Assembly: GCA_003978465.1 (NCBI GenBank)
Contig: QNZS01000035.1
Coordinates: 1 to 64,000 of the forward strand
Reading direction: 5' to 3'
Origin: Sulfurimonas sp.
GTDB taxonomy: Bacteria; Campylobacterota; Campylobacteria; Campylobacterales; Sulfurimonadaceae
Length of the DNA stretch: 64,000 bases
Under the pieces are notes generated by a model. It was given only the letters and a program-made list of their open reading frames with translations. It searched no databases and was not told the origin of the DNA. Made by a program: the position numbers and the translations under genes. Position 1 is the stretch's first letter; every line of letters begins with the position of its first letter. This document shows, in pieces, positions 1 through 64,000 of the stretch.

Positions 1-261
1 TTTAAGAGACTCAAATATAGAAACAAAAGCAAGTGTTGGTGCAAAAGTGTCTTGAACTTTTTTGTCTATTATATAGTTTGCATCAAAGGGAAATTTATTT
101 TTATCTTTACATGAGATGTAAACATTGGTAAATATTTTAGAGAGTCTGGAGTATTGAAACTCTGTGAGAGTTGTAAAACCTGCAAACGGGAGAAGAGTTT
201 TATCCTCTCCCATCCTTGAGCTTTTCCCACCTGCAAAGATTACACATGGAAGGTTTATCAT
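1..261 (-). CDS. mobA: Molybdenum cofactor guanylyltransferase MobA (N-terminal part, cut by window edge)
   Basis: MobA transfers GMP from GTP to molybdopterin to make the guanine dinucleotide cofactor used by periplasmic molybdoenzymes. Only the first 87 codons are present; the reading frame runs open to base 1. The start shows the nucleotide-binding signature IFAGGKSSRMGEDKTLLPF at residues 7-25, which is the MobA/GlmU-type NTP transferase loop. The ATG lies 4 bases after the leuC stop on the same strand, so it is probably co-transcribed with leuC. Identity as MobA rather than another sugar or cofactor nucleotidyltransferase rests on this loop and on the following segment; the C-terminal half is not visible. 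Confidence 0.85.
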   Translation of the reverse strand, partial: MINLPCVIFAGGKSSRMGEDKTLLPFAGFTTLTEFQYSRLSKIFTNVYISCKDKNKFPFDANYIIDKKVQDTFAPTLAFVSIFESLK

Positions 262-265
262 ACTT

Positions 266-1525
266 CTATCTAGGGTCTGTAATATAACCAGTAATAGCAG
301 AAATTGCAGCAACAGCTGAGTTGGCTAAATAAACCTCAGAAGAGCGGCTTCCCATGCGTCCTACAAAGTTACGGTTTGTAGTACTTATTGCTTTTTCATT
401 ATCACCTAAGACACCCATATATCCACCAAGACAAGCACCACAAGTAGGGTTAGAAACAACACCACCTGCATCGATGATGATATCCATATATCCAAGTCTA
501 TATGCTTCTTTTAGGATTCTTTGAGTTGCCGGAGTTACGATAAGACGTACGTCTTCGTGAACTTTTTTACCTTTTAAAATCTCAGATGCAATTTTAAGAT
601 CGCCTAAACGACCATTTGTACATGAACCGATAAATGCTTGGTCTATTTTGATATGGTCAGCTACTGCTTGAGAAACAGGGTGCCCATTTGATGGTAAGAA
701 AGGATAAGCAATAACTGGTTCAAGGTTTGCAACATCTATCTCTAAAACTTTACAATAAACAGCATCATCATCTGAGTAATGAATACGAGGTTCACGTGCA
801 AGGTTTTTATCAGATAAAAATTCTTTTGTTACATCATCATAAGCGATGATCCCACTTTTTGCTCCAGCTTCAATTGCCATGTTACACATAGAAAATCTAT
901 CATCCATATTTAAGTGAGGAATTGTAGTTCCGGTAAACTCTAGTGTTTGGTACAAGGCACCATCAACACCTAATAGACGAATGATTTCTAAGATAATATC
1001 TTTTCCAGTTGTATGCTCTTTAGGTACACCACTTAGAACTACCTTGATAGACTCAGGAACTTTAAACCAATTTCCTCCAGTTACCATTGCAAACGCAAGG
1101 TCAGTACTTCCCATACCAGTTGAGAATGCTCCAAGAGCACCATGTGTACAAGTATGTGAATCAGCACCGATGATTACATCACCAGGAACAATAAGACCTT
1201 TTTCAGGTAAAAGAGCATGCTCGATTCCCATATCTTTTTCATCAAAAAAGTTTTTAAGTTTATGTTCTTTAGCAAATACACGAGATATTTTTGCTTGATT
1301 TGCTGAAGCGATATCTTTTGCAGGGATAAAGTGGTCAAGAACTATAGAAAAACCATCTGGATTTGCTAGTTTTTTTGCACCACTAAGGTTAAATGCAGAG
1401 ATAGAAATAGGAGTAGTGATATCGTTACCGATAATCATATCGATGTCACAACGAATGATTTCACCCGCAGATACTTCGCGACCTATGTGTTGAGAGAATA
1501 TTTTTTCTGTTATTGTTTGAGCCAT
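266..1525 (-). CDS. leuC: 3-isopropylmalate dehydratase large subunit (LeuC)
   Basis: LeuC isomerises 2-isopropylmalate to 3-isopropylmalate in leucine synthesis, together with the small subunit LeuD, which is not in this window. The protein is 419 residues, the length of the compact LeuC/homoaconitase type. The three [4Fe-4S] ligands are visible as Cys302 in IGSCTNGR and Cys362 and Cys365 in NPTCGACLGG. The motif ADSHTCTHGALGAF at 121-134 is typical of the aconitase family. The ATG at 1525 follows an AGAGG ribosome site. mobA follows after a 4-base gap. A homoaconitase role cannot be excluded from sequence alone but LeuC is far more likely in this kind of bacterium. Confidence 0.92.
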   Translation of the reverse strand: MAQTITEKIFSQHIGREVSAGEIIRCDIDMIIGNDITTPISISAFNLSGAKKLANPDGFSIVLDHFIPAKDIASANQAKISRVFAKEHKLKNFFDEKDMGIEHALLPEKGLIVPGDVIIGADSHTCTHGALGAFSTGMGSTDLAFAMVTGGNWFKVPESIKVVLSGVPKEHTTGKDIILEIIRLLGVDGALYQTLEFTGTTIPHLNMDDRFSMCNMAIEAGAKSGIIAYDDVTKEFLSDKNLAREPRIHYSDDDAVYCKVLEIDVANLEPVIAYPFLPSNGHPVSQAVADHIKIDQAFIGSCTNGRLGDLKIASEILKGKKVHEDVRLIVTPATQRILKEAYRLGYMDIIIDAGGVVSNPTCGACLGGYMGVLGDNEKAISTTNRNFVGRMGSRSSEVYLANSAVAAISAITGYITDPR

Positions 1526-1602
1526 AATGAATGAACCTCTTTATATATAATTATTATTGTGATTATATCATAAGAGGTTTAAAGTGAAATTTATATATTT
1601 AG

Positions 1603-2109
1603 TTAGTCTATCTTATACTTTAAAGCTTTTTTTGTAAATTCAGTTGAGCAGAAAAACATTGTAACAAAGACAGGATTTAGTTTTACATCATCATTTGAAG
1701 TTGATTCAAATACTTTAAAGTTAAAACCAGCACCATCATTCGGATTTTGAGGAGATACTGTAAACTCTAAAGGAGTAAGTGTCTTAACCATATTAAGAAT
1801 ATTTTTTCTTTTTTTTGCATTTGGCTCACTTAAAATGTTAAAGTTAGGATTTTCAGAACGACGGTGTCCATCGAGTATATCTTGAATAAGCTCTGCTTTA
1901 TCTTTAAAAACTACTTTGTTCCATTTAATAATAGTATGGTTTGAAGCCACTTGAGAGTTTTTCTCACTTAATGCATGCGGTTTTTTATCTTTCATAGCTT
2001 CCCTAAGCTCTAAAAGAAAGTTAGTACCGCCAACATTCTCCGCTGCCTTAGTCATAAAAAGGTGGATAAGAGCTTTTGCTTCATCAGTTTGTTTGTTAAA
2101 ATTACACAT
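1603..2109 (-). CDS. Hypothetical protein, 168 aa
   Basis: I do not recognise this family. The product is soluble-looking, rich in Lys and Asn, with no signal peptide or membrane segment, and has a Cys near the N-terminus (Cys2) and one in MFFCSTEF near the C-terminus. The ATG at 2109 is preceded by AAGGA at a wide but usable spacing. It sits alone between leuC on the same strand and nifS on the other strand. Codon use resembles that of the neighbours, so it is probably a real gene of the lineage rather than a shadow frame. Confidence 0.7.
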   Translation of the reverse strand: MCNFNKQTDEAKALIHLFMTKAAENVGGTNFLLELREAMKDKKPHALSEKNSQVASNHTIIKWNKVVFKDKAELIQDILDGHRRSENPNFNILSEPNAKKRKNILNMVKTLTPLEFTVSPQNPNDGAGFNFKVFESTSNDDVKLNPVFVTMFFCSTEFTKKALKYKID

Positions 2110-2271
2110 ATTTATTCATTCCTTAAGTATATAGAAAGATAATTATATCATCTTTGGCTTTGGTTTAAAGCCTAAAGAAAAGCGACTATTAATTTATCTT
2201 AAGCAAAGAATAATCAGAAAACTATTATGATGTCGAAATAAAAAAGACAAGAAAGTCTTATTAAATAAGAG

Positions 2272-2286
2272 TGAGAATCATTCTTG
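2272..2286. promoter_or_regulatory. Candidate Fur-like operator upstream of nifS
   Basis: The 15-base stretch TGAGAATCATTCTTG contains the perfect dyad AGAAT-C-ATTCT and matches the 7-1-7 Fur consensus TGATAATnATTATCA at 10 of 14 arm positions. It lies 16 bases before the nifS start codon. Iron control of Fe-S assembly genes would make sense, but no binding evidence is available and the right arm is weak. Confidence 0.35.
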
Positions 2287-2287
2287 A

Positions 2288-3517
<1,230 letters not shown>

Positions 3518-3566
3518 ATAGAACATTTAATAAATAAAAATAATACATTAAAAAAAGGAAAATATT

Positions 3567-4547
3567 ATGGCAAAAGCAGACGTATTAGGCGAATCTTTAT
3601 GGGACGCATATTCTAATAAAGTAACAACATTAATGAATAATCCTCAACACCAAGGAGAAATCTTTGACGCTGAGGCTGAAGCACGTGGTAACAAACTAAT
3701 TGTTGCTGATTTTGGTGCAGAATCTTGTGGAGATGCAGTTCGTCTTTACTGGGAAATCGATCCTAAAAATGATGAAATTGTAAACTCTAAATTTAAATCT
3801 TTTGGTTGTGGTACAGCTATCGCATCTTCAGATGTTATGACTGAACTTTGTATCGGTAAAACAGTTCAAGAAGCTGTAAAAATTACAAATATTGACGTTG
3901 AGCTTGCTCTTCGTGATGATCCTGAGACTCCTGCAGTTCCACCTCAAAAAATGCACTGTTCAGTTATGGCTTATGATGTTATCAAAAAAGCTGCTGGACT
4001 TTACATGGGTGTTGATGCTGAAAGTTTTGAAGAAGAGATCATTGTTTGTGAGTGTGCTCGTGTTTCACTTGGTACACTTCAAGAAGTTATCAAACTAAAT
4101 GACCTTAAAACATGTTCAGAAGTTACAGATTACACTAAAGCTGGTGGCTTTTGTAAGTCTTGTATCAAGCCTGGTGGACATGAAGCTCGTGAGTGGTACT
4201 TAGAAGATATTTTAACTGACACTCGTAAAGAGATGGATACAGCGACAATGAAAGCTGCTGCTGATGCTATGGCTGCTGGTGGTGGTAACTTTGAAGAGAT
4301 GACTTTAGTACAACAGATCAAAGCTGTTGATGCTGTTATCGATGATAGTGTACGTCAGTTCCTAATCCAGGATGGTGGTGATGTTGAAATTATTGACATT
4401 AAGAAAAATGATAGAGGTATTGATATTTACATTAGATACCTTGGTGCATGTGGTAGTTGTGATTCAAGCTCAACAGGTACACTTTATGCGATTGAGTCAA
4501 CACTTCAAGAGAAGCTTTCTGACAAGATCAAAGTTTTACCTATCTAA
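3567..4547 (+). CDS. nifU: Fe-S cluster assembly scaffold NifU (three-domain)
   Basis: NifU receives sulfide from NifS and iron, builds transient clusters and hands them to target proteins. The 326-residue product keeps the full three-domain layout. The IscU-like N-domain has Cys54, Cys81 and Cys131. The central BFD-like [2Fe-2S] domain has Cys161, Cys163, Cys196 and Cys199. The C-terminal Nfu-type domain has Cys295 and Cys298 in GACGSCDSS. An AAAAGGA ribosome site sits before ATG 3567. It lies directly behind nifS, and the two are probably one transcript. Confidence 0.95.
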   Translation: MAKADVLGESLWDAYSNKVTTLMNNPQHQGEIFDAEAEARGNKLIVADFGAESCGDAVRLYWEIDPKNDEIVNSKFKSFGCGTAIASSDVMTELCIGKTVQEAVKITNIDVELALRDDPETPAVPPQKMHCSVMAYDVIKKAAGLYMGVDAESFEEEIIVCECARVSLGTLQEVIKLNDLKTCSEVTDYTKAGGFCKSCIKPGGHEAREWYLEDILTDTRKEMDTATMKAAADAMAAGGGNFEEMTLVQQIKAVDAVIDDSVRQFLIQDGGDVEIIDIKKNDRGIDIYIRYLGACGSCDSSSTGTLYAIESTLQEKLSDKIKVLPI

Positions 4548-4568
4548 TTTAAACTGAGTTTTTGTAAA

Positions 4569-4940
4569 TCATTTTCTATGGTTTACAAAACTTGCAAACA
4601 GTTTTACAAAAGCTGTTTCACTAGAGTATTCCACCTCTTTTACAAAATTCCCACTCTTCCATGAGGCTACTGCTTCTTTTATTTTTTGATGTACAATAGT
4701 ATGATGTTCCCCCTAGAGAGTTAATAGTTACTCTAATGTGCTACTTCTCCTACCAATTTCATTTGAATAAAAGCCTGAGTATTTTCAGCATTAGCATCTG
4801 CTGCATTTGCTAGAGACTCTTTTCTAAAAGTTTTTGTTTGATACTTTCGGACTCTATCTCAAATGTATTGTTCTTATCCTGGAGATTAGCTATCTCTTGT
4901 TTATATATTTTGGATTTACTAAATAAACCAATAATCTAAT
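4569..4940 (-). pseudogene. Remnant of an unrecognised coiled-coil protein
   Basis: The gap of about 500 bases between nifU and the oxygenase gene holds a broken coding sequence on the minus strand. From about 4935 one can read KSKIYKQEIANLQDKN and then ESESIKQKLLEK, followed by a frameshift into SLANAADANAENTQAF. After more stops a C-terminal piece containing VASWKSGNFVKEVEYSS ends in a TGA at 4569-4571. Charge pattern and Ala/Lys/Glu content suggest a coiled coil, perhaps from a chemoreceptor-like or filament protein, but the family was not identified. There is no intact frame longer than about 45 codons. Confidence 0.5.
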
Positions 4941-5059
4941 TTGAGATTTTATTATATATACATGCATATAAAAGTACTCTAGAAAATTGGCTAGTTAGTG
5001 CATAAGTATGGATGCCTATGTCATAAAGTCACAGTCAAATATTATGATAAAATAAGAGT

Positions 5060-5653
5060 ATGAATGAAGAACAATACTCTAGAATTACTGATGCACTAGT
5101 TGAAACAGGTTATATTGTCATGGAGCATGCTTTTTGTAGTGAACTTATAGATAAACTATATAAAGTCTCGCAAGATGAAAGTAAGTATAAACAAGCTGGG
5201 ATATCAAGTACTAAAGAGACTCATATTGACAATACTAAACGTAGTGATAAAACACAGTGGTTAGATGAAGACAGTGGTGCTTTGAGTGAGTACCTTGCTT
5301 TTGCTGAGGGTCTAAGGGAGTACTTAAACCGTTCTTTGTATCTTGGACTTACTTATTATGAATCACACTTTTCTATTTACGATAAGGGTGCATATTATGA
5401 GAAGCACTTAGATGCATTTAAGGGAAGCTCAAACCGTGTTGTAACTACACTACTGTACCTTAATGAAGACTGGAATGAAATAGATGAGGGGCAACTTGTT
5501 TTGTATGATGAAAATGATAAGGAAATACACCGAGTATTACCAACAGGAAATACCTTATTAGTTTTTCTTAGTGATAAGTTTCCTCATGAAGTTCTAAAAA
5601 CAAAGAAAAAACGTCACTCCGTCGCTGGGTGGTTTAGAGTGGATAAAAGGTAA
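5060..5653 (+). CDS. 2-oxoglutarate-Fe(II) dependent oxygenase (prolyl-4-hydroxylase-like)
   Basis: This family uses 2-oxoglutarate, O2 and Fe(II) to hydroxylate a protein or small molecule. The 197-residue protein shows the facial triad as His116 and Asp118 in YEKHLDAF and His176 in DKFPHEVL. Arg185 in KKKRHSVAGWFR is placed to bind 2-oxoglutarate. The fold signature RVVTTLLYLNEDW at 126-138 and the final SVAGWFR are typical of the P4Hc/PKHD subfamily. No signal peptide is seen, so it should act in the cytoplasm. The next gene starts 5 bases after the stop, which suggests a shared transcript. The substrate is unknown. Confidence 0.82.
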   Translation: MNEEQYSRITDALVETGYIVMEHAFCSELIDKLYKVSQDESKYKQAGISSTKETHIDNTKRSDKTQWLDEDSGALSEYLAFAEGLREYLNRSLYLGLTYYESHFSIYDKGAYYEKHLDAFKGSSNRVVTTLLYLNEDWNEIDEGQLVLYDENDKEIHRVLPTGNTLLVFLSDKFPHEVLKTKKKRHSVAGWFRVDKR

Positions 5654-5658
5654 ATAAG

Positions 5659-6540
5659 ATGAACTATATGCAACTTGGTGGGACACTGTTTATACCTGCT
5701 TCACATAAAAGGCTGCAAGAGATAGTATGTGAAAATAGATACCCAGGCCTCAAAAGTTTAGTTATAGACTTTGAAGATGGTTTGGAGTATAGTGACTTTG
5801 ATTTTGCAATGAAAAACATAAATAATATTTTAGAAAATATCACAAATAAGTCAATACTCGTTTTTATAAGAGCTAAAAATACACAGCACCTATCAGAGCT
5901 TTTAAGGCTTAGTCATATTCATAATCTCACAGGTTTTGTGTTAGCAAAGTTTTCTCTACAAAATGCAGAGATTTATCTGAAGTTACTAAGTGCTACAAAC
6001 CATATAATAATGCCTAGTATAGAGGGAAAAGAGCTTTTTAATCATCAAAAACTAAATGTTTTAAAAGAGATTATATTAACTAACAAAGACAAGGTTTTGT
6101 TAGTGCGTTTTGGGCTTGAAGATATGCTTAGACAACTCAGGATGAGAAGAACATGTGATGAGTCCATCTTTGATTTAAGTGCACCTTCAAGTGTACTTGG
6201 AAATTTTATAGCAATTTTTAAAAGTGCTGGTTTGGCTGTGAGTGGTGGTGTTTATCCTTGTTACAGAGATAAAAAGGGTTTTATAAAAGATGTACAAAGA
6301 GATCTTAGAGAAGGACTCTTTAGTAAAACTATCATTCATCCAAGCCAGATAGTAGATACAAATGAAGTCTATAAGGTAAACAAAAAAGAGTACGAGGAAG
6401 CCCTTGAAATACTTAAAACAAATAAAAAAATTTTTGCTTTAAATAAAAAAATGGTAGAGAGTTTAACTATGAGTTCTTATTCACACCTTTTAATAATGAG
6501 AGAAAAAATATATGGAATAAGAGATGAGCAAAATATTTGA
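5659..6540 (+). CDS. HpcH/HpaI aldolase, citrate-lyase-beta (CitE)-like protein
   Basis: The 293-residue protein resembles CitE-like members of the HpcH/HpaI family, TIM barrels that bind Mg2+ and cleave or form C-C bonds on acyl-CoA or oxaloacetate-type substrates. Visible signatures are TLFIPASHKR near the start, LVIDFEDGLEYSD around residues 34-46, VRFGLEDMLRQLRM around 153-166 and the C-terminal KTIIHPSQI. No citD or citF is nearby, so a citrate lyase complex is unlikely; a stand-alone lyase or thioesterase role is more probable. It follows the 2OG oxygenase at 5 bases and overlaps the start of a broken membrane gene. Confidence 0.78.
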   Translation: MNYMQLGGTLFIPASHKRLQEIVCENRYPGLKSLVIDFEDGLEYSDFDFAMKNINNILENITNKSILVFIRAKNTQHLSELLRLSHIHNLTGFVLAKFSLQNAEIYLKLLSATNHIIMPSIEGKELFNHQKLNVLKEIILTNKDKVLLVRFGLEDMLRQLRMRRTCDESIFDLSAPSSVLGNFIAIFKSAGLAVSGGVYPCYRDKKGFIKDVQRDLREGLFSKTIIHPSQIVDTNEVYKVNKKEYEEALEILKTNKKIFALNKKMVESLTMSSYSHLLIMREKIYGIRDEQNI

Positions 6541-6881
6541 GTGTCAGTTTTGGCACTTGTTTGTATTAGTGTTGAGTGTAGCTGCCTTCATCTTTTTAAG
6601 TAGATAGGTAGAATCTTTAAGTGAGGATTACTCTGTGGTATAAGTACACTAATGTGGGTAGCATTAGCTCTCTTTGTTCCAATAGCCCATCAGTTATATG
6701 TAGCGATAGTCTGGTGTTTAGACTTTTACAAATTTTTTTTAGTTCTCGTTATGCTTGGAGAAAATATTTTTTAGTTTATAGGGTTGGTTTTTCGGCTCTT
6801 TTTAATGATCTCTCCATCTGGGTACATTACTACATAATGGAAAAATGGAATATGAAAGAGATATCTGGCTCTGCGCCATAA
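6524..6881 (+). pseudogene. Broken isoprenylcysteine methyltransferase/PEMT-like membrane protein
   Basis: An ATG at 6524, overlapping the CitE-like stop, opens a frame with the membrane start MSKIFECQFWHLFVLVLSVA. Stops follow at codon 28 (TAG) and codon 40 (TAA). A shifted frame then continues with WVALALFVPIAHQLYVAIVW. The last part, in yet another frame, reads ALFNDLSIWVHYYIMEKWNMK, which resembles the C-terminal end of small integral membrane methyltransferases (a SHLYIWVHYFFTEKPDMK-like ending). Compared with an expected length above 200 residues, the middle is deleted. The family assignment is from memory of the pattern and is tentative; that the locus is broken is clear. Confidence 0.6.
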
Positions 6882-6933
6882 TGCTTAAAGCTAAGAAAAT
6901 GTATAATTCTACTAATAAATTAAGAGGGTAAGT

Positions 6934-7662
6934 ATGCAAATATCGGGTTTTAATAATCTTAAAAAAGCACTCAGTTTTAGTTTTTATGACTTTGTAATAG
7001 CTACAAACGAGCAGGACAAGCTCTCATACATAGAGTATATAAATTCTCACTACTCAGCACAGATGATATCAGAGCTTTTACAAAAGATAGTGGATATTAT
7101 AGAGGCAGAGGTTTTACATGTTTCACTACAAGACTATGAGCCTTATGGTGCTAGCTCTATGATACTTTTGGGTGACATCAAAGGCTTAGGAGTAGATATG
7201 CACCTGGATAAGAGTCATATTACTGCTCACACATATCCTGACTTTGATAATGAAAATGGAATCCTCTCTTTTCGTGTAGATATAGAACTTTCAACATGTG
7301 GAGAGATAACACCACTCTCTTCACTCAACACTATTTTTGACTTTTTTGATACTGACCTAGTAACCATAGACTATATGGTGCGTGGATTTACTCGTAACCA
7401 AGAGGGGCAACATATCTACATGGACCACACTGTAAACTCCATACAAGAGTATATAAATGAAAACATACTAAAGAGTTACAAAACAAAAGACTTGATACTT
7501 CAAAACGATAATATTTGGCAGTTGAAATTACTTCGAACTGATATGAAAACTGATGAGTACTTCTCTCCAAATACTTCACTTCAAGAGAAAGAAAAAACTA
7601 CTTATATGAAAGAGTTAAATGCAGAGATGTTGAGTATATTTAACGGATGGAGAACACCATGA
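6934..7662 (+). CDS. speD: S-adenosylmethionine decarboxylase, E. coli SpeD type
   Basis: SpeD makes decarboxylated S-adenosylmethionine, the aminopropyl donor for spermidine-type polyamines. The 242-residue proenzyme resembles the long E. coli class: FNNLKKALSFSFYDF at the start, QDYEPYGAS around 66-74, and the self-cleavage site HLDKSHITAHTYP, where Ser94 after Lys93 should become the pyruvoyl group. ELSTCGEITPL and VTIDYMVRGFTR match the rest of the family. The usual E. coli protein is about 20 residues longer. The stop codon overlaps the preferred bioA start (ATGA), implying translational coupling. Aminopropyltransferase and ureohydrolase genes lie about 3 kb downstream. Confidence 0.92.
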   Translation: MQISGFNNLKKALSFSFYDFVIATNEQDKLSYIEYINSHYSAQMISELLQKIVDIIEAEVLHVSLQDYEPYGASSMILLGDIKGLGVDMHLDKSHITAHTYPDFDNENGILSFRVDIELSTCGEITPLSSLNTIFDFFDTDLVTIDYMVRGFTRNQEGQHIYMDHTVNSIQEYINENILKSYKTKDLILQNDNIWQLKLLRTDMKTDEYFSPNTSLQEKEKTTYMKELNAEMLSIFNGWRTP

Positions 7663-8939
7663 TAGACTTTGATACACAGCATGTTCTTCACCCTTATGCC
7701 CCTTCAGTTCCTACTTTAGATATGCAACTCGTTACATCAGCCTCGGGAGTTTACTTAGAACTACAAAATGGTGAAAAAATTATAGATGGCATGAGCTCGT
7801 GGTGGTCTGTCATTCATGGGTATAATGTTCCTGAGTTAAATAAAGCAGCATCAGAACAACTCTCTAAAATGAGTCATGTTATGTTTGGTGGACTAACACA
7901 TGAGCCTGCAATTAAACTTGCACAAACGCTTCTTAGTATTACAGATGACAACTTAGAGCATGTCTTTTTTAGTGATAGTGGAAGTGTAAGTGTAGAAGTG
8001 GCTTTAAAGATGGCATTTCAGTATTGGAACTCTCAAGGAAACAAAAGTAAAACAAAAATCCTTGCATTTTCCAAGGGTTATCACGGAGATACTTTTGGTG
8101 CTATGAGTGTTTGTGACCCTATAACAGGAATGCACTCTGCATTTGAAGGTGTACTTCATAAAAATATCTTCGCAGAAGCTCCTATGTGTATGTTTGGAGA
8201 TGAGTGGGATGAAAAATATATACAAGACTTCAAAGAAAAACTGCAAGAAAACAACAAAAAAATAGCTGCTGTGATACTAGAACCAATAGTTCAAGGAGCA
8301 GGGGGAATGAGAATTTATTCTCCGATGCTTCTAAAACGAGTAAGAGAACTTTGCAGTGAGTTTGATGTTCTTTTGATTTTAGATGAGATAGCAACTGGTT
8401 TTGGACGAACAGGAAAGCTTTTTGCATATGAATATGCTGAGGTTAGTCCTGATATCCTTTGTGTTGGTAAGGCTCTAACCGGTGGTTATATGTCACTTGC
8501 AGCCACTCTTGTCAGTAAAAAAGTTATGCTAGGTGTTGAAACAGGTGGTAATGTACTTATGCATGGACCAACTTTCATGGCAAACCCTTTAGCATGTGCA
8601 GTTGCAAATGCAAGTTTGGAGCTCTTACTAAACTCAGACTGGAAGAAAAAAGTAGACAGTATCGAGACACAGTTAAGGACAGAACTGATAAAGTGCGAAG
8701 AGTTAGAACTCGTAAAAGAAGTTCGTATACTTGGAGCTATCGGTGTATTAGAGTTAAAAGAAGATGTGGACCTAGATTGGATGACACCTGAGTTTATCAA
8801 ACACGGTGTTTGGCTGAGACCTTTTAATAGACTTGTTTATATTATGCCTCCTTTTGTAATTAACAAAAAAGAGTTAGGTACTTTGATTTCTGCTATTTAT
8901 GAGGTAGTGAAGGCTTATAGCATTCACAAACAGAAGTAA
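7659..8939 (+). CDS. bioA: Adenosylmethionine-8-amino-7-oxononanoate aminotransferase BioA
   Basis: BioA is a PLP aminotransferase that uses S-adenosylmethionine as amino donor to make 7,8-diaminopelargonate in biotin synthesis. Family marks are the tryptophan-rich GMSSWWSVIHGYN near the start, HVMFGGLTHEPA, SDSGSVSVEVALKMA, LILDEIATGFGRTG and CVGKALTGGYMSLAAT, which carries the PLP lysine. I prefer ATG 7659, which overlaps the speD stop as ATGA and has GGATGG upstream; an ATG at 7647 would add four residues. bioB lies near the other end of this window, so the biotin genes are dispersed here. Both speD and bioA consume SAM, but the shared position may be chance. Confidence 0.93.
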   Translation: MIDFDTQHVLHPYAPSVPTLDMQLVTSASGVYLELQNGEKIIDGMSSWWSVIHGYNVPELNKAASEQLSKMSHVMFGGLTHEPAIKLAQTLLSITDDNLEHVFFSDSGSVSVEVALKMAFQYWNSQGNKSKTKILAFSKGYHGDTFGAMSVCDPITGMHSAFEGVLHKNIFAEAPMCMFGDEWDEKYIQDFKEKLQENNKKIAAVILEPIVQGAGGMRIYSPMLLKRVRELCSEFDVLLILDEIATGFGRTGKLFAYEYAEVSPDILCVGKALTGGYMSLAATLVSKKVMLGVETGGNVLMHGPTFMANPLACAVANASLELLLNSDWKKKVDSIETQLRTELIKCEELELVKEVRILGAIGVLELKEDVDLDWMTPEFIKHGVWLRPFNRLVYIMPPFVINKKELGTLISAIYEVVKAYSIHKQK

Positions 8940-8948
8940 ACTGAGTAT

Positions 8949-10646
8949 TTATTCGTTCCAAAGAATTTTATGCATATTCTTTTTATCGTTAGTTGTTTTA
9001 AAGTTACTCTGATGCTCTTTTAACATCTCTAGTGCTGAGGTTAAGTCAGGATAGATATGGTTTGTTGGAACAAGCAATGGAATTACTTTAATATTCTCAA
9101 GCATTTTCCTTGGCTGTGCTGTTATACCGGTGATAAGAACTGTGATATTTTGAGAGTTTAACTCATTTATAGCATCATCAAGAACATACATTCCACTCTG
9201 GTCTATACTTGGAACATTATACATTCTAAAGATAACGACACTCACCTCAGGTAACTCTTTCATCATCTGTTTAAAATGTGCAGTAAATCCAAAAAAGATA
9301 GGACCATTAAAGTGTTGGATATAAACTTGCTCTTCAATAGCACTATAAGATTCTCTCTCTTCTGATGATGGTGGAAAAATATCATGAAAATCTTTGAGTG
9401 TTTTTGAAATTGACTTGTGCTCTCCCATATCTCCCATCTGTTTCATAAAGAGTATAGATGCTAAAACCATGCCGATCCCAACCGCTTGGAGGAGGTCAAC
9501 AAAGACAGTAAAAAGTAGAACTATTATCATAATAACAGCATCTGCTCGTGGTACTTCTTTTAGGTGTTTTAAACCCTTGTAATCAATGATACCAATACCT
9601 ACAGTAATAAGAATTCCCGCTAGAACAGGAAGAGGAATAAGTTTAGCATACACACCCGCACCTAAGAGGATAACGATAAGAACTACTGCATGAATAATAC
9701 CAGAGAGATTTGTTTTTCCCCCTGCATTTATATTTACTACAGTTCTCATGGTCGCTCCCGCACCGGGAAGACCACCTATGAGACCAGCGAACATATTTCC
9801 TATACCTTGACCGATGAGCTCTCGGTTTGAGTTGTGCTGTGTTTTTGTCATGTTGTCCGCTACAACAGAAGTAAGCAGTGAATCGATAGAACCAAGTGCA
9901 GCTAGTGTGATAGCTGGGATTAGGATAAGCATTGGATTATGCAAGTCAAGTGAAAGAAGAGTGTTTATATGAACCTCAGGAAAGCCTTCTGGAATATCTC
10001 CAATGATAGATACATTTAAACCCATAAAAGTAGAAAGTATTGTTAAACTGATAAGTGCAATTAGTGTGGCAGGGACTCTTTTAGTAAGTTTAGGAAAAAG
10101 ATAGATTATGCTAATAGTAGCACTTGCTAAAAGGAGTGCTTGTATATTTATTTCTCTACCTATGTCACCGAGTGAAGAGATAATTTCTAGGATACTAGGA
10201 GGAGAAACTAGTCCAAAAAAAGGAAATATCTGCATGATAATAATGATAGAACCGATACCACTCATAAAACCTGAAACAACAGGATAAGGAATGTATCTTA
10301 TGTACTGACCAATCTTAAAAACACCAAGTAAAATCTGAAAAATACCCGCTAAAACGAAAGTTGCAACAATAGTTCCAATGGCTTTGTCAAGAGAGCCATA
10401 AAAGGCTATCTCTGCGGCGATGATAACTGAAGCTACAACAGCTAAAGGACCAGTTGGCCCACTTATCTGTGTTTGTGTTCCACCAAAAAGGGCAGCAAAA
10501 AAACCAACTGCTATAGCCCCATAAAGCCCAGCAATAGCTCCCATTCCTGACTGTACACCAAAGGCAAGTGCTAGAGGAAGTGCCACAATAGCTGCGGTTA
10601 CCCCTCCAAATATGTCTCCAGATAAGTGTTTTGTAGAGAATAACAT
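8949..10646 (-). CDS. SulP family anion transporter with STAS domain
   Basis: SulP proteins carry sulfate, bicarbonate or other anions across the inner membrane. The 565-residue product begins with FGGVTAAIVALPLALAFG, a typical SulP first transmembrane element. It contains about ten more hydrophobic spans, including GPTGPLAVVAS, and ends in a cytoplasmic STAS domain (about 430-540) with VIFRMYNVPSIDQSGMYVL. Whether the substrate is sulfate or bicarbonate (BicA/DAB-like) cannot be decided from sequence; bicarbonate import would suit a CO2-fixing chemolithotroph. It is convergent with bioA, with only 9 bases between the stops, and splits the polyamine genes. Confidence 0.88.
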   Translation of the reverse strand: MLFSTKHLSGDIFGGVTAAIVALPLALAFGVQSGMGAIAGLYGAIAVGFFAALFGGTQTQISGPTGPLAVVASVIIAAEIAFYGSLDKAIGTIVATFVLAGIFQILLGVFKIGQYIRYIPYPVVSGFMSGIGSIIIIMQIFPFFGLVSPPSILEIISSLGDIGREINIQALLLASATISIIYLFPKLTKRVPATLIALISLTILSTFMGLNVSIIGDIPEGFPEVHINTLLSLDLHNPMLILIPAITLAALGSIDSLLTSVVADNMTKTQHNSNRELIGQGIGNMFAGLIGGLPGAGATMRTVVNINAGGKTNLSGIIHAVVLIVILLGAGVYAKLIPLPVLAGILITVGIGIIDYKGLKHLKEVPRADAVIMIIVLLFTVFVDLLQAVGIGMVLASILFMKQMGDMGEHKSISKTLKDFHDIFPPSSEERESYSAIEEQVYIQHFNGPIFFGFTAHFKQMMKELPEVSVVIFRMYNVPSIDQSGMYVLDDAINELNSQNITVLITGITAQPRKMLENIKVIPLLVPTNHIYPDLTSALEMLKEHQSNFKTTNDKKNMHKILWNE

Positions 10647-10963
10647 TAATATTTCCTTATTGATGGCGGAATTATAACAGAACTTGTATTATATAAAGTA
10701 CAATAGTTAAGGAATACTAGTTAAAAATGGGTTTTACTAAAGCTGATAATTTTTTCCTTATACTTTTAAATAAACAAGCTTCAAAAGCATAGTATTTCAG
10801 AACTTCGATATATTATAAGAGGTATATTAGATTAGAAAAAGGTATATAATATGAAATTATGTACTAAAATTCCTCTTATTCAGTACATACCTAACATTAC
10901 ATACTAACATCTTCTTAAAGATATAAGCCACAATAGTATATAATATTATCAAATGACATAGGG
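10647..10963. other. Intergenic region between divergent SulP and speE genes
   Basis: These 317 bases hold the divergent promoters of the SulP gene (minus) and the speE group (plus). They are very A/T-rich. A short frame at about 10851 reads MKLCTKIPLIQY and stops after 18 codons; it may be a remnant but cannot be supported as a gene. No strong dyad was found. Confidence 0.4.
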
Positions 10964-10969
10964 ATGAAA

Positions 10970-11824
10970 ATGATAAACTATACAGAGAAGGAAAATGTAT
11001 CTGATAGTGTTGCTAGAGCAGTTGAAAACATTATAGCCAAAGGGAAAACTCCTTTTCAAGAGTACCTATTTTTTGAGTCCAAAATGCATGGTGTATGTAT
11101 TAGCCTTGATGGAGATATTCAGTCTTGTGAGTCTGATGAGGGTATGTACCATGAAGCTTTAGTGCATCCTGCTATGCTGGCACACCCAAATCCTAAAACG
11201 GTACTTATCATGGGTGGTGGCGAAGGGGCTACTGCTAGGGAAATTCTCGCACATAAGTCTGTTACAAAAGTTGTGATGGTTGACATAGATAAAGAGTTTG
11301 TGGAGCTTTGTAAAAAACATATACCTTCTTGGGGTGAGTCTGCATTTTCTGACTCGAGGTTAGAAGTTTTATATATGGATATTAATGAGTACCTTGCATC
11401 TTGTACTCAAATGTTTGACATAGTTATAGGCGATTTGATAGATGTACATGACTGGAATTCTTCTGCTGGGTTTCTTTATGGAGAAGGCTTATACAAGACT
11501 ATAAAACCACTACTGAATCCAAATGCCATCATCGCTACACAAGGTGGTGCTTTAGACACTCAAGAGTCTACCAATCATAAACACATACGAGAGATGATGG
11601 GTCGTGTTTTTACTGATGTGAGATCTTATGGTGTTATTGTGCCTTCGTTTTATCATCTTTGGGGTTTTGTGATGGCTAGTGATGACTTGAGTATAGTTGA
11701 TACAAACCTACAAGAGAAGTTTGTAACTAGTGCTAAAGGGATTACTTTGGATGCACTTGGTGTTGAGAGTTTAGTGGCTGCGTTTACTCTGCCAAAATTG
11801 ATAAAAAATAACATAGGAATATAG
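10970..11824 (+). CDS. speE: Aminopropyltransferase, thermospermine-synthase-like (SpeE family)
   Basis: This enzyme should transfer the aminopropyl group from decarboxylated SAM to a diamine or triamine. The SAM-binding motif is IMGGGEGATAREIL, followed by the acidic VVMVDIDKEFV. Features such as YHEALVHPAMLAHPNPKTV, IVIGDLIDV and VPSFYHLWGFVMASDD resemble the plant ACL5 thermospermine synthase group more than the common spermidine synthase. The usual SpeE motifs ending in SEGFY/ESPW are replaced here by TQGGALDTQES. I choose ATG 10970 (AGGG at 6 bases) over 10964, which would have no spacing. A TTG-started ureohydrolase follows at once. Product specificity is inferred from pattern only. Confidence 0.85.
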   Translation: MINYTEKENVSDSVARAVENIIAKGKTPFQEYLFFESKMHGVCISLDGDIQSCESDEGMYHEALVHPAMLAHPNPKTVLIMGGGEGATAREILAHKSVTKVVMVDIDKEFVELCKKHIPSWGESAFSDSRLEVLYMDINEYLASCTQMFDIVIGDLIDVHDWNSSAGFLYGEGLYKTIKPLLNPNAIIATQGGALDTQESTNHKHIREMMGRVFTDVRSYGVIVPSFYHLWGFVMASDDLSIVDTNLQEKFVTSAKGITLDALGVESLVAAFTLPKLIKNNIGI

Positions 11825-11825
11825 T

Positions 11826-12734
11826 TTGAAAAATGAATATAATATAGAGTACCAAGAACTTCCAAGTGTTAAGATTAGGGATGCAGATGTCGTTATAAAC
11901 AGAGTCTGTTGGGGTGGTAGTGTTAGCGGAAAAGTAGGTACAGAAGATGCACCCGATGCTATATTGATAGAAACAGAACAGATGGAATACTATGATGAGG
12001 ATTTAGAGTATTCGCCTATGAAGTATATGCAAGTTCATGTGTGCGAGAGTATTTATGAATTTGAGAAAATAAAAACTTCTTTTAGTGGTCGAAGTAGTGA
12101 GAAAAACCAGCTACTTATCTCGCTTGGAGGTGACCACTCTATAACACCACAACTAACGTTAGCATTATTAAAAAAGCCTGCGACTATCCTTTTCTTGGAT
12201 GCACATGCTGATCTTCGCCGTAGTTACTTAGGTGACACAAACTCTCATGCTACACCAGCATTTCAGCTCTTAAAACAGGGGCATAAGTTAGTGATGGTTG
12301 GAATTCGTTCTATGTTTGAGACTGAAGCACTGCGAATAAAAGAGGACAAAAACATACACTGTTTTATGGATAGAGCACTTCGCAGGGAGAAGGTAAGAAA
12401 AGAACTTTTACAAACTGTATCTGAGTTAGAAGGTGATGTTTATCTAAGCATAGATATGGATGTTTTTGATCCTGCTTGTGTTCCAGGTGTTGGAACACCA
12501 CAAGCGGGTGGGATTGATTACTACTTTGCAACTGACATTTTAGAAGCACTTTTTTTAGACTCAAATGCAGTTATCAAGGGAGTAGATATGGTAGAACTCA
12601 TCCCAGAAGACTCAAAGGTATCACAACTATTTGCAGCTAAACTTCTACAAAAAATCATCTCTTACTGGGGGAGATCCCAGGGTGTCCAAAATCGTGAGCA
12701 AACTGGTGGACAGATGCAAGTAAAGTATGAGTAA
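11826..12734 (+). CDS. speB: Arginase/agmatinase family ureohydrolase (SpeB-like)
   Basis: The 302-residue protein belongs to the binuclear-manganese ureohydrolases that release urea from agmatine, arginine or aminopropylagmatine. The metal ligands are visible in SLGGDHSIT, LDAHADLR and SIDMDVFDPACVPG. The C-terminal FAAKLLQKIISYWG fits the agmatinase branch. The start codon is TTG at 11826, supported by AGGA at a spacing of 7 and by its position 1 base after the speE stop. Next to an aminopropyltransferase, the substrate could be agmatine or N1-aminopropylagmatine, as in Thermus; no arginine decarboxylase is in the window to settle this. Confidence 0.88.
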   Translation: MKNEYNIEYQELPSVKIRDADVVINRVCWGGSVSGKVGTEDAPDAILIETEQMEYYDEDLEYSPMKYMQVHVCESIYEFEKIKTSFSGRSSEKNQLLISLGGDHSITPQLTLALLKKPATILFLDAHADLRRSYLGDTNSHATPAFQLLKQGHKLVMVGIRSMFETEALRIKEDKNIHCFMDRALRREKVRKELLQTVSELEGDVYLSIDMDVFDPACVPGVGTPQAGGIDYYFATDILEALFLDSNAVIKGVDMVELIPEDSKVSQLFAAKLLQKIISYWGRSQGVQNREQTGGQMQVKYE

Positions 12735-12746
12735 AAGGATGCTACT

Positions 12747-13841
12747 TTGCCAAATTTAATGAAGATAAAAGCCTTAACAAAAGAGCATTTAGATGCTATG
12801 GGATATACTTGGCATAATGATGAAGATGGTGAGTATATCGTTAAAGATAAGTTTTTACTCATATCTGAGGATGAAGCACAGGCATACGAAAATGCTGGAA
12901 ATCAACTTTATGAGATGTATGAGGCAGGGGCCACATATGTCATAAAAAACAATCTTTTTGAGGCTCTTGACATACCAAAGGCTCTGATAAATCAGATAAA
13001 GTATAGTTTTGAGTATGAGAGAGATATGCACCTTTATGGTCGCTTTGATTTAAGTGGTGGTGTTGATTCTAAAGATATTAAACTCATAGAGTTTAATGCA
13101 GATACACCAACACTTTTACTTGAGAGTGTTGCTATTCAAGAAATGATGTTATGTTTTAATGAAGGGCTGAGTCTTAGACAATTTAACAATATTTATACAG
13201 CAATTTCGAAGAAATTTGTACAAATCAGTGAGAAAAAAAAAGGCTTATACTCTAAGTTTCTCTTCTCTAGTGTTGAGGGCATAGAAGAAGAACTCGTTAC
13301 AGTAAAACTCTTAGAAGATATGGCAAAGTCTCAACACCTTGTCACTTCATTTAAGTATCTTGAGGAGTGTGAAGAGAAGATGCCTTATGACTTTTGGTTT
13401 AAACTCTATCCATGGGAAGACATGCCTAACTTTTCAGGCACAAAAGCAAGTACGATGATTAACCCTGCTTATACACTTTTGTACCAGTCAAAGGGAATGT
13501 TAGCCATACTATATAAACTGTTTCCTGATTCACCGTATCTTTTAAAAACATCCTTTGAACCTATACAAGAGAAGTATGTTAAAAAAACAATGTTTGGTAG
13601 AGAAGGGGCAAATATAGACATCGTTGAAAACGGGGAACTTATACTTCAGACTGATGGAATATATGGGGAGTACAAGTCAGTTTATCAAGAGTATGTAGAT
13701 TTTGTTAGAGATGAAGAGGGTAGGTACTATCAAGCAGGTGTTTTTTATAGTGGTGGTGCTTGTGGAGTGAGCTTTCGTAGAGGGCTTGAAATACTAGATG
13801 ACATGAGCGAGTTTATAGGGCATGCTATCAAGGCTGAATAA
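12747..13841 (+). CDS. Glutathionylspermidine-synthase-like ATP-grasp ligase
   Basis: Members of this family (the synthetase half of GspS, YgiC, YjfC) join a carboxylate to an amine using ATP. The 364-residue protein shows LIEFNADTPTLLLESVAIQE around residues 113-132, the hallmark of the family, and a C-terminal YYQAGVFYSGGACGVSFRRG. It lacks the amidase domain of E. coli Gsp. The TTG start at 12747 has AAGGA at a good spacing; ATG 12759 is an alternative. Its position directly behind speE and speB suggests a polyamine or related amine as one substrate, which is an inference. The same frame stays open and protein-like after its stop codon. Confidence 0.8.
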   Translation: MPNLMKIKALTKEHLDAMGYTWHNDEDGEYIVKDKFLLISEDEAQAYENAGNQLYEMYEAGATYVIKNNLFEALDIPKALINQIKYSFEYERDMHLYGRFDLSGGVDSKDIKLIEFNADTPTLLLESVAIQEMMLCFNEGLSLRQFNNIYTAISKKFVQISEKKKGLYSKFLFSSVEGIEEELVTVKLLEDMAKSQHLVTSFKYLEECEEKMPYDFWFKLYPWEDMPNFSGTKASTMINPAYTLLYQSKGMLAILYKLFPDSPYLLKTSFEPIQEKYVKKTMFGREGANIDIVENGELILQTDGIYGEYKSVYQEYVDFVRDEEGRYYQAGVFYSGGACGVSFRRGLEILDDMSEFIGHAIKAE

Positions 13842-14021
13842 ATCCAAGGAGTCAGTGATGGAGAGATAAACCATTACTATAAGGGTTGGGGTGTTTACTT
13901 TAGAGAATATGACGGGTATGTCTTAGAAACAATAACACAAGGTTATGTTTTAGACTCAGTATCTAAACATGTTTATTCTTTGCTTTACTTCTTTCATCTT
14001 CTTGTTCAAAGTTTAGTGTAA
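13842..14021 (+). pseudogene. In-frame coding remnant behind the ATP-grasp stop codon
   Basis: Immediately after the TAA of the ATP-grasp gene, the same frame remains open for 59 codons. It reads plausibly like protein (GVSDGEINHYYKGWGVYF, then EYDGYVLETITQGYVLD) before running into the antisense of the histidine kinase gene. There is no ATG, GTG or TTG start within the protein-like part. Either a downstream gene has lost its start, or a longer C-terminus has been cut by the stop. The ATP-grasp protein looks complete without it, so the first is more likely. Confidence 0.4.
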
Positions 14022-15144
14022 CAGTAGTCCCAACATCTACTTTAGAGTCTATGTTTATTTTGTACTTGTATTCATGCACTATGCTCTCAACTATGTTTAG
14101 TCCAACACCAAAACCACCAGCATAAGAGTTTGCTCTAGTAAAACGAGTAAAAATCTCATCAAGTTTATCTTGGGCTATACCTATGCCTTCGTCTTTAATA
14201 CTAAAACTATTTTCACTCAAAGTAAGTGTGATTTTTGAGTTTGGTTTAGAGTACTTTATACTATTACTTAAAAGGTTGTTTATAAGCATTTTTGCTTTCG
14301 TGGGTGATATCATTAGTGGACAAGGCTCTAGATTTACTACCATTTCTATCTTTTTTCGTTCAAGAAGTTCACTAAAGTAGGCAACTGAAGTATCAACTAT
14401 AGTATCAAAGTAGAGTAGTTCTGCCTGCTCTTTTTTGTTGTCAAAACTTAAAAAACTAAGTGAAGAGTAAATCTCATAAAGCTGTTTTGTACTTATGCTT
14501 ATGTTCTTGTTGATTCTTTCATCATAAACTTTTTTACTTTTAAGTCGTGATGTTGACATCATTAGTGCTGTTATGGGAGTATTGAGTTCATGTGTTGTAT
14601 CTTTTACAAACTGCTCTATCTCTTCCATCTTCTCTTTGATGGGTTTTAAAAACATATAGGACAAAAACACAGAGATGATGATGATAAAGATGGCTGTAAA
14701 TATCACTGTATAAGCTACCCTGTTTTTAAGGGCAGTTATATTTTTGTTATATTGATTACTTTGCACAACTACATATGCTACGTTTAGATGACCATTAGCT
14801 CTATCAGAGAGTAAGGTAAAACTATCATTTGCCATATAAAAATCTCTAGAGAAATCTATCTTATGTTTAAAATTACCCTGCATAATATGTTTCTTATCAT
14901 CAAGCATCGCTACTTTTGCATGGGGAAAAGACTCTAGTGCATATTGCTTATCCATCATATGTGCTTGAATGATATCTGAGTTTACCTTATCAGCTATTTG
15001 TGTCATACGGTAGTAGTTGTTGTTCCTCTCCATTGCAACCTGAGATGTGAAAAACCAGTAAGCTGCAAAAACTAAAAATATAAATGAGCTTATAAGGTAC
15101 AGTGCTAAAAATGAGTAAAAAGATCTTTTTGTGATTTTATTCAT
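13963..15144 (-). CDS. Sensor histidine kinase
   Basis: The 393-residue membrane kinase has an N-terminal transmembrane segment (about 12-33), a periplasmic sensor domain of about 100 residues, and a second span near 140-165. A HisKA domain follows with the phosphorylated His in DTTHELNTPITAL, and then a HATPase domain with INNLLSNSIKYSK, DEGIGIAQDKLDE and GGFGVGLNIV. It overlaps its response regulator partner by 8 bases. It is clearly paralogous to the kinase at 36804, which sits beside copper efflux genes. The signal sensed by this copy is unknown. Its 3' end meets the polyamine group tail to tail. Confidence 0.93.
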   Translation of the reverse strand: MNKITKRSFYSFLALYLISSFIFLVFAAYWFFTSQVAMERNNNYYRMTQIADKVNSDIIQAHMMDKQYALESFPHAKVAMLDDKKHIMQGNFKHKIDFSRDFYMANDSFTLLSDRANGHLNVAYVVVQSNQYNKNITALKNRVAYTVIFTAIFIIIISVFLSYMFLKPIKEKMEEIEQFVKDTTHELNTPITALMMSTSRLKSKKVYDERINKNISISTKQLYEIYSSLSFLSFDNKKEQAELLYFDTIVDTSVAYFSELLERKKIEMVVNLEPCPLMISPTKAKMLINNLLSNSIKYSKPNSKITLTLSENSFSIKDEGIGIAQDKLDEIFTRFTRANSYAGGFGVGLNIVESIVHEYKYKINIDSKVDVGTTVTLNFEQEDERSKAKNKHV

Positions 15145-15790
15145 AAATATATCCCTCTCCTCTTACCGTCAGAATTCTCTCTTTTCCTATGATGTCACGT
15201 ATAGTTCTAATGTGTGAACGTAGAGTTGCATCACTTGGCAGCGAGTCATAGCCCCATACATTTTGAGTTAACTCTTCACTTGTTATAAGCCTTTTATCAT
15301 TGTTTAAAAAGTATTCTAAAAGTTTAGAGTCTTTAGCTCCTAAAGATATAGTCTCGCCACCCTCATAAATTTCATTTTTAAGTGAACAAAAACTCATTTT
15401 TTTAGAGATTTGTATCTCCTCGTTTATATCAATGTTAAAAAGTCTTTTAGTATTTTCAATTCGGGCATGTAACTCTTCAAGTTCAAAAGGTTTTTTGATA
15501 TAGTCGTGTGCACTAAGATCAAAAGCACGTTGGAGATAAGCTGTATCTGTGTAGGCTGTTATAAAGATAGTGGGAGTTGTATCACTGTATGAACGTAACT
15601 CTTCGAGTAAATCTAGACCATTTTTACCAGTTACATTGATGTCAAATATAAATAAGTGATATTTCTTAGATGCGAGGAGTTTATGCACCTCTTCTGAGTT
15701 AAAAGCATAATCAACATTAAAACTCTCACGAAGATAATCTAATAAAATATCTGAGAGCACGGCATCATCTTCCATAAGAAGTATATTCAT
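15137..15790 (-). CDS. OmpR/PhoB family response regulator
   Basis: The protein has a receiver domain with the acidic pair in LLMEDDA, the phospho-acceptor Asp in LFIFDINVTGKNG, and the lysine in YIKKPFELEEL. A winged-helix DNA-binding domain follows, ending in RGEGYIYE. A longer frame opens at 15859, but ATG 15790 starts the canonical MNILLMEDD and has AAAGGCG upstream, so I use it (217 residues). It is coupled to the kinase gene by an overlap. It resembles the regulator at 36164 throughout, which suggests duplication of the pair. Confidence 0.93.
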   Translation of the reverse strand: MNILLMEDDAVLSDILLDYLRESFNVDYAFNSEEVHKLLASKKYHLFIFDINVTGKNGLDLLEELRSYSDTTPTIFITAYTDTAYLQRAFDLSAHDYIKKPFELEELHARIENTKRLFNIDINEEIQISKKMSFCSLKNEIYEGGETISLGAKDSKLLEYFLNNDKRLITSEELTQNVWGYDSLPSDATLRSHIRTIRDIIGKERILTVRGEGYIYE

Positions 15791-16007
15791 CCATTCGCCT
15801 TTAAGTAATATTAGCATATTTAAAACAACTTGGATTAAAAGAACTACAATTAGATACAATATGAAAGAATAAAACGAGGAAAAATTTCTTCTTCATGATA
15901 TTATTTTTTTATTTTAGACACTGTCCCACTCAATGATAGAGAAGATAAAAGCCCAAGGAATTACAGTCCATGCATAAAGTAAATAATTTTGAAAAGCCAG
16001 AACCCCT

Positions 16008-16778
16008 TTGCTTATAAAGATAGAAAATATAAATATACCGGACTTAGAGATTTACTCCTCACTACGAGAGTCAGCATTTAGAGAAGATGGTAGTTTTATA
16101 GCTGACTCACCAAAGGTTGTAAACCTTGTTTTAGAATCAGGTGTCGAGATAAAAAGTATCTTAGCTACACAAGAATACTATGATGAATTTTCTCTTCTAC
16201 TTAAAGATAAAAATATCCCTAAAAAATACCTCACTACAAAAGACGAGATGAAAAAAATAGTAGGGCATAAGATACATCACAACTGTATGATGCATGGAAT
16301 CCGTCCTAGAGATATAACTATCGAAGATTTAAGTGATGAAGTTTTACTGCTTGATGGTATAACTTCGGCTGAAAATGTTGGCTCTATTGTAAGAAGTTGT
16401 GCTGCTCTTGGTGTCAACTCCCTTGTTATCGCAAATGAAACACCTCACCCTTTTAACCGTCGTGCTCTTCGTGTCTCTATGGGGTACTCGACACTTATTA
16501 AAACACATATGCATAAAGATATCAAAAAAAGCATACAAGAGTTTCAAGTCAAGGGTTATAGAGTTTTTGCAGCAGAAGTAGCAGAGAATGCAACACCACT
16601 TTCCCTTGTTAAAACACCAGGTAAATGGGTACTAGTGATGGGGCATGAAGGGCGAGGAATAGCAGATGATATTCTCTCACTTTGTGATGAAATAGTAAGT
16701 ATAGAAATGCAAGCGGGTGTCAAAAGTTTTAATGTTGGAGTGGCTGCTTCACTAATGATGTACAAATTTATGAACTAA
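16008..16778 (+). CDS. SpoU/TrmH family RNA 2'-O-methyltransferase
   Basis: SPOUT methylases transfer a methyl group from SAM to ribose 2'-OH of tRNA or rRNA. The 256-residue protein has an N-terminal substrate domain with FIADSPKVV, motif 1 LDGITSAENVGSIVRSCAALG, motif 2 LVMGHEGRGI and motif 3 VGVAASLMMYKF. The only available start is TTG 16008, since a TGA lies a few codons upstream in frame and no ATG precedes the first conserved part. dbpA follows 28 bases after the stop. The target nucleotide cannot be told from the sequence. Confidence 0.87.
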   Translation: MLIKIENINIPDLEIYSSLRESAFREDGSFIADSPKVVNLVLESGVEIKSILATQEYYDEFSLLLKDKNIPKKYLTTKDEMKKIVGHKIHHNCMMHGIRPRDITIEDLSDEVLLLDGITSAENVGSIVRSCAALGVNSLVIANETPHPFNRRALRVSMGYSTLIKTHMHKDIKKSIQEFQVKGYRVFAAEVAENATPLSLVKTPGKWVLVMGHEGRGIADDILSLCDEIVSIEMQAGVKSFNVGVAASLMMYKFMN

Positions 16779-16806
16779 GTGCTATAATTCTAATAAAGAT
16801 ACTATT

Positions 16807-18162
16807 ATGAACTTCTCTTCACTTTCACTCTCCCCAGAAATGCTTACAACACTTGACTCTCTTGGATATAAAAATGCTACGGCAATTCAAGAACAAACTC
16901 TTCCTCTTATTTTAGAGGGAAAAGATGTTATTGCTGAAGCAAAAACAGGAAGTGGAAAGACTGCTGCGTTTGGTATTGGGCTACTCGAAAAACTTGATGT
17001 AAAAAGATTTCGTGTGCAGTCACTTATTATGTGTCCTACTCGTGAACTTGCTGATCAAGTGGCAAAAGAGCTTCGCCGTATCGCTAGGTTTAAACATAAC
17101 ATCAAGATTTTGATGCTTACTGGTGGTGAGAGTTTTGGTCGTCAGTTAGGTTCTCTTGAGCATCAAGCACATATCATCGTAGGTACTCCTGGACGTGTTT
17201 TAAAACACTTGAACAAAGAGAGTTTAGAACTCTCAAACCTTACAACATTAGTACTTGATGAAGCCGATAGAATGTTAGATATGGGTTTTTTAGAAGAGGT
17301 AGAGTCTGTGATGGCTTTTACCCCAAAAGAGAAACAGACACTTCTTTTTTCAGCTACTTATGATGCAGAGATTTTAAATATCTCAAAGCGTATTCAAAAT
17401 GATGCAGTGAGTGTTAAAACAACTTCGGTTGAAGTAGCTAACAAAATAACAGAAGAGTTTTACGGGACAAGTTCTAAAGAAGATACATTTGTAAAAATTC
17501 TCTCTCAATATACTCCTGATAATGTTATTGTTTTTACAAACACAAAAGCAGAAGCACGAGACTTAGCTGAGAACTTACAAAAAAGGAAGATAGATGCACT
17601 GGCTATTCACGGAGACTTAGAGCAGTACGAAAGAAATGATGTTTTAGTACAGTTCGCAAACAAGTCTTGCCCTATTTTAGTAGCAACTGATGTAGCCGCT
17701 CGTGGACTTGATATAAAAGAGCTTTCTATGGTTGTCAACTACGACATTCCTTTTGGTCGTGAGACTTATACTCACCGTATTGGTAGAACGGGTCGTGCTG
17801 GGGCGGAAGGGATAGCGATCACTCTTTATACACCCTATGAAGCTGAAAAAGCAGATGAGTATAAAGATGGTCAACGTGCATTTTTAGATGATACTGACCT
17901 CAAAGGAAGTACAAATTTTCAACTCAAACCGAAGTTTGTTACACTTGTAATTGAGGGTGGGAAAAAAGATAAACTGCGTGCAGGTGATTTACTTGGTGCT
18001 CTTACCGGTGATGCTGGTTTAAATAGTAGTAGTATTGGTAAAATTGACATCTATGATAGACAGGCTTATGTAGCTATTGAGACACGTTTTATTGATGAGG
18101 CTGAGAAAGCTCTCAAAAACGGAAAAATCAAAGGAAAAAAATTCAGTGTTTGGACTTTATAA
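16807..18162 (+). CDS. dbpA: DEAD-box ATP-dependent RNA helicase, DbpA-like
   Basis: The 451-residue helicase acts in ribosomal RNA remodelling. It shows the Q motif (NATAIQEQTLP), Walker A AKTGSGKTAA, PTRELADQV, TPGRVL, the DEAD box in LVLDEADRML, SAT in LFSATYD, and the second RecA domain with VATDVAARGLDI and HRIGRTGRAG. The last 75 residues, starting near TLVIEGGKKDKLRAGD, are the DbpA RNA-binding domain that recognises 23S rRNA hairpin 92 in the E. coli homologue. A glutathione peroxidase gene begins within its last codons in another frame. Confidence 0.93.
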   Translation: MNFSSLSLSPEMLTTLDSLGYKNATAIQEQTLPLILEGKDVIAEAKTGSGKTAAFGIGLLEKLDVKRFRVQSLIMCPTRELADQVAKELRRIARFKHNIKILMLTGGESFGRQLGSLEHQAHIIVGTPGRVLKHLNKESLELSNLTTLVLDEADRMLDMGFLEEVESVMAFTPKEKQTLLFSATYDAEILNISKRIQNDAVSVKTTSVEVANKITEEFYGTSSKEDTFVKILSQYTPDNVIVFTNTKAEARDLAENLQKRKIDALAIHGDLEQYERNDVLVQFANKSCPILVATDVAARGLDIKELSMVVNYDIPFGRETYTHRIGRTGRAGAEGIAITLYTPYEAEKADEYKDGQRAFLDDTDLKGSTNFQLKPKFVTLVIEGGKKDKLRAGDLLGALTGDAGLNSSSIGKIDIYDRQAYVAIETRFIDEAEKALKNGKIKGKKFSVWTL

Positions 18163-18694
18163 GTATTTATTATTTTTAATGATAGTTTTGTCTTTAAATG
18201 CAGGAACAAAAGAGATGAGTATATATGATTTTAATGTAAAAAATATCGATGGTAAAAGTATCTCTATGAGTGAGTATAAAGGTAAGGTACTTCTTATCGT
18301 AAATGTAGCTAGTAAGTGTGGATTTACACCTCAGTATGAGGGTCTAGAAAAACTTCACGATACATATCAAAATGAAGGTTTTATGGTTTTAGGTTTTCCA
18401 TCAAACCAGTTCATGTCTCAAGAACCAGGAACAAACCAAGAGATAAAATTCTTTTGTCAAAAAACATATGAAGTTGAGTTTGATATGTTCGCTAAAGTTG
18501 ATGTAAACGGAGAGAATACTGCACCACTTTACAAGTTCTTAAAAAAAGAGCAGGGTGGTTTTATGTGGATGGATGCCATTAAGTGGAACTTCACTAAGTT
18601 TCTTGTCGATAGAGAAGGAAATGTTATTAAACGCTACGGCTCGGCAACTAAACCCGCAGAGATAAGTGAAGATATACAAAAACTTTTAAAATAA
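18146..18694 (+). CDS. Glutathione peroxidase family thiol peroxidase, exported
   Basis: The enzyme reduces peroxides. The catalytic residue is Cys, not selenocysteine, in ASKCGFTPQY; the other conserved parts are GFPSNQFMSQEPG and the tetrad segment KWNFTKFLV. A frame opens at 18077 inside dbpA, but GTG 18146 with AAGGA upstream gives a proper signal peptide (VFGLYKYLLFLMIVLSLNA), so I choose it; ATG 18215 would give a cytoplasmic form. Such Cys-type members often use thioredoxin rather than glutathione. The stop overlaps the next start (ATGA). Confidence 0.88.
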   Translation: MFGLYKYLLFLMIVLSLNAGTKEMSIYDFNVKNIDGKSISMSEYKGKVLLIVNVASKCGFTPQYEGLEKLHDTYQNEGFMVLGFPSNQFMSQEPGTNQEIKFFCQKTYEVEFDMFAKVDVNGENTAPLYKFLKKEQGGFMWMDAIKWNFTKFLVDREGNVIKRYGSATKPAEISEDIQKLLK

Positions 18695-19203
18695 TGAAAC
18701 TAAAGTATTTAAACCACTACCCAGAGCAGACTCAAATGCAGGTTGTAAAACTTATAGAGTCTGGAAATTTAGCAAAACATCTTCTAAAAAAGTACCCAAA
18801 ACCACATGCTATGAAAAATGATAAAAGTCTTTTTAATTATGTCATAGATATAAAAAATGAGTATATAAAAAAGTCGCCACCACTTTCTAAAACACACTAT
18901 GATGGAAAGATAAATGTCATTCACAATGCCTTAGGTACACATCACTTTATCTCTCGTGTTCAAGGTAATAAACTCAAAGCAAAAAATGAGATAAAAATAG
19001 CTTCTATGTTTAAGTTAGTTCCAGAACCTTTTTTAGAGATGATAGTTGTGCATGAGCTTGCACATTTTAAAGAAAAAGAGCATAACAAAGCTTTTTATAA
19101 ACTCTGTGAGTATATGCAGCCAAACTACCACCAAGTAGAGTTTGACCTGCGTTTATACTTGACTCATGTAGATTTATATGGAAAAATGAAAGAGTGGATT
19201 TAG
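18694..19203 (+). CDS. YgjP-like DUF45 metal-dependent hydrolase
   Basis: The 169-residue protein has the zincin-like motif VVHELAHFKEKEHNKAFY near residues 112-129, characteristic of the YgjP/DUF45 (M48-like) family. These are putative zinc hydrolases of poorly known role. It overlaps the stop of the glutathione peroxidase gene by one base, so the two are probably translated together. No signal peptide is visible. Its stop codon also overlaps that of a small broken gene on the other strand. Confidence 0.82.
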   Translation: MKLKYLNHYPEQTQMQVVKLIESGNLAKHLLKKYPKPHAMKNDKSLFNYVIDIKNEYIKKSPPLSKTHYDGKINVIHNALGTHHFISRVQGNKLKAKNEIKIASMFKLVPEPFLEMIVVHELAHFKEKEHNKAFYKLCEYMQPNYHQVEFDLRLYLTHVDLYGKMKEWI

Positions 19204-19422
19204 GGTTTAGTCTCAATATCTACTAGTTCAACTCTCTCACAATCTTTTTTGATGAGTTGTTTGTTTAAAGCATCTTCTTCTGTAAGATCTAAAATATCGG
19301 CAAAATCATCTTTTAATGATTTTAGCTATTTTCTCATTTGTGAGTAAGTCATTTAAAGAGAGCTCCTTGCTTAAGTCCGCTTTGCATAAAATTTTATAAG
19401 TTACCAAAATAGTCCCTTTCAT
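19200..19422 (-). pseudogene. Frameshifted small gene of unknown family (about 73 codons)
   Basis: On the minus strand an ATG at 19422 opens MKGTILVTYKILCKADLSK and continues to NEKIAK. There the frame is lost by what looks like one extra A in GCTAAAATCATT. One frame over, the sequence continues as SLKDDFADILDLTEEDALNK to a TAA at 19200-19202. The span of 223 bases equals 74 codons plus one base, as expected for a single insertion. The family is not recognised. A sequencing error would restore an intact gene, so this call should be checked against reads. Confidence 0.55.
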
Positions 19423-19445
19423 AATAGTCCTTGATAGTTTGTTGA

Positions 19446-19945
19446 TGGGGAATTTTACTATCATTTTTACCACCTATATATGACTCTTTACAAAATGATA
19501 TATTTAGTATTGATTATGAGGGTAAAGTCTATAGAGTTGGAAATAGATATGGAATATATAAAAGTGAAGACCTCAAAGACTGGAACTTAGAAAACAGAGG
19601 ACTCGCTTATAAAATGATACGAAAAGGGAAGACCTTATACATCAGTGGTATGGGTGCACCAAATAGAGCTTTTAAAGATGAGTCATACACACTTCTAGCA
19701 CATACACCACATATGTTTCGGGATGTTAGTGTAGTAGATGAAAAAATAGAGTATTTCTCTACAATGTATAATTCATTAGCATTACCAAAACTAAGTGACA
19801 TTACACTGTATTCTCTTTTGTTAGCACTGCATGAGGGTAGTTTTTTAGTGAGTGGTGGGTGTGGGTAAATGACTATGCCGCATTTGCACTGTTGACATTA
19901 ACTGTGACAGGGACTATTAGGTGGTATAGAAAAAAGAAACCTTGA
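19446..19945 (+). pseudogene. Truncated PepSY-associated membrane protein
   Basis: The frame starting after a TGA at 19443 reads ILLSFLPPIYDSLQNDIFS and KVYRVGNRYGIYKSEDLKDW, then continues open to LALHEGSFLVSG. Near 19855-19862 the frame shifts and reads WVWVNDYAAFALLTLTVTG and IRWYRKKKP to a TGA at 19943-19945. A WWVWVNDLAAL-like last transmembrane helix with a basic tail is typical of PepSY-TM proteins. The N-terminal part with its first helices and start codon is missing. So the gene is broken at the 5' end and frameshifted near the 3' end. Confidence 0.65.
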
Positions 19946-19956
19946 AGAGGTCTTCT

Positions 19957-20415
19957 TTAATCCATCCACTTTCTTGGGTCGTACCCATCAGTTGGTCTTA
20001 TGATCTCTTTTTTCTGTAAAGTTTTTTTCATTAAAGAGTTTTCTTCTTGTGTGAAACCAAATTTTGTATAAAATTTTATGAGTTGCTCGTTGGCATATGT
20101 TTGGGCAATCATTACTTCTGATACAGCTGAAATCTCAACTAAAAACTGCTCCATCATAGCTGTAGCTATCCCTTTACTTCTATACTCTGGTAAAACTGCT
20201 AGACTAAGTTGTGGAGTATTACCCTCTAACTCTCTAGTCCAAATAGCACCGACTATAGTGCCATCAACAAGAGCATATAGTCCTAAATCCTTAGGTGTTA
20301 AACCATAAAAATCATAATATATGTTTAGATTTGGGGCATCTTTATGAGCATATTTTGTCATATCTTTTGTGATTTTATTCTCGCTAGAGCGAAGGAAATA
20401 GAGGGTAGGTGTCAT
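19957..20415 (-). CDS. GNAT family N-acetyltransferase
   Basis: The 152-residue protein has the acetyl-CoA binding loop LAVLPEYRSKGIATAMMEQ around residues 72-90, the core motif A of GNAT enzymes, and a later FYTKFGFTQEE that matches motif B. The final segment with RPTDGYDPRKWMD is less usual. No operon partner is seen: the upstream region contains a small broken gene on the opposite strand. The substrate is unknown. Confidence 0.85.
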   Translation of the reverse strand: MTPTLYFLRSSENKITKDMTKYAHKDAPNLNIYYDFYGLTPKDLGLYALVDGTIVGAIWTRELEGNTPQLSLAVLPEYRSKGIATAMMEQFLVEISAVSEVMIAQTYANEQLIKFYTKFGFTQEENSLMKKTLQKKEIIRPTDGYDPRKWMD

Positions 20416-20517
20416 ATGTACTCTTTTTAACGAAGTATACTATGAAAATGGCTATTTGTCTTTTAATCATGATTTGTGTAATACTATTCTATAGATATTT
20501 TTTAGAAGGAGGATATT

Positions 20518-20724
20518 GTGCAAGTAGCTCAGTATACATTCCAGTCACCTTCACCAAGTAAGGTTCAAGTTGGAAGACTTAATTCTTCTTCGGTTAAAGA
20601 AGATCAAACATTATCTTCTTCTGTGACAAACCCAATTCTGGCAGAGGCTTAAAGATTTGAAGCAACTCAAGTACAGGAAGTAAAACCATCAGTCACTGTT
20701 AATAGCATTGATGTTTATGCTTAA
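20518..20724 (+). pseudogene. Small gene (68 codons) interrupted by an in-frame TAA
   Basis: A strong ribosome site AAGGAGG precedes GTG 20518. The frame reads QVAQYTFQSPSPSKVQVGRL and onward to NPILAEA, then TAA at 20650-20652. The same frame resumes with RFEATQVQEVKPSVTVNSID and ends VYA at a TAA at 20722-20724. The low-complexity Ser/Val/Gln composition is continuous across the stop, so one nonsense change appears to have cut a gene of about 68 residues. A 44-residue product could still be made. The family is small and of unknown function. Confidence 0.5.
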
Positions 20725-21269
20725 GAGTTAGAGAGTTTACTTTTTAACTCCGTAAGTATCCACGGCCATTCCCCAAATCCACTATCAGCATTTATATGTC
20801 CAGCATTCTCTAAGATTTTTAGTTCTACACCTAAGCCTTTTTGTAACTCCTGCAGTCCTTCTATATGCATATATGGATCATTAGTTGAACCGATGAGAAG
20901 AACTTCTTTAGCAAAGAGATTTTTTGGTGTTTTTTGAGGAAAAAACTCTTTGATTTCTTTAACTTGGCAGCTCATGCTTGGAGGTGCTACAAGGTAGAGT
21001 CTTTCGATTATTTTAAGTGTACCCGTATTACATAAGTGAAACCAAAGTGTATTTGCTAGTGAATGACAGATGACTATATCTGGTTTGAAATCTCTCAAAG
21101 CCTCTTCTAACTCGTCTTTCCATACATCAAGTTTTGGTGTATCAAAGTTTGAAAAACGCAGGAAGTTTACACAGCCATACTCTTTGATTAGTTCACTCGC
21201 TAACCATGACTGCCAATGTGGATAATCACTTCCACCCCAACCATGAAGTAAGAGAACTTTTTTATTCAT
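20721..21269 (-). CDS. RBBP9/YdeN-type serine hydrolase
   Basis: The 182-residue alpha/beta hydrolase starts KKVLLLHGWGGSDYPHWQSWL, typical of the RBBP9/YdeN group. The nucleophile is the Ser in VICHSLANTLWF, where Cys replaces the usual Gly of GHSLG. Asp in GSTNDPYMH and His in LENAGHINADSGFGEW complete the triad. It follows the DUF234 gene with a one-base overlap. The natural ester substrate is not known. Confidence 0.85.
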   Translation of the reverse strand: MNKKVLLLHGWGGSDYPHWQSWLASELIKEYGCVNFLRFSNFDTPKLDVWKDELEEALRDFKPDIVICHSLANTLWFHLCNTGTLKIIERLYLVAPPSMSCQVKEIKEFFPQKTPKNLFAKEVLLIGSTNDPYMHIEGLQELQKGLGVELKILENAGHINADSGFGEWPWILTELKSKLSNS

Positions 21270-22165
21270 TACTCGACTATTTTTTTGAAGTTTTTTAGCG
21301 TGATAAGTCTGAGTTTATCACTTTTTAGTTCTTTTAACTCTTTAGAAAAACCATTTTTTGAGACTATCACTAAAATGTCTGGAGTTATACCGGCAGCTTC
21401 GCATGTCTCTTGAAGTTTTGTAAGTTCACTTTTTTTAATTTTGGCATTTGAGTATCTACATACACCTGCAATTATCTGTTTAGATGTCGTTTTTGCATAG
21501 ATATCAAGCTCAATGCCATCTTCAAGGAAAGGACGAATCTCTTTAATCCTGTCTTCTTTGAAGTTGAGCTTTATAAGCTCATATGAGAGTTGTACAAAAG
21601 TGAGTTGAATAAAATCACTTCCGCGTTTTTCATATCTTAGTTGAAGCTCTTCATAGTCGCCATCTCGGATACCTTTAAAAATGGGAGAAACAAAAGAAAA
21701 CCAAAATCGTAAAAATGGAGAGTTAAAAATAGCTGTCTGTTTGAAAACACGAATAATTTTTGCTTCACTTAACTCAAAAATTGCATTTTCACCAACATCT
21801 TTTGAAACACTGGCACGTTTAAACGCAGTCTGCAAACGTGAATCTCCCATGGCTAAACCTGTGAGGATAGAGTGGTGAAGAGGAAGGCCATCTGTTAGTT
21901 CTGTGATATCGTTACGGATGTATCTAAAGTCAGGAAGGATGAGATCCTTTATAAGCTCAATTGGCTCTTTTGAAGTATCTAGGGTACCCCAATCTACACC
22001 GCCAAATATAGAAAAAAGCTCTATCGCAGTTTCCATATCTTGTGGTTTATGTTCTTTATAAAATGTTCTAAATTGCTCTAATAGAGTATCTTTACTTAGT
22101 ATGATGGGCAAGCCTTTATTTAAGCAAGAGCTGATTTTATACCCTCTTACCTGTGTATATGACAT
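21269..22165 (-). CDS. DUF234 domain protein (ATPase C-terminal half without the ATPase)
   Basis: The 298-residue protein resembles the C-terminal half of archaeal-type DEXX-box ATPases. The winged-helix-like middle is followed by NSPFLRFWFSFVSPIFKGI and by a DUF234 restriction-like end with GIELDIYAKTTSKQIIAGVCRYSN, where the ELD and acidic residues recall a PD-(D/E)XK nuclease fold. The N-terminal P-loop domain is absent. It is co-transcribed with the hydrolase downstream. Possible roles include a stand-alone nuclease-like or regulatory protein; this is inference. Confidence 0.7.
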   Translation of the reverse strand: MSYTQVRGYKISSCLNKGLPIILSKDTLLEQFRTFYKEHKPQDMETAIELFSIFGGVDWGTLDTSKEPIELIKDLILPDFRYIRNDITELTDGLPLHHSILTGLAMGDSRLQTAFKRASVSKDVGENAIFELSEAKIIRVFKQTAIFNSPFLRFWFSFVSPIFKGIRDGDYEELQLRYEKRGSDFIQLTFVQLSYELIKLNFKEDRIKEIRPFLEDGIELDIYAKTTSKQIIAGVCRYSNAKIKKSELTKLQETCEAAGITPDILVIVSKNGFSKELKELKSDKLRLITLKNFKKIVE

Positions 22166-22258
22166 TATACAATAACTTCATTTCATATGCTTTGTGACTA
22201 CACAAAGACTACACACTTTTTCTGTAAAATACTTTAAAACAAAAAAAAGGAAAGAAAA

Positions 22259-22537
22259 ATGTCAAAATTAAATCTTACAGCTTTACTTTTAGGAGCAGCA
22301 TTATTTACAGGTCTTGGTGCAGTTGGTTTAAGTGCCGGAGACAAATGTGGCAATGCTAAAAAAGCTCATACTGAAAAATGTGGCAATGCTAAAAAAGCTC
22401 ATACTGAAAAATGTGGTGCTGGAAAATGTGGCGATGCTAAAAAAGCTCATACTGAGAAATGTGGTGCTGGAAAATGTGGCGATGCTAAGAAAGCTCCTGC
22501 TGCAAAATGTGGTGCAGGCAAGTGTGGTTCAAAATAG
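22259..22537 (+). CDS. KCG-repeat exported small protein, HvfA/bufferin-like
   Basis: The 92-residue protein has a signal peptide (about 1-26, ending LGAVGLSAGDK) and then only tandem repeats. Two copies of an 11-residue unit KCGNAKKAHTE are followed by two units of 16 residues that add KCGAG, ending GKCGSK. There are eight cysteines, all in KCG. Such low-complexity KCG/GKCG proteins are grouped with the HvfA-type copper-binding peptides that, where studied, are modified by an MNIO-family (DUF692) enzyme. No DUF692 or DUF2063 gene is next to it, but a DoxX gene is. AAAAAAAGGAAAG precedes the ATG. It may bind copper unmodified. Confidence 0.75.
   Translation: MSKLNLTALLLGAALFTGLGAVGLSAGDKCGNAKKAHTEKCGNAKKAHTEKCGAGKCGDAKKAHTEKCGAGKCGDAKKAPAAKCGAGKCGSK
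22346..22440 (+). repeat. Tandem coding repeats, 33-base and 48-base units
   Basis: Within the KCG-repeat gene, a 33-base unit (AATGTGGCAATGCTAAAA..., coding for KCGNAKKAHTE) occurs twice with no differences. It then recurs within a 48-base unit that carries an added KCGAG segment. Third-base identity between copies points to recent duplication. Confidence 0.8.
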
Positions 22538-22556
22538 TCCTTACAGACTGTATGTA

Positions 22557-22590
22557 AACTCAAGAACCTTTTCTTGAGTTATATTTTTAT
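22557..22590 (+). terminator. Intrinsic terminator after the KCG-repeat gene
   Basis: A 10-base perfect stem AACTCAAGAA / TTCTTGAGTT closes a CCTT loop (22567-22570) and is followed by ATATTTTTATT. It lies 20 bases behind the stop, so the KCG-repeat gene is probably a single-gene transcript, separate from the DoxX gene. Confidence 0.85.
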
Positions 22591-22775
22591 TCTCATTTTA
22601 TCCTCTGTAAAACTTACATCCCCTTTATCGAGTGTCTTAATTTCTAGTAGTAGTAATAATAAGAACTGTTTTATCATGTAAGTCTCTAGATATATTATCT
22701 TTGAATGCAATTACACAAACACTGCACACTAAAGAAGTAGAATGTTACAAAGATTAAAGAAGAGGAGTTTATATT

Positions 22776-23285
22776 ATGTGTATTAGCAAACTATATAAAG
22801 AGTTTACACGATTGTGTGAGTATACGAAGTCTGCAGGATTACTTTTACTGAGACTAATTTTAGCCTATACTTTTTTTGCACCGGCAATGATGAAGTGGAA
22901 TGATATCGGTGCAATTACACAATGGTTTGAGCATATGGGAATTCCATTTCCAACTCTAAATGCATATATGGCGACAGGAACAGAAATCTTAGGAGTAGTT
23001 CTTTTGACACTAGGACTTTTAACTCGTTTTATCTCTATTCCTCTTATGGTGATTATGTTTGTAGCTATCGCAACTGTTCACGGTGAAAATGGTTTTTCTT
23101 TTGTAAATGAGGCAGTCTCTTTTACAGATGCATATGTCAATGGTACACAAATTAGTGGAACAATGATACAACTTCAAAATGGTTACGAACTAGTGTTGTA
23201 CTACACTTTAATGCTTTTTGTACTCATTGGTAGTGGTGCAGGTAAATTTTCACTAGATAGATTGATATTTGGGGAGAAGAATTAA
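22776..23285 (+). CDS. DoxX family membrane protein (HvfX-like)
   Basis: The 169-residue protein has four membrane segments (about 20-38, 64-84, 88-108 and 140-160). The first helix carries the DoxX mark GLLLLRLILAYTFFAPAMMKW. DoxX relatives are regular companions of HvfA/bufferin-type copper peptides, and NCBI names such members HvfX; the KCG-repeat gene lies just upstream, though behind its own terminator. A role in copper handling or quinone-linked thiol redox is therefore an inference from context. An AGAGGAG ribosome site precedes ATG 22776. Confidence 0.82.
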   Translation: MCISKLYKEFTRLCEYTKSAGLLLLRLILAYTFFAPAMMKWNDIGAITQWFEHMGIPFPTLNAYMATGTEILGVVLLTLGLLTRFISIPLMVIMFVAIATVHGENGFSFVNEAVSFTDAYVNGTQISGTMIQLQNGYELVLYYTLMLFVLIGSGAGKFSLDRLIFGEKN

Positions 23286-23287
23286 AT

Positions 23288-23317
23288 AAATAGAAAGAGT
23301 TACAACTCTTTCTATTT
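23288..23317. terminator. Bidirectional terminator hairpin
   Basis: A 13-base perfect stem AAATAGAAAGAGT / ACTCTTTCTATTT with a TACA loop lies 3 bases after the DoxX stop. T-rich sequence follows on the minus strand (TATTTATTTAA). It probably once served both the DoxX gene and the convergent outer-membrane protein gene whose tail remains. Confidence 0.7.
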
Positions 23318-23331
23318 AGTGGATGTAAATA

Positions 23332-23409
23332 TTAAAATGTATAGCTAACACCAACTTTTAGTGTAGTAGGACTCATCCGAATACCTACTGTATTATCATC
23401 GCAGATAAG
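23332..23409 (-). pseudogene. C-terminal tail of an outer-membrane (TonB-receptor-like) protein
   Basis: On the minus strand a short frame reads DDNTVGIRMSPTTLKVGVSY, followed by TF and a TAA at 23332-23334. A final beta strand ending VGVSYTF is typical of TonB-dependent receptors and other beta barrels. A stop lies a few codons upstream, and nothing of the rest is left. Confidence 0.5.
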
Positions 23410-23504
23410 CTAAGTGTTTTTTATTTATTTATTTATTGGTATTGTAGTACACAATAAATTCACACTGATAGGTTATAATAGTAAAGATAAAAAAGGAGCC
23501 TATT

Positions 23505-23585
23505 ATGTGTATGCCTCATGGAGCCAGTGGCTCAAAAAATAATGGTTCTATCAAAAAATCATTTTTTAGTATACTTTTAGACTAA
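23505..23585 (+). CDS. Small ORF (26 aa) coupled to the oxidoreductase subunit
   Basis: AAAAGGAGCC followed by TATT and ATG 23505 is an excellent translation start. The peptide begins MCMPHGASGSKNNGS and ends SFFSILLD. Its TAA overlaps the next ATG as TAATG, which suggests coupled translation with the subunit gene at 23585. The Cys-Met-His start could bind metal, but no family is recognised. It could be a leader peptide or a real small subunit. Confidence 0.5.
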   Translation: MCMPHGASGSKNNGSIKKSFFSILLD

Positions 23586-24076
23586 TGGATTACCTCAAAA
23601 GAAGAGCCTTTTTAAAGGCAGGTTTTCTCTCATCAGCAGTTATCGTGATGAATGGTTGTAGTGTATTTGTTATAACAACTTCTCGTGACACTATTAAAGT
23701 CCTCCAAAATGATCTTTTTCCAAAAGCAAAAGAACTTGGTATAAATACAGCTGACTATATAGGGATAGTTCTTAAACATTCGCATATCAGTCAAGAAGAT
23801 AAAGAGTACCTTAAAAATGGTGTAAAGTGGCTCAATGAGAGTGCTGTAGAGATGTATAAAAAACAGTATACAAAACTTTTAGCCCATGAGCGTCAAGAAG
23901 TTTTAAAAAGTTTTGCACAAGAGAGCTGGGGTAGTTCATGGTTAGATACTATTTTACGTTATACCTTTGAGGCAAGTTTTGGTGACCCAATATACGGCTC
24001 AAATAATAATAAAGCAGGCTGGAAATGGCTAGAATTTACTGGTGGTGAACCAAGACCAAAAAAGGTGTATTTATAA
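23585..24076 (+). CDS. Gluconate 2-dehydrogenase subunit 3-like protein (Tat-exported)
   Basis: This 163-residue protein belongs to the small-subunit family that escorts GMC oxidoreductases out of the cytoplasm by the Tat system. The N-terminus MDYLKRRAFLKAG has the twin arginine, followed by a hydrophobic stretch and a Cys in VMNGCSVF that could serve as a lipobox. DLFPKAKELG and the C-terminal WKWLEFTGGEPRP are typical of the family. Its last base is shared with the GMC gene start (TAATG). The pair should form a periplasmic, membrane-linked sugar or alcohol dehydrogenase. Confidence 0.82.
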   Translation: MDYLKRRAFLKAGFLSSAVIVMNGCSVFVITTSRDTIKVLQNDLFPKAKELGINTADYIGIVLKHSHISQEDKEYLKNGVKWLNESAVEMYKKQYTKLLAHERQEVLKSFAQESWGSSWLDTILRYTFEASFGDPIYGSNNNKAGWKWLEFTGGEPRPKKVYL

Positions 24077-25740
24077 TGTATGATGTCTGTATAATAGGAA
24101 GTGGAGCAGGTGGCTCACCCATAGCATATGAGCTTAGTAATGCAGGCTTTAATGTGGTTGTGCTTGAAAAAGGGAAAAACTACAAAGAAGAAGATTTTTC
24201 TAAAGATGAGTTAGCAGTTTCACGTAGAGATATGTTTACACCTCCTTTAAAAGAGCAGAAGCATATTATCAATGAGTACTCACAATCTGGAAAATTTGTC
24301 CGCTATGACGGAGAAGAATCAGGCTGGAATTTTTGGAATGGTTCTATGGTTGGTGGAAGCTCAAACATTATGAGTGGGTACTTTCATAGAATGAAACCAA
24401 AAGACTTTAAACTTTTAAGCTCGTATGGAGAGGTTAAGGGGGCGAATGTAATTGACTGGTGTATCTCTTATGATGAACTTGAACCCTACTATGATAAGGT
24501 AGAAAAAGTTGTAGGTGTAAGTGGAAAGATAGTAAAACATAAGTTTGCTGAACCCCGTTCAACACCAGATTTACCTTACCCAATGTTAGAGACAAATGGT
24601 GTAACAGATTGGTTTGATAAGGCTTGTAAAGATTTAAAATTCACAGCTATTCCGACTCCTAGGGCTGTCTTGAGTCAAAATGCATTAGGACGTTATGGCT
24701 GTTACTATTCGAATTTTTGTGGTAGTTATGGCTGTGCTAGTGGGGCAAAAGGAAGTGCTAGAGCTGCACTCCTGCAAAAGTGTGATGCGGAGATTATTAC
24801 TGATGCTTTTGTGTATAAACTAGACTCCAAAGATGGCAAAATAACTAGAGCGTATTACTACACAAAACATGGAATCAAGCATATAATAAATGCAAAAATA
24901 TTTGTACTTTCAGCTCAAGCGATAGAGTCCTCTCGTTTACTTCTTAACTCTAAAAATGAGGAGTTTCCTAATGGAATGGCAAACTCAAGTGGCGAGTTAG
25001 GTAAAAACCTTGTTTTCTCAGCAGGTGGAAGTGGAAGTGGTCGTTTTATTTTCGAGGAACTTACTAAGGAACAACAAAAAGCACTTATGCAACCAGGACT
25101 CTTTTTTAATAGAAGTCTTCAAGATTGGTATGATTATGATGATGGATGCCGTACATATAAGGGTGGAACTATTGACTTTCTATTTGAGCATCAAAACCTA
25201 ATAAGTCGAGTAAATCGTGAAATGTATGACGAAGAGGGAAATCTTCTGTGGGGTGAAAAACTAGCAGATAAAATTCATAAAACACTTACTACTTCACGGG
25301 TTTTAACATTTGAAGTCTTTAATGATTGGTTACCTACTGATAACTGTAATGTGAGTGTTGATGATGAAGCGAAAGATAAGTGGGGTGTGCCCGTAGGTGT
25401 TATAAACCTAAACTCCCATCCTCAAGATTTAGAAGTCGGTGAACACTTAGCAAAAAAGGCTGTGGAAGTTTTAGAAGGAATGGGTGCAGTTGAAATAGAC
25501 TACTCTATCTCTGCCTCTCCACCACCAAATCTTGTTGCAGGTGGCTGTCGATTTGGTGATAATCCCAAAACTTCAGTTTTAGATAAAAACTGTAAAGCAC
25601 ATGACTTAGAAAATCTCTATGTAACTGATGCTTCTTTTATGCCAACAGGAGGAAGTGTTCCATATACTTGGACTATTTATGCGAATTCTTTTCGTGTGGC
25701 GGATGTTATAAAGGACAAATTGAAGGCTAGTAAACACTAA
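24076..25740 (+). CDS. GMC family oxidoreductase (large subunit)
   Basis: This FAD enzyme of 554 residues oxidises an alcohol or sugar. The ADP-binding loop is VCIIGSGAGGSPIAYELS, with the acidic end VVVLEKG. GMC signature elements are NGSMVGGSSNIMSGYFHRM and, in the C-terminal part, DASFMPTGGSVPYTWTIYANSFR. No heme c motif or third subunit is seen, unlike three-subunit gluconate or fructose dehydrogenases. The substrate is unknown. It has no export signal of its own and should be carried by the Tat partner. Confidence 0.87.
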   Translation: MYDVCIIGSGAGGSPIAYELSNAGFNVVVLEKGKNYKEEDFSKDELAVSRRDMFTPPLKEQKHIINEYSQSGKFVRYDGEESGWNFWNGSMVGGSSNIMSGYFHRMKPKDFKLLSSYGEVKGANVIDWCISYDELEPYYDKVEKVVGVSGKIVKHKFAEPRSTPDLPYPMLETNGVTDWFDKACKDLKFTAIPTPRAVLSQNALGRYGCYYSNFCGSYGCASGAKGSARAALLQKCDAEIITDAFVYKLDSKDGKITRAYYYTKHGIKHIINAKIFVLSAQAIESSRLLLNSKNEEFPNGMANSSGELGKNLVFSAGGSGSGRFIFEELTKEQQKALMQPGLFFNRSLQDWYDYDDGCRTYKGGTIDFLFEHQNLISRVNREMYDEEGNLLWGEKLADKIHKTLTTSRVLTFEVFNDWLPTDNCNVSVDDEAKDKWGVPVGVINLNSHPQDLEVGEHLAKKAVEVLEGMGAVEIDYSISASPPPNLVAGGCRFGDNPKTSVLDKNCKAHDLENLYVTDASFMPTGGSVPYTWTIYANSFRVADVIKDKLKASKH

Positions 25741-25953
25741 ACTTAGTGTAAAATGGTCTGTATAGCTGTATCTATGCTTGCTCGTAGCTTTTGACGGTGT
25801 GAGGTAGTTCACTACATCAGCATCAAAATCTTGTAGCAGTTTTTGGACTTGGTCTTTACATCATAAACGAGGTAGTACATCGCCATAACTTTGAGTATAT
25901 AAAAGGAAAACATATATTTCATATCATTATGTAGTTTAGCTATACTTGCATTT

Positions 25954-26355
25954 ATGATTGAAGACACATTAGTAAACTATCTTATTCTTTTTATTGTACT
26001 TGAACTCTATGAGGTTCAGTGGCAAAAAGCAAATACAATAATAGGGATGCTTGCTCGAATGTATTCACATTATACAAAAAATATTTTTGTATTTTTACTC
26101 ATGCATCCCACTTTTTATTTTGCAATTATGTTGATGATTACAAGCGACTATAACACATATGCTATTGCTCTTTTTCTTATAAAAGGCATAGATATCGCTA
26201 CAAAAATGATACTGCTTAAAAAAGTGTTTATAGATAAAGAAGTGTCAGAGGAACTTACTTTAGCACTCTTAGCTCCTCTTAATAGGGCAGTAGCATATAT
26301 AGGACTTTTTGTGTATCCACCCCTTATATATATGGTGTTTAGGGGTGGTTTATAA
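25954..26355 (+). CDS. Integral membrane protein of unknown function
   Basis: The 133-residue protein has about four hydrophobic segments (4-20, 44-62, 66-84 and 108-128) with a basic loop between helices. No enzymatic motif is visible and I do not recognise a named family, though its length and composition match conserved membrane proteins of this phylum. The preceding 210 bases hold only weak, broken coding traces on the minus strand. Its stop overlaps that of a truncated DUF1348 gene on the other strand. Confidence 0.65.
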   Translation: MIEDTLVNYLILFIVLELYEVQWQKANTIIGMLARMYSHYTKNIFVFLLMHPTFYFAIMLMITSDYNTYAIALFLIKGIDIATKMILLKKVFIDKEVSEELTLALLAPLNRAVAYIGLFVYPPLIYMVFRGGL

Positions 26356-26604
26356 ACCTAAGTCACTAAGACTTGCATAATGCTGTGCCATTAGACCTTT
26401 AGGGTTAAACTCCCAGTTTTCATTTGCATAACTTCTGTGCCATTGTTCGTTCGTATCTAACCACTCATATGCAAACTTTACCGTAATGCCATTACCCGTA
26501 AATGCCCAAAGTTCTTTCACAAGTTGATACTCAGTCTCTTTTGTAAACGTTTTTTGTAAAAAAGAGACTATTTCATCACGACTTGTTGGTTTATAAATTG
26601 TTAT
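26350..26604 (-). pseudogene. Truncated DUF1348 (NTF2-like) protein
   Basis: The minus-strand frame reads IYKPTSRDEIVSFLQKTFTK, ELWAFTGNGITVKFAYEW, HRSYANENWEFNPKGLM and ends SDLGL. This is a good match in pattern to the C-terminal two thirds of DUF1348 proteins. Upstream the frame meets a TAG without any start codon, so about 45 N-terminal residues are missing. The missing end is now occupied by a palindrome and the msrAB promoter. Confidence 0.65.
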
Positions 26605-26610
26605 ACTAAT

Positions 26611-26628
26611 ATTCTACAATTGTAGAAT
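26611..26628. promoter_or_regulatory. Perfect 18-base palindrome upstream of the msrAB fusion gene
   Basis: ATTCTACAATTGTAGAAT is a perfect inverted repeat 19 bases before the msrAB start codon, a typical place for a repressor site. Its core TACAATTGTA fits the TACAnnTGTA type of operator known for CopY/BlaI repressors and also resembles half of an OhrR/MarR site. The regulator is not known. Confidence 0.6.
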
Positions 26629-26647
26629 GTAAACAAAGGATTAAATT

Positions 26648-27949
26648 ATGAAAAATATAATGACAAAATTAATTTTACTCATCTTAGCTATTTTTGGAGT
26701 GCTAATGGGCAGTATCCTTTGGGCTAAAAAACCACTTCCAACAATAGAAGTAACACCGGTGGAAGTGCAAGAGACTATCGTGTTTGCTGCTGGATGTTTT
26801 TGGGGTGTTGAGAAACACTTTGATCATTTTGATGGTGTTATAAGTGCTGAGTCTGGTTATGTAGGTGGTAACTATGAAAATCCTACATATGATGATGTTC
26901 TTAAGTACCGTAATCTAGGAGCCAACTCAAAGATTGTGAACTATACAGAAGGTGTTAAAGTTATCTACGATACGAGAAGGGTAGATGCCCTAACACTTAT
27001 AAAATCTTTTTGGGAACTTCATAATGCAACACAAAGAAATGGACAAGGCAACGACATAGGAAACAACTATAGAAGTGCACTCTTTTTTACAAATGAAGCA
27101 CAAAAAAAAGTAGCCTTTGAGACAAAAAAAGCATATCAAAGATTACTTACAACCGCGGGTTATTCAAAAATAGTCACAGAGATAAAACCCTTAGTAGAGT
27201 TCTATAATGCAGAGGGCTATCATCAAGATTATTTAGCAAAAAATCCTTTTGGTTACTGTCCCAATCATGCAACAGGCGTAAAGTTTAAAAAAGAGATGAA
27301 AGAAGTTGTTATAGTAAAACCTCTTGGGGGTAAAGAGATTATAGTTATCAGCTCTCCTATCTTCTGCCCTTACTGTGAAAAGTTTGAAGCAGAGGTGAGT
27401 GAGAGTTATAAAGGCTCACTCCCAATGAGAACAGTTCTTGCAAGTAGTCTTAAAGGTTTTGATATAGAGACAAAAATCTTTGCAACTCCGACTATACTTT
27501 TCATAGAAGAGGCTAAAGAAGTGATAGGCCATGTAGGTTATATGAACAAAGAACTCTTTTATAAAACTTTAGGTGCTTTTAAACTCGGACGTGGCTCACA
27601 GGCTTATCAAGTGGCATTTCATGAGGGAACTGATGCACCCGGGTGTAAGCAGTACAAAATCTTTGAAAATACTCCTGATGGTGTTTTTATAGATAAACTG
27701 AGTGGAGAGGTTTTATTTGATACAAAAGACCGTTTTCACTCTGGGACTGGATGGTTAAGTTTTTATAAAACTGTTGATGGCGCTGTTATAGAGAGAGAAG
27801 ATTATAGTTTTGGTATGAAAAGAGTAGCATTAGTATCTAAAACAAGTGGTATCCACTTAGGACATGTATTTCCTAGAGCTGATGGTCGTAGACGATTTTG
27901 TATAGATGCAACAGTTTTAGAGTTTGTTCCTCGTGCTGAGGTTAAGTAG
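26648..27949 (+). CDS. msrAB: Membrane-anchored MsrA-thioredoxin-MsrB fusion, methionine sulfoxide reductase
   Basis: The 433-residue protein repairs both S and R forms of methionine sulfoxide, probably in the periplasm, since residues 5-26 form a signal or anchor helix. MsrA spans about 42-215 with catalytic Cys50 in AAGCFWGVEK and Cys204 in FGYCPNH. A thioredoxin-like middle domain (about 222-312) carries Cys240 and Cys243 in SPIFCPYCEKF and a cis-Pro at 281. MsrB spans about 315-433 with the catalytic Cys418 in RRFCIDAT. The two CxxC zinc motifs of many MsrB proteins are absent. The order MsrA-Trx-MsrB differs from PilB (Trx-MsrA-MsrB). Confidence 0.9.
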   Translation: MKNIMTKLILLILAIFGVLMGSILWAKKPLPTIEVTPVEVQETIVFAAGCFWGVEKHFDHFDGVISAESGYVGGNYENPTYDDVLKYRNLGANSKIVNYTEGVKVIYDTRRVDALTLIKSFWELHNATQRNGQGNDIGNNYRSALFFTNEAQKKVAFETKKAYQRLLTTAGYSKIVTEIKPLVEFYNAEGYHQDYLAKNPFGYCPNHATGVKFKKEMKEVVIVKPLGGKEIIVISSPIFCPYCEKFEAEVSESYKGSLPMRTVLASSLKGFDIETKIFATPTILFIEEAKEVIGHVGYMNKELFYKTLGAFKLGRGSQAYQVAFHEGTDAPGCKQYKIFENTPDGVFIDKLSGEVLFDTKDRFHSGTGWLSFYKTVDGAVIEREDYSFGMKRVALVSKTSGIHLGHVFPRADGRRRFCIDATVLEFVPRAEVK

Positions 27950-27958
27950 AAGGTATAT

Positions 27959-28714
27959 TTACTGAGTCAGAATTTTATTATACATTCTTGTTTGGTGTGA
28001 TACTTTTGTCATAGAGAGAGCCTGAACAAGAGCTTCAAGTATAGGCTCTTGTAGTGTTGAGAGCATATAGATAGAAGTGTTACTCTCATAGTTTTGACAC
28101 AGTGCAAAAAAAAGAGTGGCTCCGTGATTTATATCTTGGGTTTTTATAGTAATTTTATACCCATCTTTATAAGCAAATAAAAATGCAAAAGAGTCGGGAG
28201 TATCTTTGATAGTTTTATAAGTCACACCTTTATCTAAAAGTAGAGATTGATAGTACTCACTTTGCCCTCTTAATGAAAGCTTTTTATCAAAATCTACCAC
28301 TTCAAGGGTATTATTCTTTACTCTGACTTGCCCTGTTTTAAAAATGTAAGTATTTACATCAAAATAAGACTTGAAATCAAACTTTTCATAAAACTTTTCT
28401 TGTCCTAAAACACTGTCAAGTGCAATTTGACGAGTTTGGAGATGCTTCAGAGCAAAAGAGAATATCTTCTTCCCATAACCCATTCCCCGAAACTCTTTGA
28501 GTATTAAGAGACTGCTTATAAAACCAAAAGATTCACTCTGCTTAAGCGATACAACATAACCAAGTAGTTTGCTATTTTTATAAAAAATAAAAAAATCATC
28601 TGGGCGAGTTTTGAGAAGAGAACGAATATGAATTTCTTCGATATCCCACTTCTCTTCTTTAGCATATGTGTAAAAAAGCTCTAAGTCACACTCTTGTAGT
28701 TTTTGTATCTTCAT
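27959..28714 (-). CDS. GNAT family acetyltransferase, two-part
   Basis: The 251-residue protein has an N-terminal GNAT domain (about 1-125) with LLILKEFRGMGYGKKIFSFAL as the acetyl-CoA loop and FYEKFDFKSY as the following element. The C-terminal part (about 130-251) has no motif I can name. It is convergent with msrAB (9 bases between stops) and lies 8 bases behind the HMA gene on the same strand, so it may belong to the lipoprotein-HMA transcript. The substrate is unknown. Confidence 0.78.
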   Translation of the reverse strand: MKIQKLQECDLELFYTYAKEEKWDIEEIHIRSLLKTRPDDFFIFYKNSKLLGYVVSLKQSESFGFISSLLILKEFRGMGYGKKIFSFALKHLQTRQIALDSVLGQEKFYEKFDFKSYFDVNTYIFKTGQVRVKNNTLEVVDFDKKLSLRGQSEYYQSLLLDKGVTYKTIKDTPDSFAFLFAYKDGYKITIKTQDINHGATLFFALCQNYESNTSIYMLSTLQEPILEALVQALSMTKVSHQTRMYNKILTQ

Positions 28715-28722
28715 GAAAGAGG

Positions 28723-29016
28723 CTATCTTCCCTCTTTGAAGTTATCTACTTTTCCTATGGCACAAGAAACAAAACTTTTTGCTTTAATACTTGTATCTTC
28801 GATAAATCCAAAACTTTCACCAGATATAGGATAACCAAGACCTTTGAGTGCATCGTGCAGGCTATCTAGTTTATCATCAGCTAGATCAAGAGTAATCTCT
28901 CTTGGCATTACTTCTAAGTTTACTTCTATCTCACCAAACTCATCTTTGAGTTTGTTTGTTAGTGTAGATGCACAACCAGCACATTTCACATTTTCTACTT
29001 TTATAGTTTTCTTCAT
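28723..29016 (-). CDS. Heavy-metal-associated (HMA) domain protein
   Basis: The 97-residue protein carries an N-terminal HMA fold with Cys12 and Cys15 in VKCAGCASTL, a variant of GMTCxxC that binds Cu(I) or similar metals. A C-terminal tail of about 30 residues contains another Cys (SFVSCAIG). I use ATG 29016, which overlaps the stop of the KCG lipoprotein gene (TAATG), rather than the longer frame from 29049. The coupling to a Cys-rich lipoprotein and the nearby CusA-type pump suggest copper handling, although the tail is unlike simple CopZ. Confidence 0.8.
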   Translation of the reverse strand: MKKTIKVENVKCAGCASTLTNKLKDEFGEIEVNLEVMPREITLDLADDKLDSLHDALKGLGYPISGESFGFIEDTSIKAKSFVSCAIGKVDNFKEGR

Positions 29017-29441
29017 TACATATTTCCTCCACATTTTCCTGCAGCACATTTCATTGCAGGTGTATCTTTTGCTTTGTTCTCTTTCATTATTTTATCATGT
29101 TTAAGTGCATCACCACACTTACCAACACCACATTTTTGAGTTCCACATTTAGTGGACATCTTATTTGTCTCTTTATGTTTCACACACTCATATGTTTCTT
29201 TAGTGTTTTTCGCTTCTATAACACATGCTTTTCGAGGGTCATTGTCTCGCATTTGACTTAAAATGTTCTTTTTCTTTTTAGCTAAAACACCTTTTCCATC
29301 GAACATGTTAGTACCACATTTTCCAGTACCACATTTCATAGCAGAACCTGCACTACCTTTTTCTTCTGTTTGTGTATCACTACAAGCACTAAAGGTAAGG
29401 GTAATTCCAAGTAGTAATATAAACAAGTTAGTTAGTTTCAT
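29016..29441 (-). CDS. KCG-repeat lipoprotein, probable metal-binding
   Basis: The 141-residue protein has a lipoprotein signal with lipobox FSAC (lipidated Cys near residue 20). The mature part contains KCGTGKCGTN, a central segment of about 60 residues with a pair of Cys (KACVIEA and TYECVKH), then KCGTQKCGVGKCGD and a final KCAAGKCGG. The KCG motifs resemble those of the small protein at 22259, suggesting a common metal-binding or modified-cysteine role. It is translationally coupled to the HMA gene. No MNIO maturase is nearby. A copper function is inferred from neighbours. Confidence 0.75.
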   Translation of the reverse strand: MKLTNLFILLLGITLTFSACSDTQTEEKGSAGSAMKCGTGKCGTNMFDGKGVLAKKKKNILSQMRDNDPRKACVIEAKNTKETYECVKHKETNKMSTKCGTQKCGVGKCGDALKHDKIMKENKAKDTPAMKCAAGKCGGNM

Positions 29442-29504
29442 TTTTTCTCCTGATAATTCTAAGTAAGGTATTATAACTCTTTAGTGTGGTGACTCTGTGA
29501 TTAA

Positions 29505-29867
29505 AGGACTTCTTTTTTAATGGCATTAGTTTCATAAGAATGAGTGAACTCCAAGTCCATCCTGGTAGGCCAATGAAGAAAAATTATAATCAGAAGATAC
29601 TGATTATAATTTGTAAGGGATTGAGTAAAAGTGCAAGGATAGAAATCTGTAGTAAATCAATATTCCCAAGATAAGTAAAACCTTTAAATACTTTTTTGTA
29701 AAATATTCTTTGCTATAAGCAACTGAGTATATATATGCATGAAAGTGTTAATAGAGTAAAGGTGATGAACTTGTAACTAAACGATGACTAAATGTTGGCA
29801 AGCATAATACTAAAAATAGCAAAACCGCGAATGACATCTAGTATCTCTATCCTCTTTTTTTGACCAT
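29505..29867 (-). pseudogene. DUF418 membrane protein reduced to its two ends
   Basis: An ATG at 29867 leads into an A-run, and one frame over the sequence reads RIEILDVIRGFAIFSIMLAN followed by I and a TAG. RIEILDVIRGFAIFSI is the usual N-terminus of DUF418 membrane proteins. About 230 bases further on, a piece reads IGLPGWTWSSLILMKLMPLK, which matches the conserved end of the same family (GPLEWLWRSLTYMKLMP-like). The roughly 300 residues normally between them are lost or unreadable. A perfect hairpin at 29581-29612 lies within the remnant. Confidence 0.6.
29581..29612. repeat. 13-base perfect inverted repeat
   Basis: AAATTATAATCAG and CTGATTATAATTT flank a 6-base AAGATA loop. The core TTATAAT...ATTATAA resembles PerR-like boxes in spacing-free form, but the site is over 130 bases from the nearest intact gene start. 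It could be a terminator stem or a leftover of the broken DUF418 gene. Confidence 0.5.
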
Positions 29868-29875
29868 TAGATTGC

Positions 29876-32800
29876 CTAGCTAACTGTTTTTTCCTTTAGC
29901 TCTCTTTTAGACATTATCTCAAAGAGAATAGGAATAATAATAAGACTAAGTATAGCAGAACTTATAATTCCTCCAAGCATTGGAGCAGCGATGCGTTGCA
30001 TGACTTCACTTCCTATACCATGGGTATACATAATAGGGGCTAAGCCTGCAAGGATGGCAAAAACTGTCATAAGTTTAGGGCGTACACGCTGAACTGCCCC
30101 CTCGTAAATAGCATCATTTAATTCTTTAGTTCCAAATGTTTCACCAAACTTCTTCTTAGCTTCACCCACAGACTCTTCTAGGTAAACTATCATTACTATC
30201 GCGGTCTCGGCAGCAACACCAAGTAGAGCTAAAAAACCGACTATAACAGCTATGCTCATAGCAAAATGAAGCATATCTATGTAGATAAGTCCCCCTAAAA
30301 GTGCAAAAGGAAGTGTTCCAAAAACTATAAGTGTCGGTGTCATTTTTCCTAAAGCAAAATAGATAAGTATTAAGATAGAAAGTAAAACTCCAGGAATAAT
30401 CCAAACAATTTTTTTCATGGCAGAGTCTAAGTACTGAGACTGTCCCGCCCATTCTACATAATAACCTGATTCAAATTGTATCTCATCTATAAACTTTTGT
30501 GCATTTGCTACATACTCTTTGGCAGTTATACCTTCTTGGGGAGTAATGTAGATGAAAGTTACCGGTGTTGCCATCTCACTTTTTATGACTGATGCACTCT
30601 GTTTGTAGTAGATGTGTGCAAAAGTGCTAATAGGGACAAATCCAAGTTTTGTTTTTATCTGGATATCTTTGATTGAATCCAAACTTCTTCTTTCATCTCC
30701 CTCTAATCGTAGAGCGATAGGATAGCGTTCAAGTCCTTTATACATAGTAGAAACTTTTAGACCACCAATAGCTAAGGATGTGTACTCTAAAAGAGTGCTT
30801 TTATCCATACTGTAACGCTGCATGCTCTCTTCGTCTAAATCAAGATAGATAAAGTAACCAGTACTGGCTTGATCAGCAAAGACTGAGAGTGTTTTGTCAA
30901 AATTACGAAGCTTATCTTCTATAAGTTTTCCATATTTTTGTAAACCATCTACATTTTGCCCATAGAGTTTAATCCCAATAGGTGTACGAATACCACTAAG
31001 GAGCATATCTATACGACCACGGATTGGATAGGTCCAAGAGTTTGTCAATCCTGGAACTTGTAGGGCATCTTCCATCTCTTGACGCAGAGAGTCATAAGTA
31101 ACTCCTTCTCTCCACTCTTTTTCTGGTTTGAGTGTGATGATAGTCTCAAGCATACCAAGTGGTGCAGGATCAGTTGCAGTCTGGGCTCTACCTGCTTTAC
31201 CAAAAACCATTTCCACTTCAGGAAAGCTTTTTATAATTTTGTCTGTTTTTTGAGTGAGTGCTTTAGCTTGGTCAATGCTAATTCCATAAGGGGTTACAGG
31301 CATATACATAAAAGTCTGCTCATTTAACATAGGCATAAACTCCCACTTTAGAGAGTTAAACAAAGGATACATATAACCTAGGGATGCTACTACAGCCACT
31401 ATAACAAGGTACTTTAGTTTTAAACCATAGACGATGATAGGGTGATATAACCAGATAAAAAACCTATTTAAAGGGTTTTTATTTTCAGGAATAATTTTTC
31501 CTTTTACAAAAAATACGATAAGTACAGGAACAAGAGTAATACTTAAAATTGCTCCAGCAGCCATAGTAAAAGTTTTTGTATATGCAAGTGGAGTAAAGAG
31601 TAGACCTTCTTGTCCATTAAGAGCAAAAATAGGTAAAAAAGAGACCACAATTAGGGAAAGTGCAAAGAAAATAGGACGACCAACAAGCTGAGAAGATTTT
31701 AAAATGACATCTATTCGCTCTTTATTTGTAGGCATACGATGTTCTTTTTCTTCGAACTTATGTAACATCTTGTGAGCATTTTCTATCATCACGATAGAGG
31801 CATCGACCATTGCACCAATTGCAATAGCAATCCCTCCAAGGCTCATGATGTTGGATCCAACTCCAAAGAGTTTCATGAGAGCAAATGTTGCACCAATAGT
31901 AAGTGGTATGACTATAAGTACTATAAGTGAAGAGCGAAAGTGAAGTAAAAAAAGACCGATAACGAGAATAACAATAACACTTTCTTCAATAAGAGTTGTT
32001 TTCAGCGTCGCAACTGCACCATCTATAAGTCCAGCGCGGTCATAAACAGTAGTTACATCCACCCCCTCAACTTTTAAGTCAGCCATTTTGGCTTTAATTC
32101 GCTCTATTGCAGAGTATACATCTTCACCATAACGAATGAGTACTATTCCACCAATAACTTCGCCCTCACCGTTTAAGTCAGCCATACCACGTCTTGGTGC
32201 TGGAGTAAGTTCAACTCGACATATATCGCCGATAGTAAGAGGGACACCCCCTTTTGTAGTGATAACAAGGGCTCGAAGATCATCAAGATTTTTTACGTAT
32301 CCTTTAGCTTGAACTATCCACTCAAAACCATTTTCTATGACTATACGACCACCCATATCGTTGTTGTTTACTTGTAAAACTTTAGATATGTCTTGGATAC
32401 TCAGGTTATACTTTATAAGGTTATCATTGTTGAGTGTAACTTGGTAAGTGGGCACAAATCCACCAACACTTGCCACTTCACTAACGCCATCAACACCCAT
32501 AAGTGCATACTTATAGTAGTAGTCTTGAATAGTTCTAAGTTCGCTTAAGTTCTTAGTTTTTGAGCTAAGTACATACTCATAGACCCAACCTACACCAGAA
32601 GCATCGGGTCCTAGTGTAACACTCATATTTGAGGGCAGCGAGGACTGCACTGATGCGAGTTGTTCTAAAACACGAGACCTTGCCCAGTACAGGTCAGTAT
32701 CATCTTTAAAGATGATATAGATAAGTCCAGTCTCATAAGTAGAGTAACCACGTACGGTGTCGATATTAGCGATAGCTAAGAACTGAGCGACAAGAGGGTA

Positions 32801-32998
32801 TGTTCCTTGTTCTTCAACTGTCTCAGGAGATTGACCATTCCACTTTATCTGCACGATAACCTGGGGAGAAGAAAGGTCTGGTAGCGCATCAAGAGGAGTG
32901 TTTTTCATACTCCAAATACTTACAGCCACTAAAAAGAGCATAGCCATAAGGACTAGAAATTTGTTTTTTATACTTGCTTCAATAAGTTTTTCTATCAT
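29876..32998 (-). CDS. cusA: Heavy-metal RND efflux pump, CusA/CzcA type
   Basis: This inner-membrane pump of 1040 residues drives copper, silver or other metals out through CusB and an outer-membrane channel, using the proton gradient. It has the RND layout of one helix, a large periplasmic loop, a helical bundle, and the same again. Family marks are NTPLDALPDLSSPQVIVQ near residue 31, GRPIFFALSLIVVSFLPIF in the middle, and GAMVDASIVMIENAHKM around TM4, with an acidic residue for proton relay. Methionines at the periplasmic cleft suggest Cu(I)/Ag(I) as substrate. cusB lies upstream beyond 258 bases and a terminator-like hairpin. Confidence 0.9.
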   Translation of the reverse strand: MIEKLIEASIKNKFLVLMAMLFLVAVSIWSMKNTPLDALPDLSSPQVIVQIKWNGQSPETVEEQGTYPLVAQFLAIANIDTVRGYSTYETGLIYIIFKDDTDLYWARSRVLEQLASVQSSLPSNMSVTLGPDASGVGWVYEYVLSSKTKNLSELRTIQDYYYKYALMGVDGVSEVASVGGFVPTYQVTLNNDNLIKYNLSIQDISKVLQVNNNDMGGRIVIENGFEWIVQAKGYVKNLDDLRALVITTKGGVPLTIGDICRVELTPAPRRGMADLNGEGEVIGGIVLIRYGEDVYSAIERIKAKMADLKVEGVDVTTVYDRAGLIDGAVATLKTTLIEESVIVILVIGLFLLHFRSSLIVLIVIPLTIGATFALMKLFGVGSNIMSLGGIAIAIGAMVDASIVMIENAHKMLHKFEEKEHRMPTNKERIDVILKSSQLVGRPIFFALSLIVVSFLPIFALNGQEGLLFTPLAYTKTFTMAAGAILSITLVPVLIVFFVKGKIIPENKNPLNRFFIWLYHPIIVYGLKLKYLVIVAVVASLGYMYPLFNSLKWEFMPMLNEQTFMYMPVTPYGISIDQAKALTQKTDKIIKSFPEVEMVFGKAGRAQTATDPAPLGMLETIITLKPEKEWREGVTYDSLRQEMEDALQVPGLTNSWTYPIRGRIDMLLSGIRTPIGIKLYGQNVDGLQKYGKLIEDKLRNFDKTLSVFADQASTGYFIYLDLDEESMQRYSMDKSTLLEYTSLAIGGLKVSTMYKGLERYPIALRLEGDERRSLDSIKDIQIKTKLGFVPISTFAHIYYKQSASVIKSEMATPVTFIYITPQEGITAKEYVANAQKFIDEIQFESGYYVEWAGQSQYLDSAMKKIVWIIPGVLLSILILIYFALGKMTPTLIVFGTLPFALLGGLIYIDMLHFAMSIAVIVGFLALLGVAAETAIVMIVYLEESVGEAKKKFGETFGTKELNDAIYEGAVQRVRPKLMTVFAILAGLAPIMYTHGIGSEVMQRIAAPMLGGIISSAILSLIIIPILFEIMSKRELKEKTVS

Positions 32999-33234
32999 AA
33001 TGTATTCACTTTGTTTGAGTTAAGATGAATTATACACTTATTGTGTGGTGAGTTTGTGGGATGTCTCTTTATGTTTGTAAGAATTTTAAAAGACCTTCTC
33101 CTTTAAAATAATCTCAATTTTAATATACTAATATCTTGTCATTGGGGTGCCACTCTTTTTTCTGAAATTTCTGCTCAAACTTACTGAGTTTTATGTTGAT
33201 TGAGAGTTTAAAGAACAATAGAGCTTTATAAATA

Positions 33235-33267
33235 GACTTTATTAGGATATAAAATCCTAATAAAGTC
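33235..33267 (-). terminator. Terminator-like hairpin overlapping the cusB stop codon
   Basis: GACTTTATTAGGAT and ATCCTAATAAAGTC form a 14-base perfect stem with a 5-base loop. The cusB TAG lies inside the stem. On the minus strand it is followed by TATTTATAAAG, a weak T tract. It should reduce read-through from the cusB transcript into cusA. Confidence 0.65.
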
Positions 33268-34261
33268 CATTAACTTGAGCATCACTATCTAACATAAATA
33301 AAGCATTACTTACTACTTCATCACCTGTGTTTAAGCCTTGTGTTATGATGTAAGTATGTGGATTGAGTACTTTCACACTTATCTCAAGTGGATCATACTC
33401 ACCCTCATACTCTCCAACTATAAAAACATAGAACTTGCCATCTTTACGTATAATTGCATCTGTTGGAAGAGTTAAATAGTCTTGTGTCTTATCTTTAGAA
33501 ATTACAGTTGCATACATTCCAGGGAAGAGTTTTGTATTAGTATTTTTTAGATGTAAACGCAGGGTGAGTGTTGCTTCTTTTGGGTCTAGGTTTGGATACA
33601 GAAGTGTAGATATGGCAGTATATATTTTATCTGTACTCTTAAAAGAGACATCAAAAGTATCTGCATCATTTAACCAGTTTATATCATTTTCGTAGACCTT
33701 TGCCTCAACCCATACTTCATCAAGGTTTACTATTTCATAGAGTTGTGCTTTTGCATTAAATGCAGAACCATGAGAGATAGTTTTTTTGAAGATATAACCA
33801 TTTACATGTGAATAAATAGTTGTTTTAAACGATACCTTTTTAGTTTTTATAAGCTCGTTTATCTCTTTTTGGCTAACCCCTAAAAGTTCTAGTCTTAACT
33901 TTGCACTTCTGAGCATCCCTTTGTGGTGTGTATTTTTTGTGTAGTTGTATGAGTTAAGATAATCTTCTTTAGCCTTATAGACTTCTGGAGAGTAAACTGT
34001 TACAAGTGGCTCACCTTTTCTTACATACTTATATATTTTATCTGCATATATTTTTTCCACAAATCCACCAAATCGTGGTGTTATATGATGTACTCTTGCA
34101 TCATCTACTGTAACAAATCCAAAATTTTTTCTAACATGATTTGTTTTTTCTACTTTGACTTTAACAGTTTGAACTGAAAAAAGTTGTTTTACTGTTGATT
34201 CTCTTGCCATTAGGGATAATGGAAGTAAGGATATTAATATAATTTTGTGTATTAGTCTCAT
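33257..34261 (-). CDS. cusB: Efflux RND periplasmic adaptor, CusB type
   Basis: CusB-type adaptors link the RND pump to the outer-membrane channel and bind the metal in the periplasm. The 334-residue protein has a signal peptide (about 1-18). The barrel-sandwich and hairpin segments follow, with GFVEKIYADKIYKYVRKGEPL and VYSPEVYKAKEDYLN, and a beta-barrel region with LDEVWVEAKVYENDI. The last domain ends GLNTGDEVVSNALFMLDSD, typical of CusB. It overlaps the TolC-like gene upstream by 4 bases (ATGA). A strong hairpin covers its stop codon. Confidence 0.9.
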   Translation of the reverse strand: MRLIHKIILISLLPLSLMARESTVKQLFSVQTVKVKVEKTNHVRKNFGFVTVDDARVHHITPRFGGFVEKIYADKIYKYVRKGEPLVTVYSPEVYKAKEDYLNSYNYTKNTHHKGMLRSAKLRLELLGVSQKEINELIKTKKVSFKTTIYSHVNGYIFKKTISHGSAFNAKAQLYEIVNLDEVWVEAKVYENDINWLNDADTFDVSFKSTDKIYTAISTLLYPNLDPKEATLTLRLHLKNTNTKLFPGMYATVISKDKTQDYLTLPTDAIIRKDGKFYVFIVGEYEGEYDPLEISVKVLNPHTYIITQGLNTGDEVVSNALFMLDSDAQVNGLY

Positions 34262-35436
34262 TTGATTTCTCCTGCAAGTTGTGATATTTGAGCATTGGCT
34301 TTGTTGTAATTACCCACTGCATTTATACTTTTTTTCTCTAATGATAGTTTGTCAAAAAGAACATCTATATAATTAAAGAGGTCACCACCTGTTGATATAG
34401 ATGAGTTGCTTAACTCAAACATATGTGCGATTTGTGGTAGTGCATTATCTTGGATAATATGATAGACTTGGTATGAAGAGAGCATCTGGGCATAGTATAT
34501 TTTTAACTTAGCAGAGATAGCAATTTTTGTATCTTCTTTTTGGCTTACAACTGAGAGCGCAGTAGCTCTAACCTCTTCCTCTTGTGCATCTTCAGTTCCA
34601 TAGATTGGTAGTGTGAGTGCTAAACCGAAGTTCAAATAGTTCCCAAAATTTTCTCTATAAGAGTAACCAGCAATTAGGTTTACATCGGGGTAGTTGTTGA
34701 TATTTGCTACAGCTATTTTAGCATTTTCTTTTTTAAGTTCTTTCGTTTTTATAAGTAACTCTGGGTTGTTAGTTAAACCTAGTGAAAAGGAGTCTAAGTT
34801 GGGTTTTTCTCCGATTTTTAAGTTTATATCTATGTTCTTTATATTAAATGCAGCAAGATAGGAGAGTTTTGCATAGGAGGCATATATTTTTGCACTCAGT
34901 ACACTTTTTTGTATCTCCAAGTCAGCTAAAGAAAGTTTTGTTTTCATGATAACGATATGTTGATTATCCTCAACACTTGTATATGACTCATACAGTTTTA
35001 TATTTTGTTTTGTAAGAGTTATATACTCGTTTGTAATTTTATAAAGTTCCCGATTTTCCCAGATAGTATAAGCTTCTGTTTTTATCTTTTGTACCATCAT
35101 GGCCTTTGCAGCAAAAAGTTTTTCTTTGAGTACTTCATTTTCGGCTAAAGTGACAGCTTGCTTAAAATCATGCTTACCGTAGTAGGGGACTTTTTGTTTT
35201 ATTGTTAAAACAGTTTGACTCATAGGCTCACTTGAGTCTATAGTGTTTTTAGTGAGTGAGAGTTCAGGGTTTGAATACAGGTTTACTATATCACTTGCAT
35301 GTTTATTTGCTTTGATTTTTGCATTTATTGATTCTAGAGATGGACTGTTTATGAGGGACTTTTCGATCACTTCACTTAGACTAATTGCACTAAGTGTTGA
35401 TGTGATAAGTAAGACACAAAAAGTTAAGCTTTTCAT
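34258..35436 (-). CDS. TolC/CusC family outer-membrane efflux channel
   Basis: The 392-residue protein has a signal peptide (about 1-19) and the repeated helical layout of outer-membrane factors: LINSPSLESINAKIKANKHA near the start, NPELLIKTKELKKENAKIAVA in the second half, and PDVNLIAGYSYRENFG between them. It should form the exit duct for the CusBA pump. It follows the FixH-like gene by 10 bases and overlaps cusB by 4, so the three genes form one transcript. It is a little shorter than E. coli CusC. Confidence 0.87.
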   Translation of the reverse strand: MKSLTFCVLLITSTLSAISLSEVIEKSLINSPSLESINAKIKANKHASDIVNLYSNPELSLTKNTIDSSEPMSQTVLTIKQKVPYYGKHDFKQAVTLAENEVLKEKLFAAKAMMVQKIKTEAYTIWENRELYKITNEYITLTKQNIKLYESYTSVEDNQHIVIMKTKLSLADLEIQKSVLSAKIYASYAKLSYLAAFNIKNIDINLKIGEKPNLDSFSLGLTNNPELLIKTKELKKENAKIAVANINNYPDVNLIAGYSYRENFGNYLNFGLALTLPIYGTEDAQEEEVRATALSVVSQKEDTKIAISAKLKIYYAQMLSSYQVYHIIQDNALPQIAHMFELSNSSISTGGDLFNYIDVLFDKLSLEKKSINAVGNYNKANAQISQLAGEIK

Positions 35437-35446
35437 CGAAGTTTCC

Positions 35447-35830
35447 TTAAAAGTTTATACTTGTTTTTACTCGAGATTTCTTACCTGTCTTTGAAGTAAT
35501 AAAGATATGTAGTTGCCAAGTTCCGCTCATGGCAAGGTTGAGTTTAGCTTCGTAAAGGCCATTACCTAAGTTTGTCGCTTTTACCTTAGACTCCATCGCA
35601 GGCATTCCAGGCATTGCAGGCATAAAAGCTTTAAGAGTAACTTGAGCATTGATAGCTTTTGTATCTTTAGTGATAGAGAACTTAAAAGTATTAGAACCTG
35701 CTGTGACAGGTTTCTCAGCTGTGATATGTACTTTTGTTGTTCTGTACTTTACATCCTTACTAAATGGAGAAGCATGAGAAAGTGATACACCTAAGATAAG
35801 TGTTAGTAAGATTGTAGTTAAAGTTTTCAT
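35447..35830 (-). CDS. FixH/YtkA-like periplasmic protein, copper-associated
   Basis: The 127-residue exported protein has a signal peptide (about 1-20) and an Ig-like beta fold of the FixH/YtkA group. A methionine-rich loop MPAMPGMPAMESK at about 70-82 is well suited to bind Cu(I) in the periplasm. The end SGTWQLHIFITSKTGKKSRV is typical of the family. It is the first gene of the efflux operon, with a TATACT box on the minus strand at 35861-35866 and AGAGGG before the ATG. A copper chaperone or sensor-partner role is inferred. Confidence 0.78.
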   Translation of the reverse strand: MKTLTTILLTLILGVSLSHASPFSKDVKYRTTKVHITAEKPVTAGSNTFKFSITKDTKAINAQVTLKAFMPAMPGMPAMESKVKATNLGNGLYEAKLNLAMSGTWQLHIFITSKTGKKSRVKTSINF

Positions 35831-35860
35831 AATGAATCCCTCTTTTGTTTGATAGGAGTA

Positions 35861-35866
35861 GTATAC
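35861..35866 (-). promoter_or_regulatory. -10 box of the copper efflux operon
   Basis: Read on the minus strand this is TATACT, about 31 bases before the ATG at 35830. Two dyads lie upstream of it: AGGTTT-N6-AAACCT at 35881-35898, near the -35 position, and TTGTCA-N6-TGACAA at 35962-35979. Either could bind the divergent response regulator; this is not shown. Confidence 0.4.
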
Positions 35867-35898
35867 TAAAAAAGTGTGGTAGGTTTGTGTTTAAACCT

Positions 35899-36163
35899 TC
35901 ACTTTTGGATTGGCTTGTATTAGCATGTTTTCAAAGAGTTTAAAACTCTCGGTTTTAACATTTGTCATATTTTTGACAAGACTTTCTCTAAGATACTGAG
36001 GTTTTGTAATATATCATCATGAAGAGTATGCAGACCCTTAGAATTGCACCTTCAGCATTTTTATTAAACTCTGTAAGTGTACTTAGCATAATCTTGTTTT
36101 ATAAATTATTTTTAGTTAAGGCTATAATAAAACTAGTTTTCTTCTTTTGGCTACAATTACCGC
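35899..36163. other. Divergent region between efflux operon and its regulator, with decayed coding traces
   Basis: Besides promoters, the minus strand carries short protein-like pieces in different frames (LHDDILQNLSILEKVLSK and VKTESFKLFENMLIQANPK). They suggest a gene once lay here, but it is no longer intact and was not identified. No other signal was seen. Confidence 0.35.
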
Positions 36164-36811
36164 ATGAAAATATTACTTTTAGAAGATGACACTGCTTTGG
36201 CAAGTATTTTAGTTGATTACTTAGAAGATGAATATGAGGTTGTACAAACTTACAGTGTGCAAAAATCCTTAAGTCTTAGTGAAGAACAAAAGTTTGATCT
36301 CTATATCTTTGATATCAATGTTCCTGATGGGGATGGTATCTCACTTCTCAAAGAACTTCGCATCTTTAATGACAATACTCCTACAATATTTATCACGGCA
36401 TTTCATGATACTAAGTATCTAAAGTCTGCATTTGAGTCAGGTGCAAATGATTTTATAAAAAAACCATTTGACCTTGAAGAGTTAGGGCAACGAATAACAA
36501 ATATAAAACGCCAGTTTGGACTTGGATCAAAGATAAGTATAGAAGAAGAAATTATCTTTGATATGCAGACATATACCGTACAAACACAGAGTAAAATTTA
36601 TACGATGACACATAAGGAGAGTTGCTTTTTACACTATCTTTATAAAAACAGAGCTAGAGTTGTGAGTAGTGACGAATTGCTTCAAAACATTTGGGAGTTT
36701 GATGAGATGCCGAGTGATGATGCAGTGAGAACTGTCATAAAGAATCTCCGAAAATACATAGGTAAAGAGCATATACTAAATGTAAGAGGGGAGGGTTATA
36801 GGTATGAATGA
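36164..36811 (+). CDS. OmpR family response regulator next to copper efflux (CusR-like role)
   Basis: The 215-residue regulator begins MKILLLEDDTALAS with the acidic pocket, has the phospho-acceptor Asp in LYIFDINVPDGDG and the lysine in FIKKPFDLEEL, and ends in a winged helix with NVRGEGYRYE. It overlaps the kinase gene by 8 bases. It lies divergent from the FixH-TolC-CusB operon, so control of metal efflux is the likely job. It is paralogous to the regulator at 15137-15790. Confidence 0.92.
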   Translation: MKILLLEDDTALASILVDYLEDEYEVVQTYSVQKSLSLSEEQKFDLYIFDINVPDGDGISLLKELRIFNDNTPTIFITAFHDTKYLKSAFESGANDFIKKPFDLEELGQRITNIKRQFGLGSKISIEEEIIFDMQTYTVQTQSKIYTMTHKESCFLHYLYKNRARVVSSDELLQNIWEFDEMPSDDAVRTVIKNLRKYIGKEHILNVRGEGYRYE

Positions 36812-37916
36812 TTTAGAGAAACACTCTTTTTACTCTTTTTTAGCTATCTACTTAGTCTCATCCTTATTTTTTGTTTTGCTTTCCTCTTTTTGGTACTACT
36901 CTTCTTTAAAAAGTGCTCTTGAGAATGAGACTTACTATAAACTTACACACTTAGCAGACAGTATCTCAGGCAAGATTATAAATGCACAAATGAAGGGTAT
37001 AAAACTTACTTTACCTAGTGAAGAGGGATATGAGTATATGCTAGTTTCAGTTGATGAAAAAGAGGCTTATGAGGTTGGTTACTTTGAGAAAAATACTTAT
37101 AAAATCCTTGTTTCAGCTTCCCCACAAGAGCATCTTAACATTGAATATGTTGTAGTTAAAACTCCGCGCTACTTTGAAGAATTAGATAAACTAAAATCAG
37201 ATGTGATTACACGTGCAGGTTTGGTTTTTCTAGCCATCTTTTTTATCTCATTTGTTTTAGCAAAACTTTTTATGAGACCTGTGCATAAACGCATAGAGCA
37301 GATAGAAGAATTTATCCAAGATGTCTCGCATGAGTTAAATACTCCCATAACAGCATTAAAAATGAGTGCTTCTCGTGCTATAAAAAAAGAGGTATACGAT
37401 AAAAAGATTCTTACAAATATCTCTATAAGTACTAAACAACTAGAAACTATATATAACTCACTGACTTACCTAAACTTTAGTGATAAACAAGAAGAGAGTA
37501 GAGAGGTTGCACTAGAAGATGTAGTCAATAGAGTTGTAAAATACTACTCTGAACTCAGTAATGCAAAAGGGGTAAAGGTAAAAATAGATATACAAAAAGC
37601 TTCTTTAAATATCATCGAGTCCCGCGCAGAGCTACTTATCTCAAACTTACTTTCTAATGCCATCAAATATTCTATGCCTGAGAGTACAATATATATTAGC
37701 CTAAAAGAGGGACTTTTTATCATAAAAGATGAAGGTGTTGGAATAGCACAAGATAAGCTTGATACTATTTTTGAGATCTACAATCGTGACTCTCAAATTG
37801 CAGGTGGTTTTGGTGTTGGTCTGAGTATAGTCAAACAGATTTGTGACACATATAAGATAGAAGTTCTAGTCTCATCTGTTTTAGGTGAGGGTAGTGAGTT
37901 TAGACTTCTTTTTTAG
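36804..37916 (+). CDS. Sensor histidine kinase next to copper efflux (CusS-like role)
   Basis: The 370-residue kinase has membrane segments at about 10-30 and 130-152 with a periplasmic domain of about 100 residues between them. The phosphorylated His is in QDVSHELNTPITALKM, and the ATPase domain has ISNLLSNAIKYSM, DEGVGIAQDKLD and GGFGVGLSIV. Its N-terminal FYSFLAIYLVSS matches the kinase at 13963 closely, so the two pairs arose by duplication. Metal sensing is inferred from position only; no obvious Met or His cluster is seen in the sensor domain. Confidence 0.9.
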   Translation: MNDLEKHSFYSFLAIYLVSSLFFVLLSSFWYYSSLKSALENETYYKLTHLADSISGKIINAQMKGIKLTLPSEEGYEYMLVSVDEKEAYEVGYFEKNTYKILVSASPQEHLNIEYVVVKTPRYFEELDKLKSDVITRAGLVFLAIFFISFVLAKLFMRPVHKRIEQIEEFIQDVSHELNTPITALKMSASRAIKKEVYDKKILTNISISTKQLETIYNSLTYLNFSDKQEESREVALEDVVNRVVKYYSELSNAKGVKVKIDIQKASLNIIESRAELLISNLLSNAIKYSMPESTIYISLKEGLFIIKDEGVGIAQDKLDTIFEIYNRDSQIAGGFGVGLSIVKQICDTYKIEVLVSSVLGEGSEFRLLF

Positions 37917-37917
37917 T

Positions 37918-38847
37918 TTATATAAAAAACTTTTGTGCTTTTTTTGTGAGTGAAGATATTGGTGCTGCACTCATTTCTTCTATGTCTAACCATTTAGTTC
38001 CTTTACTTACTTCTTCTGACTTATAGAGTTTAACCACTAGACGATACTTAGTATATGAGTGTTTAAACGAGGCTATGAAATCCTCCTCTATGGGCTCTAC
38101 ACTTGGCAAAACCAACATGTCTTTATACATCTTGTGTGTTGAGGTCTCCAAGGCGATTTTATTGTCTTTGATACAGACTCCTAAAAAAAGTTCCATATTT
38201 TCATAGACTGTTTTTTTAGTCTGAGTATAAATCTCAGGTTCACTTTTACCTAAACAAGAACTCAGGAGTGGACACTCTTCACACTTAGGATTTTTTGGCA
38301 GACAGACAAGTGAACCTAAATCCATTAAAGCAAGGTTATGACTTCGAGGTTCTTTAGCATTTACAAAAACTTCTGCCTGTGTCCATATAGTTTTTATCTT
38401 AGGGGAGAGCAGTGCAAAGTGGCGTTTAATGACTCTTGCAATATTTGTATCAACAACTGGTACATTCTGTCCAAGACCAAAACTACAAACTGCACTTGCT
38501 GTGTACTCACCAATGCCCGGAAGATCCATCAACTCTTTAGGAGTTTTAGGTAGTCCACCAAGAGAGAGTTTGGCTGTTTTATGTAAGTTTCTAGCTCGGG
38601 AGTAGTACCCAAGCCCACTCCATGCAGCGAGAACTTTATCTTGATGTGCATTAGCAAGCACTTTAAGTGAGGGAAACTTCTTTAGAAACTGAGGATAGTA
38701 CTCATCTCTCACACGATTTACCTGTGTTTGTTGGAGCATAATCTCACTGAGGTAAACATGGTAAAGGTTATCTGTTAAACGCCATGGAAGTTCATGGCGT
38801 CCATGTATTTCATACCATTCTAAGAGTGCTTCTTGTGCTTTTTTCAT
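37918..38847 (-). CDS. mutY: A/G-specific adenine DNA glycosylase MutY
   Basis: MutY removes adenine mispaired with 8-oxoguanine. The 309-residue protein shows the start WYEIHGRHELPWR, LSEIMLQQTQVNRV with the catalytic Glu, the helix-hairpin-helix LPGIGEYTASAV followed by VVDTNIARV with the catalytic Asp, and the [4Fe-4S] motif C-x6-C-x2-C-x5-C in CLPKNPKCEECPLLSSC. The C-terminal MutT-like part is short. Its start overlaps the stop of the methyltransferase gene upstream, so they are co-transcribed. It relies on Fe-S assembly, as provided by nifSU. Confidence 0.93.
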   Translation of the reverse strand: MKKAQEALLEWYEIHGRHELPWRLTDNLYHVYLSEIMLQQTQVNRVRDEYYPQFLKKFPSLKVLANAHQDKVLAAWSGLGYYSRARNLHKTAKLSLGGLPKTPKELMDLPGIGEYTASAVCSFGLGQNVPVVDTNIARVIKRHFALLSPKIKTIWTQAEVFVNAKEPRSHNLALMDLGSLVCLPKNPKCEECPLLSSCLGKSEPEIYTQTKKTVYENMELFLGVCIKDNKIALETSTHKMYKDMLVLPSVEPIEEDFIASFKHSYTKYRLVVKLYKSEEVSKGTKWLDIEEMSAAPISSLTKKAQKFFI

Positions 38848-39458
38848 ACAGTCTTTTTATATAAAATTCTAAATCTAGTATTAGAGATATTAGAGTCCTC
38901 TGTGATAAGATTAAAACTAATCTCTTTGAGATTATTATTTAAAAACTGGTCTATCTCAACATGAGTCAAAGGCCAAGGTGGTCCTCCATCTCCAAGCTGT
39001 TTTTTATGAGCAACTACAAGAACTTCACCTTCTTTTGCGACAGAATTTGCCACTGCTTTTATCATTTTTGTACGAAACTCACGTGGGAGAGACTGAATAG
39101 TAAGTGCTTCAAAAACAAAGTCAAAATGTTCAAAGTACTTATTTGGCATATCAAATATATCTTGTTTCTCAAAATGTATACCAGCACCCTCAAATCTTTT
39201 TTGAGCGATATCTAATGCAGTTTGTGAGATATCAATAGCAAGTGTGTCGTAGCCTGTGTTTGCTAGGGCATAGGCATCATCACCCAACCCACAGCCGATT
39301 ACAAGGGCTCTACCTTTATGTTCAGTTTTCTCGTCTAAGTATGTTTGAAGTAGTGGGTTTACATCTTGCCTTGCCCAAGGTATATTTACATGAGTATTTT
39401 TATTTTGTTTATAAAAGTCTTCAAACCATTCACTTGCTTTTCTTTCTGCTTGCATCAA
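38844..39458 (-). CDS. Class I SAM-dependent methyltransferase (thiopurine-methyltransferase-like)
   Basis: The 204-residue protein has the SAM site ALVIGCGLGDDAYALA, the acidic LAIDISQTALDIAQKRF, and FDFVFEALTIQSLP, which matches the TPMT/Tehb-like branch. NIPWARQDVNPLLQTYL near the start is typical of thiopurine methyltransferase-like bacterial proteins. It is upstream of mutY with a 4-base overlap. The physiological substrate may be a thiol, selenium or tellurium compound; this is not resolved. Confidence 0.8.
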   Translation of the reverse strand: MMQAERKASEWFEDFYKQNKNTHVNIPWARQDVNPLLQTYLDEKTEHKGRALVIGCGLGDDAYALANTGYDTLAIDISQTALDIAQKRFEGAGIHFEKQDIFDMPNKYFEHFDFVFEALTIQSLPREFRTKMIKAVANSVAKEGEVLVVAHKKQLGDGGPPWPLTHVEIDQFLNNNLKEISFNLITEDSNISNTRFRILYKKTV

Positions 39459-39531
39459 TGTTTTCCTTATAATGAAAGTATAGTGTAATTAGAACTTAAA
39501 ATTGATATAATAATTGTATGAGGAGTCTATT

Positions 39532-40275
39532 ATGTGTAGAGTTAAACATTTAAGAAAAGATGAGCAACAAATAGAGCCTCTTTTTAATGGAGCTTTTACA
39601 GAAAATAAGCCTATACCATTTCCTAACCGGAGTGGAACAAGTGCATACTCAAACATCTTTTACTGGGCACATCTTGTAGCTCATGAGACAGCTGAGTTTC
39701 CCCTGCATCCGCATGAGGGTTTTGAAATAATGACCTTTGTTTTTAAGGGTGCAGTTGAGCATTATGATACAGTTTCAAAGGTCTACTCTCCTCTAAAAAT
39801 AGGTGATGTACAAGCTATCCAAGCGGGAACTGGTGTTTCACATTCTGAGCGAATAACTAAAGGTACCGAACTTTTTCAAATCTGGTTTGACCCTGATTTC
39901 TCAAAAACGATGACACAGGCAGCGACTTATAAAGACTATATGGCAAGTAGTTTTTTTAGTAAGAGTGATGGTGGCAAAGAGACACTGGAATATATGACTG
40001 AGGATGGTATAAAAACTATAACTGAGGGTTTAGAGATTAAAAAAACCATATATAAAAGTGGTATATTTGATGAAATTCTCAATCCCTCGTTTACTTACTC
40101 ATACTATCTTTTAGATGGTGAAATAGATATAGATGGAGAGACTCTTGTAAAAGATGATTATTATGTTTTACAAGATGCCTCAAGTGTTGTTTATGATGTG
40201 AAAAATGGTGCAGAACTTTTTCTTATAAAAACACCAACAGAGATAAAATATAGACGATTTATAGAGAGATACTAA
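39532..40275 (+). CDS. Pirin family bicupin
   Basis: The 247-residue product is a pirin-like cupin with metal-binding HPHEGFEIMTFVFKGAVEHYD (His and Glu ligands) and GDVQAIQAGTGVSHSE in the N-terminal cupin. The C-terminal cupin is less conserved. Relatives include quercetinases and regulatory proteins. ATG 39532 has GAGGAG upstream at a good distance; the ATG at 39514 would add six residues without a site. An ADP-ribosylglycohydrolase-like gene follows about 50 bases later. Confidence 0.85.
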   Translation: MCRVKHLRKDEQQIEPLFNGAFTENKPIPFPNRSGTSAYSNIFYWAHLVAHETAEFPLHPHEGFEIMTFVFKGAVEHYDTVSKVYSPLKIGDVQAIQAGTGVSHSERITKGTELFQIWFDPDFSKTMTQAATYKDYMASSFFSKSDGGKETLEYMTEDGIKTITEGLEIKKTIYKSGIFDEILNPSFTYSYYLLDGEIDIDGETLVKDDYYVLQDASSVVYDVKNGAELFLIKTPTEIKYRRFIERY

Positions 40276-40327
40276 AAGGAGAAGAGATGAAAGAAGCAGA
40301 TTATATGATCTTGTTAAGGAGTCTATT

Positions 40328-41560
40328 ATGGATACGACACGCATAAAAAATGCTTTATGGGGGGCTTTTATATCTGATTCTATCGCTATGCCTGTCCATT
40401 GGTATTATAACCGCGAGTATATAAAAGAGGGTTTTGGTCGTATCAAGTGGTTTGAAAATGCTCAACATCCACACCCTGAATCTTTTATGGTGGGTAACTC
40501 CTACCATCCAAACATCAAAAAAGCACAAGAGTTAGGTCGCCCCTTTGACATAACACATGAACATATCCGTTTTTACAATACTAACTATAATGATTTTAAT
40601 TTTAAATTAGCTGTTCATGCAGGTGAACATAAAAATGTAATGCCCAAGAAGGGTGAGCGATATCACTATCATCATGGGCTCAAAGCTGGTGAAAATACAC
40701 TTGGAGCAAACCTTATCCGTGTTTTAATGCGCTCTATCATCAAAGAGGGCAAGTATGACCAAAAGGTGTTTATTGAAGATTTTATACATTACTTAACAAC
40801 TCCAGGTTTAAACAAAGACCCCTATAGTGAGATATATATTCGTGCATGGTTTGAGAACTATAGTGAGGGAGTTCCTCCTCATGCTTGTGCAGAGGAACAA
40901 AGAAATGTTTGGTCGATAGGCTCAAATGGAGGTATCATTCGTCCACTTATCTTATCACTTACTTCTAAGTCTTCTTACCAAGCATTAGGTGTGGCCCTGC
41001 AACATCAGCAGATAACACACCGTTCTGATAATGTAAGTTCGGCTCTAACCGTATTAGTACCACTTTTACATAAACTTCTAGAAAAAGCAGAACCACTCTC
41101 AGCCTTAAAAGAATATGCCTCAAAAGTACAACTAGCAAAAATAAGTGGTGCAGAGCTCTCAAAAGCATATGCAGATCACAAGGGACCGGGAAATATCCCT
41201 AAAAATGTAATGTGGAAAATTCATACTGAGTTTTCAGATAGAGAACTAGACTTAGATATGTTAATCAAAAATTTTAACGAGGATGAAATTTTAGGTCCAG
41301 TTTTTACAACAGGATGTTATCCTGAGCAGTCTTTACCTATTTTAATGTATCTTATATATAAAAATGGATTTCACTTTAAACATTCTGTTATGGATAATGC
41401 AAATGCAGGTGGTGATTGTGTTCATAGAGGAATCATACTAGGAATGTTAGTGGGTGCTGGTTGCGAAGAAGTACCAAATAAGTTAAAAATGGGTTTAGTA
41501 GAGTACGATAGTATAAACGAAGAGATAGAAGGGTTTGTTAAAGTTATACAGGCTACATGA
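40328..41560 (+). CDS. ADP-ribosylglycohydrolase family protein
   Basis: The 410-residue protein resembles the ADP-ribosylglycohydrolase (DraG/ARH) superfamily, all-helical enzymes with two Mg2+ that remove ADP-ribose. Near the start is ALWGAFISDSIAMPVHW (the GxxxGDAxG position, with SDS for GDA), and near the end NANAGGDCVHRGIILGMLVG, where family members have GGDTDT. The changes at both metal-binding segments mean that catalysis may differ. AAGGAG precedes ATG 40328. A short frame of 19 codons at 40287 overlaps its start and is probably meaningless. Confidence 0.78.
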   Translation: MDTTRIKNALWGAFISDSIAMPVHWYYNREYIKEGFGRIKWFENAQHPHPESFMVGNSYHPNIKKAQELGRPFDITHEHIRFYNTNYNDFNFKLAVHAGEHKNVMPKKGERYHYHHGLKAGENTLGANLIRVLMRSIIKEGKYDQKVFIEDFIHYLTTPGLNKDPYSEIYIRAWFENYSEGVPPHACAEEQRNVWSIGSNGGIIRPLILSLTSKSSYQALGVALQHQQITHRSDNVSSALTVLVPLLHKLLEKAEPLSALKEYASKVQLAKISGAELSKAYADHKGPGNIPKNVMWKIHTEFSDRELDLDMLIKNFNEDEILGPVFTTGCYPEQSLPILMYLIYKNGFHFKHSVMDNANAGGDCVHRGIILGMLVGAGCEEVPNKLKMGLVEYDSINEEIEGFVKVIQAT

Positions 41561-41583
41561 GTAGTCTGCGTAACTTTATAGTT

Positions 41584-41820
41584 TTAGTCCTCTGCTAAAG
41601 CAGCAAATAGTGCTTTTTTATCGTCTAGCCACTTTTGCATTTCCTCAGGCTTGTTCATCATTGCTATCATCTCTTCTATAACAGCTACATGTGCCTTATC
41701 TCCTTCTTGAAACATTTGCATACCGTGAGCTCTACTTAACTCTGCCATCGCATCAAAAGACTCTGCACTAAATTTTTTATCGCAAGCACCACCGAGTTGT
41801 TTACATGTCATTGTTTTCAT
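41584..41820 (-). CDS. DUF1059-like small protein
   Basis: The 78-residue protein starts MKTMTCKQLGGACDKKFSAE, the standard beginning of DUF1059 proteins, with two Cys that could bind a metal. The rest is helical and Met/Ala-rich, without membrane segment. The function of the family is unknown. It follows the PEBP-like gene by about 9 bases on the same strand and is likely co-transcribed with it. Confidence 0.8.
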   Translation of the reverse strand: MKTMTCKQLGGACDKKFSAESFDAMAELSRAHGMQMFQEGDKAHVAVIEEMIAMMNKPEEMQKWLDDKKALFAALAED

Positions 41821-41829
41821 ATTTTTCCT

Positions 41830-42357
41830 TTATCGTTTATAGTAACTTATAACTGAACTCTTTGCAATTGTATGTGCATTTATCATGTACCCTACAACGG
41901 CTTGGTTCGTATTTTTGTCTAGGTCGAGGTTGTCTACATCAAGAGCATGCACTGTGAAAACATAAGTATGAAAGCCATGACCTTTTGGTGGACATGCCCC
42001 TCCAAAACCCACAAGACCGTAGTCATTTCTTCCTTCTACTGCTCCTTTTGGGAGTAGTTCTGTACGAGAAGCATTTGGCTCTATTGAAGTTGCTGACGAG
42101 GGAATGTTAAAAAGTATCCAGTGCCACCATCCACTTCCAGTTGGGGCATCTTTATCATACATAGTGACTGCAAAACTTTTAGTACCCTTTGGTGTATCCC
42201 TCCAGATAAGTTGGGGAGATATATTTTGCCCAGAACAACCAAAACCATCAAACTCTTGAGAGCTTGTGAGTTGACCTGCTAAATCTGGACTTTGTAGTGT
42301 GAAGTTTGCCGAGTAAGCAAGAGTAGCTACTAAGAGTAAAGAGAGAAATATTTTCAT
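41830..42357 (-). CDS. YbhB/YbcL (Raf-kinase-inhibitor-like, PEBP) protein, exported
   Basis: The 175-residue protein has a signal peptide (about 1-16) and PEBP marks: FGCSGQNISPQLIWRDTPKGT, MYDKDAPTGSGWWHWILFNI and GYGGACPPKGHGFH-like FGGACPPKGHGFHTYVF. These proteins bind anionic ligands such as phospholipid head groups; the bacterial role is unclear. It begins the two-gene transcript with the DUF1059-like gene. Confidence 0.88.
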   Translation of the reverse strand: MKIFLSLLLVATLAYSANFTLQSPDLAGQLTSSQEFDGFGCSGQNISPQLIWRDTPKGTKSFAVTMYDKDAPTGSGWWHWILFNIPSSATSIEPNASRTELLPKGAVEGRNDYGLVGFGGACPPKGHGFHTYVFTVHALDVDNLDLDKNTNQAVVGYMINAHTIAKSSVISYYKR

Positions 42358-42360
42358 AAA

Positions 42361-42974
42361 GTTCCTTATTACCTTGGATTGTTTTCTAATTCTAACAGTT
42401 TTTTCTTAATTAGGTAACCTACCGACATAACCTGATAGTTTTCAGTTGGACTCTATAACAAAAAGGATAAGAAGACTTATAGCATTGGCTTCACTAGCAT
42501 TTGTGACAGTATGAACTGCTTTTTCATTTCCTATGCTTTTTGAGAGTTGTAGATCAGTACTCATTTTTTCATAGGATACCTTAAATAATCCATTCCAGAC
42601 ATTTTTTTGAAACTTATTACCAAGAGTTTATAGTGGTAGAAAAACCATAGTGTTTACCTGAAAAATACTCAAGCAGTTGCTCTTTAGTTTCTTGGAATAG
42701 TATATCATCTTCTAAAACAAATACTTTTTGAATTCGCTTATCAATACTTTTACACTTAGTCCTCTACCTATCATAAGCTAAGCATAGTTGACTATGAAAT
42801 GAGCTCTGCAGGGCCGGTTTAAAGTAACTTACATGTACCTTATTCATGGAAGTAGTGTAACACAGATAAGCTTTAAAAATTAACAGAGTATGAAACTCAT
42901 CTGCTAGTTTTATAAACAAAAAGAAGTATGTAAAGGAAACTCAGCTACAATCATGAAAAATTAAGGACTTATTT
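42361..42974 (-). pseudogene. Intergenic region with fragments of a decayed gene
   Basis: These 614 bases have no intact gene. On the minus strand one can read RIQKVFVLEDDILFQETKEQ, continuing to LLEYFSGKHYGFSTTINSW, around 42740-42625. A later piece is open from ATG 42564 to a TGA at 42442-42444 (MSTDLQLSKSIGNEKAVHTV, then NASEANAISLLILFV). VFVLEDD recalls the start of a receiver domain, but the rest does not fit well. The family stays open. The plus strand ends in the DUF2237 promoter. Confidence 0.4.
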
Positions 42975-43364
42975 ATGCCAAAAAACTCTTTATCACATGA
43001 TAAACTAAATGTATTAGGTGGACCACTTGAACCTTGCTCACTTGACCCACTAACAGGTTTTTATAGAGATGGTTCATGTAAGGTAACTCCAGAGAATAAA
43101 GGGATGCATGCGATTTGTATTTATGCTACACAGGAATTTTTAGACTACTCTAAACGTACAGGAAATGATCTCTCAACTCCTATGCCACAGTTTGGTTTTG
43201 TAGGTGTAAAAGCTGGTGAATCATGGTGCCTTTCGGGTGTACGTTTCGCACAATCTATAAAAGATGGTAATGCACCACAGATTTTTATACACTCAACACA
43301 TGAAGCAATTTTACAACTTGTAGATTTAGAGACTTTAAAGTCTTTAGCGATAGACTTAGACTAG
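42975..43364 (+). CDS. DUF2237 family protein
   Basis: The 129-residue protein matches DUF2237: NVLGGPLEPCSLDPLTGFYRDG near the start, HAICIYATQEFLDYSKRTGN in the middle and GESWCLSGVRFAQS later. Three conserved Cys are present. The function is unknown. AGGACTT lies before ATG 42975. It is convergent with the RNase H operon, and the two share a hairpin terminator. Confidence 0.85.
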   Translation: MPKNSLSHDKLNVLGGPLEPCSLDPLTGFYRDGSCKVTPENKGMHAICIYATQEFLDYSKRTGNDLSTPMPQFGFVGVKAGESWCLSGVRFAQSIKDGNAPQIFIHSTHEAILQLVDLETLKSLAIDLD

Positions 43365-43373
43365 CACTCACCT

Positions 43374-43676
43374 CTAAAGTACTTTGGTACTTTTGTCGTG
43401 AAACTTGACCCACTTACATCTTTTCTTATTTTTTATAGCATACACATTATAAGTAAATTTTCTTCCACACTCTTGACACAAAAATGTAGCTCTATTTTTA
43501 GCCTTGTTGTAGTTCACAAATAAAAAGTTCCCAAGTTGGTCACCCTCTTTGTAGAGTACTTTTTCATTCTTTAAGTAAGCCTTTTCAGTGAGAAGGGCAT
43601 CTTCTTTTTGTTTTGTGAGCCAAGATGGTTCTATATCTTCTTCAAATTCATCTTCATTTATCATAGTACTAAACAT
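43374..43676 (-). CDS. Hypothetical protein with zinc-ribbon-like Cys pair, 100 aa
   Basis: The protein is soluble and highly charged. Its second half has TFLCQECGRKFTYNVYAIKN with a CxxC, and a further Cys in KRCKWVKFHD, which suggests a small zinc-binding unit. No family is recognised. It overlaps the preceding 62-residue gene by 8 bases and forms the end of a four-gene set with the RNase H and flavin-oxidase-like genes. Confidence 0.6.
   Translation of the reverse strand: MFSTMINEDEFEEDIEPSWLTKQKEDALLTEKAYLKNEKVLYKEGDQLGNFLFVNYNKAKNRATFLCQECGRKFTYNVYAIKNKKRCKWVKFHDKSTKVL
43376..43393. terminator. Bidirectional hairpin between convergent genes
   Basis: AAAGTAC and GTACTTT form a 7-base stem around a TTTG loop, followed by TTTGTC on the plus strand. 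It overlaps the last codons of the 100-residue gene. It probably ends transcription of the DUF2237 gene. Confidence 0.5.
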
Positions 43677-43857
43677 TTACCTTGTAGTTTAGATTTATAT
43701 CTTCTCTGTTCATTCCAAAAAAATACCCGTTATATGCAGGAAGTTCTATAATACAAATCTCAAGATCAGTTTTTTTAATTTTGAGTCCAGTATATATATT
43801 TTCAAAAAGTGAAGTAGTCAATCTTTTTTTAGGACTGGGTATTTTAACATGTACCAT
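43669..43857 (-). CDS. Hypothetical protein, 62 aa
   Basis: The short protein (start MVHVKIPSPKKRLTTSLFEN, end NLNYKVNV) has no recognised motif. Support comes from context: it starts 3 bases after the RNase H stop and overlaps the next gene by 8 bases, which is the pattern of an operon. Codon use is like its neighbours. Confidence 0.5.
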   Translation of the reverse strand: MVHVKIPSPKKRLTTSLFENIYTGLKIKKTDLEICIIELPAYNGYFFGMNREDINLNYKVNV

Positions 43858-43859
43858 TT

Positions 43860-44675
43860 TTAACCAGCTCTCATTTTGAGTAGTGCAGCTATATCTATTG
43901 TATCAGTATACTTTACAAAAGTAGCACTCTTTTTATCTATGGCATACATAGTCATTCTATCGGCTAGTTCATTACCCTCATATCCAGCATGTGCTTTGAT
44001 ATGTGAGAGCTTGACACCTTGCTTTATTTCGTTGTAGAGGTAATAGGCTTTTTTGATGATTTCTAAGTTTTTGATCTCACCACCTTTTTTTGTCCAGCCC
44101 TTTCTCTCCCACGAGATAGCCCATTTACTTATGCAGTCTATAGAGTACATAGAGTCACACTTTATACTTACCTCATTCCCAGATTGGAGTTCTCTTTGAG
44201 CAATAACTAAAGACGCATACAAGGCTCCAAGTTCTGCAGTATTGTTTGTTCCCATTGGTTCATATAGTCCATACCAAAGTTCAGAAAGTCTTTCATCTCT
44301 GTAGATTGCTACCCCTGAACCTGCTTTCCCAGGGTTTGGAGTACATCCACCATCACAATAAATCGTAATTGCACCATCAACTGGAGGAGCTAAAACCTCT
44401 AGTGTCTTCTGTACTTCATCAGTAACATCATTTTTTCTAAACTTCTGAAGAGCCTTATAGTTACTAATGAGTGTTTTTCGAGATGTTTTTGCTTTTATAT
44501 CTTTGAGAAGAACAAAAAGTTCAGCTCGTGCATCTGAGAGTTCTTTACCTAAAGAGAGAGTAATATAGTCCTCTTTATTTGATAAGTCAAGTCCAAGTAA
44601 AATGAGCTGTTCTTCATTTACCTCGCCTTTTTTATCACATCCTAGTTCAAGTAAGCTCTCTGTAACAACTTGCAT
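43860..44675 (-). CDS. RNase HI-like protein with N-terminal extension
   Basis: RNase HI cuts the RNA strand of RNA-DNA hybrids. The C-terminal 150 residues hold the catalytic set: Asp in TIYCDGGCTPNPGKAGSG, Glu in NNTAELGALYAS, Asp in SIKCDSMYSIDCI, and the final Asp in HAGYEGNELADRMT. The N-terminal 95 residues are an extension without recognised motif, rich in charged helices. E. coli RnhA is only about 155 residues, so this is a longer relative. Its start overlaps the stop of the pyridoxamine-oxidase-like gene by one base. Confidence 0.85.
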   Translation of the reverse strand: MQVVTESLLELGCDKKGEVNEEQLILLGLDLSNKEDYITLSLGKELSDARAELFVLLKDIKAKTSRKTLISNYKALQKFRKNDVTDEVQKTLEVLAPPVDGAITIYCDGGCTPNPGKAGSGVAIYRDERLSELWYGLYEPMGTNNTAELGALYASLVIAQRELQSGNEVSIKCDSMYSIDCISKWAISWERKGWTKKGGEIKNLEIIKKAYYLYNEIKQGVKLSHIKAHAGYEGNELADRMTMYAIDKKSATFVKYTDTIDIAALLKMRAG

Positions 44676-45211
44676 TAGTTAGTCACTTTACTTAGGTCAA
44701 CAGGTGTGAAAGTTTTAGCATTGTACTCATTAAGTTTTCCATTTTTATCCAACTTTATAGCCCAGTTACGATACTCAATTCTGTCTTCTTTATATACCAT
44801 AATAGGAACCACTTCACCACAGCTAGTCTCTACTACATAGATATTAAAACGAAAAAAGTTACGTACTATGTTATTTATTTCACCAAATAGTTTTGCATAG
44901 GAGTCAAAATCTGCATCATCTCTCTCAACGATTTCAGCTTTACAAAAAAGTCTTAATATTTGAGGTTTACCAACAAAAGCATTAAAAACAAGGGTAACTT
45001 CTCCACCAGCATCAGCATCTCTATATGTTCTATTTCCACTACCAGGGTACTGCATAAAAAGCAGAGTACTTTTATCTAAAACTCGAATAGAGTCATACCC
45101 TTTGGGAGAGAGGTTCACTTCACCTCCTGAACAAGATGCAAGATAAAAAAGTTTCTGTTCTTGTATAAAGTCTATATCTTTTTGCTTTAATTTTTTATAT
45201 TGTTTACCCAT
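44675..45211 (-). CDS. Pyridoxamine 5'-phosphate oxidase family protein
   Basis: The 178-residue protein has the split-barrel flavin-binding pattern: FLASCSGGEVNLSPKGYDSI near the start, NRTYRDADAGGEVTLVFNAF and PQILRLFCKAEIVERDD in the middle. Members bind FMN, F420 or heme. The substrate is not known. It leads the four-gene set with the RNase H gene; why these belong together is unclear. Confidence 0.8.
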   Translation of the reverse strand: MGKQYKKLKQKDIDFIQEQKLFYLASCSGGEVNLSPKGYDSIRVLDKSTLLFMQYPGSGNRTYRDADAGGEVTLVFNAFVGKPQILRLFCKAEIVERDDADFDSYAKLFGEINNIVRNFFRFNIYVVETSCGEVVPIMVYKEDRIEYRNWAIKLDKNGKLNEYNAKTFTPVDLSKVTN

Positions 45212-45372
45212 ATACTGCCCTTTATTAAATACGATTTTTACTTCTTCATTTAAGAGTTGTAGAGAAAAAGTATCTTTAAATAATTTTTGTAACTATGTAG
45301 CAGAACTTATCTCTTTTTTTTCGTCTAATATTTTCTTTATTATAGGATATTTATTGTTTTTAAAGGAGGGTG

Positions 45373-45397
45373 TTTCATTCTTTTTTTTTGAATGAAA
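45373..45397. terminator. Hairpin with T-run loop downstream of the ABC exporter gene
   Basis: TTTCATTC and GAATGAAA form an 8-base stem around nine T residues, about 46 bases behind the ABC transporter stop. It may end that transcript, although the T-run lies in the loop on the plus strand. Confidence 0.35.
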
Positions 45398-45442
45398 TGA
45401 CAGTATTGTTTACAAAAGCAGCCTTTTATTCATTTTTGATCT

Positions 45443-47209
45443 TTAAATAAGTTGTTTTCTGACAAACTCTTTGTAATGACCTTCTTTATTTTCAAGCTCT
45501 TCATGTGAGCCATTTTGAACAAGTTTCCCCTCTTCTAAGACATAGATTCTATCTGCATTTTTTACAGTTGAGAGTCTATGGGCGATTGTGATAACAGTTT
45601 TGTGCTCAAGTATTTTCTCTAAAGCCAGTTGGAGTTTCATCTCAGTATGTACATCAAGAGCAGAAGTTGACTCATCAAAGATTACTACACTAGGATTAGC
45701 AATAATCATTCTAGCGATACTTAAACGCTGCCTTTGACCACCTGAAAGCCTAACACCATGATGACCGACTATAGTATTAAGGGAATCATCCATTTTTATA
45801 ACCATATCATCAAGTTGGGCAATTTGAAGTGCTTGGTGTATCTCATTATCACTAATGCTCTCATCACCCATTGTGATGTTAAAACGAAGGGTAGAGTTAA
45901 ACAGTATAGGCATTTGTAAAACAAGATATATTTTCTCTCGTAATGAACTTTTATTTAAGTCTTCTGTAGATATATGGTTATAGTTTATCTCTCCACTAGA
46001 TTTTTCATAAAAGCCTGAGATAACTTGTGCAAGTGTAGTTTTTCCACTTCCACTTGCCCCAATAAGAGCTATTTTAGAGCTCTGTGGAATAGCTAAAGAG
46101 ATCTTTTGAAGTATTTTTTTACCATTGGAGTAAGAAAAATCTACATCTTTTAAAGAGATGTTTACTTCATTAGTATCTAAGACTTGTGTTCCACTTACTT
46201 CTGTTTTTAGGCTAAGGATTTTGTTAATTCTCTCTAGGGCGGACATAGCTGCAGAGTAGGAGTATTGAAAACCTAAAAGGTCTTGGACTGGTGTCATGAT
46301 AAACCAGATGTAACCAAACATTGCAAACATCATACCGATACTTAGGTCACTATAGGCTACAAGTAAAAGACCACTTGCTCGTAGTATCTCAAACATGATG
46401 AGAAAGATAGTATATGAAAGTCTCTCATAGGCAACATTTTTATAGCCATACTCATTTGAAGTTGTTTGAATATTTCCCGCAAGTTTTATAGCATGTGAGA
46501 AGAAAAAGTTTTCTTGATTACTTGCTTTTATCTGTCCAAAAAGCTCTAGACTCTCAGCAACATCTTCTTGAAAATTTGAAATAGCATCATTTTCTTTTTT
46601 CTTGAGACTACCAACTTTTTTAGACATCTTTTTACTCAGAAGCATAATTACGGGTTGAATGACAAGTATCATTAAGCCTAAAATAGGATCAATGCTAAGC
46701 ATTACAATTCCAATGGCTAAGAGTGTTAATACAGAAGATACAAGCTTACTAACGGCTGTAATGATAAAACCATCAAGTGTGTTTACATCTGTGACTAGGT
46801 TTGATGTGACAGCACCACTCCCTATGGTTTCATATTCATTCATAGAAGTGATTTGTAAGTGTTGTATAAGATGTTCACGAATCATAAATGTGACATACTT
46901 TGAGATACGAGTAAATATTTTTGTAAGGATAACAGTGAAGATATAATATGAAAAGCGTAAAAATATCACAACTAAAGCGACTATAAATATATAGTTGAAT
47001 GCAGTAGTAGGGCCAAAAAGAGAGTTTATAGTCTCTACAAAAAGTCCTGGTTTATTTAAAAGGACTTCATCGACCATAACAGGGAGCATTAAAGGAATAG
47101 GGACACTCACTAAAATAGCGAAGAGTGTTATTACTTGCCCAAAAATGAGAATTTTCTTTTTCTTCAATATAAGCTGAAATATTGTTTTGATTGTAATTAG
47201 AGTTTGCAT
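45443..47209 (-). CDS. ABC exporter, fused permease and ATPase (MsbA-like architecture)
   Basis: The 588-residue half-transporter has six predicted membrane helices in the first 310 residues. The ATPase domain follows, with Walker A ALIGASGSGKTTLAQ, signature RLSGGQRQRLSIARM, Walker B SVVIFDESTSALD and the switch His in VITIAHRLST. The architecture is that of exporters for lipids, peptides or drugs. The substrate is unknown. It stands alone, with a leader carrying two tandem hairpins upstream (47259-47294). Confidence 0.9.
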   Translation of the reverse strand: MQTLITIKTIFQLILKKKKILIFGQVITLFAILVSVPIPLMLPVMVDEVLLNKPGLFVETINSLFGPTTAFNYIFIVALVVIFLRFSYYIFTVILTKIFTRISKYVTFMIREHLIQHLQITSMNEYETIGSGAVTSNLVTDVNTLDGFIITAVSKLVSSVLTLLAIGIVMLSIDPILGLMILVIQPVIMLLSKKMSKKVGSLKKKENDAISNFQEDVAESLELFGQIKASNQENFFFSHAIKLAGNIQTTSNEYGYKNVAYERLSYTIFLIMFEILRASGLLLVAYSDLSIGMMFAMFGYIWFIMTPVQDLLGFQYSYSAAMSALERINKILSLKTEVSGTQVLDTNEVNISLKDVDFSYSNGKKILQKISLAIPQSSKIALIGASGSGKTTLAQVISGFYEKSSGEINYNHISTEDLNKSSLREKIYLVLQMPILFNSTLRFNITMGDESISDNEIHQALQIAQLDDMVIKMDDSLNTIVGHHGVRLSGGQRQRLSIARMIIANPSVVIFDESTSALDVHTEMKLQLALEKILEHKTVITIAHRLSTVKNADRIYVLEEGKLVQNGSHEELENKEGHYKEFVRKQLI

Positions 47210-47258
47210 AAGGGAATTATATCTCTTGTTTAGTTTTTTCCAACCTAATCATGACAAC

Positions 47259-47294
47259 CCGTCTATATAAGACGGTATCAGTAAAAGTGATACC
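47259..47294. repeat. Two tandem hairpins in the leader of the ABC exporter gene
   Basis: CCGTCT-ATATA-AGACGG (47259-47275) and GGTATCA-N7-TGATACC (47274-47294) are perfect stems sharing two bases, so they are mutually adjusted. They lie 50-85 bases upstream of the exporter start and 64 bases after gltX. They may be an attenuator or the gltX-side border of the transcript. No known riboswitch class was recognised. Confidence 0.5.
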
Positions 47295-47357
47295 GGAAGT
47301 AAAGTAGTTTTGAATACTCATATTTTAAATCCTACTCTAGATTGACTTTTGTTCTTT

Positions 47358-48743
47358 TTAAGAGTTTTCTGTTATTGCTTGTGATATTCTGAGAAGAGTC
47401 TCTTCTTTCCCTATAACTTCCATGATTACATCAATATTTGGTCCACCCATTTTTCCTAAAAGTGCTACACGAAGAGGCATACCAATTTTCCCAAATCCGA
47501 TTTCCATCTCACTTACAACTTCTTCCATAAGTGCATGGTAATCACTAGAAAGCTTGGGCTCATTAGTTTTTAGTTTTTCACTATAACCATTTAACACATC
47601 AAAAGCATTGTCTTTAAAGGCTTTTTTTATTGCTTTTGCCTCATACTCAGTAGGTGTTGTAAGTATTTCTTTCACGAGTTCTGCTAACTCTTTTAAAGTT
47701 TTTGCACGCTCTTTAAGAGCATCTAAAAGTATATCTTTTTTAGCATCTGAAGTGAGATCTACATCGTATGGTGTGAGAAGCTCAGCTAACTCGTCATTTG
47801 AAGTGTTTTTAATATAGTGAGAATTTAACCAGTCAAGTTTTTCAGTATTGTAAATACTTGCAGATTTATTTATATCTTTAGGATTAAAAAGCTTACACAT
47901 TTCTTCAAACGAGAATATCTCTTGGTCACCATGAGACCAACCTAAACGTACAAGAAAGTTAAGAAGTGCTTGTGGTGTGTAACCCATCTCTTTATAAGCC
48001 ATAACATCCGTAGCCCCATCGCGTTTAGAGAGTTTTTTACCCTTTGAATTATGTATCATAGGTACATGGTAAAACGCTGGAATAGTAAATCCGAGAGCTT
48101 CATAAACAACTATTTGTTTGGGAGTATTACTTAGGTGGTCATCTCCACGGATAACTTCGTTAATTCCCATAAGGTAATCATCAATAGCCACAACAAAGTT
48201 GTAAGTTGGGGCACCATCAGCCCTAGCGATAATAAAGTCATCTAAGATATCTTCAGCTTGAAAACTAATAGTTCCCTTAACACCATCTTTAACAAGAATT
48301 TCACCAGTTTTAGGGCTTTTAATACGGATAACAGGAGCAACACCCTCAGGAGGAGTACCATCAAAGTCACGGTAGCGACCATCATACATCGTTCTCTCTT
48401 TCTTCGCCATCTGTGTTTCACGAAGTTCAGTAAGTTCTTCTTTTGACATATAACATTTGTAAGCTTTTCCTTCATCTAGGAGTTGCTTGATATACTTTGC
48501 ATAAATTTCATCTCTTTGACTTTGGTATGTTATCTCACCATCAGCTTCAAGTCCTAACCACTCAAATGCTTTTAAAATAGCCTGAGTTGCTTCTTCTGAA
48601 TTACGAGCTTTATCTGTATCCTCAATACGAAGTAGAAACTTTCCACCACGATTTTTAGCCCAAAGATAAGAAAAAAGTGCAGTTCTAAGACCACCGATAT
48701 GTAAGTATCCAGTTGGAGAAGGAGCGAAACGAGTAACAACCAT
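47358..48743 (-). CDS. gltX: Glutamyl-tRNA synthetase (GltX)
   Basis: The 461-residue class I synthetase charges tRNA-Glu (and often tRNA-Gln in this phylum). The HIGH motif appears in SPTGYLHIGGLRTALFSYLW, and the KMSKS loop as KGKKLSKRDGA. YNFVVAIDDYLMGINEVIRGDDHL is typical of GltX. The C-terminal anticodon-binding domain is helical. Campylobacterota often have two GltX proteins with split specificity, so this copy may charge one tRNA preferentially; this cannot be told here. Confidence 0.93.
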   Translation of the reverse strand: MVVTRFAPSPTGYLHIGGLRTALFSYLWAKNRGGKFLLRIEDTDKARNSEEATQAILKAFEWLGLEADGEITYQSQRDEIYAKYIKQLLDEGKAYKCYMSKEELTELRETQMAKKERTMYDGRYRDFDGTPPEGVAPVIRIKSPKTGEILVKDGVKGTISFQAEDILDDFIIARADGAPTYNFVVAIDDYLMGINEVIRGDDHLSNTPKQIVVYEALGFTIPAFYHVPMIHNSKGKKLSKRDGATDVMAYKEMGYTPQALLNFLVRLGWSHGDQEIFSFEEMCKLFNPKDINKSASIYNTEKLDWLNSHYIKNTSNDELAELLTPYDVDLTSDAKKDILLDALKERAKTLKELAELVKEILTTPTEYEAKAIKKAFKDNAFDVLNGYSEKLKTNEPKLSSDYHALMEEVVSEMEIGFGKIGMPLRVALLGKMGGPNIDVIMEVIGKEETLLRISQAITENS

Positions 48744-49075
48744 GTTAATGCCTTTGTATATTAATGATGAAATTTTATCTAAAGTAGGTTAAAACTGCTT
48801 TATGTCTTAGAATAAATATAGATGTAAGAGAAAATTCAAGTATTACAAAAGGTCTGGCAACAGGGAAACTTGCTATTAGTTATCCAACACTTCAGAGTGA
48901 AGATATATTTTCTATTTTCAAGGCTTTACTGGATATGGAAGTTCTTTAATAGATTATGACAAGAAGGTAAGTAAAGTAGATTTTGGGATAAGAATATCCT
49001 GATAAGAGTATGTTTATCTATCTGTTTGGAAAAAAAAGATAAAATTACATCTATAATTTTAATATTGGAATATTT
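48744..49075. other. Intergenic region with a coding remnant on the plus strand
   Basis: From 48788 to a TAA at 48947-48949 one frame is open without a start codon and reads INIDVRENSSITKGLATGKL, then SYPTLQSEDIFSIFKALLDM. It looks like the C-terminal end of a lost protein; the family is not recognised. The rest contains the promoter of the SurA-like gene. Confidence 0.4.
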
Positions 49076-49912
49076 ATGTATAAAATAATTTTTACATTGC
49101 TTTTTACTTCACTTTTGAGTGCTGAGGTTTATAATGGTGTTGCTATCGTTGTAAAAAATAAGGCAATTACACTCTTAGATATCAAACATGAGATGGAAAT
49201 ATCTAAAGTAAGTCGGGCACGTGCTGCTGATATTTTAGTCCGTCAGAAACTTGAAGAAATTGAGATAGAGGATAGAAAGATAAATGTTACGTCTTCTGAA
49301 GTCTATGATGACATCAAAAAACTAGCAGCTAGAAATAATATGAGTATTAGTGACTTTTATGATGCAGTTCGTGAATCAAATGGTATGGGTTCTATGGAAT
49401 TAAAGAGAAAGACTAAACAGAAGTTACTTTCTCAAAAACTCTACCAAGCTATCTCTTACTCTTCAGTAAGTGAACCAAGTGACTTAGAGTGTGAAGAGTA
49501 TTACGAGATGCATAAAGATAAATATATGCATCCATCTTCCTTTACAGTTATCATCTATGATGCAGACAATAAAAATGAGCTACAAACAAAGGTTGATAAC
49601 CCTATGTTTTATTCCCCTGAGATTAGAACAAATGAGCAACTTATTCCTTACTCTAAAATAACTCCAGAGCTAGCTTCCTTACTTGAAAGAACAGCAGTGA
49701 ACTCTTTTACAAATATTATACCAAATGGTAAGGGTGGTTTTATGAGCTTTTACATTAAAGAGATAGAGTCGGCTATAACAGGTGGATACTCTAGTGTTAG
49801 AACTCAAATAGTAAACTCTATAATGTCTGAAAAACAGGAGCAGGCTTTGAGTGATTACTTCGCACGACTTAAATATAATGCAGACATAAATGTAATACGA
49901 GGAGTGAATTAA
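49076..49912 (+). CDS. SurA/PEB4-like periplasmic chaperone
   Basis: The 278-residue protein has a signal peptide (about 1-16, MYKIIFTLLFTSLLSAEVYN). A SurA-N-like helical domain follows, with IVVKNKAITLLDIKHEM and RQKLEEIEIEDRKINVTSSE. The later part (PSSFTVIIYDADNKNELQ onward) takes the place of the PpiC domain but lacks clear parvulin motifs. It should help outer-membrane protein folding. The stop overlaps the deaminase start (TAATG-like, sharing one base). Confidence 0.82.
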   Translation: MYKIIFTLLFTSLLSAEVYNGVAIVVKNKAITLLDIKHEMEISKVSRARAADILVRQKLEEIEIEDRKINVTSSEVYDDIKKLAARNNMSISDFYDAVRESNGMGSMELKRKTKQKLLSQKLYQAISYSSVSEPSDLECEEYYEMHKDKYMHPSSFTVIIYDADNKNELQTKVDNPMFYSPEIRTNEQLIPYSKITPELASLLERTAVNSFTNIIPNGKGGFMSFYIKEIESAITGGYSSVRTQIVNSIMSEKQEQALSDYFARLKYNADINVIRGVN

Positions 49913-50343
49913 TGCTTAGTGATGCAAACTTTATAAACATCGCGACAGAGATAGCTAGTGCTTCAAAGTGCGTCTCAAAACAAGTAGGTGCAGTTATTGT
50001 GAAAAATGGCCGTATTTTGAGTACAGGGTACAACGGTACACCAGCAGGTTTTGTAAACTGTTGTGATCATTGGAATAGTGAATATACACCTGAGCACCAT
50101 GAGTGGAGTAAAACTTATGAAATTCATGCCGAAATGAATGCTATCATTTGGGCAGCACGTGAAGGAATAAGTATAGAAGGTGCGACTATCTATGTGACAT
50201 TAGAACCTTGTAGTGAGTGTTCAAAAAATGTTATAGCAAGTGGTATAAAACGCATTATTTATGCGAAAGAATATGAGCATACTCACTCAGCTGTTATCTC
50301 AAAGTTTATCAAAGACAATGGTGTTATCATCGAAAAACTTTAA
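49912..50343 (+). CDS. Deoxycytidylate deaminase (dCMP deaminase)
   Basis: The 143-residue zinc enzyme converts dCMP to dUMP for thymidylate synthesis. The zinc ligands are His in EIHAEMNAIIWA and the two Cys in LEPCSECSKNVIASG, with the catalytic Glu in HAE. SKQVGAVIVKNGRILSTGYNG is the usual start of the ComEB/dCMP deaminase family. It is coupled to the SurA-like gene by a one-base overlap. Confidence 0.9.
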   Translation: MLSDANFINIATEIASASKCVSKQVGAVIVKNGRILSTGYNGTPAGFVNCCDHWNSEYTPEHHEWSKTYEIHAEMNAIIWAAREGISIEGATIYVTLEPCSECSKNVIASGIKRIIYAKEYEHTHSAVISKFIKDNGVIIEKL

Positions 50344-50597
50344 CAAATTATTTGTAGTCTTATTCCAATTACCAAAATAGTAATCCAATAGATAATTATA
50401 GATGATAAATTGAGTAAGGCTAGAAGTCGAAGAAATATATAAGAGAGTATTGCAATAATAGTAAGCTAAAGTATAAAGTAAAAGTTTGGCATTCAGGCAC
50501 CACAGTAATACTATTTGTGATGAGCATCTATAATCTCCTCCTAAAACATTACTAAATAGTATAACACTTTGATAAAGAAGATATGATTTAATTTAAA

Positions 50598-50948
50598 CTA
50601 GTTTAAAAAATCTGTTATTGCAGAAGCTGGACGACCTATAATCGCCTTATCACCTTTAATAAGCACAGGACGTTGTATAAGTTGAGGATTTTGTATCATT
50701 GCTTCAATAAGAGCCTCTTCATCTGTAACATTTTTTAAATCAAGCTCTTTGTAAACAGCTTCAGTGGTACGCATCCACTCTCTTGGACTTTTAAAGCCTA
50801 ATATTTTGAGCATGTTCTTCATAGTTTCCATGGTGAGTGTCTCATCTAAATATTTAACTACTTCACTTTCACATTTATCTGCTTCTACTATATTTACAGC
50901 CTCACGAGATTTGGTACAGCGAGGATTGTGCCAGATTGTTATTTTCAT
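50598..50948 (-). CDS. ArsC/Spx family thioredoxin-fold protein (arsenate-reductase-like)
   Basis: The 116-residue protein has the glutaredoxin-type active site WHNPRCTKSREAVNI with a single catalytic Cys13 and the later RPVLIKGDKAIIGRP, both typical of ArsC (plasmid R773 type). This suggests glutathione/glutaredoxin-linked arsenate reduction or a YffB-like role. No ars genes are next to it, so arsenic resistance is uncertain. Confidence 0.82.
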   Translation of the reverse strand: MKITIWHNPRCTKSREAVNIVEADKCESEVVKYLDETLTMETMKNMLKILGFKSPREWMRTTEAVYKELDLKNVTDEEALIEAMIQNPQLIQRPVLIKGDKAIIGRPASAITDFLN

Positions 50949-51275
50949 ATATATTCCTTTATTTTATTGGCATTTTACACTATAAGTGTTCTAAAATAAT
51001 TTAAAGAATATACCTAGAAGGAAATTTTTACTATAAAGTATGCTAACACCTACCATAGACTTGTAAATTTAGGAGGAGAGTTACTAGCTAAAAAGTGATT
51101 TTATCATAAAAAATATGTTTATAGTATATATTTTTAATGCTACAAGAGAGATAATGTGTGTGATGCAATTACTCAATATAATATGCTTTTTCTTAGATAA
51201 AAAAAACCTAGAGATATTTATATTTTTAGTAAATTATGTAAGTGGAAGCTTGGAAATATTTCTAATGTTAGATAA
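50949..51275. other. Intergenic region, little content
   Basis: These 327 bases are A/T-rich. The only open stretch is a 41-codon plus-strand frame from ATG 51154 to a TAG at 51277-51279 (MCVMQLLNIICFFLDKKN...), with a weak GAGAG site. It overlaps the mltB-like stop antisense and is not convincing. No strong hairpin was seen. Confidence 0.35.
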
Positions 51276-52250
51276 TTAGTGCAGGTAATAGTGAGCCTCA
51301 TAAGCGAGTCTCATTACTCCAACAGCATAATTGGATGAGTTGTTATACTTCATAATCTTTTTTGTATAAGCTTTCATCTCTTGTAACTTTGGTTTATTTT
51401 TTGTAAAACAGTTATAAACCTTACCACTTTTACTTGTCTCATACACAAAAGAAGCATCTTTTGTAGCGAAATTATATTCATACCATTGGGCCTCTACCTC
51501 CGGAATATCTGGCATTGTATCCCAGTTAATAAGTTGTGTAAATGCAGCCTTCTTAGTGAGAAAGTTAGCAGCTGAGACTATTGCATCTTCCATTTTATTT
51601 AGGTTTGCCACCTTGTTTTGATAGGAGAGAGCATAAATAAAACTATTAGGCATAAACTGAGGTATTCCAACTGCTCCTGCATATGAACTTGCAAGGTTAC
51701 ATTGCTCAGGCTGTAGCCCTGCTTTATAGCAGTAGTTAATAATAGAAGCCATATTCGTTTTACCCATTTTAAGGAGCCATTTCTCTCTTGGTGAGTTTGG
51801 CTGAATTCGAACAACGATAGTGTTAAAAACTATAAAAGCATCATGACTCGGTTTAATCTTTCCAAGTTTTGTCTCTTTTAAAAGTATAGCAGCGATTATC
51901 TCACGGTTGACACCATACTTTTTCTCTACATAGTCATAGACTTTTTTATAGTTTTGAAGATTTTCTATCATTTTTGGTACATAGCTTACAAGTACATTAT
52001 TGGCTTTTTTCTCTTGTTCTTGATGATGTTTTATTTTGCTTGGTTGTAGATAAGCCCAACTCACTTCATCATACTTTTTTGTTTTAAAGTAAGATGTTAA
52101 GAATTGGTTAGTATACTTATATGAAACACCAGACTTAATAGCTTGTTTACAAACATCTGAGTAATCTGTATTTTTAAAAGCACAATTGCTATACTGAGCT
52201 TGTAGTTGGGTACTGAGGATAAATAGTATGAGTAATATTTTAGTTTGCAT
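51276..52250 (-). CDS. MltB-like lytic murein transglycosylase
   Basis: Lytic transglycosylases cut the glycan strands of peptidoglycan and leave 1,6-anhydro-MurNAc ends. The 324-residue protein has a signal peptide (about 1-18). The catalytic Glu is in IAAILLKETKLGK, and the SLT-family elements are SSYAGAVGIPQFMPNSFIYAL and MEDAIVSAANFLTKKA, as in MltB (SltB). It is the last gene of the salvage operon and overlaps the MurU-like gene by 11 bases. Its products would be substrates for the exported NagZ-amidase fusion upstream. Confidence 0.87.
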   Translation of the reverse strand: MQTKILLILFILSTQLQAQYSNCAFKNTDYSDVCKQAIKSGVSYKYTNQFLTSYFKTKKYDEVSWAYLQPSKIKHHQEQEKKANNVLVSYVPKMIENLQNYKKVYDYVEKKYGVNREIIAAILLKETKLGKIKPSHDAFIVFNTIVVRIQPNSPREKWLLKMGKTNMASIINYCYKAGLQPEQCNLASSYAGAVGIPQFMPNSFIYALSYQNKVANLNKMEDAIVSAANFLTKKAAFTQLINWDTMPDIPEVEAQWYEYNFATKDASFVYETSKSGKVYNCFTKNKPKLQEMKAYTKKIMKYNNSSNYAVGVMRLAYEAHYYLH

Positions 52251-52899
52251 TATTGATTTCTTTTAACCTTTTTTGTGTGCCTATATCGTGCCATATTTTT
52301 GTAAACACTTCACCGCTTATTTCTTCTTTATTGATACTTTCTCTTAAAAGTGGAGCGAGTGATTTCTTTTGAATGCCGATAGTATCAAATAGTGCCGGAG
52401 TATAGTACCCTATACCTGAGAATGTGAACATTTCATCTGCTTCATTTAAAACTAGACTATTCTTGATGGCAAAGTCCCCTTGTATATTATGCTCTGGATT
52501 TGGTACTAAAATTAGATGTGCTTTTTTTCCATGTAAGTCAAAACTTGCATCAAATTCATACTCACAGAAAATATCTCCATTAACAACTAAAAAAGGTTCA
52601 GTACCTAAAAGAGGTAGTGCTTTTTTTATGCCACCAGCAGATTCTAAGGCACCATATTTTTGCTCATCTGAGTAAGAGATTTTAATACCGTATTTTGAAC
52701 CATTACCTAGATACTCAGGTATTTTATATCCTAAGTGAGCAATGTTTATGACTATCTCTTTAAAGCCATTTTTTATTAGTTTTTCTATGTGCCAAAGTAT
52801 AAGTGCTTTACCCTGTACTTCTATAAGTGGTTTTGGAATTTTATCTGTTAATGGACGCATCCTTTCTCCTCGACCTGCTGCTAATATCATCGCTTTCAT
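52240..52899 (-). CDS. murU: N-acetylmuramate-1-phosphate uridylyltransferase, MurU-like
   Basis: MurU makes UDP-MurNAc from MurNAc-1-phosphate and UTP and so bypasses de novo synthesis. The 219-residue protein begins MKAMILAAGRGERMRPLTDK with the nucleotidyltransferase loop, followed by IPKPLIEVQGKALILWHI and EPFLVVNGDIFCEYEFD with a metal-binding Asp. A longer frame opens at 52977, but ATG 52899 fits the family and lies one base after the AmgK-like stop. The pairing with an AmgK-like kinase is as in Pseudomonas putida. Without that context it could be another sugar-1-phosphate nucleotidyltransferase. Confidence 0.85.
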   Translation of the reverse strand: MKAMILAAGRGERMRPLTDKIPKPLIEVQGKALILWHIEKLIKNGFKEIVINIAHLGYKIPEYLGNGSKYGIKISYSDEQKYGALESAGGIKKALPLLGTEPFLVVNGDIFCEYEFDASFDLHGKKAHLILVPNPEHNIQGDFAIKNSLVLNEADEMFTFSGIGYYTPALFDTIGIQKKSLAPLLRESINKEEISGEVFTKIWHDIGTQKRLKEINNAN

Positions 52900-52900
52900 C

Positions 52901-53851
52901 TTAAATTGTACTTTTGTTAAGTTTCTGCAAAAAATGTGCAAACTCTTTTGTCTCTTCATATCTGAGGGCTGTTTCAATTATATACTTTAAGACGAGAGGA
53001 ATATCTTTGAGGTAGCCATCTTTTTTATCCCGAAGGTGTAAGCGCGAGAAAATACCCAGTACTTTTATATGGCGTTGAAGCCCCGTAAAGTCAAACCATT
53101 TTATAAAGACTTCATCACTTACTCTAAGAGCTTGTTTATCTCGAAAGTAAAGAGCTAAGTCTTCTATATCTGCTCTCTTAAACTCTATATAACAATCTTT
53201 TAAAAGTGAAACTAAGTCATAAGTAATAGGACCAGTCATAGCATCTTGATAATCAATGACAGCTATCTCATCTTGAGGTGTGAGCATAATATTTCGAGAG
53301 TGAAAATCTCTATGAACAAAGACATCTTGAGGTTGTTGTAGTACAAGTTCAGATATAGAGTTGAGAGTATCTTTTATAAGTTCTTTTTCTTCTTTGTTTA
53401 AAGAGAGAGAAAGATTTTTCTCTAAGTACCACTCTTGCATTAAGTCCATCTCAAAATGTAAGAATACTTTATCATAAACAGGTAGAGACTGGCTTGCTGC
53501 GTTTTGCATCTTGAGTATCTCATCTATAGCATTTTTATAGTGTGTTTTAAAGTTAGAACTTTTTAAGACATCAAGAAGTTGTATATTTCCAAAATCTTCT
53601 AAAATAAGATATCCATATTTCTCATTTTTTTCTAAGATTTGTGGGGCTTTAACTCCTGCATTTAAAAGTCTTGCAGTTACATTTATAAAAGGTGAAAGAG
53701 ACTCTAACTCCAAAGAACTATCCATGATAATACGAGTTTCTTTCTCTTTTGTTAAACGATAGTATTTACGAAAACTAGCATCTGCACTTGCAATACTCAG
53801 TACATAATCTTTATAAGGAGTTGTCTGTATCCAAGTTTGTATTTTATCCAT
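52901..53851 (-). CDS. amgK: AmgK-like N-acetylmuramate/N-acetylglucosamine 1-kinase
   Basis: AmgK phosphorylates MurNAc at the anomeric position to feed MurU. The 316-residue protein has the aminoglycoside-phosphotransferase fold: SADASFRKYYRLT near residue 23, ILEDFGNIQLLDVL, the catalytic loop FVHRDFHSRNIMLTPQD, and the metal Asp in IAVIDYQDAMTGPITYDLVSLL. That last part is especially AmgK-like. It overlaps anmK by 8 bases and murU follows at once. It is the key for calling this a UDP-MurNAc salvage route rather than degradation by MurQ. Confidence 0.87.
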   Translation of the reverse strand: MDKIQTWIQTTPYKDYVLSIASADASFRKYYRLTKEKETRIIMDSSLELESLSPFINVTARLLNAGVKAPQILEKNEKYGYLILEDFGNIQLLDVLKSSNFKTHYKNAIDEILKMQNAASQSLPVYDKVFLHFEMDLMQEWYLEKNLSLSLNKEEKELIKDTLNSISELVLQQPQDVFVHRDFHSRNIMLTPQDEIAVIDYQDAMTGPITYDLVSLLKDCYIEFKRADIEDLALYFRDKQALRVSDEVFIKWFDFTGLQRHIKVLGIFSRLHLRDKKDGYLKDIPLVLKYIIETALRYEETKEFAHFLQKLNKSTI

Positions 53852-54932
53852 ATATAGCTCCTAGTTGTGAACTTTTTGTAGCTCCTGTGATAGAACATAA
53901 ATCTACTTCTTGTTTATGAGTACGTTTATAAGCAAACCAAGCAAAGGCCATCGCTTCAAGTACATCACTGTTTACTCCTAGTTCATCACTGCATTTAAGT
54001 ACACAAGTATTTAGCTCGCTTAGTCTTTGCATAAGAAACTTGTTTTTTGTACCACCACCGCAAACTATTAGACTTGTAATATCTCTGTCTTTTAAATCAT
54101 TTGAGATACTAAGAGCAGTAAGTTCGAGTAGGGTTCTTTGTATATCTTGATCACTAAGGTGTGTGAAGTTTGTAAGTTTCTCTTCAAGCCAAAGAGCATT
54201 GAAGTACTCTCTTCCTGTACTCTTTGGAGCAGATTTTTGGAAGTACTTATCTTCGAGCATAAGTGTTAAAAGTGCCTTATTTAGTTTACCACTAGAAGCA
54301 AACTCTCCATCCTTATCATAAGGTTTGAGCTGTGTTTGACTAATCCACCAATCAAGTAAAACATTACCACAGCCTGAGTCCCATCCAAGTACTTGCTCTT
54401 CTAATATAGTGATGTTCGCCATACCACCTATGTTTAAAACAGCAACTTTTCCCTCTAATCGAGAAAAAAGAAACTTATGAAATGCAGGAGCAAAAGGAGC
54501 ACCCTGCCCACCATTGGCTATATCCATACGTCTAAAATCGGCTATGGTAGTTATCTGTGTTTTTGATGCTACTATATTTGCATCGCCTAGTTGCATAGAA
54601 AAAGGTGTATGACCATTTGGTGAATGCCAAAGAGTTTGTCCATGTAAACCAATAGCAATTACATCCTCTCTGTTGATATTAAAGGCGAGTAAAAAAGTAT
54701 TGATTGAATCGGCAAAAAGAGTTCCGAGTTTGTGTTCAAGAGTACCTAAAAATAAAAGTGTTTGGGGAGTTGAAATAACCTCTAAGACATCTTTTTTTAA
54801 GTCTAGGGGAAATGAGTACTCATGAAAATGAAGAAGTTCGCATGAAGTATCGTTTATCTGACATAGTACGATATCAACACCATCAAGACTAGTCCCAGAC
54901 ATGACACCTATATAGAGCTGTTTCTTGTGCAT
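53844..54932 (-). CDS. anmK: Anhydro-N-acetylmuramic acid kinase AnmK
   Basis: AnmK opens the 1,6-anhydro ring of anhMurNAc and phosphorylates it to MurNAc-6-phosphate with ATP. The 362-residue protein has LYIGVMSGTSLDGVDIVL at the start, GLHGQTLWHSPNG, TTIADFRRMDIANGGQGAPF and LLDWWISQTQLKPYDKDGE-like segments, all typical. I use ATG 54932 with AGGTGA upstream; a longer frame from 55004 has no support. It is 11 bases behind the symporter gene. A MurNAc-6-P phosphatase (MupP) would be needed to reach AmgK and is not in this window. Confidence 0.93.
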   Translation of the reverse strand: MHKKQLYIGVMSGTSLDGVDIVLCQINDTSCELLHFHEYSFPLDLKKDVLEVISTPQTLLFLGTLEHKLGTLFADSINTFLLAFNINREDVIAIGLHGQTLWHSPNGHTPFSMQLGDANIVASKTQITTIADFRRMDIANGGQGAPFAPAFHKFLFSRLEGKVAVLNIGGMANITILEEQVLGWDSGCGNVLLDWWISQTQLKPYDKDGEFASSGKLNKALLTLMLEDKYFQKSAPKSTGREYFNALWLEEKLTNFTHLSDQDIQRTLLELTALSISNDLKDRDITSLIVCGGGTKNKFLMQRLSELNTCVLKCSDELGVNSDVLEAMAFAWFAYKRTHKQEVDLCSITGATKSSQLGAIYG

Positions 54933-54943
54933 AGTCACCTCTT

Positions 54944-56431
54944 TTATTTTGTATTTACTTGCATTATAGCAAATGATACAGCTGTACCAATAGTTATCTG
55001 CCAAGCAAAACCTATACTAAAACCAAAAGTATAAGGCTGAAGGATAAGTACTGTTAGGAATCCACCAACAAGAGAATAGGGTACAAGCTGTACAGTTCCT
55101 CTTGAAGTAAATATAGCAGAGAAAAAAACTCCAAGTAAACCTGTGTATGCAAATGCCATTACTCCAAGTGCAAAACCGATGAGTGAGAGATCTGAGTATC
55201 TTTGCCAGAAGTAACTGAGCAGTGCCATAGCAAAGAGTAAAAGAGAAAAGAGTAAAACAGCATTACGAGATGCTTTTATGAAGTGGGCTTCACTGGTATT
55301 GGTGTCTTTTTTGAGTTTATATGGTCTGTAGAGATCTTCAATAGCGACTGAACTAAGTGCTCCTAAGACTGAGTTTGTACTTGAAAGTGCTGCTGCAATC
55401 GCTCCAATTGTAACAAACCCTCGTATTCCTTCTGGCATCTCGTTTAGTATATAGTACATAAAAACAGTGATTTTTTCGCCTTTAAAACTTTGTAGGATAT
55501 CTGTACTTTGGTAGTGTACAAAAAGTAAAGCTCCTATGCTTAAAAAGAGTAAAACAATAGGGATAGTAAAAAGGATAGAGAGTATAAGTGAACGAGAAGC
55601 TTCTTCTTTATTCTTACAGGTGAGCACTCTTTGTGTCATATCTTGGTCAAGTCCAAATGCGGCAATGTTAAGAAGTAACCAACCACTCAGTAAGCCTATG
55701 ATACTAAACTTTCCATCTAAACTAGTATCTATAATGGTGAGTTTATTTTCTTGATTTAAAATCTCGATAATTGCGACATCACCTAGTGAAGTATATAGAT
55801 AAAAGAGGACAAGAAAACCTGCACTAACATAGGTGAGAGCTTGAATAACATCACTCAAAATAATAGACTTCACTCCTCCAAAATAGGTGTAAGCCAAAGC
55901 ACCAAGGAGAAGTATAAAGATAGAAATTATCATATGGAGAAGTAAAATATCTAAAAATAGTATCATACTAATAGCAAGAGCTGCAATATAGAGTCTAGCT
56001 CCACTTGCCATAATCCGTCCTATTAAAAACATAATTCCAGCCTGTTTTTTAGCACTTTCACCATAACGGGACTCTAAAAGTTCATAAACAGTGATGGCAT
56101 TAATGGCATAAAACTTTGGTACAAAAAACTTAGCAACAAATATAACGGCTAAAAGAGATGAGAAGTAAAAACCTATAAGTGTAAAGTTGTGAGTATAAGA
56201 GAACTCAGGAACCCCTAAGAATGTTGCAGCAGACTGTGTTGTAGCAAGTATACTGATGGCAACTGCGAGTAGAGGCATAGAGTTTGAAGCTGTAAAGTAT
56301 TCCCGACTTGTATTTATTTTTTGACGAGAAAACCAGTAAGAGCTAAAGGCTAAAACACCAAAGTAGGCTAAAAATATTAACCAGTCAAGAGATGTGAAGC
56401 TACTATTTATCAAGAGCTGCTCTAATTTCAT
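54944..56431 (-). CDS. Sodium:solute symporter family transporter, candidate anhydro-MurNAc importer
   Basis: The roughly 495-residue protein has about 13 membrane helices and SSS-family marks: SLDWLIFLAYFGVLAFSSYW as first helix, SREYFTASNSMPLLAVAISI, LATTQSAATFLGVPEF and GFVTIGAIAAALSSTNSVLGALSSVAIEDLY-like segments around the Na+ site. Relatives carry sialic acid, sugars, proline or myo-inositol. I use ATG 56431; a start at 56455 is also possible, and both overlap the NagZ-amidase gene. Its place between an exported NagZ-amidase and AnmK makes anhMurNAc, or a related cell wall sugar, the best guess for its cargo. This is inference, as no AmpG is seen. Confidence 0.85.
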   Translation of the reverse strand: MKLEQLLINSSFTSLDWLIFLAYFGVLAFSSYWFSRQKINTSREYFTASNSMPLLAVAISILATTQSAATFLGVPEFSYTHNFTLIGFYFSSLLAVIFVAKFFVPKFYAINAITVYELLESRYGESAKKQAGIMFLIGRIMASGARLYIAALAISMILFLDILLLHMIISIFILLLGALAYTYFGGVKSIILSDVIQALTYVSAGFLVLFYLYTSLGDVAIIEILNQENKLTIIDTSLDGKFSIIGLLSGWLLLNIAAFGLDQDMTQRVLTCKNKEEASRSLILSILFTIPIVLLFLSIGALLFVHYQSTDILQSFKGEKITVFMYYILNEMPEGIRGFVTIGAIAAALSSTNSVLGALSSVAIEDLYRPYKLKKDTNTSEAHFIKASRNAVLLFSLLLFAMALLSYFWQRYSDLSLIGFALGVMAFAYTGLLGVFFSAIFTSRGTVQLVPYSLVGGFLTVLILQPYTFGFSIGFAWQITIGTAVSFAIMQVNTK

Positions 56432-58061
56432 GCATAAAAACTTTTCCTGGGTCATTTTTCTCAGTTCTATATGACTTGTCTTTTTCTAACCAAAGTTCTG
56501 AATCTTCATAGTTTCTATATTCATAATGCCCAAGAACATTTGTGATACTCGAGTACTTATCTTTGAGATAATTTATAAGTGCGATGTTAGAAGTGAGTTG
56601 TGAGGCTGTTAAATCTTCACTTGTGTTATTTCTGCCACCTACATTTTCTATACCGATACTTGAATAATTTAATCCAATTACATGTCGAGCCATAGTATTA
56701 TCAGGCATAAGTTGATATATAGTACCTCTACGGTCTATGAGATAATGTGCAGATACATTAAGAGTTGAGGCTTTTACAATATCCTTCCTATCACTAAACA
56801 GGAGTTCAGGGTTGAGCCTCTCGTAAGACTTGTTAAAGTCCATCATTGCAGTCCAGTGTACAACTATGTTTTTTGGAATGATATTTATGTTTTTTACATA
56901 AAATCCATAATGTGTTTTAATGTACTCTTTTGTGAGTTGTCTGCGTTTGTCTGTAAACACAATAGGCTTTTGGATGATAGAGTTTTTCGTATGCATATTC
57001 TTTATACGTTTATTAGCTTCTTTGATTTTTTCTAGAGAAATTGAACCATTTTTCACCTGCTTATATATAGTGTTTACTATATCTGAAACACTATTTCTTG
57101 CTAGTTGATTTCCAAAAAGTAAGATATCTACTCCCGCATTTATAGCTAGTTTTGTACTATCTTTAAGTGAATAATGCTCGGAAATTGCCTTCATCTGCAT
57201 ATCATCGCTGATGATGAGTCCTTTAAAATTGAGCTTTTCCCGTAGTAACTCAGTGTTTGTTTTATAGGAGAGTGTTGCTGGATATTTGTTATCAATAAAA
57301 GAGTTAAATACATGTGCAGTCATTATCGCATCGGCTCTGTTTTGTTTAATAAGTGTTTTATAGGGTTTTAGCTCTTTGTTACTCCATGTTTTACTCACAT
57401 CAACAAAACCCCTATGCGAATCCCCTATAGAAGAACCATGCCCTGGAAAGTGTTTTAAAACAGAGATGATTTTCTTCTTTTTTTGAGCATCTATCACTAT
57501 AGAAGCATACTTGACTACATCTTTACTCTCTCTTGCATACGAGCGTTCAAGCCCAACTATTACCTTATTCTTTGGATTAATACTCAGGTCAACAACAGGT
57601 GCAAAATTTAGATTAATGCCTAAGTCTTGGAGCATTTTTGACTGAGAATTATAAATTTTTTTTGCATCAGAAAGATTCATTAAAGAGATTCTTTTGGCAG
57701 AGGGAATGCTTATAAATCCATATTCAGATTTAAGTCGAGCTACTCGTCCTCCTTCTTGGTCTATACCGATAAAAAGAGGTTTAGAAGAGTAGCTATTTAA
57801 GTCATTTATGAGATGTTTTAGTTGGTAAGGATTAAGTATGTTTTTAACACGTTTTTTATCGTTATAGAACTTGTCAAAAAGAATGACACCACCTAAGTCA
57901 TAACTTTGAATATCCTTTACAATCTGAGAGTTATAAAAAACAGCTTGTTCGTCAAAACCCACTATTAGCATCCTTCCTATCATCTTTTTAAGCTCTACAT
58001 CTTCATTTGGTGCTGCATTAAGTAGTAAAAATGTTTGCAATAATAGTAAAAATATTTTCAT
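56403..58061 (-). CDS. Exported NagZ-type GH3 beta-N-acetylglucosaminidase fused to Amidase_2
   Basis: The 552-residue protein combines two cell-wall recycling enzymes. A signal peptide (1-16) is followed by GH3/NagZ (about 22-365) with IDQEGGRVARL, the catalytic His loop KHFPGHGSSIGDSHRG at 203-218, and the nucleophile Asp286 in IISDDMQMKAI. The C-terminal Amidase_2 domain (about 395-550) has zinc ligands likely at His402 (VVHWTA), His512 (LGHYEY) and Asp537 (KNDPGKVF), as in AmpD. It should split GlcNAc from anhMurNAc and peptide from sugar. In E. coli both activities are separate cytoplasmic proteins; here both seem to be fused and periplasmic. Confidence 0.88.
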   Translation of the reverse strand: MKIFLLLLQTFLLLNAAPNEDVELKKMIGRMLIVGFDEQAVFYNSQIVKDIQSYDLGGVILFDKFYNDKKRVKNILNPYQLKHLINDLNSYSSKPLFIGIDQEGGRVARLKSEYGFISIPSAKRISLMNLSDAKKIYNSQSKMLQDLGINLNFAPVVDLSINPKNKVIVGLERSYARESKDVVKYASIVIDAQKKKKIISVLKHFPGHGSSIGDSHRGFVDVSKTWSNKELKPYKTLIKQNRADAIMTAHVFNSFIDNKYPATLSYKTNTELLREKLNFKGLIISDDMQMKAISEHYSLKDSTKLAINAGVDILLFGNQLARNSVSDIVNTIYKQVKNGSISLEKIKEANKRIKNMHTKNSIIQKPIVFTDKRRQLTKEYIKTHYGFYVKNINIIPKNIVVHWTAMMDFNKSYERLNPELLFSDRKDIVKASTLNVSAHYLIDRRGTIYQLMPDNTMARHVIGLNYSSIGIENVGGRNNTSEDLTASQLTSNIALINYLKDKYSSITNVLGHYEYRNYEDSELWLEKDKSYRTEKNDPGKVFMHEIRAALDK

Positions 58062-58064
58062 GGT

Positions 58065-58613
58065 TTATCCCTCTTTCTTATGTACTAAGAGATTTATATC
58101 ATTAATTACTTTAAATATAAGTGATTTAGTGAGCTCTTTTGTAACATTTTGTGGCTCAAAATGGTCACTCACTACTTTAAGAATGTATACATACTTAATA
58201 GCAGGAGAATGGGTAACAGCATCTAAGAATCCGTAAGACTCCATATCTACTACATCATATTTTACTTGGGTAATCGCTTCATGGACACAAACTATACTCT
58301 TTTTACCTTCTTTAAAAGAATGGGATACTCCATCATATATAACTTCACCTATTTCTAAAAGGGAGCCTATAGAATATTGCTTTTTAGCACCACATATCCC
58401 TATGTTTATATACATGTCTTCATCGGTTATGTCATACAGATTTATTAAGGCTTGTGTAGCTTCTCTTGCATTGATCACCCCAATTCCAGAGAGTATTATT
58501 TTTTTAGTTTTATCAGAATAAAGAGTGTATTTACCTAGTTTTGTTTTTGTGAGTTTATACTTATCTACAAAGGCTTGTGCCTCACTCTTTAATGCAATAA
58601 CTATATAAATCAA
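58065..58613 (-). CDS. Nucleoside phosphorylase/nucleosidase superfamily protein
   Basis: The 182-residue protein is a short member of the PNP/MTAN superfamily: ILSGIGVINAREATQALINLY as the phosphate/ribose loop, NIGICGAKKQYSIGSLLEIGE, and the purine-ribose motif YDVVDMESYGFLDAV. Possible substrates are methylthioadenosine, adenosylhomocysteine or futalosine; it is shorter than usual MTAN (about 230). The start is TTG 58613 with AAGGA at 7 bases, and a TATAAT box lies at 58642-58647. It is the first gene of the salvage operon, 3 bases from the NagZ-amidase gene. Its link to cell wall recycling is not clear. Confidence 0.78.
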   Translation of the reverse strand: MIYIVIALKSEAQAFVDKYKLTKTKLGKYTLYSDKTKKIILSGIGVINAREATQALINLYDITDEDMYINIGICGAKKQYSIGSLLEIGEVIYDGVSHSFKEGKKSIVCVHEAITQVKYDVVDMESYGFLDAVTHSPAIKYVYILKVVSDHFEPQNVTKELTKSLIFKVINDINLLVHKKEG

Positions 58614-58641
58614 TGAGTTGTCCTTGAAAGTTAATTTTACT

Positions 58642-58647
58642 ATTATA
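58642..58647 (-). promoter_or_regulatory. -10 box of the muropeptide salvage operon
   Basis: On the minus strand this reads TATAAT (in CACTATAATAG), placed 29 bases before the TTG start at 58613. All seven genes downstream are in the same direction with gaps of at most 11 bases or overlaps, so this may be the promoter of the whole operon. Confidence 0.5.
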
Positions 58648-58672
58648 GTGAAAATACATAAGGAATCTTTTT

Positions 58673-58968
58673 ATGGCCCCTTCAAATCCTGATTATTCTA
58701 ATTTAGATTAGAATGATATAGCTAAAAAATTGGCTTAAAGTTCAAGCATATACGACTGTTTCTTAGTAGTTTCCTGAATGAGTCTGGACCAATTTCAGTA
58801 AAGTTACATCGGCTATAAAGAGCAATGACTATGAAACAATCTGAGGTGCAGCTCACTCTTAAAGGGAAGCTCTGGTACCCTATGTTTTGATGAACTTTAG
58901 AAATAGAAATAGAAACAGAGGTTGCTACTGAAGAGGCCAATAGTCCTTTCGAAGATAATCAATATTAA
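58673..58968 (+). pseudogene. Broken HPt (histidine phosphotransfer) domain gene
   Basis: AAGGA and ATG 58673 open MAPSNPDYSNLD, then a TAG; reading on gives NDIAKKL. In shifted frames follow FKHIRLFLSSFLNESGPISV, then GAAHS, then LLKGSSGTLCFDEL, and EIEIETEVATEEANSPFEDN to a TAA at 58966-58968. Put together, AAHSLKGSSGTLCFDEL is the HPt phospho-histidine motif. The span is 296 bases, about 98 codons with a net frame change. At least one nonsense codon and two frameshifts make it non-functional. Confidence 0.65.
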
Positions 58969-59010
58969 GAAGCAATATCTACAATTAAGATATAAGTAAT
59001 TTTTTTTCGA

Positions 59011-59016
59011 TATACT
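59011..59016 (+). promoter_or_regulatory. -10 box of the SRP RNA gene
   Basis: TATACT lies 7 bases before the predicted 5' end of the SRP RNA, behind a run of eight T residues in place of a clear -35 box. This matches the T-rich housekeeping promoters described for Campylobacterota. Confidence 0.6.
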
Positions 59017-59022
59017 TTCAGT

Positions 59023-59127
59023 TCTCTTCTTTAGACCTGTGCAATGGTTACTAAAGGTAATGTGTCAGGGTAGGAATACAGCAGCACGCTTTTAGTGGTT
59101 ATGTGCCGCAGGTATCTGGAGAAGAGT
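59023..59127 (+). ncRNA. ffs: Signal recognition particle RNA (4.5S type)
   Basis: The apical part contains GTCAGGGTAGGAATACAGCAGCA, which fits the conserved bacterial SRP pattern GGTCAGG-GGAA-AGCAGC bound by Ffh. The flanks pair as one long hairpin: CTCTTCT (59024-59030) with AGAAGAG (59120-59126), ACCTG with CAGGT, and ACTAAA with TTTAGT. The length of about 105 bases suits the short bacterial form. It directs ribosomes making membrane proteins to the translocon. Confidence 0.85.
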
Positions 59128-59529
59128 CTCTTATAAACTATCTCACTTTAATTTAAAAATAATACAACCCCAATTCATTTTACTAGCTATAGTCTTTCAT
59201 AAAGTTCTCACATAATTCTGATACGATGGAGAGACTTCACTTGATGAGGCTATAGAAATTGGCTTAGGTTATGCCTAAATGTAGAACTTTGATACTTATA
59301 GAACTTTTAATCTCCACGGTTATACTTAGTATTTTGATGCTATTTTATATAAAAGTTAGGCAAACTTGAATCGTTTAAACCTTTAAACGAGTTTCCATTA
59401 GTGGTAAATAGTGAGTTTATAGCTGAAGAGTTAGGAGGGATAAGAATATTTTAAGTGGATAAAGAAAAAGACACTCAGAGTAACTTGTACACTTACTCTT
59501 TGAGGATACACAAGAGATACTTTTAAAGA
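59128..59529. other. Region of decayed genes behind the SRP RNA
   Basis: Apart from the prepilin-like remnant listed separately, a short frame ending at 59277 reads YDGETSLDEAIEIGLGYA and looks like the end of a lost protein. Its TAA overlaps the ATG of the prepilin-like remnant, as in a former operon. Confidence 0.35.
59271..59454 (+). pseudogene. Broken prepilin-like (type IV pilin/pseudopilin) gene
   Basis: ATG 59271 opens MPKCRTLILIELLISTVILS and ILMLFYIKVRQT to a TGA. LIELLISTVILSIL is the hydrophobic start of class III signal (prepilin) proteins (usual FTLIELLISTVILS), with the Glu5 of mature pilins. In another frame the sequence continues as KLGKLESFKPLNEFPLVVNS to EELGGIRIF and a TAA at 59452-59454. 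The gene is therefore frameshifted and too short. Confidence 0.55.
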
Positions 59530-59757
59530 TTAATTTTCTCGAAATTTAGAGATACCACATGGCTGGTTTGGACTTGGTGGATTGTCTTTTAAATATGTTA
59601 AGTCTTCGAATGTTTGTGTAAGTACTTTTTTTTGTTGTAGAATTGGAAGCATAAGATTGTCTTTTTCATTGAGTGGAATATCCCAGTTTAAAAGTATAGT
59701 CTGTACTTCATCATCAAGCTCTTTGAGGGCATTTTGTATATGTATAATTGAATTCAT
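59530..59757 (-). CDS. Hypothetical protein, 75 aa
   Basis: A helical, acidic protein (IQNALKELDDEVQTILLNWD and later QTFEDLTYLKDNPPSPNQP) with one Cys near the C-terminus. No known family was recognised. The start ATG 59757 lies about 100 bases upstream of rpmI on the opposite strand. Clean codon use and its length support a real gene. Confidence 0.6.
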   Translation of the reverse strand: MNSIIHIQNALKELDDEVQTILLNWDIPLNEKDNLMLPILQQKKVLTQTFEDLTYLKDNPPSPNQPCGISKFREN

Positions 59758-59854
59758 GAGAGTAGTATAGCAAGATTTTATAAATATTTGGGTATAATTT
59801 CACTCTTAATTCTGTCTAAATACAGATGCAAGAATTTTACTTAAAGGATTATCG

Positions 59855-60046
59855 ATGCCAAAAATGAAATCGGTAAAAGGCGCTGTTAAGCGTTTTAAAG
59901 TTAAGAAAAATGGTCAGATTAAGCGTGGTAAAGCGTTTAGAAGCCATATCTTAACTAAACAAGACGCTCAAACTCGTCGTGATCAAAATAAGTCAGCAAC
60001 AGTTGCAAAAGCTGATGCTGCTAATATTAAGGCGATGATTAACTAA
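59855..60046 (+). CDS. rpmI: 50S ribosomal protein L35
   Basis: The 63-residue protein starts [20 protein letters not shown] and continues [20 protein letters not shown], the L35 pattern. It is highly basic, of the expected length, and has AAAGGA before the ATG. rplT follows after 107 bases that hold RNA structure. infC, the usual upstream neighbour, is not present next to it. Confidence 0.97.
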
Positions 60047-60061
60047 TTTTAGTTTTTCATT

Positions 60062-60120
60062 ACATCTCCAATTTATTTTAAAATTGGGCAAGACCACCAA
60101 AGTAGTGGCACCTTGACTGC
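60062..60120 (+). promoter_or_regulatory. Structured rpmI-rplT spacer, possible L20 control element
   Basis: CCAATTT-ATTTTA-AAATTGG (60069-60088) is a perfect 7-base stem, followed by CCAC-CAAAGTA-GTGG near 60094-60108. Spacers of rpmI-rplT operons carry L20-binding autoregulation sites in other bacteria. Whether this one does is inferred from position and structure only. Confidence 0.4.
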
Positions 60121-60153
60121 GTTTAAGTAGCTGGGTAAAGAAAAAGGAAAGAA

Positions 60154-60513
60154 ATGCCAAGAGTTAAAACAGGTGTTGTTCGTAGAAGAAGACACAAAAA
60201 GATATTAAAATTAGCGAAAGGTTTTTATAGTGGTCGTCGTAAGCACTTCCGTAAAGCCAAAGAGCAAATTGAACGTTCACTTTATTATGCATTCCGTGAC
60301 CGTAAGCAGAAAAAACGTGAGTTCCGTAAACTATGGATCATCCGTATCAATGCAGCGGCTCGTTTAAATGGAATGAACTATTCATCTTTCATGAATGGTG
60401 TACATAAATCAGGTGTTGAACTTGACCGTAAAATTCTTGCTGATATGGCAATGAACGATGCAGCAGCATTTACTGCAGTTGCAGACGCTTCTAAAGCAGC
60501 ATTAGCAAAATAG
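60154..60513 (+). CDS. rplT: 50S ribosomal protein L20
   Basis: The 119-residue protein begins [20 protein letters not shown] and has [20 protein letters not shown] and [20 protein letters not shown], all diagnostic of L20. It binds 23S rRNA early in assembly and in other bacteria represses its own operon. AAAGGAAAGAA precedes the ATG. A UUCG-looped hairpin follows the stop directly. Confidence 0.97.
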
Positions 60514-60514
60514 T

Positions 60515-60534
60515 CTAAATCCTTCGGGATTTAG
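60515..60534 (+). terminator. Hairpin with UUCG tetraloop after rplT
   Basis: CTAAATCC and GGATTTAG form a perfect 8-base stem closed by TTCG (60523-60526), one base behind the rplT stop. A T-rich stretch (ATTTTTCTTTTTT) comes only about 30 bases later, so it may act as a transcript end stabiliser as much as a terminator. Confidence 0.6.
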
Positions 60535-60728
60535 TACTACTCCAACTTACCAAACCTTCAAATTTTTCTTTTTTAATTGAAATAAAAAGTTCCAAAATCT
60601 AAAATAAATCTGTTTATTATATTTCATAATTTATAATAAGTAAATAAAAACATACTATTTCAATACTTAATTTTTGCATATAGTTATAAGTAAAGTGTAT
60701 TAAATATAAAAGATATCTATTTTAGGTA

Positions 60729-60896
60729 TTATTCCTCATCAATAGCAAAAAATACTTCCTTTTCTTCTCCACAATCAGGACAAACCCAATCATCGGGTAA
60801 ATCTTCAAAGGCAGTTCCAGGAGGAATATTAGCTTCAGGATCACCAACAGTAGGGTCATAGATATAATCACATGTAGGGCATTGATACCGTTTCAT
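60729..60896 (-). CDS. Rubredoxin
   Basis: This 55-residue protein starts [20 protein letters not shown] and ends with [20 protein letters not shown] plus an acidic tail. The four iron ligands are Cys6, Cys9, Cys39 and Cys42. It is a complete, typical one-iron rubredoxin for electron transfer to peroxide- or oxygen-reducing enzymes. Its small size makes it easy to miss. The second msrA lies about 130 bases away on the other strand. Confidence 0.95.
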
Positions 60897-61027
60897 AATA
60901 ACTCCTTTTTATGATTATATGTAAAGCTTATTAAAGAGTATCTTTGATAAGAGAATTAAAAAATAATCTTATCAATTCTTTTAATTCTGGTGTATAATTG
61001 GATAATTAATATAAGTAAGGAATTTTT

Positions 61028-61564
61028 ATGAGTGAAAATAGAATCGTTCTTGGTGGTGGATGTTTTTGGTGTACTGAAGCAGTTTACCTTCAAGTTAAAG
61101 GTGTTATTAGTGTTGAGAGTGGATATGCAGGTGGAAATCGGCCAAATCCAAATTATCAAATGATTTGTACAGGTGTGAGTGGCTATGCTGAGATTATAGA
61201 CATTAGATACGATGAGGATGTAATTAAACTTGATGACTTATTAGATATATTCTTTGCTGTACATAATCCAACAACCCTCAATCAACAAGGCGGCGATAAA
61301 GGAACTCAGTACCGTTCGGTTGTCTATTATACTAATGACTTAGAACATAAAGTTATTAATGATGGAATAAAGAGAAATCAAGCGAATTATGATGATGCAA
61401 TTGTGACAGAAGTAAGTTCTCTTCCTGAGTGTGTATATCCTGCTGAAGATTATCACCAAAATTATTATGCATTAAACACAGATCAAGGTTATTGTCAAGC
61501 TGTGATAGCCCCAAAACTTCAAAAGTTTATGATTGGTTTTCCAGAAAAGATTTTAACAAAGTAA
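61028..61564 (+). CDS. msrA: Peptide methionine-S-sulfoxide reductase MsrA (cytoplasmic)
   Basis: The 178-residue enzyme reduces the S form of methionine sulfoxide in proteins. The active site is Cys12 in VLGGGCFWCTEAV, with Cys15 as a second cysteine. SVESGYAGGNRPNPNY and YPAEDYHQNYYALN follow the family pattern, and the later Cys in QGYCQAVIAPK is the likely resolving residue. It has no signal peptide, so it complements the exported MsrA-Trx-MsrB fusion at 26648. AAGGAA precedes ATG 61028. Confidence 0.93.
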   Translation: MSENRIVLGGGCFWCTEAVYLQVKGVISVESGYAGGNRPNPNYQMICTGVSGYAEIIDIRYDEDVIKLDDLLDIFFAVHNPTTLNQQGGDKGTQYRSVVYYTNDLEHKVINDGIKRNQANYDDAIVTEVSSLPECVYPAEDYHQNYYALNTDQGYCQAVIAPKLQKFMIGFPEKILTK

Positions 61565-61578
61565 ATTTTAGGATAAAA

Positions 61579-62004
61579 ATGATTCGAGAAGCAAGATATG
61601 AAGAACTTGAAACTATATCAATTTTGATGAATGGAATTTTTGAGTTAAAGATGCGAGAGTTTTATAGTCCGCAAGCTCAGATAGGTTTTTTAAATCAGAT
61701 AACTCTTAAGAGTTTACAAGAGAGTTATAATGATAAGAATATTTTTTATGTAAATGAAGAATTGACTGCTGTTCTTGAATTTGAAACATACTCGAATATA
61801 GCATTTCTTTTTTCTAAGTCTGAGAATAAAGGTAATGCTAAGGCTTTATGCCAGTATGCATTTGAGCATAAAAAGAGTGAAGCTTTAACAGTATGTGCAT
61901 TTAAATATGCTATTTCGTATTATGAGAAAATTGGATTTAAGCAGGTCTCAAAAGAGATGATTCTTGAAGGAATTAACTTCACAATAATGGAGAGAAAAAC
62001 CTAG
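61579..62004 (+). CDS. GNAT-like acetyltransferase
   Basis: The 141-residue protein starts MIREARYEELETISILMNGI, the typical N-terminal helix of GNAT enzymes, and ends with YAISYYEKIGFKQVSKEMIL, matching motif B. The acetyl-CoA loop is degenerate (KSENKGNAKALCQYAF), so activity is uncertain. A longer frame opens inside msrA at 61492, but ATG 61579 with AGGA upstream is the better start. It lies 14 bases after msrA and is likely co-transcribed. Confidence 0.75.
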   Translation: MIREARYEELETISILMNGIFELKMREFYSPQAQIGFLNQITLKSLQESYNDKNIFYVNEELTAVLEFETYSNIAFLFSKSENKGNAKALCQYAFEHKKSEALTVCAFKYAISYYEKIGFKQVSKEMILEGINFTIMERKT

Positions 62005-62006
62005 TT

Positions 62007-62357
62007 TTACTGCAGTATTGCAGGATCAGTTTCACTGAGTTGACCCTCTGGGGTATCTAAAAGAAGTTCTATATCACAGTGTAGGTACTCTGAAGTTTTC
62101 AGGGCACTTTTAGTCTTATTCTCAAATGCAGCTTTTTTTGCGGAGAGAATAATATTACTTAAAAGAGATTGATTTATATCTTTTGTTGTGTAGCTTCCTT
62201 TGAGTTCTTTATTTATAAAAAGATTTATAGTTATTGGTATCTTTTCATTTAAAAGAGGGTGTTGTTTAAGAAGGGCATTCCTATTAATACTTAGCTGTGC
62301 ATGAAATACTTCTTCTATGGAGTCACGAGCAAGTTGTAGTAAAACCGAACGACTCAT
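62007..62357 (-). CDS. AMMECR1-like protein
   Basis: The 116-residue protein resembles AMMECR1 domains: LLQLARDSIEEVFHAQ at the start, PITINLFINKELKGSYTTKD in place of the VTLxxNGxLRGCIG stretch, ILSAKKAAFENKTKSALKT and YLHCDIELLLDTPEGQ. The conserved RGCIG is altered to KGSYT. The biological role of the family is poorly known. The antiporter gene stop overlaps its start by one base, so they are coupled. Confidence 0.55.
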   Translation of the reverse strand: MSRSVLLQLARDSIEEVFHAQLSINRNALLKQHPLLNEKIPITINLFINKELKGSYTTKDINQSLLSNIILSAKKAAFENKTKSALKTSEYLHCDIELLLDTPEGQLSETDPAILQ

Positions 62358-63520
62358 TAGGTCTCCTTTAACTCATTTTCTATTTTATATCTATGAATAA
62401 TTTTAATAACAATCATAACACTTATTACCTGAAAGAGTGCAGCTAAGATAAAAGCATAGTAGTGAAGGTTATCTATGGAATTTGCATTAAATGCGAGTGT
62501 TACCATCGCGATAAGTAAGGTAAGAGGCATAGAATGCGAAAGTCCCATCAAAACTGCATTTACAAGTCCTAATTCTTTAATGAATACTAAAGAAGCGATA
62601 ATGCGCATAAGTATCATTACTAGTGTAATAATAAGTGCTTTTTGAATAAGTCCTTGTATTAAAAGTGCATCTAAATTAAATGAGCTTCCTATATGAATGA
62701 AAAAAATTGGAATTAAAAAACCAAAACCATAAGAGGCTAGCTTTTCAGGGAGTGCATGTTTATGTTCAAAAAATGTTGGGATAAATATACCTGCTAAAAA
62801 TGCACCAAATGCAAGTTCAAGGTGAAGATAAAGCATCACAGCAATTAGAAGAAAAAATATTCCCATACTCAGACGAATATCTTGTTCTTTGTTATCTTTA
62901 TGGGGCATCAGGACTAGTGAAACTTTTGGAAACCACCAAAAAACAAGTTGTATACAGCGAAAAAGTAAAAATATAAAGAGTAAAAAGGCAAGAAGTGACA
63001 TAATAGTTTGAAAAAGATCCAGCCCAACACCTGAACTTAAAGTCGCAGAAGTAATAGTTAAAATAAGGATACTTGCAACCTCTCCAATCCCTCCAACTGT
63101 CATAGACATAGAAAGCCAAGGTGTTTTACCGTACTCCTTTGAGAGGGTGGCAACAAGAGCAACAGAGATAAGTGGAAGAAGCACCATAAAAACCTTTCCA
63201 AGTGAAAACTGTATAGCAAAGAGAATAGAAAAAGCATACAAAAAGATAAGATAGACAAAAACTTTTTTCATGATAATGGAAGAGGTGTTGAGTAATTTTT
63301 TAAGATTAATCTCCGTTCCTGCAATAAACATAAGGTACAGAAATCCAAACTCAGCGACTATGTCAAAAAGATGAGCACCATGTACAAACCCGACATAACC
63401 AAATAAAGAACCTAGTATTATCTCTATAGGGGTAGTGGGAAGTCTGAGAAATTTAGCAAGAAATGGAGAGAAGATAATGATGAGTGATATTGTCATAATT
63501 AATGTGATATTATCATTCAT
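62357..63520 (-). CDS. Cation:proton antiporter, CPA2/KefB-like membrane domain
   Basis: The 387-residue protein has about 12 membrane helices and the Na+/H+ exchanger fold: LRLPTTPIEIILGSLFGYVG in the second helix, EFGFLYLMFIAGTEINLKKL in the fourth and LAFGAFLAGIFIPTFFEHKH with later acidic residues. The cytosolic TrkA-type nucleotide domain of full KefB is missing. It follows bioB by 17 bases. It should exchange K+ or Na+ for protons. Confidence 0.85.
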   Translation of the reverse strand: MNDNITLIMTISLIIIFSPFLAKFLRLPTTPIEIILGSLFGYVGFVHGAHLFDIVAEFGFLYLMFIAGTEINLKKLLNTSSIIMKKVFVYLIFLYAFSILFAIQFSLGKVFMVLLPLISVALVATLSKEYGKTPWLSMSMTVGGIGEVASILILTITSATLSSGVGLDLFQTIMSLLAFLLFIFLLFRCIQLVFWWFPKVSLVLMPHKDNKEQDIRLSMGIFFLLIAVMLYLHLELAFGAFLAGIFIPTFFEHKHALPEKLASYGFGFLIPIFFIHIGSSFNLDALLIQGLIQKALIITLVMILMRIIASLVFIKELGLVNAVLMGLSHSMPLTLLIAMVTLAFNANSIDNLHYYAFILAALFQVISVMIVIKIIHRYKIENELKET

Positions 63521-63537
63521 CTTTTCTCTACTCCATG

Positions 63538-64000
63538 TTAGACTTTTTTGGCGACTTCTAATTTGAGGGATTGTAGCATATCTAAGTCTTTATTCATAGC
63601 ACGGCCACTTGTTGTAAGATAATTTCCTATAACAATAGAGTTTGCTCCATGTTCGAATATTTCAGACTGTCGATCACCAAACATAAGCTCTCTTCCCCCA
63701 GCAACCATAATTCGATCTGCCTTTGGAATCATCTTACGAGTTAGGGTGATAAGATCGAAGGCTTCTTCTATATCTAAAGAATTTGGCTCTAACTCTAAGG
63801 CTTCGTTATGATGATAAAAATTGATAGGAACAGAAGTAGGATTGAGTGAAGCGAGGGATTCTAGCATACTCACTCTATCAGCCTGTGTTTCACCTAGACC
63901 AAAAATACCACCAGTTATAAGTTTTAATCCTGCCTTTTTTACATTTTGACATGTCTCATAACGCTCACTCCAAGGGTGAGTTGTACATATCTCTTTATAA
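63538..64000 (-). CDS. bioB: Biotin synthase BioB (C-terminal part, cut by window edge)
   Basis: BioB is a radical-SAM enzyme that inserts sulfur into dethiobiotin. The visible 154 codons run open to the window edge and read CTTHPWSERYETCQNVKKAG, LITGGIFGLGETQADRVSML, VPINFYHHNEALEL and RIMVAGGRELMFGDRQSEIF. GIFGLGE and the NF/AGGRE elements are hallmarks of biotin synthase. The CxxxCxxC radical-SAM cluster lies beyond the window. An internal ATG at 63873 is not the start. bioA is far away, near 7659. Confidence 0.93.
   Translation of the reverse strand, partial: YKEICTTHPWSERYETCQNVKKAGLKLITGGIFGLGETQADRVSMLESLASLNPTSVPINFYHHNEALELEPNSLDIEEAFDLITLTRKMIPKADRIMVAGGRELMFGDRQSEIFEHGANSIVIGNYLTTSGRAMNKDLDMLQSLKLEVAKKV

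Follow-up and report, generated by a model that had tools for sequence, protein, structure and literature searches.

A seven-gene Sulfurimonas operon that may salvage peptidoglycan sugars by an AmpG-free, periplasm-first pathway

The window analysed here is a 64,000-nucleotide stretch of DNA from a Sulfurimonas MAG (1.43 Mb, 82% complete), and positions 51276–58613 contain seven open reading frames, all on the minus strand and forming one operon. In operon order they are:

58065–58613, minus strand: NUC, a compact 182-aa nucleosidase with an MTAN fold; TTG start; PNP_UDP_1 below cut-off, assigned by fold matches
56403–58061, minus strand: exported NagZ-Amidase_2 fusion, 552 aa, with N-terminal signal peptide MKIFLLLLQTFLLLNA|A; Pfam GH3 + Amidase_2
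54944–56455, minus strand: SSS (sodium:solute) symporter; Pfam SSF; likely start TTG 56413, first ATG 56455
53844–54932, minus strand: AnmK, anhydro-N-acetylmuramic acid kinase; PF03702, 429 bits; NF007139 over cut-off
52901–53851, minus strand: AmgK-like MurNAc/GlcNAc anomeric kinase; NF045759, 248 bits, cut-off 550
52240–52899, minus strand: MurU, MurNAc-1-phosphate uridylyltransferase; NF045761, 292 bits, curated cut-off 250
51276–52250, minus strand: MltB-like exported lytic transglycosylase; PF13406 SLT_2; catalytic-type Glu126, invariant

The earlier note described seven co-directional genes that overlap or are separated by gaps of no more than 11 bp, and inspection of the reading frames and junctions agrees with this. 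Gaps of 3 bp, 11 bp and approximately 1 bp separate NUC from NagZ, SSS from AnmK, and AmgK from MurU, respectively; AnmK and AmgK overlap by 8 bp, and MurU and MltB by 11 bp. The NagZ and SSS genes overlap by 53 bp if the symporter starts at its first ATG, and by approximately 11 bp from TTG 56413, the start that matches those in relatives. A promoter scan returned fewer sites than in shuffled sequence, and a terminator scan about as many as in shuffled sequence. The gene order, whose conservation the earlier note proposed to examine, is kept across the genus, with about 20 Sulfurimonas loci having an identical order and protein identities of 44–93%; the cluster is therefore not a chance arrangement.

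The Pfam families represented are SLT_2, NTP_transferase, APH, AnmK, SSF, and GH3 + Amidase_2. Most of the family assignments made previously were recovered by Pfam or NCBIfam searches, but the AmgK, MltB and PNP_UDP_1 models fall below their cut-offs. AnmK is the sole member of its family in the genome and scores 452 bits with NF007139 (cut-off 367). The AmgK-like protein has NF045759 as its best NCBIfam match, full-length, and 3csv as a relative; residues H180, R181, D182, H184, R186 and N187 of its HRDFHSRN loop are invariant, and its gene adjoins that of MurU. MurU exceeds the NF045761 cut-off in 36 of 60 genus genomes and is also present in 39 of the 42 NagZ-bearing genomes. In the MltB-like protein, Glu126 is invariant in 24 sequences.

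The fusion protein consists of a GH3 N-terminal domain (residues 28–355), for which the nearest solved GH3 structure is B. subtilis YbbD/NagZ, followed by an Amidase_2 domain (residues 396–539). The NagZ dyad D214/H216 and D286 are invariant in 20 sequences, as are amidase residues H402, H512, D537, E472 and K535. The fusion has a predicted signal peptide, and signal-like N-termini occur in its relatives, in all of the standalone amidases read, and in NagZ of nearly all genomes, the window included; NagZ is often fused to an exported amidase. Among 60 sampled Sulfurimonas genomes there is at most one GH3 and at most one Amidase_2 protein per genome, apparent double counts being pieces split across contigs. 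A second, cytosolic NagZ or AmpD was sought in the same 60 genomes and none was found. The predicted signal peptides would place both NagZ and the amidase outside the cytoplasm as in B. subtilis-type exo-hydrolysis, and not within it as in Pseudomonas-type recycling. The earlier suggestion that hydrolysis has moved to the periplasm is thus favoured by the signal peptides and the single NagZ and Amidase_2 copies, but does not extend simply to one clade with a NagZ devoid of a signal peptide (see below).

The earlier note also called for a search for AmpG and MurQ in the lineage, and neither was found in Sulfurimonas by family profile searches. The AmpG model (TIGR00901) matches nothing in eight Sulfurimonas genomes and, across 150 Campylobacterota, nothing that exceeds its cut-off; likewise no genome exceeds the MurQ cut-off (TIGR00274). 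The weak matches to the MurQ model are SIS-domain proteins of either ~190 aa or ~600 aa, which by their size are presumably GmhA and GlmS, respectively. A cytosolic set of NagZ, AmpD and AmpG, proposed as evidence against a periplasmic system, was likewise not found in the Sulfurimonas family searches.

None of 60 Sulfurimonas genomes contains a MupP (NF009696) over cut-off, so the proposed route is interrupted between AnmK and AmgK. The best HAD protein in the genome scores 84 bits against a cut-off of 359, and a Caulobacter control likewise falls short of it, even though Caulobacter has an assigned MupP homologue of 32.6% identity (PMC13046382). Three HAD_2 groups are present in the genome, but genomes without the operon have all three as well, and none of them stands out as MupP. 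Genes inserted in relatives' clusters were considered as MupP candidates, but these encode a toxin-antitoxin-like pair, GGDEF proteins, an MMPL-like transporter and similar products, with no phosphatase among them. In the proposed salvage to UDP-MurNAc, AnmK and MurU exceed their cut-offs, and the AmgK and phosphatase steps are less secure.

SiaT is a carrier of an acidic N-acetyl sugar, and this sialic-acid symporter (5nv9) is the best PDB match of the operon's symporter, with a fold match to 5nva of Z 40 at only ~24% identity. In SiaT, Ser60 and Thr63 are carboxylate ligands, Ser342 and Ser343 belong to the Na2 site, and Arg135 forms a salt bridge to the carboxylate (PMC5931594). The first pair aligns with S75 and T78, invariant in 20 sequences, and the Na2 pair with S358 and S359, conserved in 19 and all 20, respectively. 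In contrast, Arg135 of the salt bridge is replaced by Ala150, Gln82 by Phe, and the Na3 residue Ser345 by Asn, and a shared R-x6-R motif is shifted. Invariant Arg147 and Arg154 flank Ala150, three residues before and four after. Outside the phylum, three of the symporter's seven best relatives in the genomes searched adjoin NamZ exo-muramidase genes; these relatives share both arginines, which most of the other SSS paralogues examined lack. The symporter is present in all 17 operon-bearing genomes and in none of the 11 operon-lacking genomes checked. The relation to SiaT, the NamZ neighbours and the co-occurrence make anhydroMurNAc a probable substrate, whereas the Ala at the Arg135 position speaks against it.

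What the sequence establishes, namely the genes and their domains, the catalytic residues, the signal peptides, the conservation of the locus and the lack of AmpG and MurQ in family searches, is consistent with an AmpG-free, periplasm-first pathway for salvage of peptidoglycan sugars, a reading to which we assign a probability of about 0.7. We infer its transport substrate, direction of flow, phosphatase and physiological benefit as follows. Lytic transglycosylases, including the MltB-like enzyme of the operon, would release GlcNAc-anhydroMurNAc-peptides, from which, in the periplasm, the exported NagZ-amidase fusion would cleave off the GlcNAc and the stem peptide. Free anhydroMurNAc would enter the cell with Na+ through the SSS symporter, and AnmK would open and phosphorylate it to MurNAc-6-phosphate. 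A putative phosphatase would convert this to MurNAc, from which AmgK and MurU would form UDP-MurNAc.

Free anhydroMurNAc might not be the imported sugar: the symporter could instead take up the peptide-free disaccharide GlcNAc-anhydroMurNAc, or MurNAc, and the location of NagZ could be flexible. This is suggested by a monophyletic Sulfurimonas clade (G151, G163 and G198) in which NagZ has no signal peptide but the amidase does, and in which the symporter, AnmK, AmgK and MurU are retained; the symporter there would carry GlcNAc-anhydroMurNAc, unless NagZ is exported otherwise. Similarly, in a genome of another family (G139) the gene for an exported amidase directly precedes the symporter gene and NagZ is at another site. 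However, NagZ has a signal peptide in nearly all other genomes, commonly within the amidase fusion, and, once exported, NagZ would cleave the disaccharide before it could be taken up, so we regard this as unlikely, although deserving some weight.

It is considerably less probable that the operon scavenges foreign peptidoglycan as a nutrient instead of recycling the cell's own wall. Exported hydrolases could attack external fragments once these have passed the outer membrane, but MurQ, which feeds MurNAc-6-phosphate into catabolism, is not found over cut-off, the AmgK and MurU of the operon are anabolic, and AnmK uses the anhydro sugar produced by lytic transglycosylases, one of which the operon encodes. 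Least probable of all is an unrelated solute for the symporter, whose place among the salvage genes would then be incidental. The substrates of SSS proteins are very varied and cannot be read from sequence, and the identity to SiaT is low, but the symporter gene co-occurs perfectly with the operon in 28 genomes, overlaps or tightly abuts both neighbours, and has independent relatives with NamZ neighbours.

Gram-negative wall recycling is usually pictured as import followed by hydrolysis, and E. coli imports whole cell-wall fragments; the MurQ etherase of E. coli-type MurNAc catabolism was not found in Sulfurimonas. The proposed periplasm-first pathway more closely resembles B. subtilis murQRP-amiE-nagZ-ybbC, in which an exported NagZ and then an exported MurNAc-L-Ala amidase act before import of the free amino sugar, although there MurNAc enters through the PTS protein MurP and is broken down by MurQ (PMC5061867). 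The Sulfurimonas operon differs in having fused hydrolases, a predicted importer of the SSF family in place of the PTS MurP, AnmK for the anhydro sugar, and an AmgK-like protein and MurU to rebuild UDP-MurNAc. The Pseudomonas and Caulobacter MurU pathway shares AnmK, MurU and probably AmgK, leading to UDP-MurNAc, and Pseudomonas also lacks MurQ, but there AmpG imports whole anhydro-muropeptides, NagZ and AmpD are cytoplasmic, and MupP is identified (PMC5371407, PMC13046382); in Sulfurimonas AnmK and MurU are present, whereas AmpG and a MupP over cut-off were not found and the hydrolases have predicted export signals.

Tannerella forsythia has both MurK/MurQ and AmgK/MurU branches, and its MurT, described as a member of the sodium symporter superfamily, imports free MurNAc for anabolic use by AmgK and MurU; it differs from Sulfurimonas in having AmpG and MurQ but no AnmK, and in being auxotrophic for MurNAc (PMC5790795, PMC7670621). 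The YejBEF-YepA ABC importer of the Rhizobiales is another AmpG-free Gram-negative solution, but imports intact muropeptides for cytoplasmic NagZ and AmpD, and YepA is reported to be confined to Alphaproteobacteria (PMC9790009). Hydrolysis ahead of import (PMC5061867) and a sodium-symporter MurNAc importer (PMC5790795) are therefore already known separately. In the literature searched we found no paper on this gene set in Campylobacterota and none joining NagZ, MurNAc, SSS, AnmK and symporter, in line with the earlier note, which knew of no described system with this exact set in the phylum.

With somewhat better than even odds, the SSS clade is a dedicated Na+-driven importer of anhydroMurNAc (or GlcNAc-anhydroMurNAc), and provides a further Gram-negative route of wall-recycling import besides AmpG and YejBEF-YepA, with both hydrolytic steps in the periplasm and the products rebuilt to UDP-MurNAc. 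If so, such a compact and conserved operon, hydrolysing first and importing the sugar through a sodium symporter, would account for recycling that does without AmpG, and would name an importer for the acidic anhydro sugar. It would also predict a MurA-independent supply of UDP-MurNAc in the sulfur-oxidising marine genus Sulfurimonas and, because less MurA would be needed, a lower sensitivity to fosfomycin.

The first gene product, NUC, has no role in the proposed route of sugar salvage. Its AlphaFold2 model (pLDDT 93) has only MTAN proteins among its top Foldseek and VIA-align matches (Z ~20), and columns E11, E125 and D150, which we take to correspond to the MTAN triad Glu12/Glu174/Asp197, are invariant; the modelled fold and the presumed triad are those of an MTAN.

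The seven-gene operon claimed in the earlier note was confirmed on the minus strand at 51276-58613, with a short gap or an overlap at every junction, in a Sulfurimonas MAG of 1.43 Mb that is 82% complete. We think it fairly likely, with a probability of about 0.7, that its products support periplasmic hydrolysis, import by the symporter, and rebuilding of the sugar to UDP-MurNAc by AnmK, AmgK and MurU. Pfam and NCBIfam searches bore out the families previously named: MurU and AnmK pass curated NCBIfam cut-offs, AmgK and the MltB-like protein have the named family as top match with a score below cut-off, and the first gene matches the nucleosidase family weakly by sequence. An ArsC gene about 330 bp downstream shares the operon's strand and is probably separate from it, and the non-coding gap that separates the operon from rplT is explained in part by an SRP RNA gene:

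50598-50948, minus strand: arsenate reductase ArsC, TIGR00014 over cut-off
59028-59125, plus strand: bacterial small SRP RNA gene, Rfam RF00169, 61.9 bits

In a genome search with the NagZ-amidase fusion the first-ranked matches were Sulfurimonas loci, and the order nucleosidase-NagZ(-amidase)-symporter-AnmK-AmgK-MurU-MltB recurs in about 20 of them, so the gene order is conserved. The order is interrupted in some relatives by unrelated inserts, which lie in either the symporter-AnmK or the AmgK-MurU interval. At locus L014 the former interval holds a gene (4320-4697) for a small Cys-rich, possibly iron-sulfur, protein, and gaps of 230-370 bp at this position in L010, L016, L143, L149 and L150 leave room for a similar small gene.

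The earlier note had set this operon against an E. coli-type set of AmpG with cytosolic NagZ and AmpD, and no such set was seen. AmpG has no model match in eight Sulfurimonas genomes and none over cut-off in 150 Campylobacterota, and no second GH3 or Amidase_2 protein was found in 60 Sulfurimonas genomes. GH3 occurs in 42 of these and Amidase_2 in 44 (23 fused to NagZ, 21 separate), never more than once per genome except where a GH3 gene is split over contig ends. A model search did not find MurQ, its weak matches being short or about 600-aa SIS-domain proteins that by size are GmhA and GlmS.

The fusion begins MKIFLLLLQTFLLLNAAP..., a typical signal peptide with similar counterparts in relatives, and every standalone amidase read has a signal-like N-terminus. 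Among 20 fusions, NagZ D214, H216 and D286, which we take to be active-site residues, are invariant, as are H402, H512, D537, E472 and K535, presumably the zinc and catalytic residues of an AmpD-type amidase. Predicted signal peptides support hydrolysis in the periplasm for most loci; an exception is the clade G151, G163 and G198, whose NagZ lacks one (confirmed in the DNA for G151) while the rest of the operon is kept:

L140, 9412-10440: NagZ without signal peptide, also seen in relatives L141 and L244

These three genomes form one branch with support of 100/100, pointing to a single event, and their symporter may carry the disaccharide GlcNAc-anhydroMurNAc.

The symporter is present in 17/17 operon-bearing versus 0/11 operon-lacking genomes tested. 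Its closest solved structure, both by sequence and by fold, is SiaT, in which Ser60 and Thr63 hold the substrate carboxylate (PMC5931594). These align with S75 and T78, which do not vary among 20 sequences, and the Na2 serines with S358 and S359, the latter invariant and the former differing in one of 20; in contrast, SiaT Arg135 aligns with Ala150, and Arg147 and Arg154 are invariant in the symporter. The best extra-phylum relatives, within the set of genomes that other loci gave access to, are mostly from Chlorobiota (27-33% identity), and three of these best relatives adjoin genes for NamZ. NamZ is an exo-muramidase that frees MurNAc. The R147/R154 pair is retained in the NamZ-adjacent relatives and a few other near ones; most of the paralogues examined lack it. 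This independent gene neighbourhood supports, without proving, a muramyl-sugar substrate.

After uptake AnmK would yield MurNAc-6-phosphate, a phosphatase would be needed to link AnmK to AmgK, and AmgK and MurU would then form MurNAc-1-phosphate and UDP-MurNAc. Across 60 Sulfurimonas genomes, no HAD protein reaches the MupP cut-off; the top candidate in the genome containing the window has 84 bits where 359 are required, and seems to resemble phosphoglycolate phosphatase models more closely. Because the MupP model is strict, with Caulobacter likewise below cut-off, these low scores do not prove the step absent; a divergent MupP homologue has been assigned in Caulobacter (PMC13046382). HAD_2 groups were considered for this role and not singled out, as they also occur in operon-lacking genomes.

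Precedents exist for each element of the pathway. In B. subtilis, NagZ and AmiE act outside the cell before the sugar is imported (PMC5061867); Pseudomonas and Caulobacter possess AmgK/MurU (PMC5371407, PMC13046382); Tannerella has a MurNAc transporter that belongs to the sodium symporter superfamily (PMC5790795); and Agrobacterium uses an importer other than AmpG (PMC9790009). The literature searched held no description of an operon that combines a fused exported NagZ-amidase, a symporter and AnmK, AmgK and MurU.

In a sample of 150 Campylobacterota genomes, a GH3 NagZ-type protein is present in 50 and AnmK in only seven, which means that NagZ persists in many genera lacking the AnmK route. 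AnmK is limited there to Sulfurimonas and G139, a genome of another family, in which an exported amidase gene lies directly upstream of the symporter gene, AnmK-AmgK-MurU a few genes further, and NagZ elsewhere. Within the 60 Sulfurimonas genomes, 39 of the 42 with NagZ also carry MurU. The exceptions are G169 and G181, whose clusters are on short contigs (in G181 one contig end carries part of MurU), and G184, a genuinely reduced cluster:

L248 (G184), 5608-8149: nucleosidase-NagZ-MltB only, without symporter, AnmK, AmgK or MurU

This suggests that the three genes kept here form a unit of their own, which can be separated from the salvage cassette. The leading nucleosidase has a confident predicted structure (pLDDT 93), which by structure comparison is a compact MTAN (Z about 20) of nearly the size of Chlamydia CT263. 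Its invariant E11, E125 and D150 are presumably catalytic. Sugar salvage has no step requiring a nucleosidase, and the gene is retained beside NagZ and MltB even in the G184 cluster.
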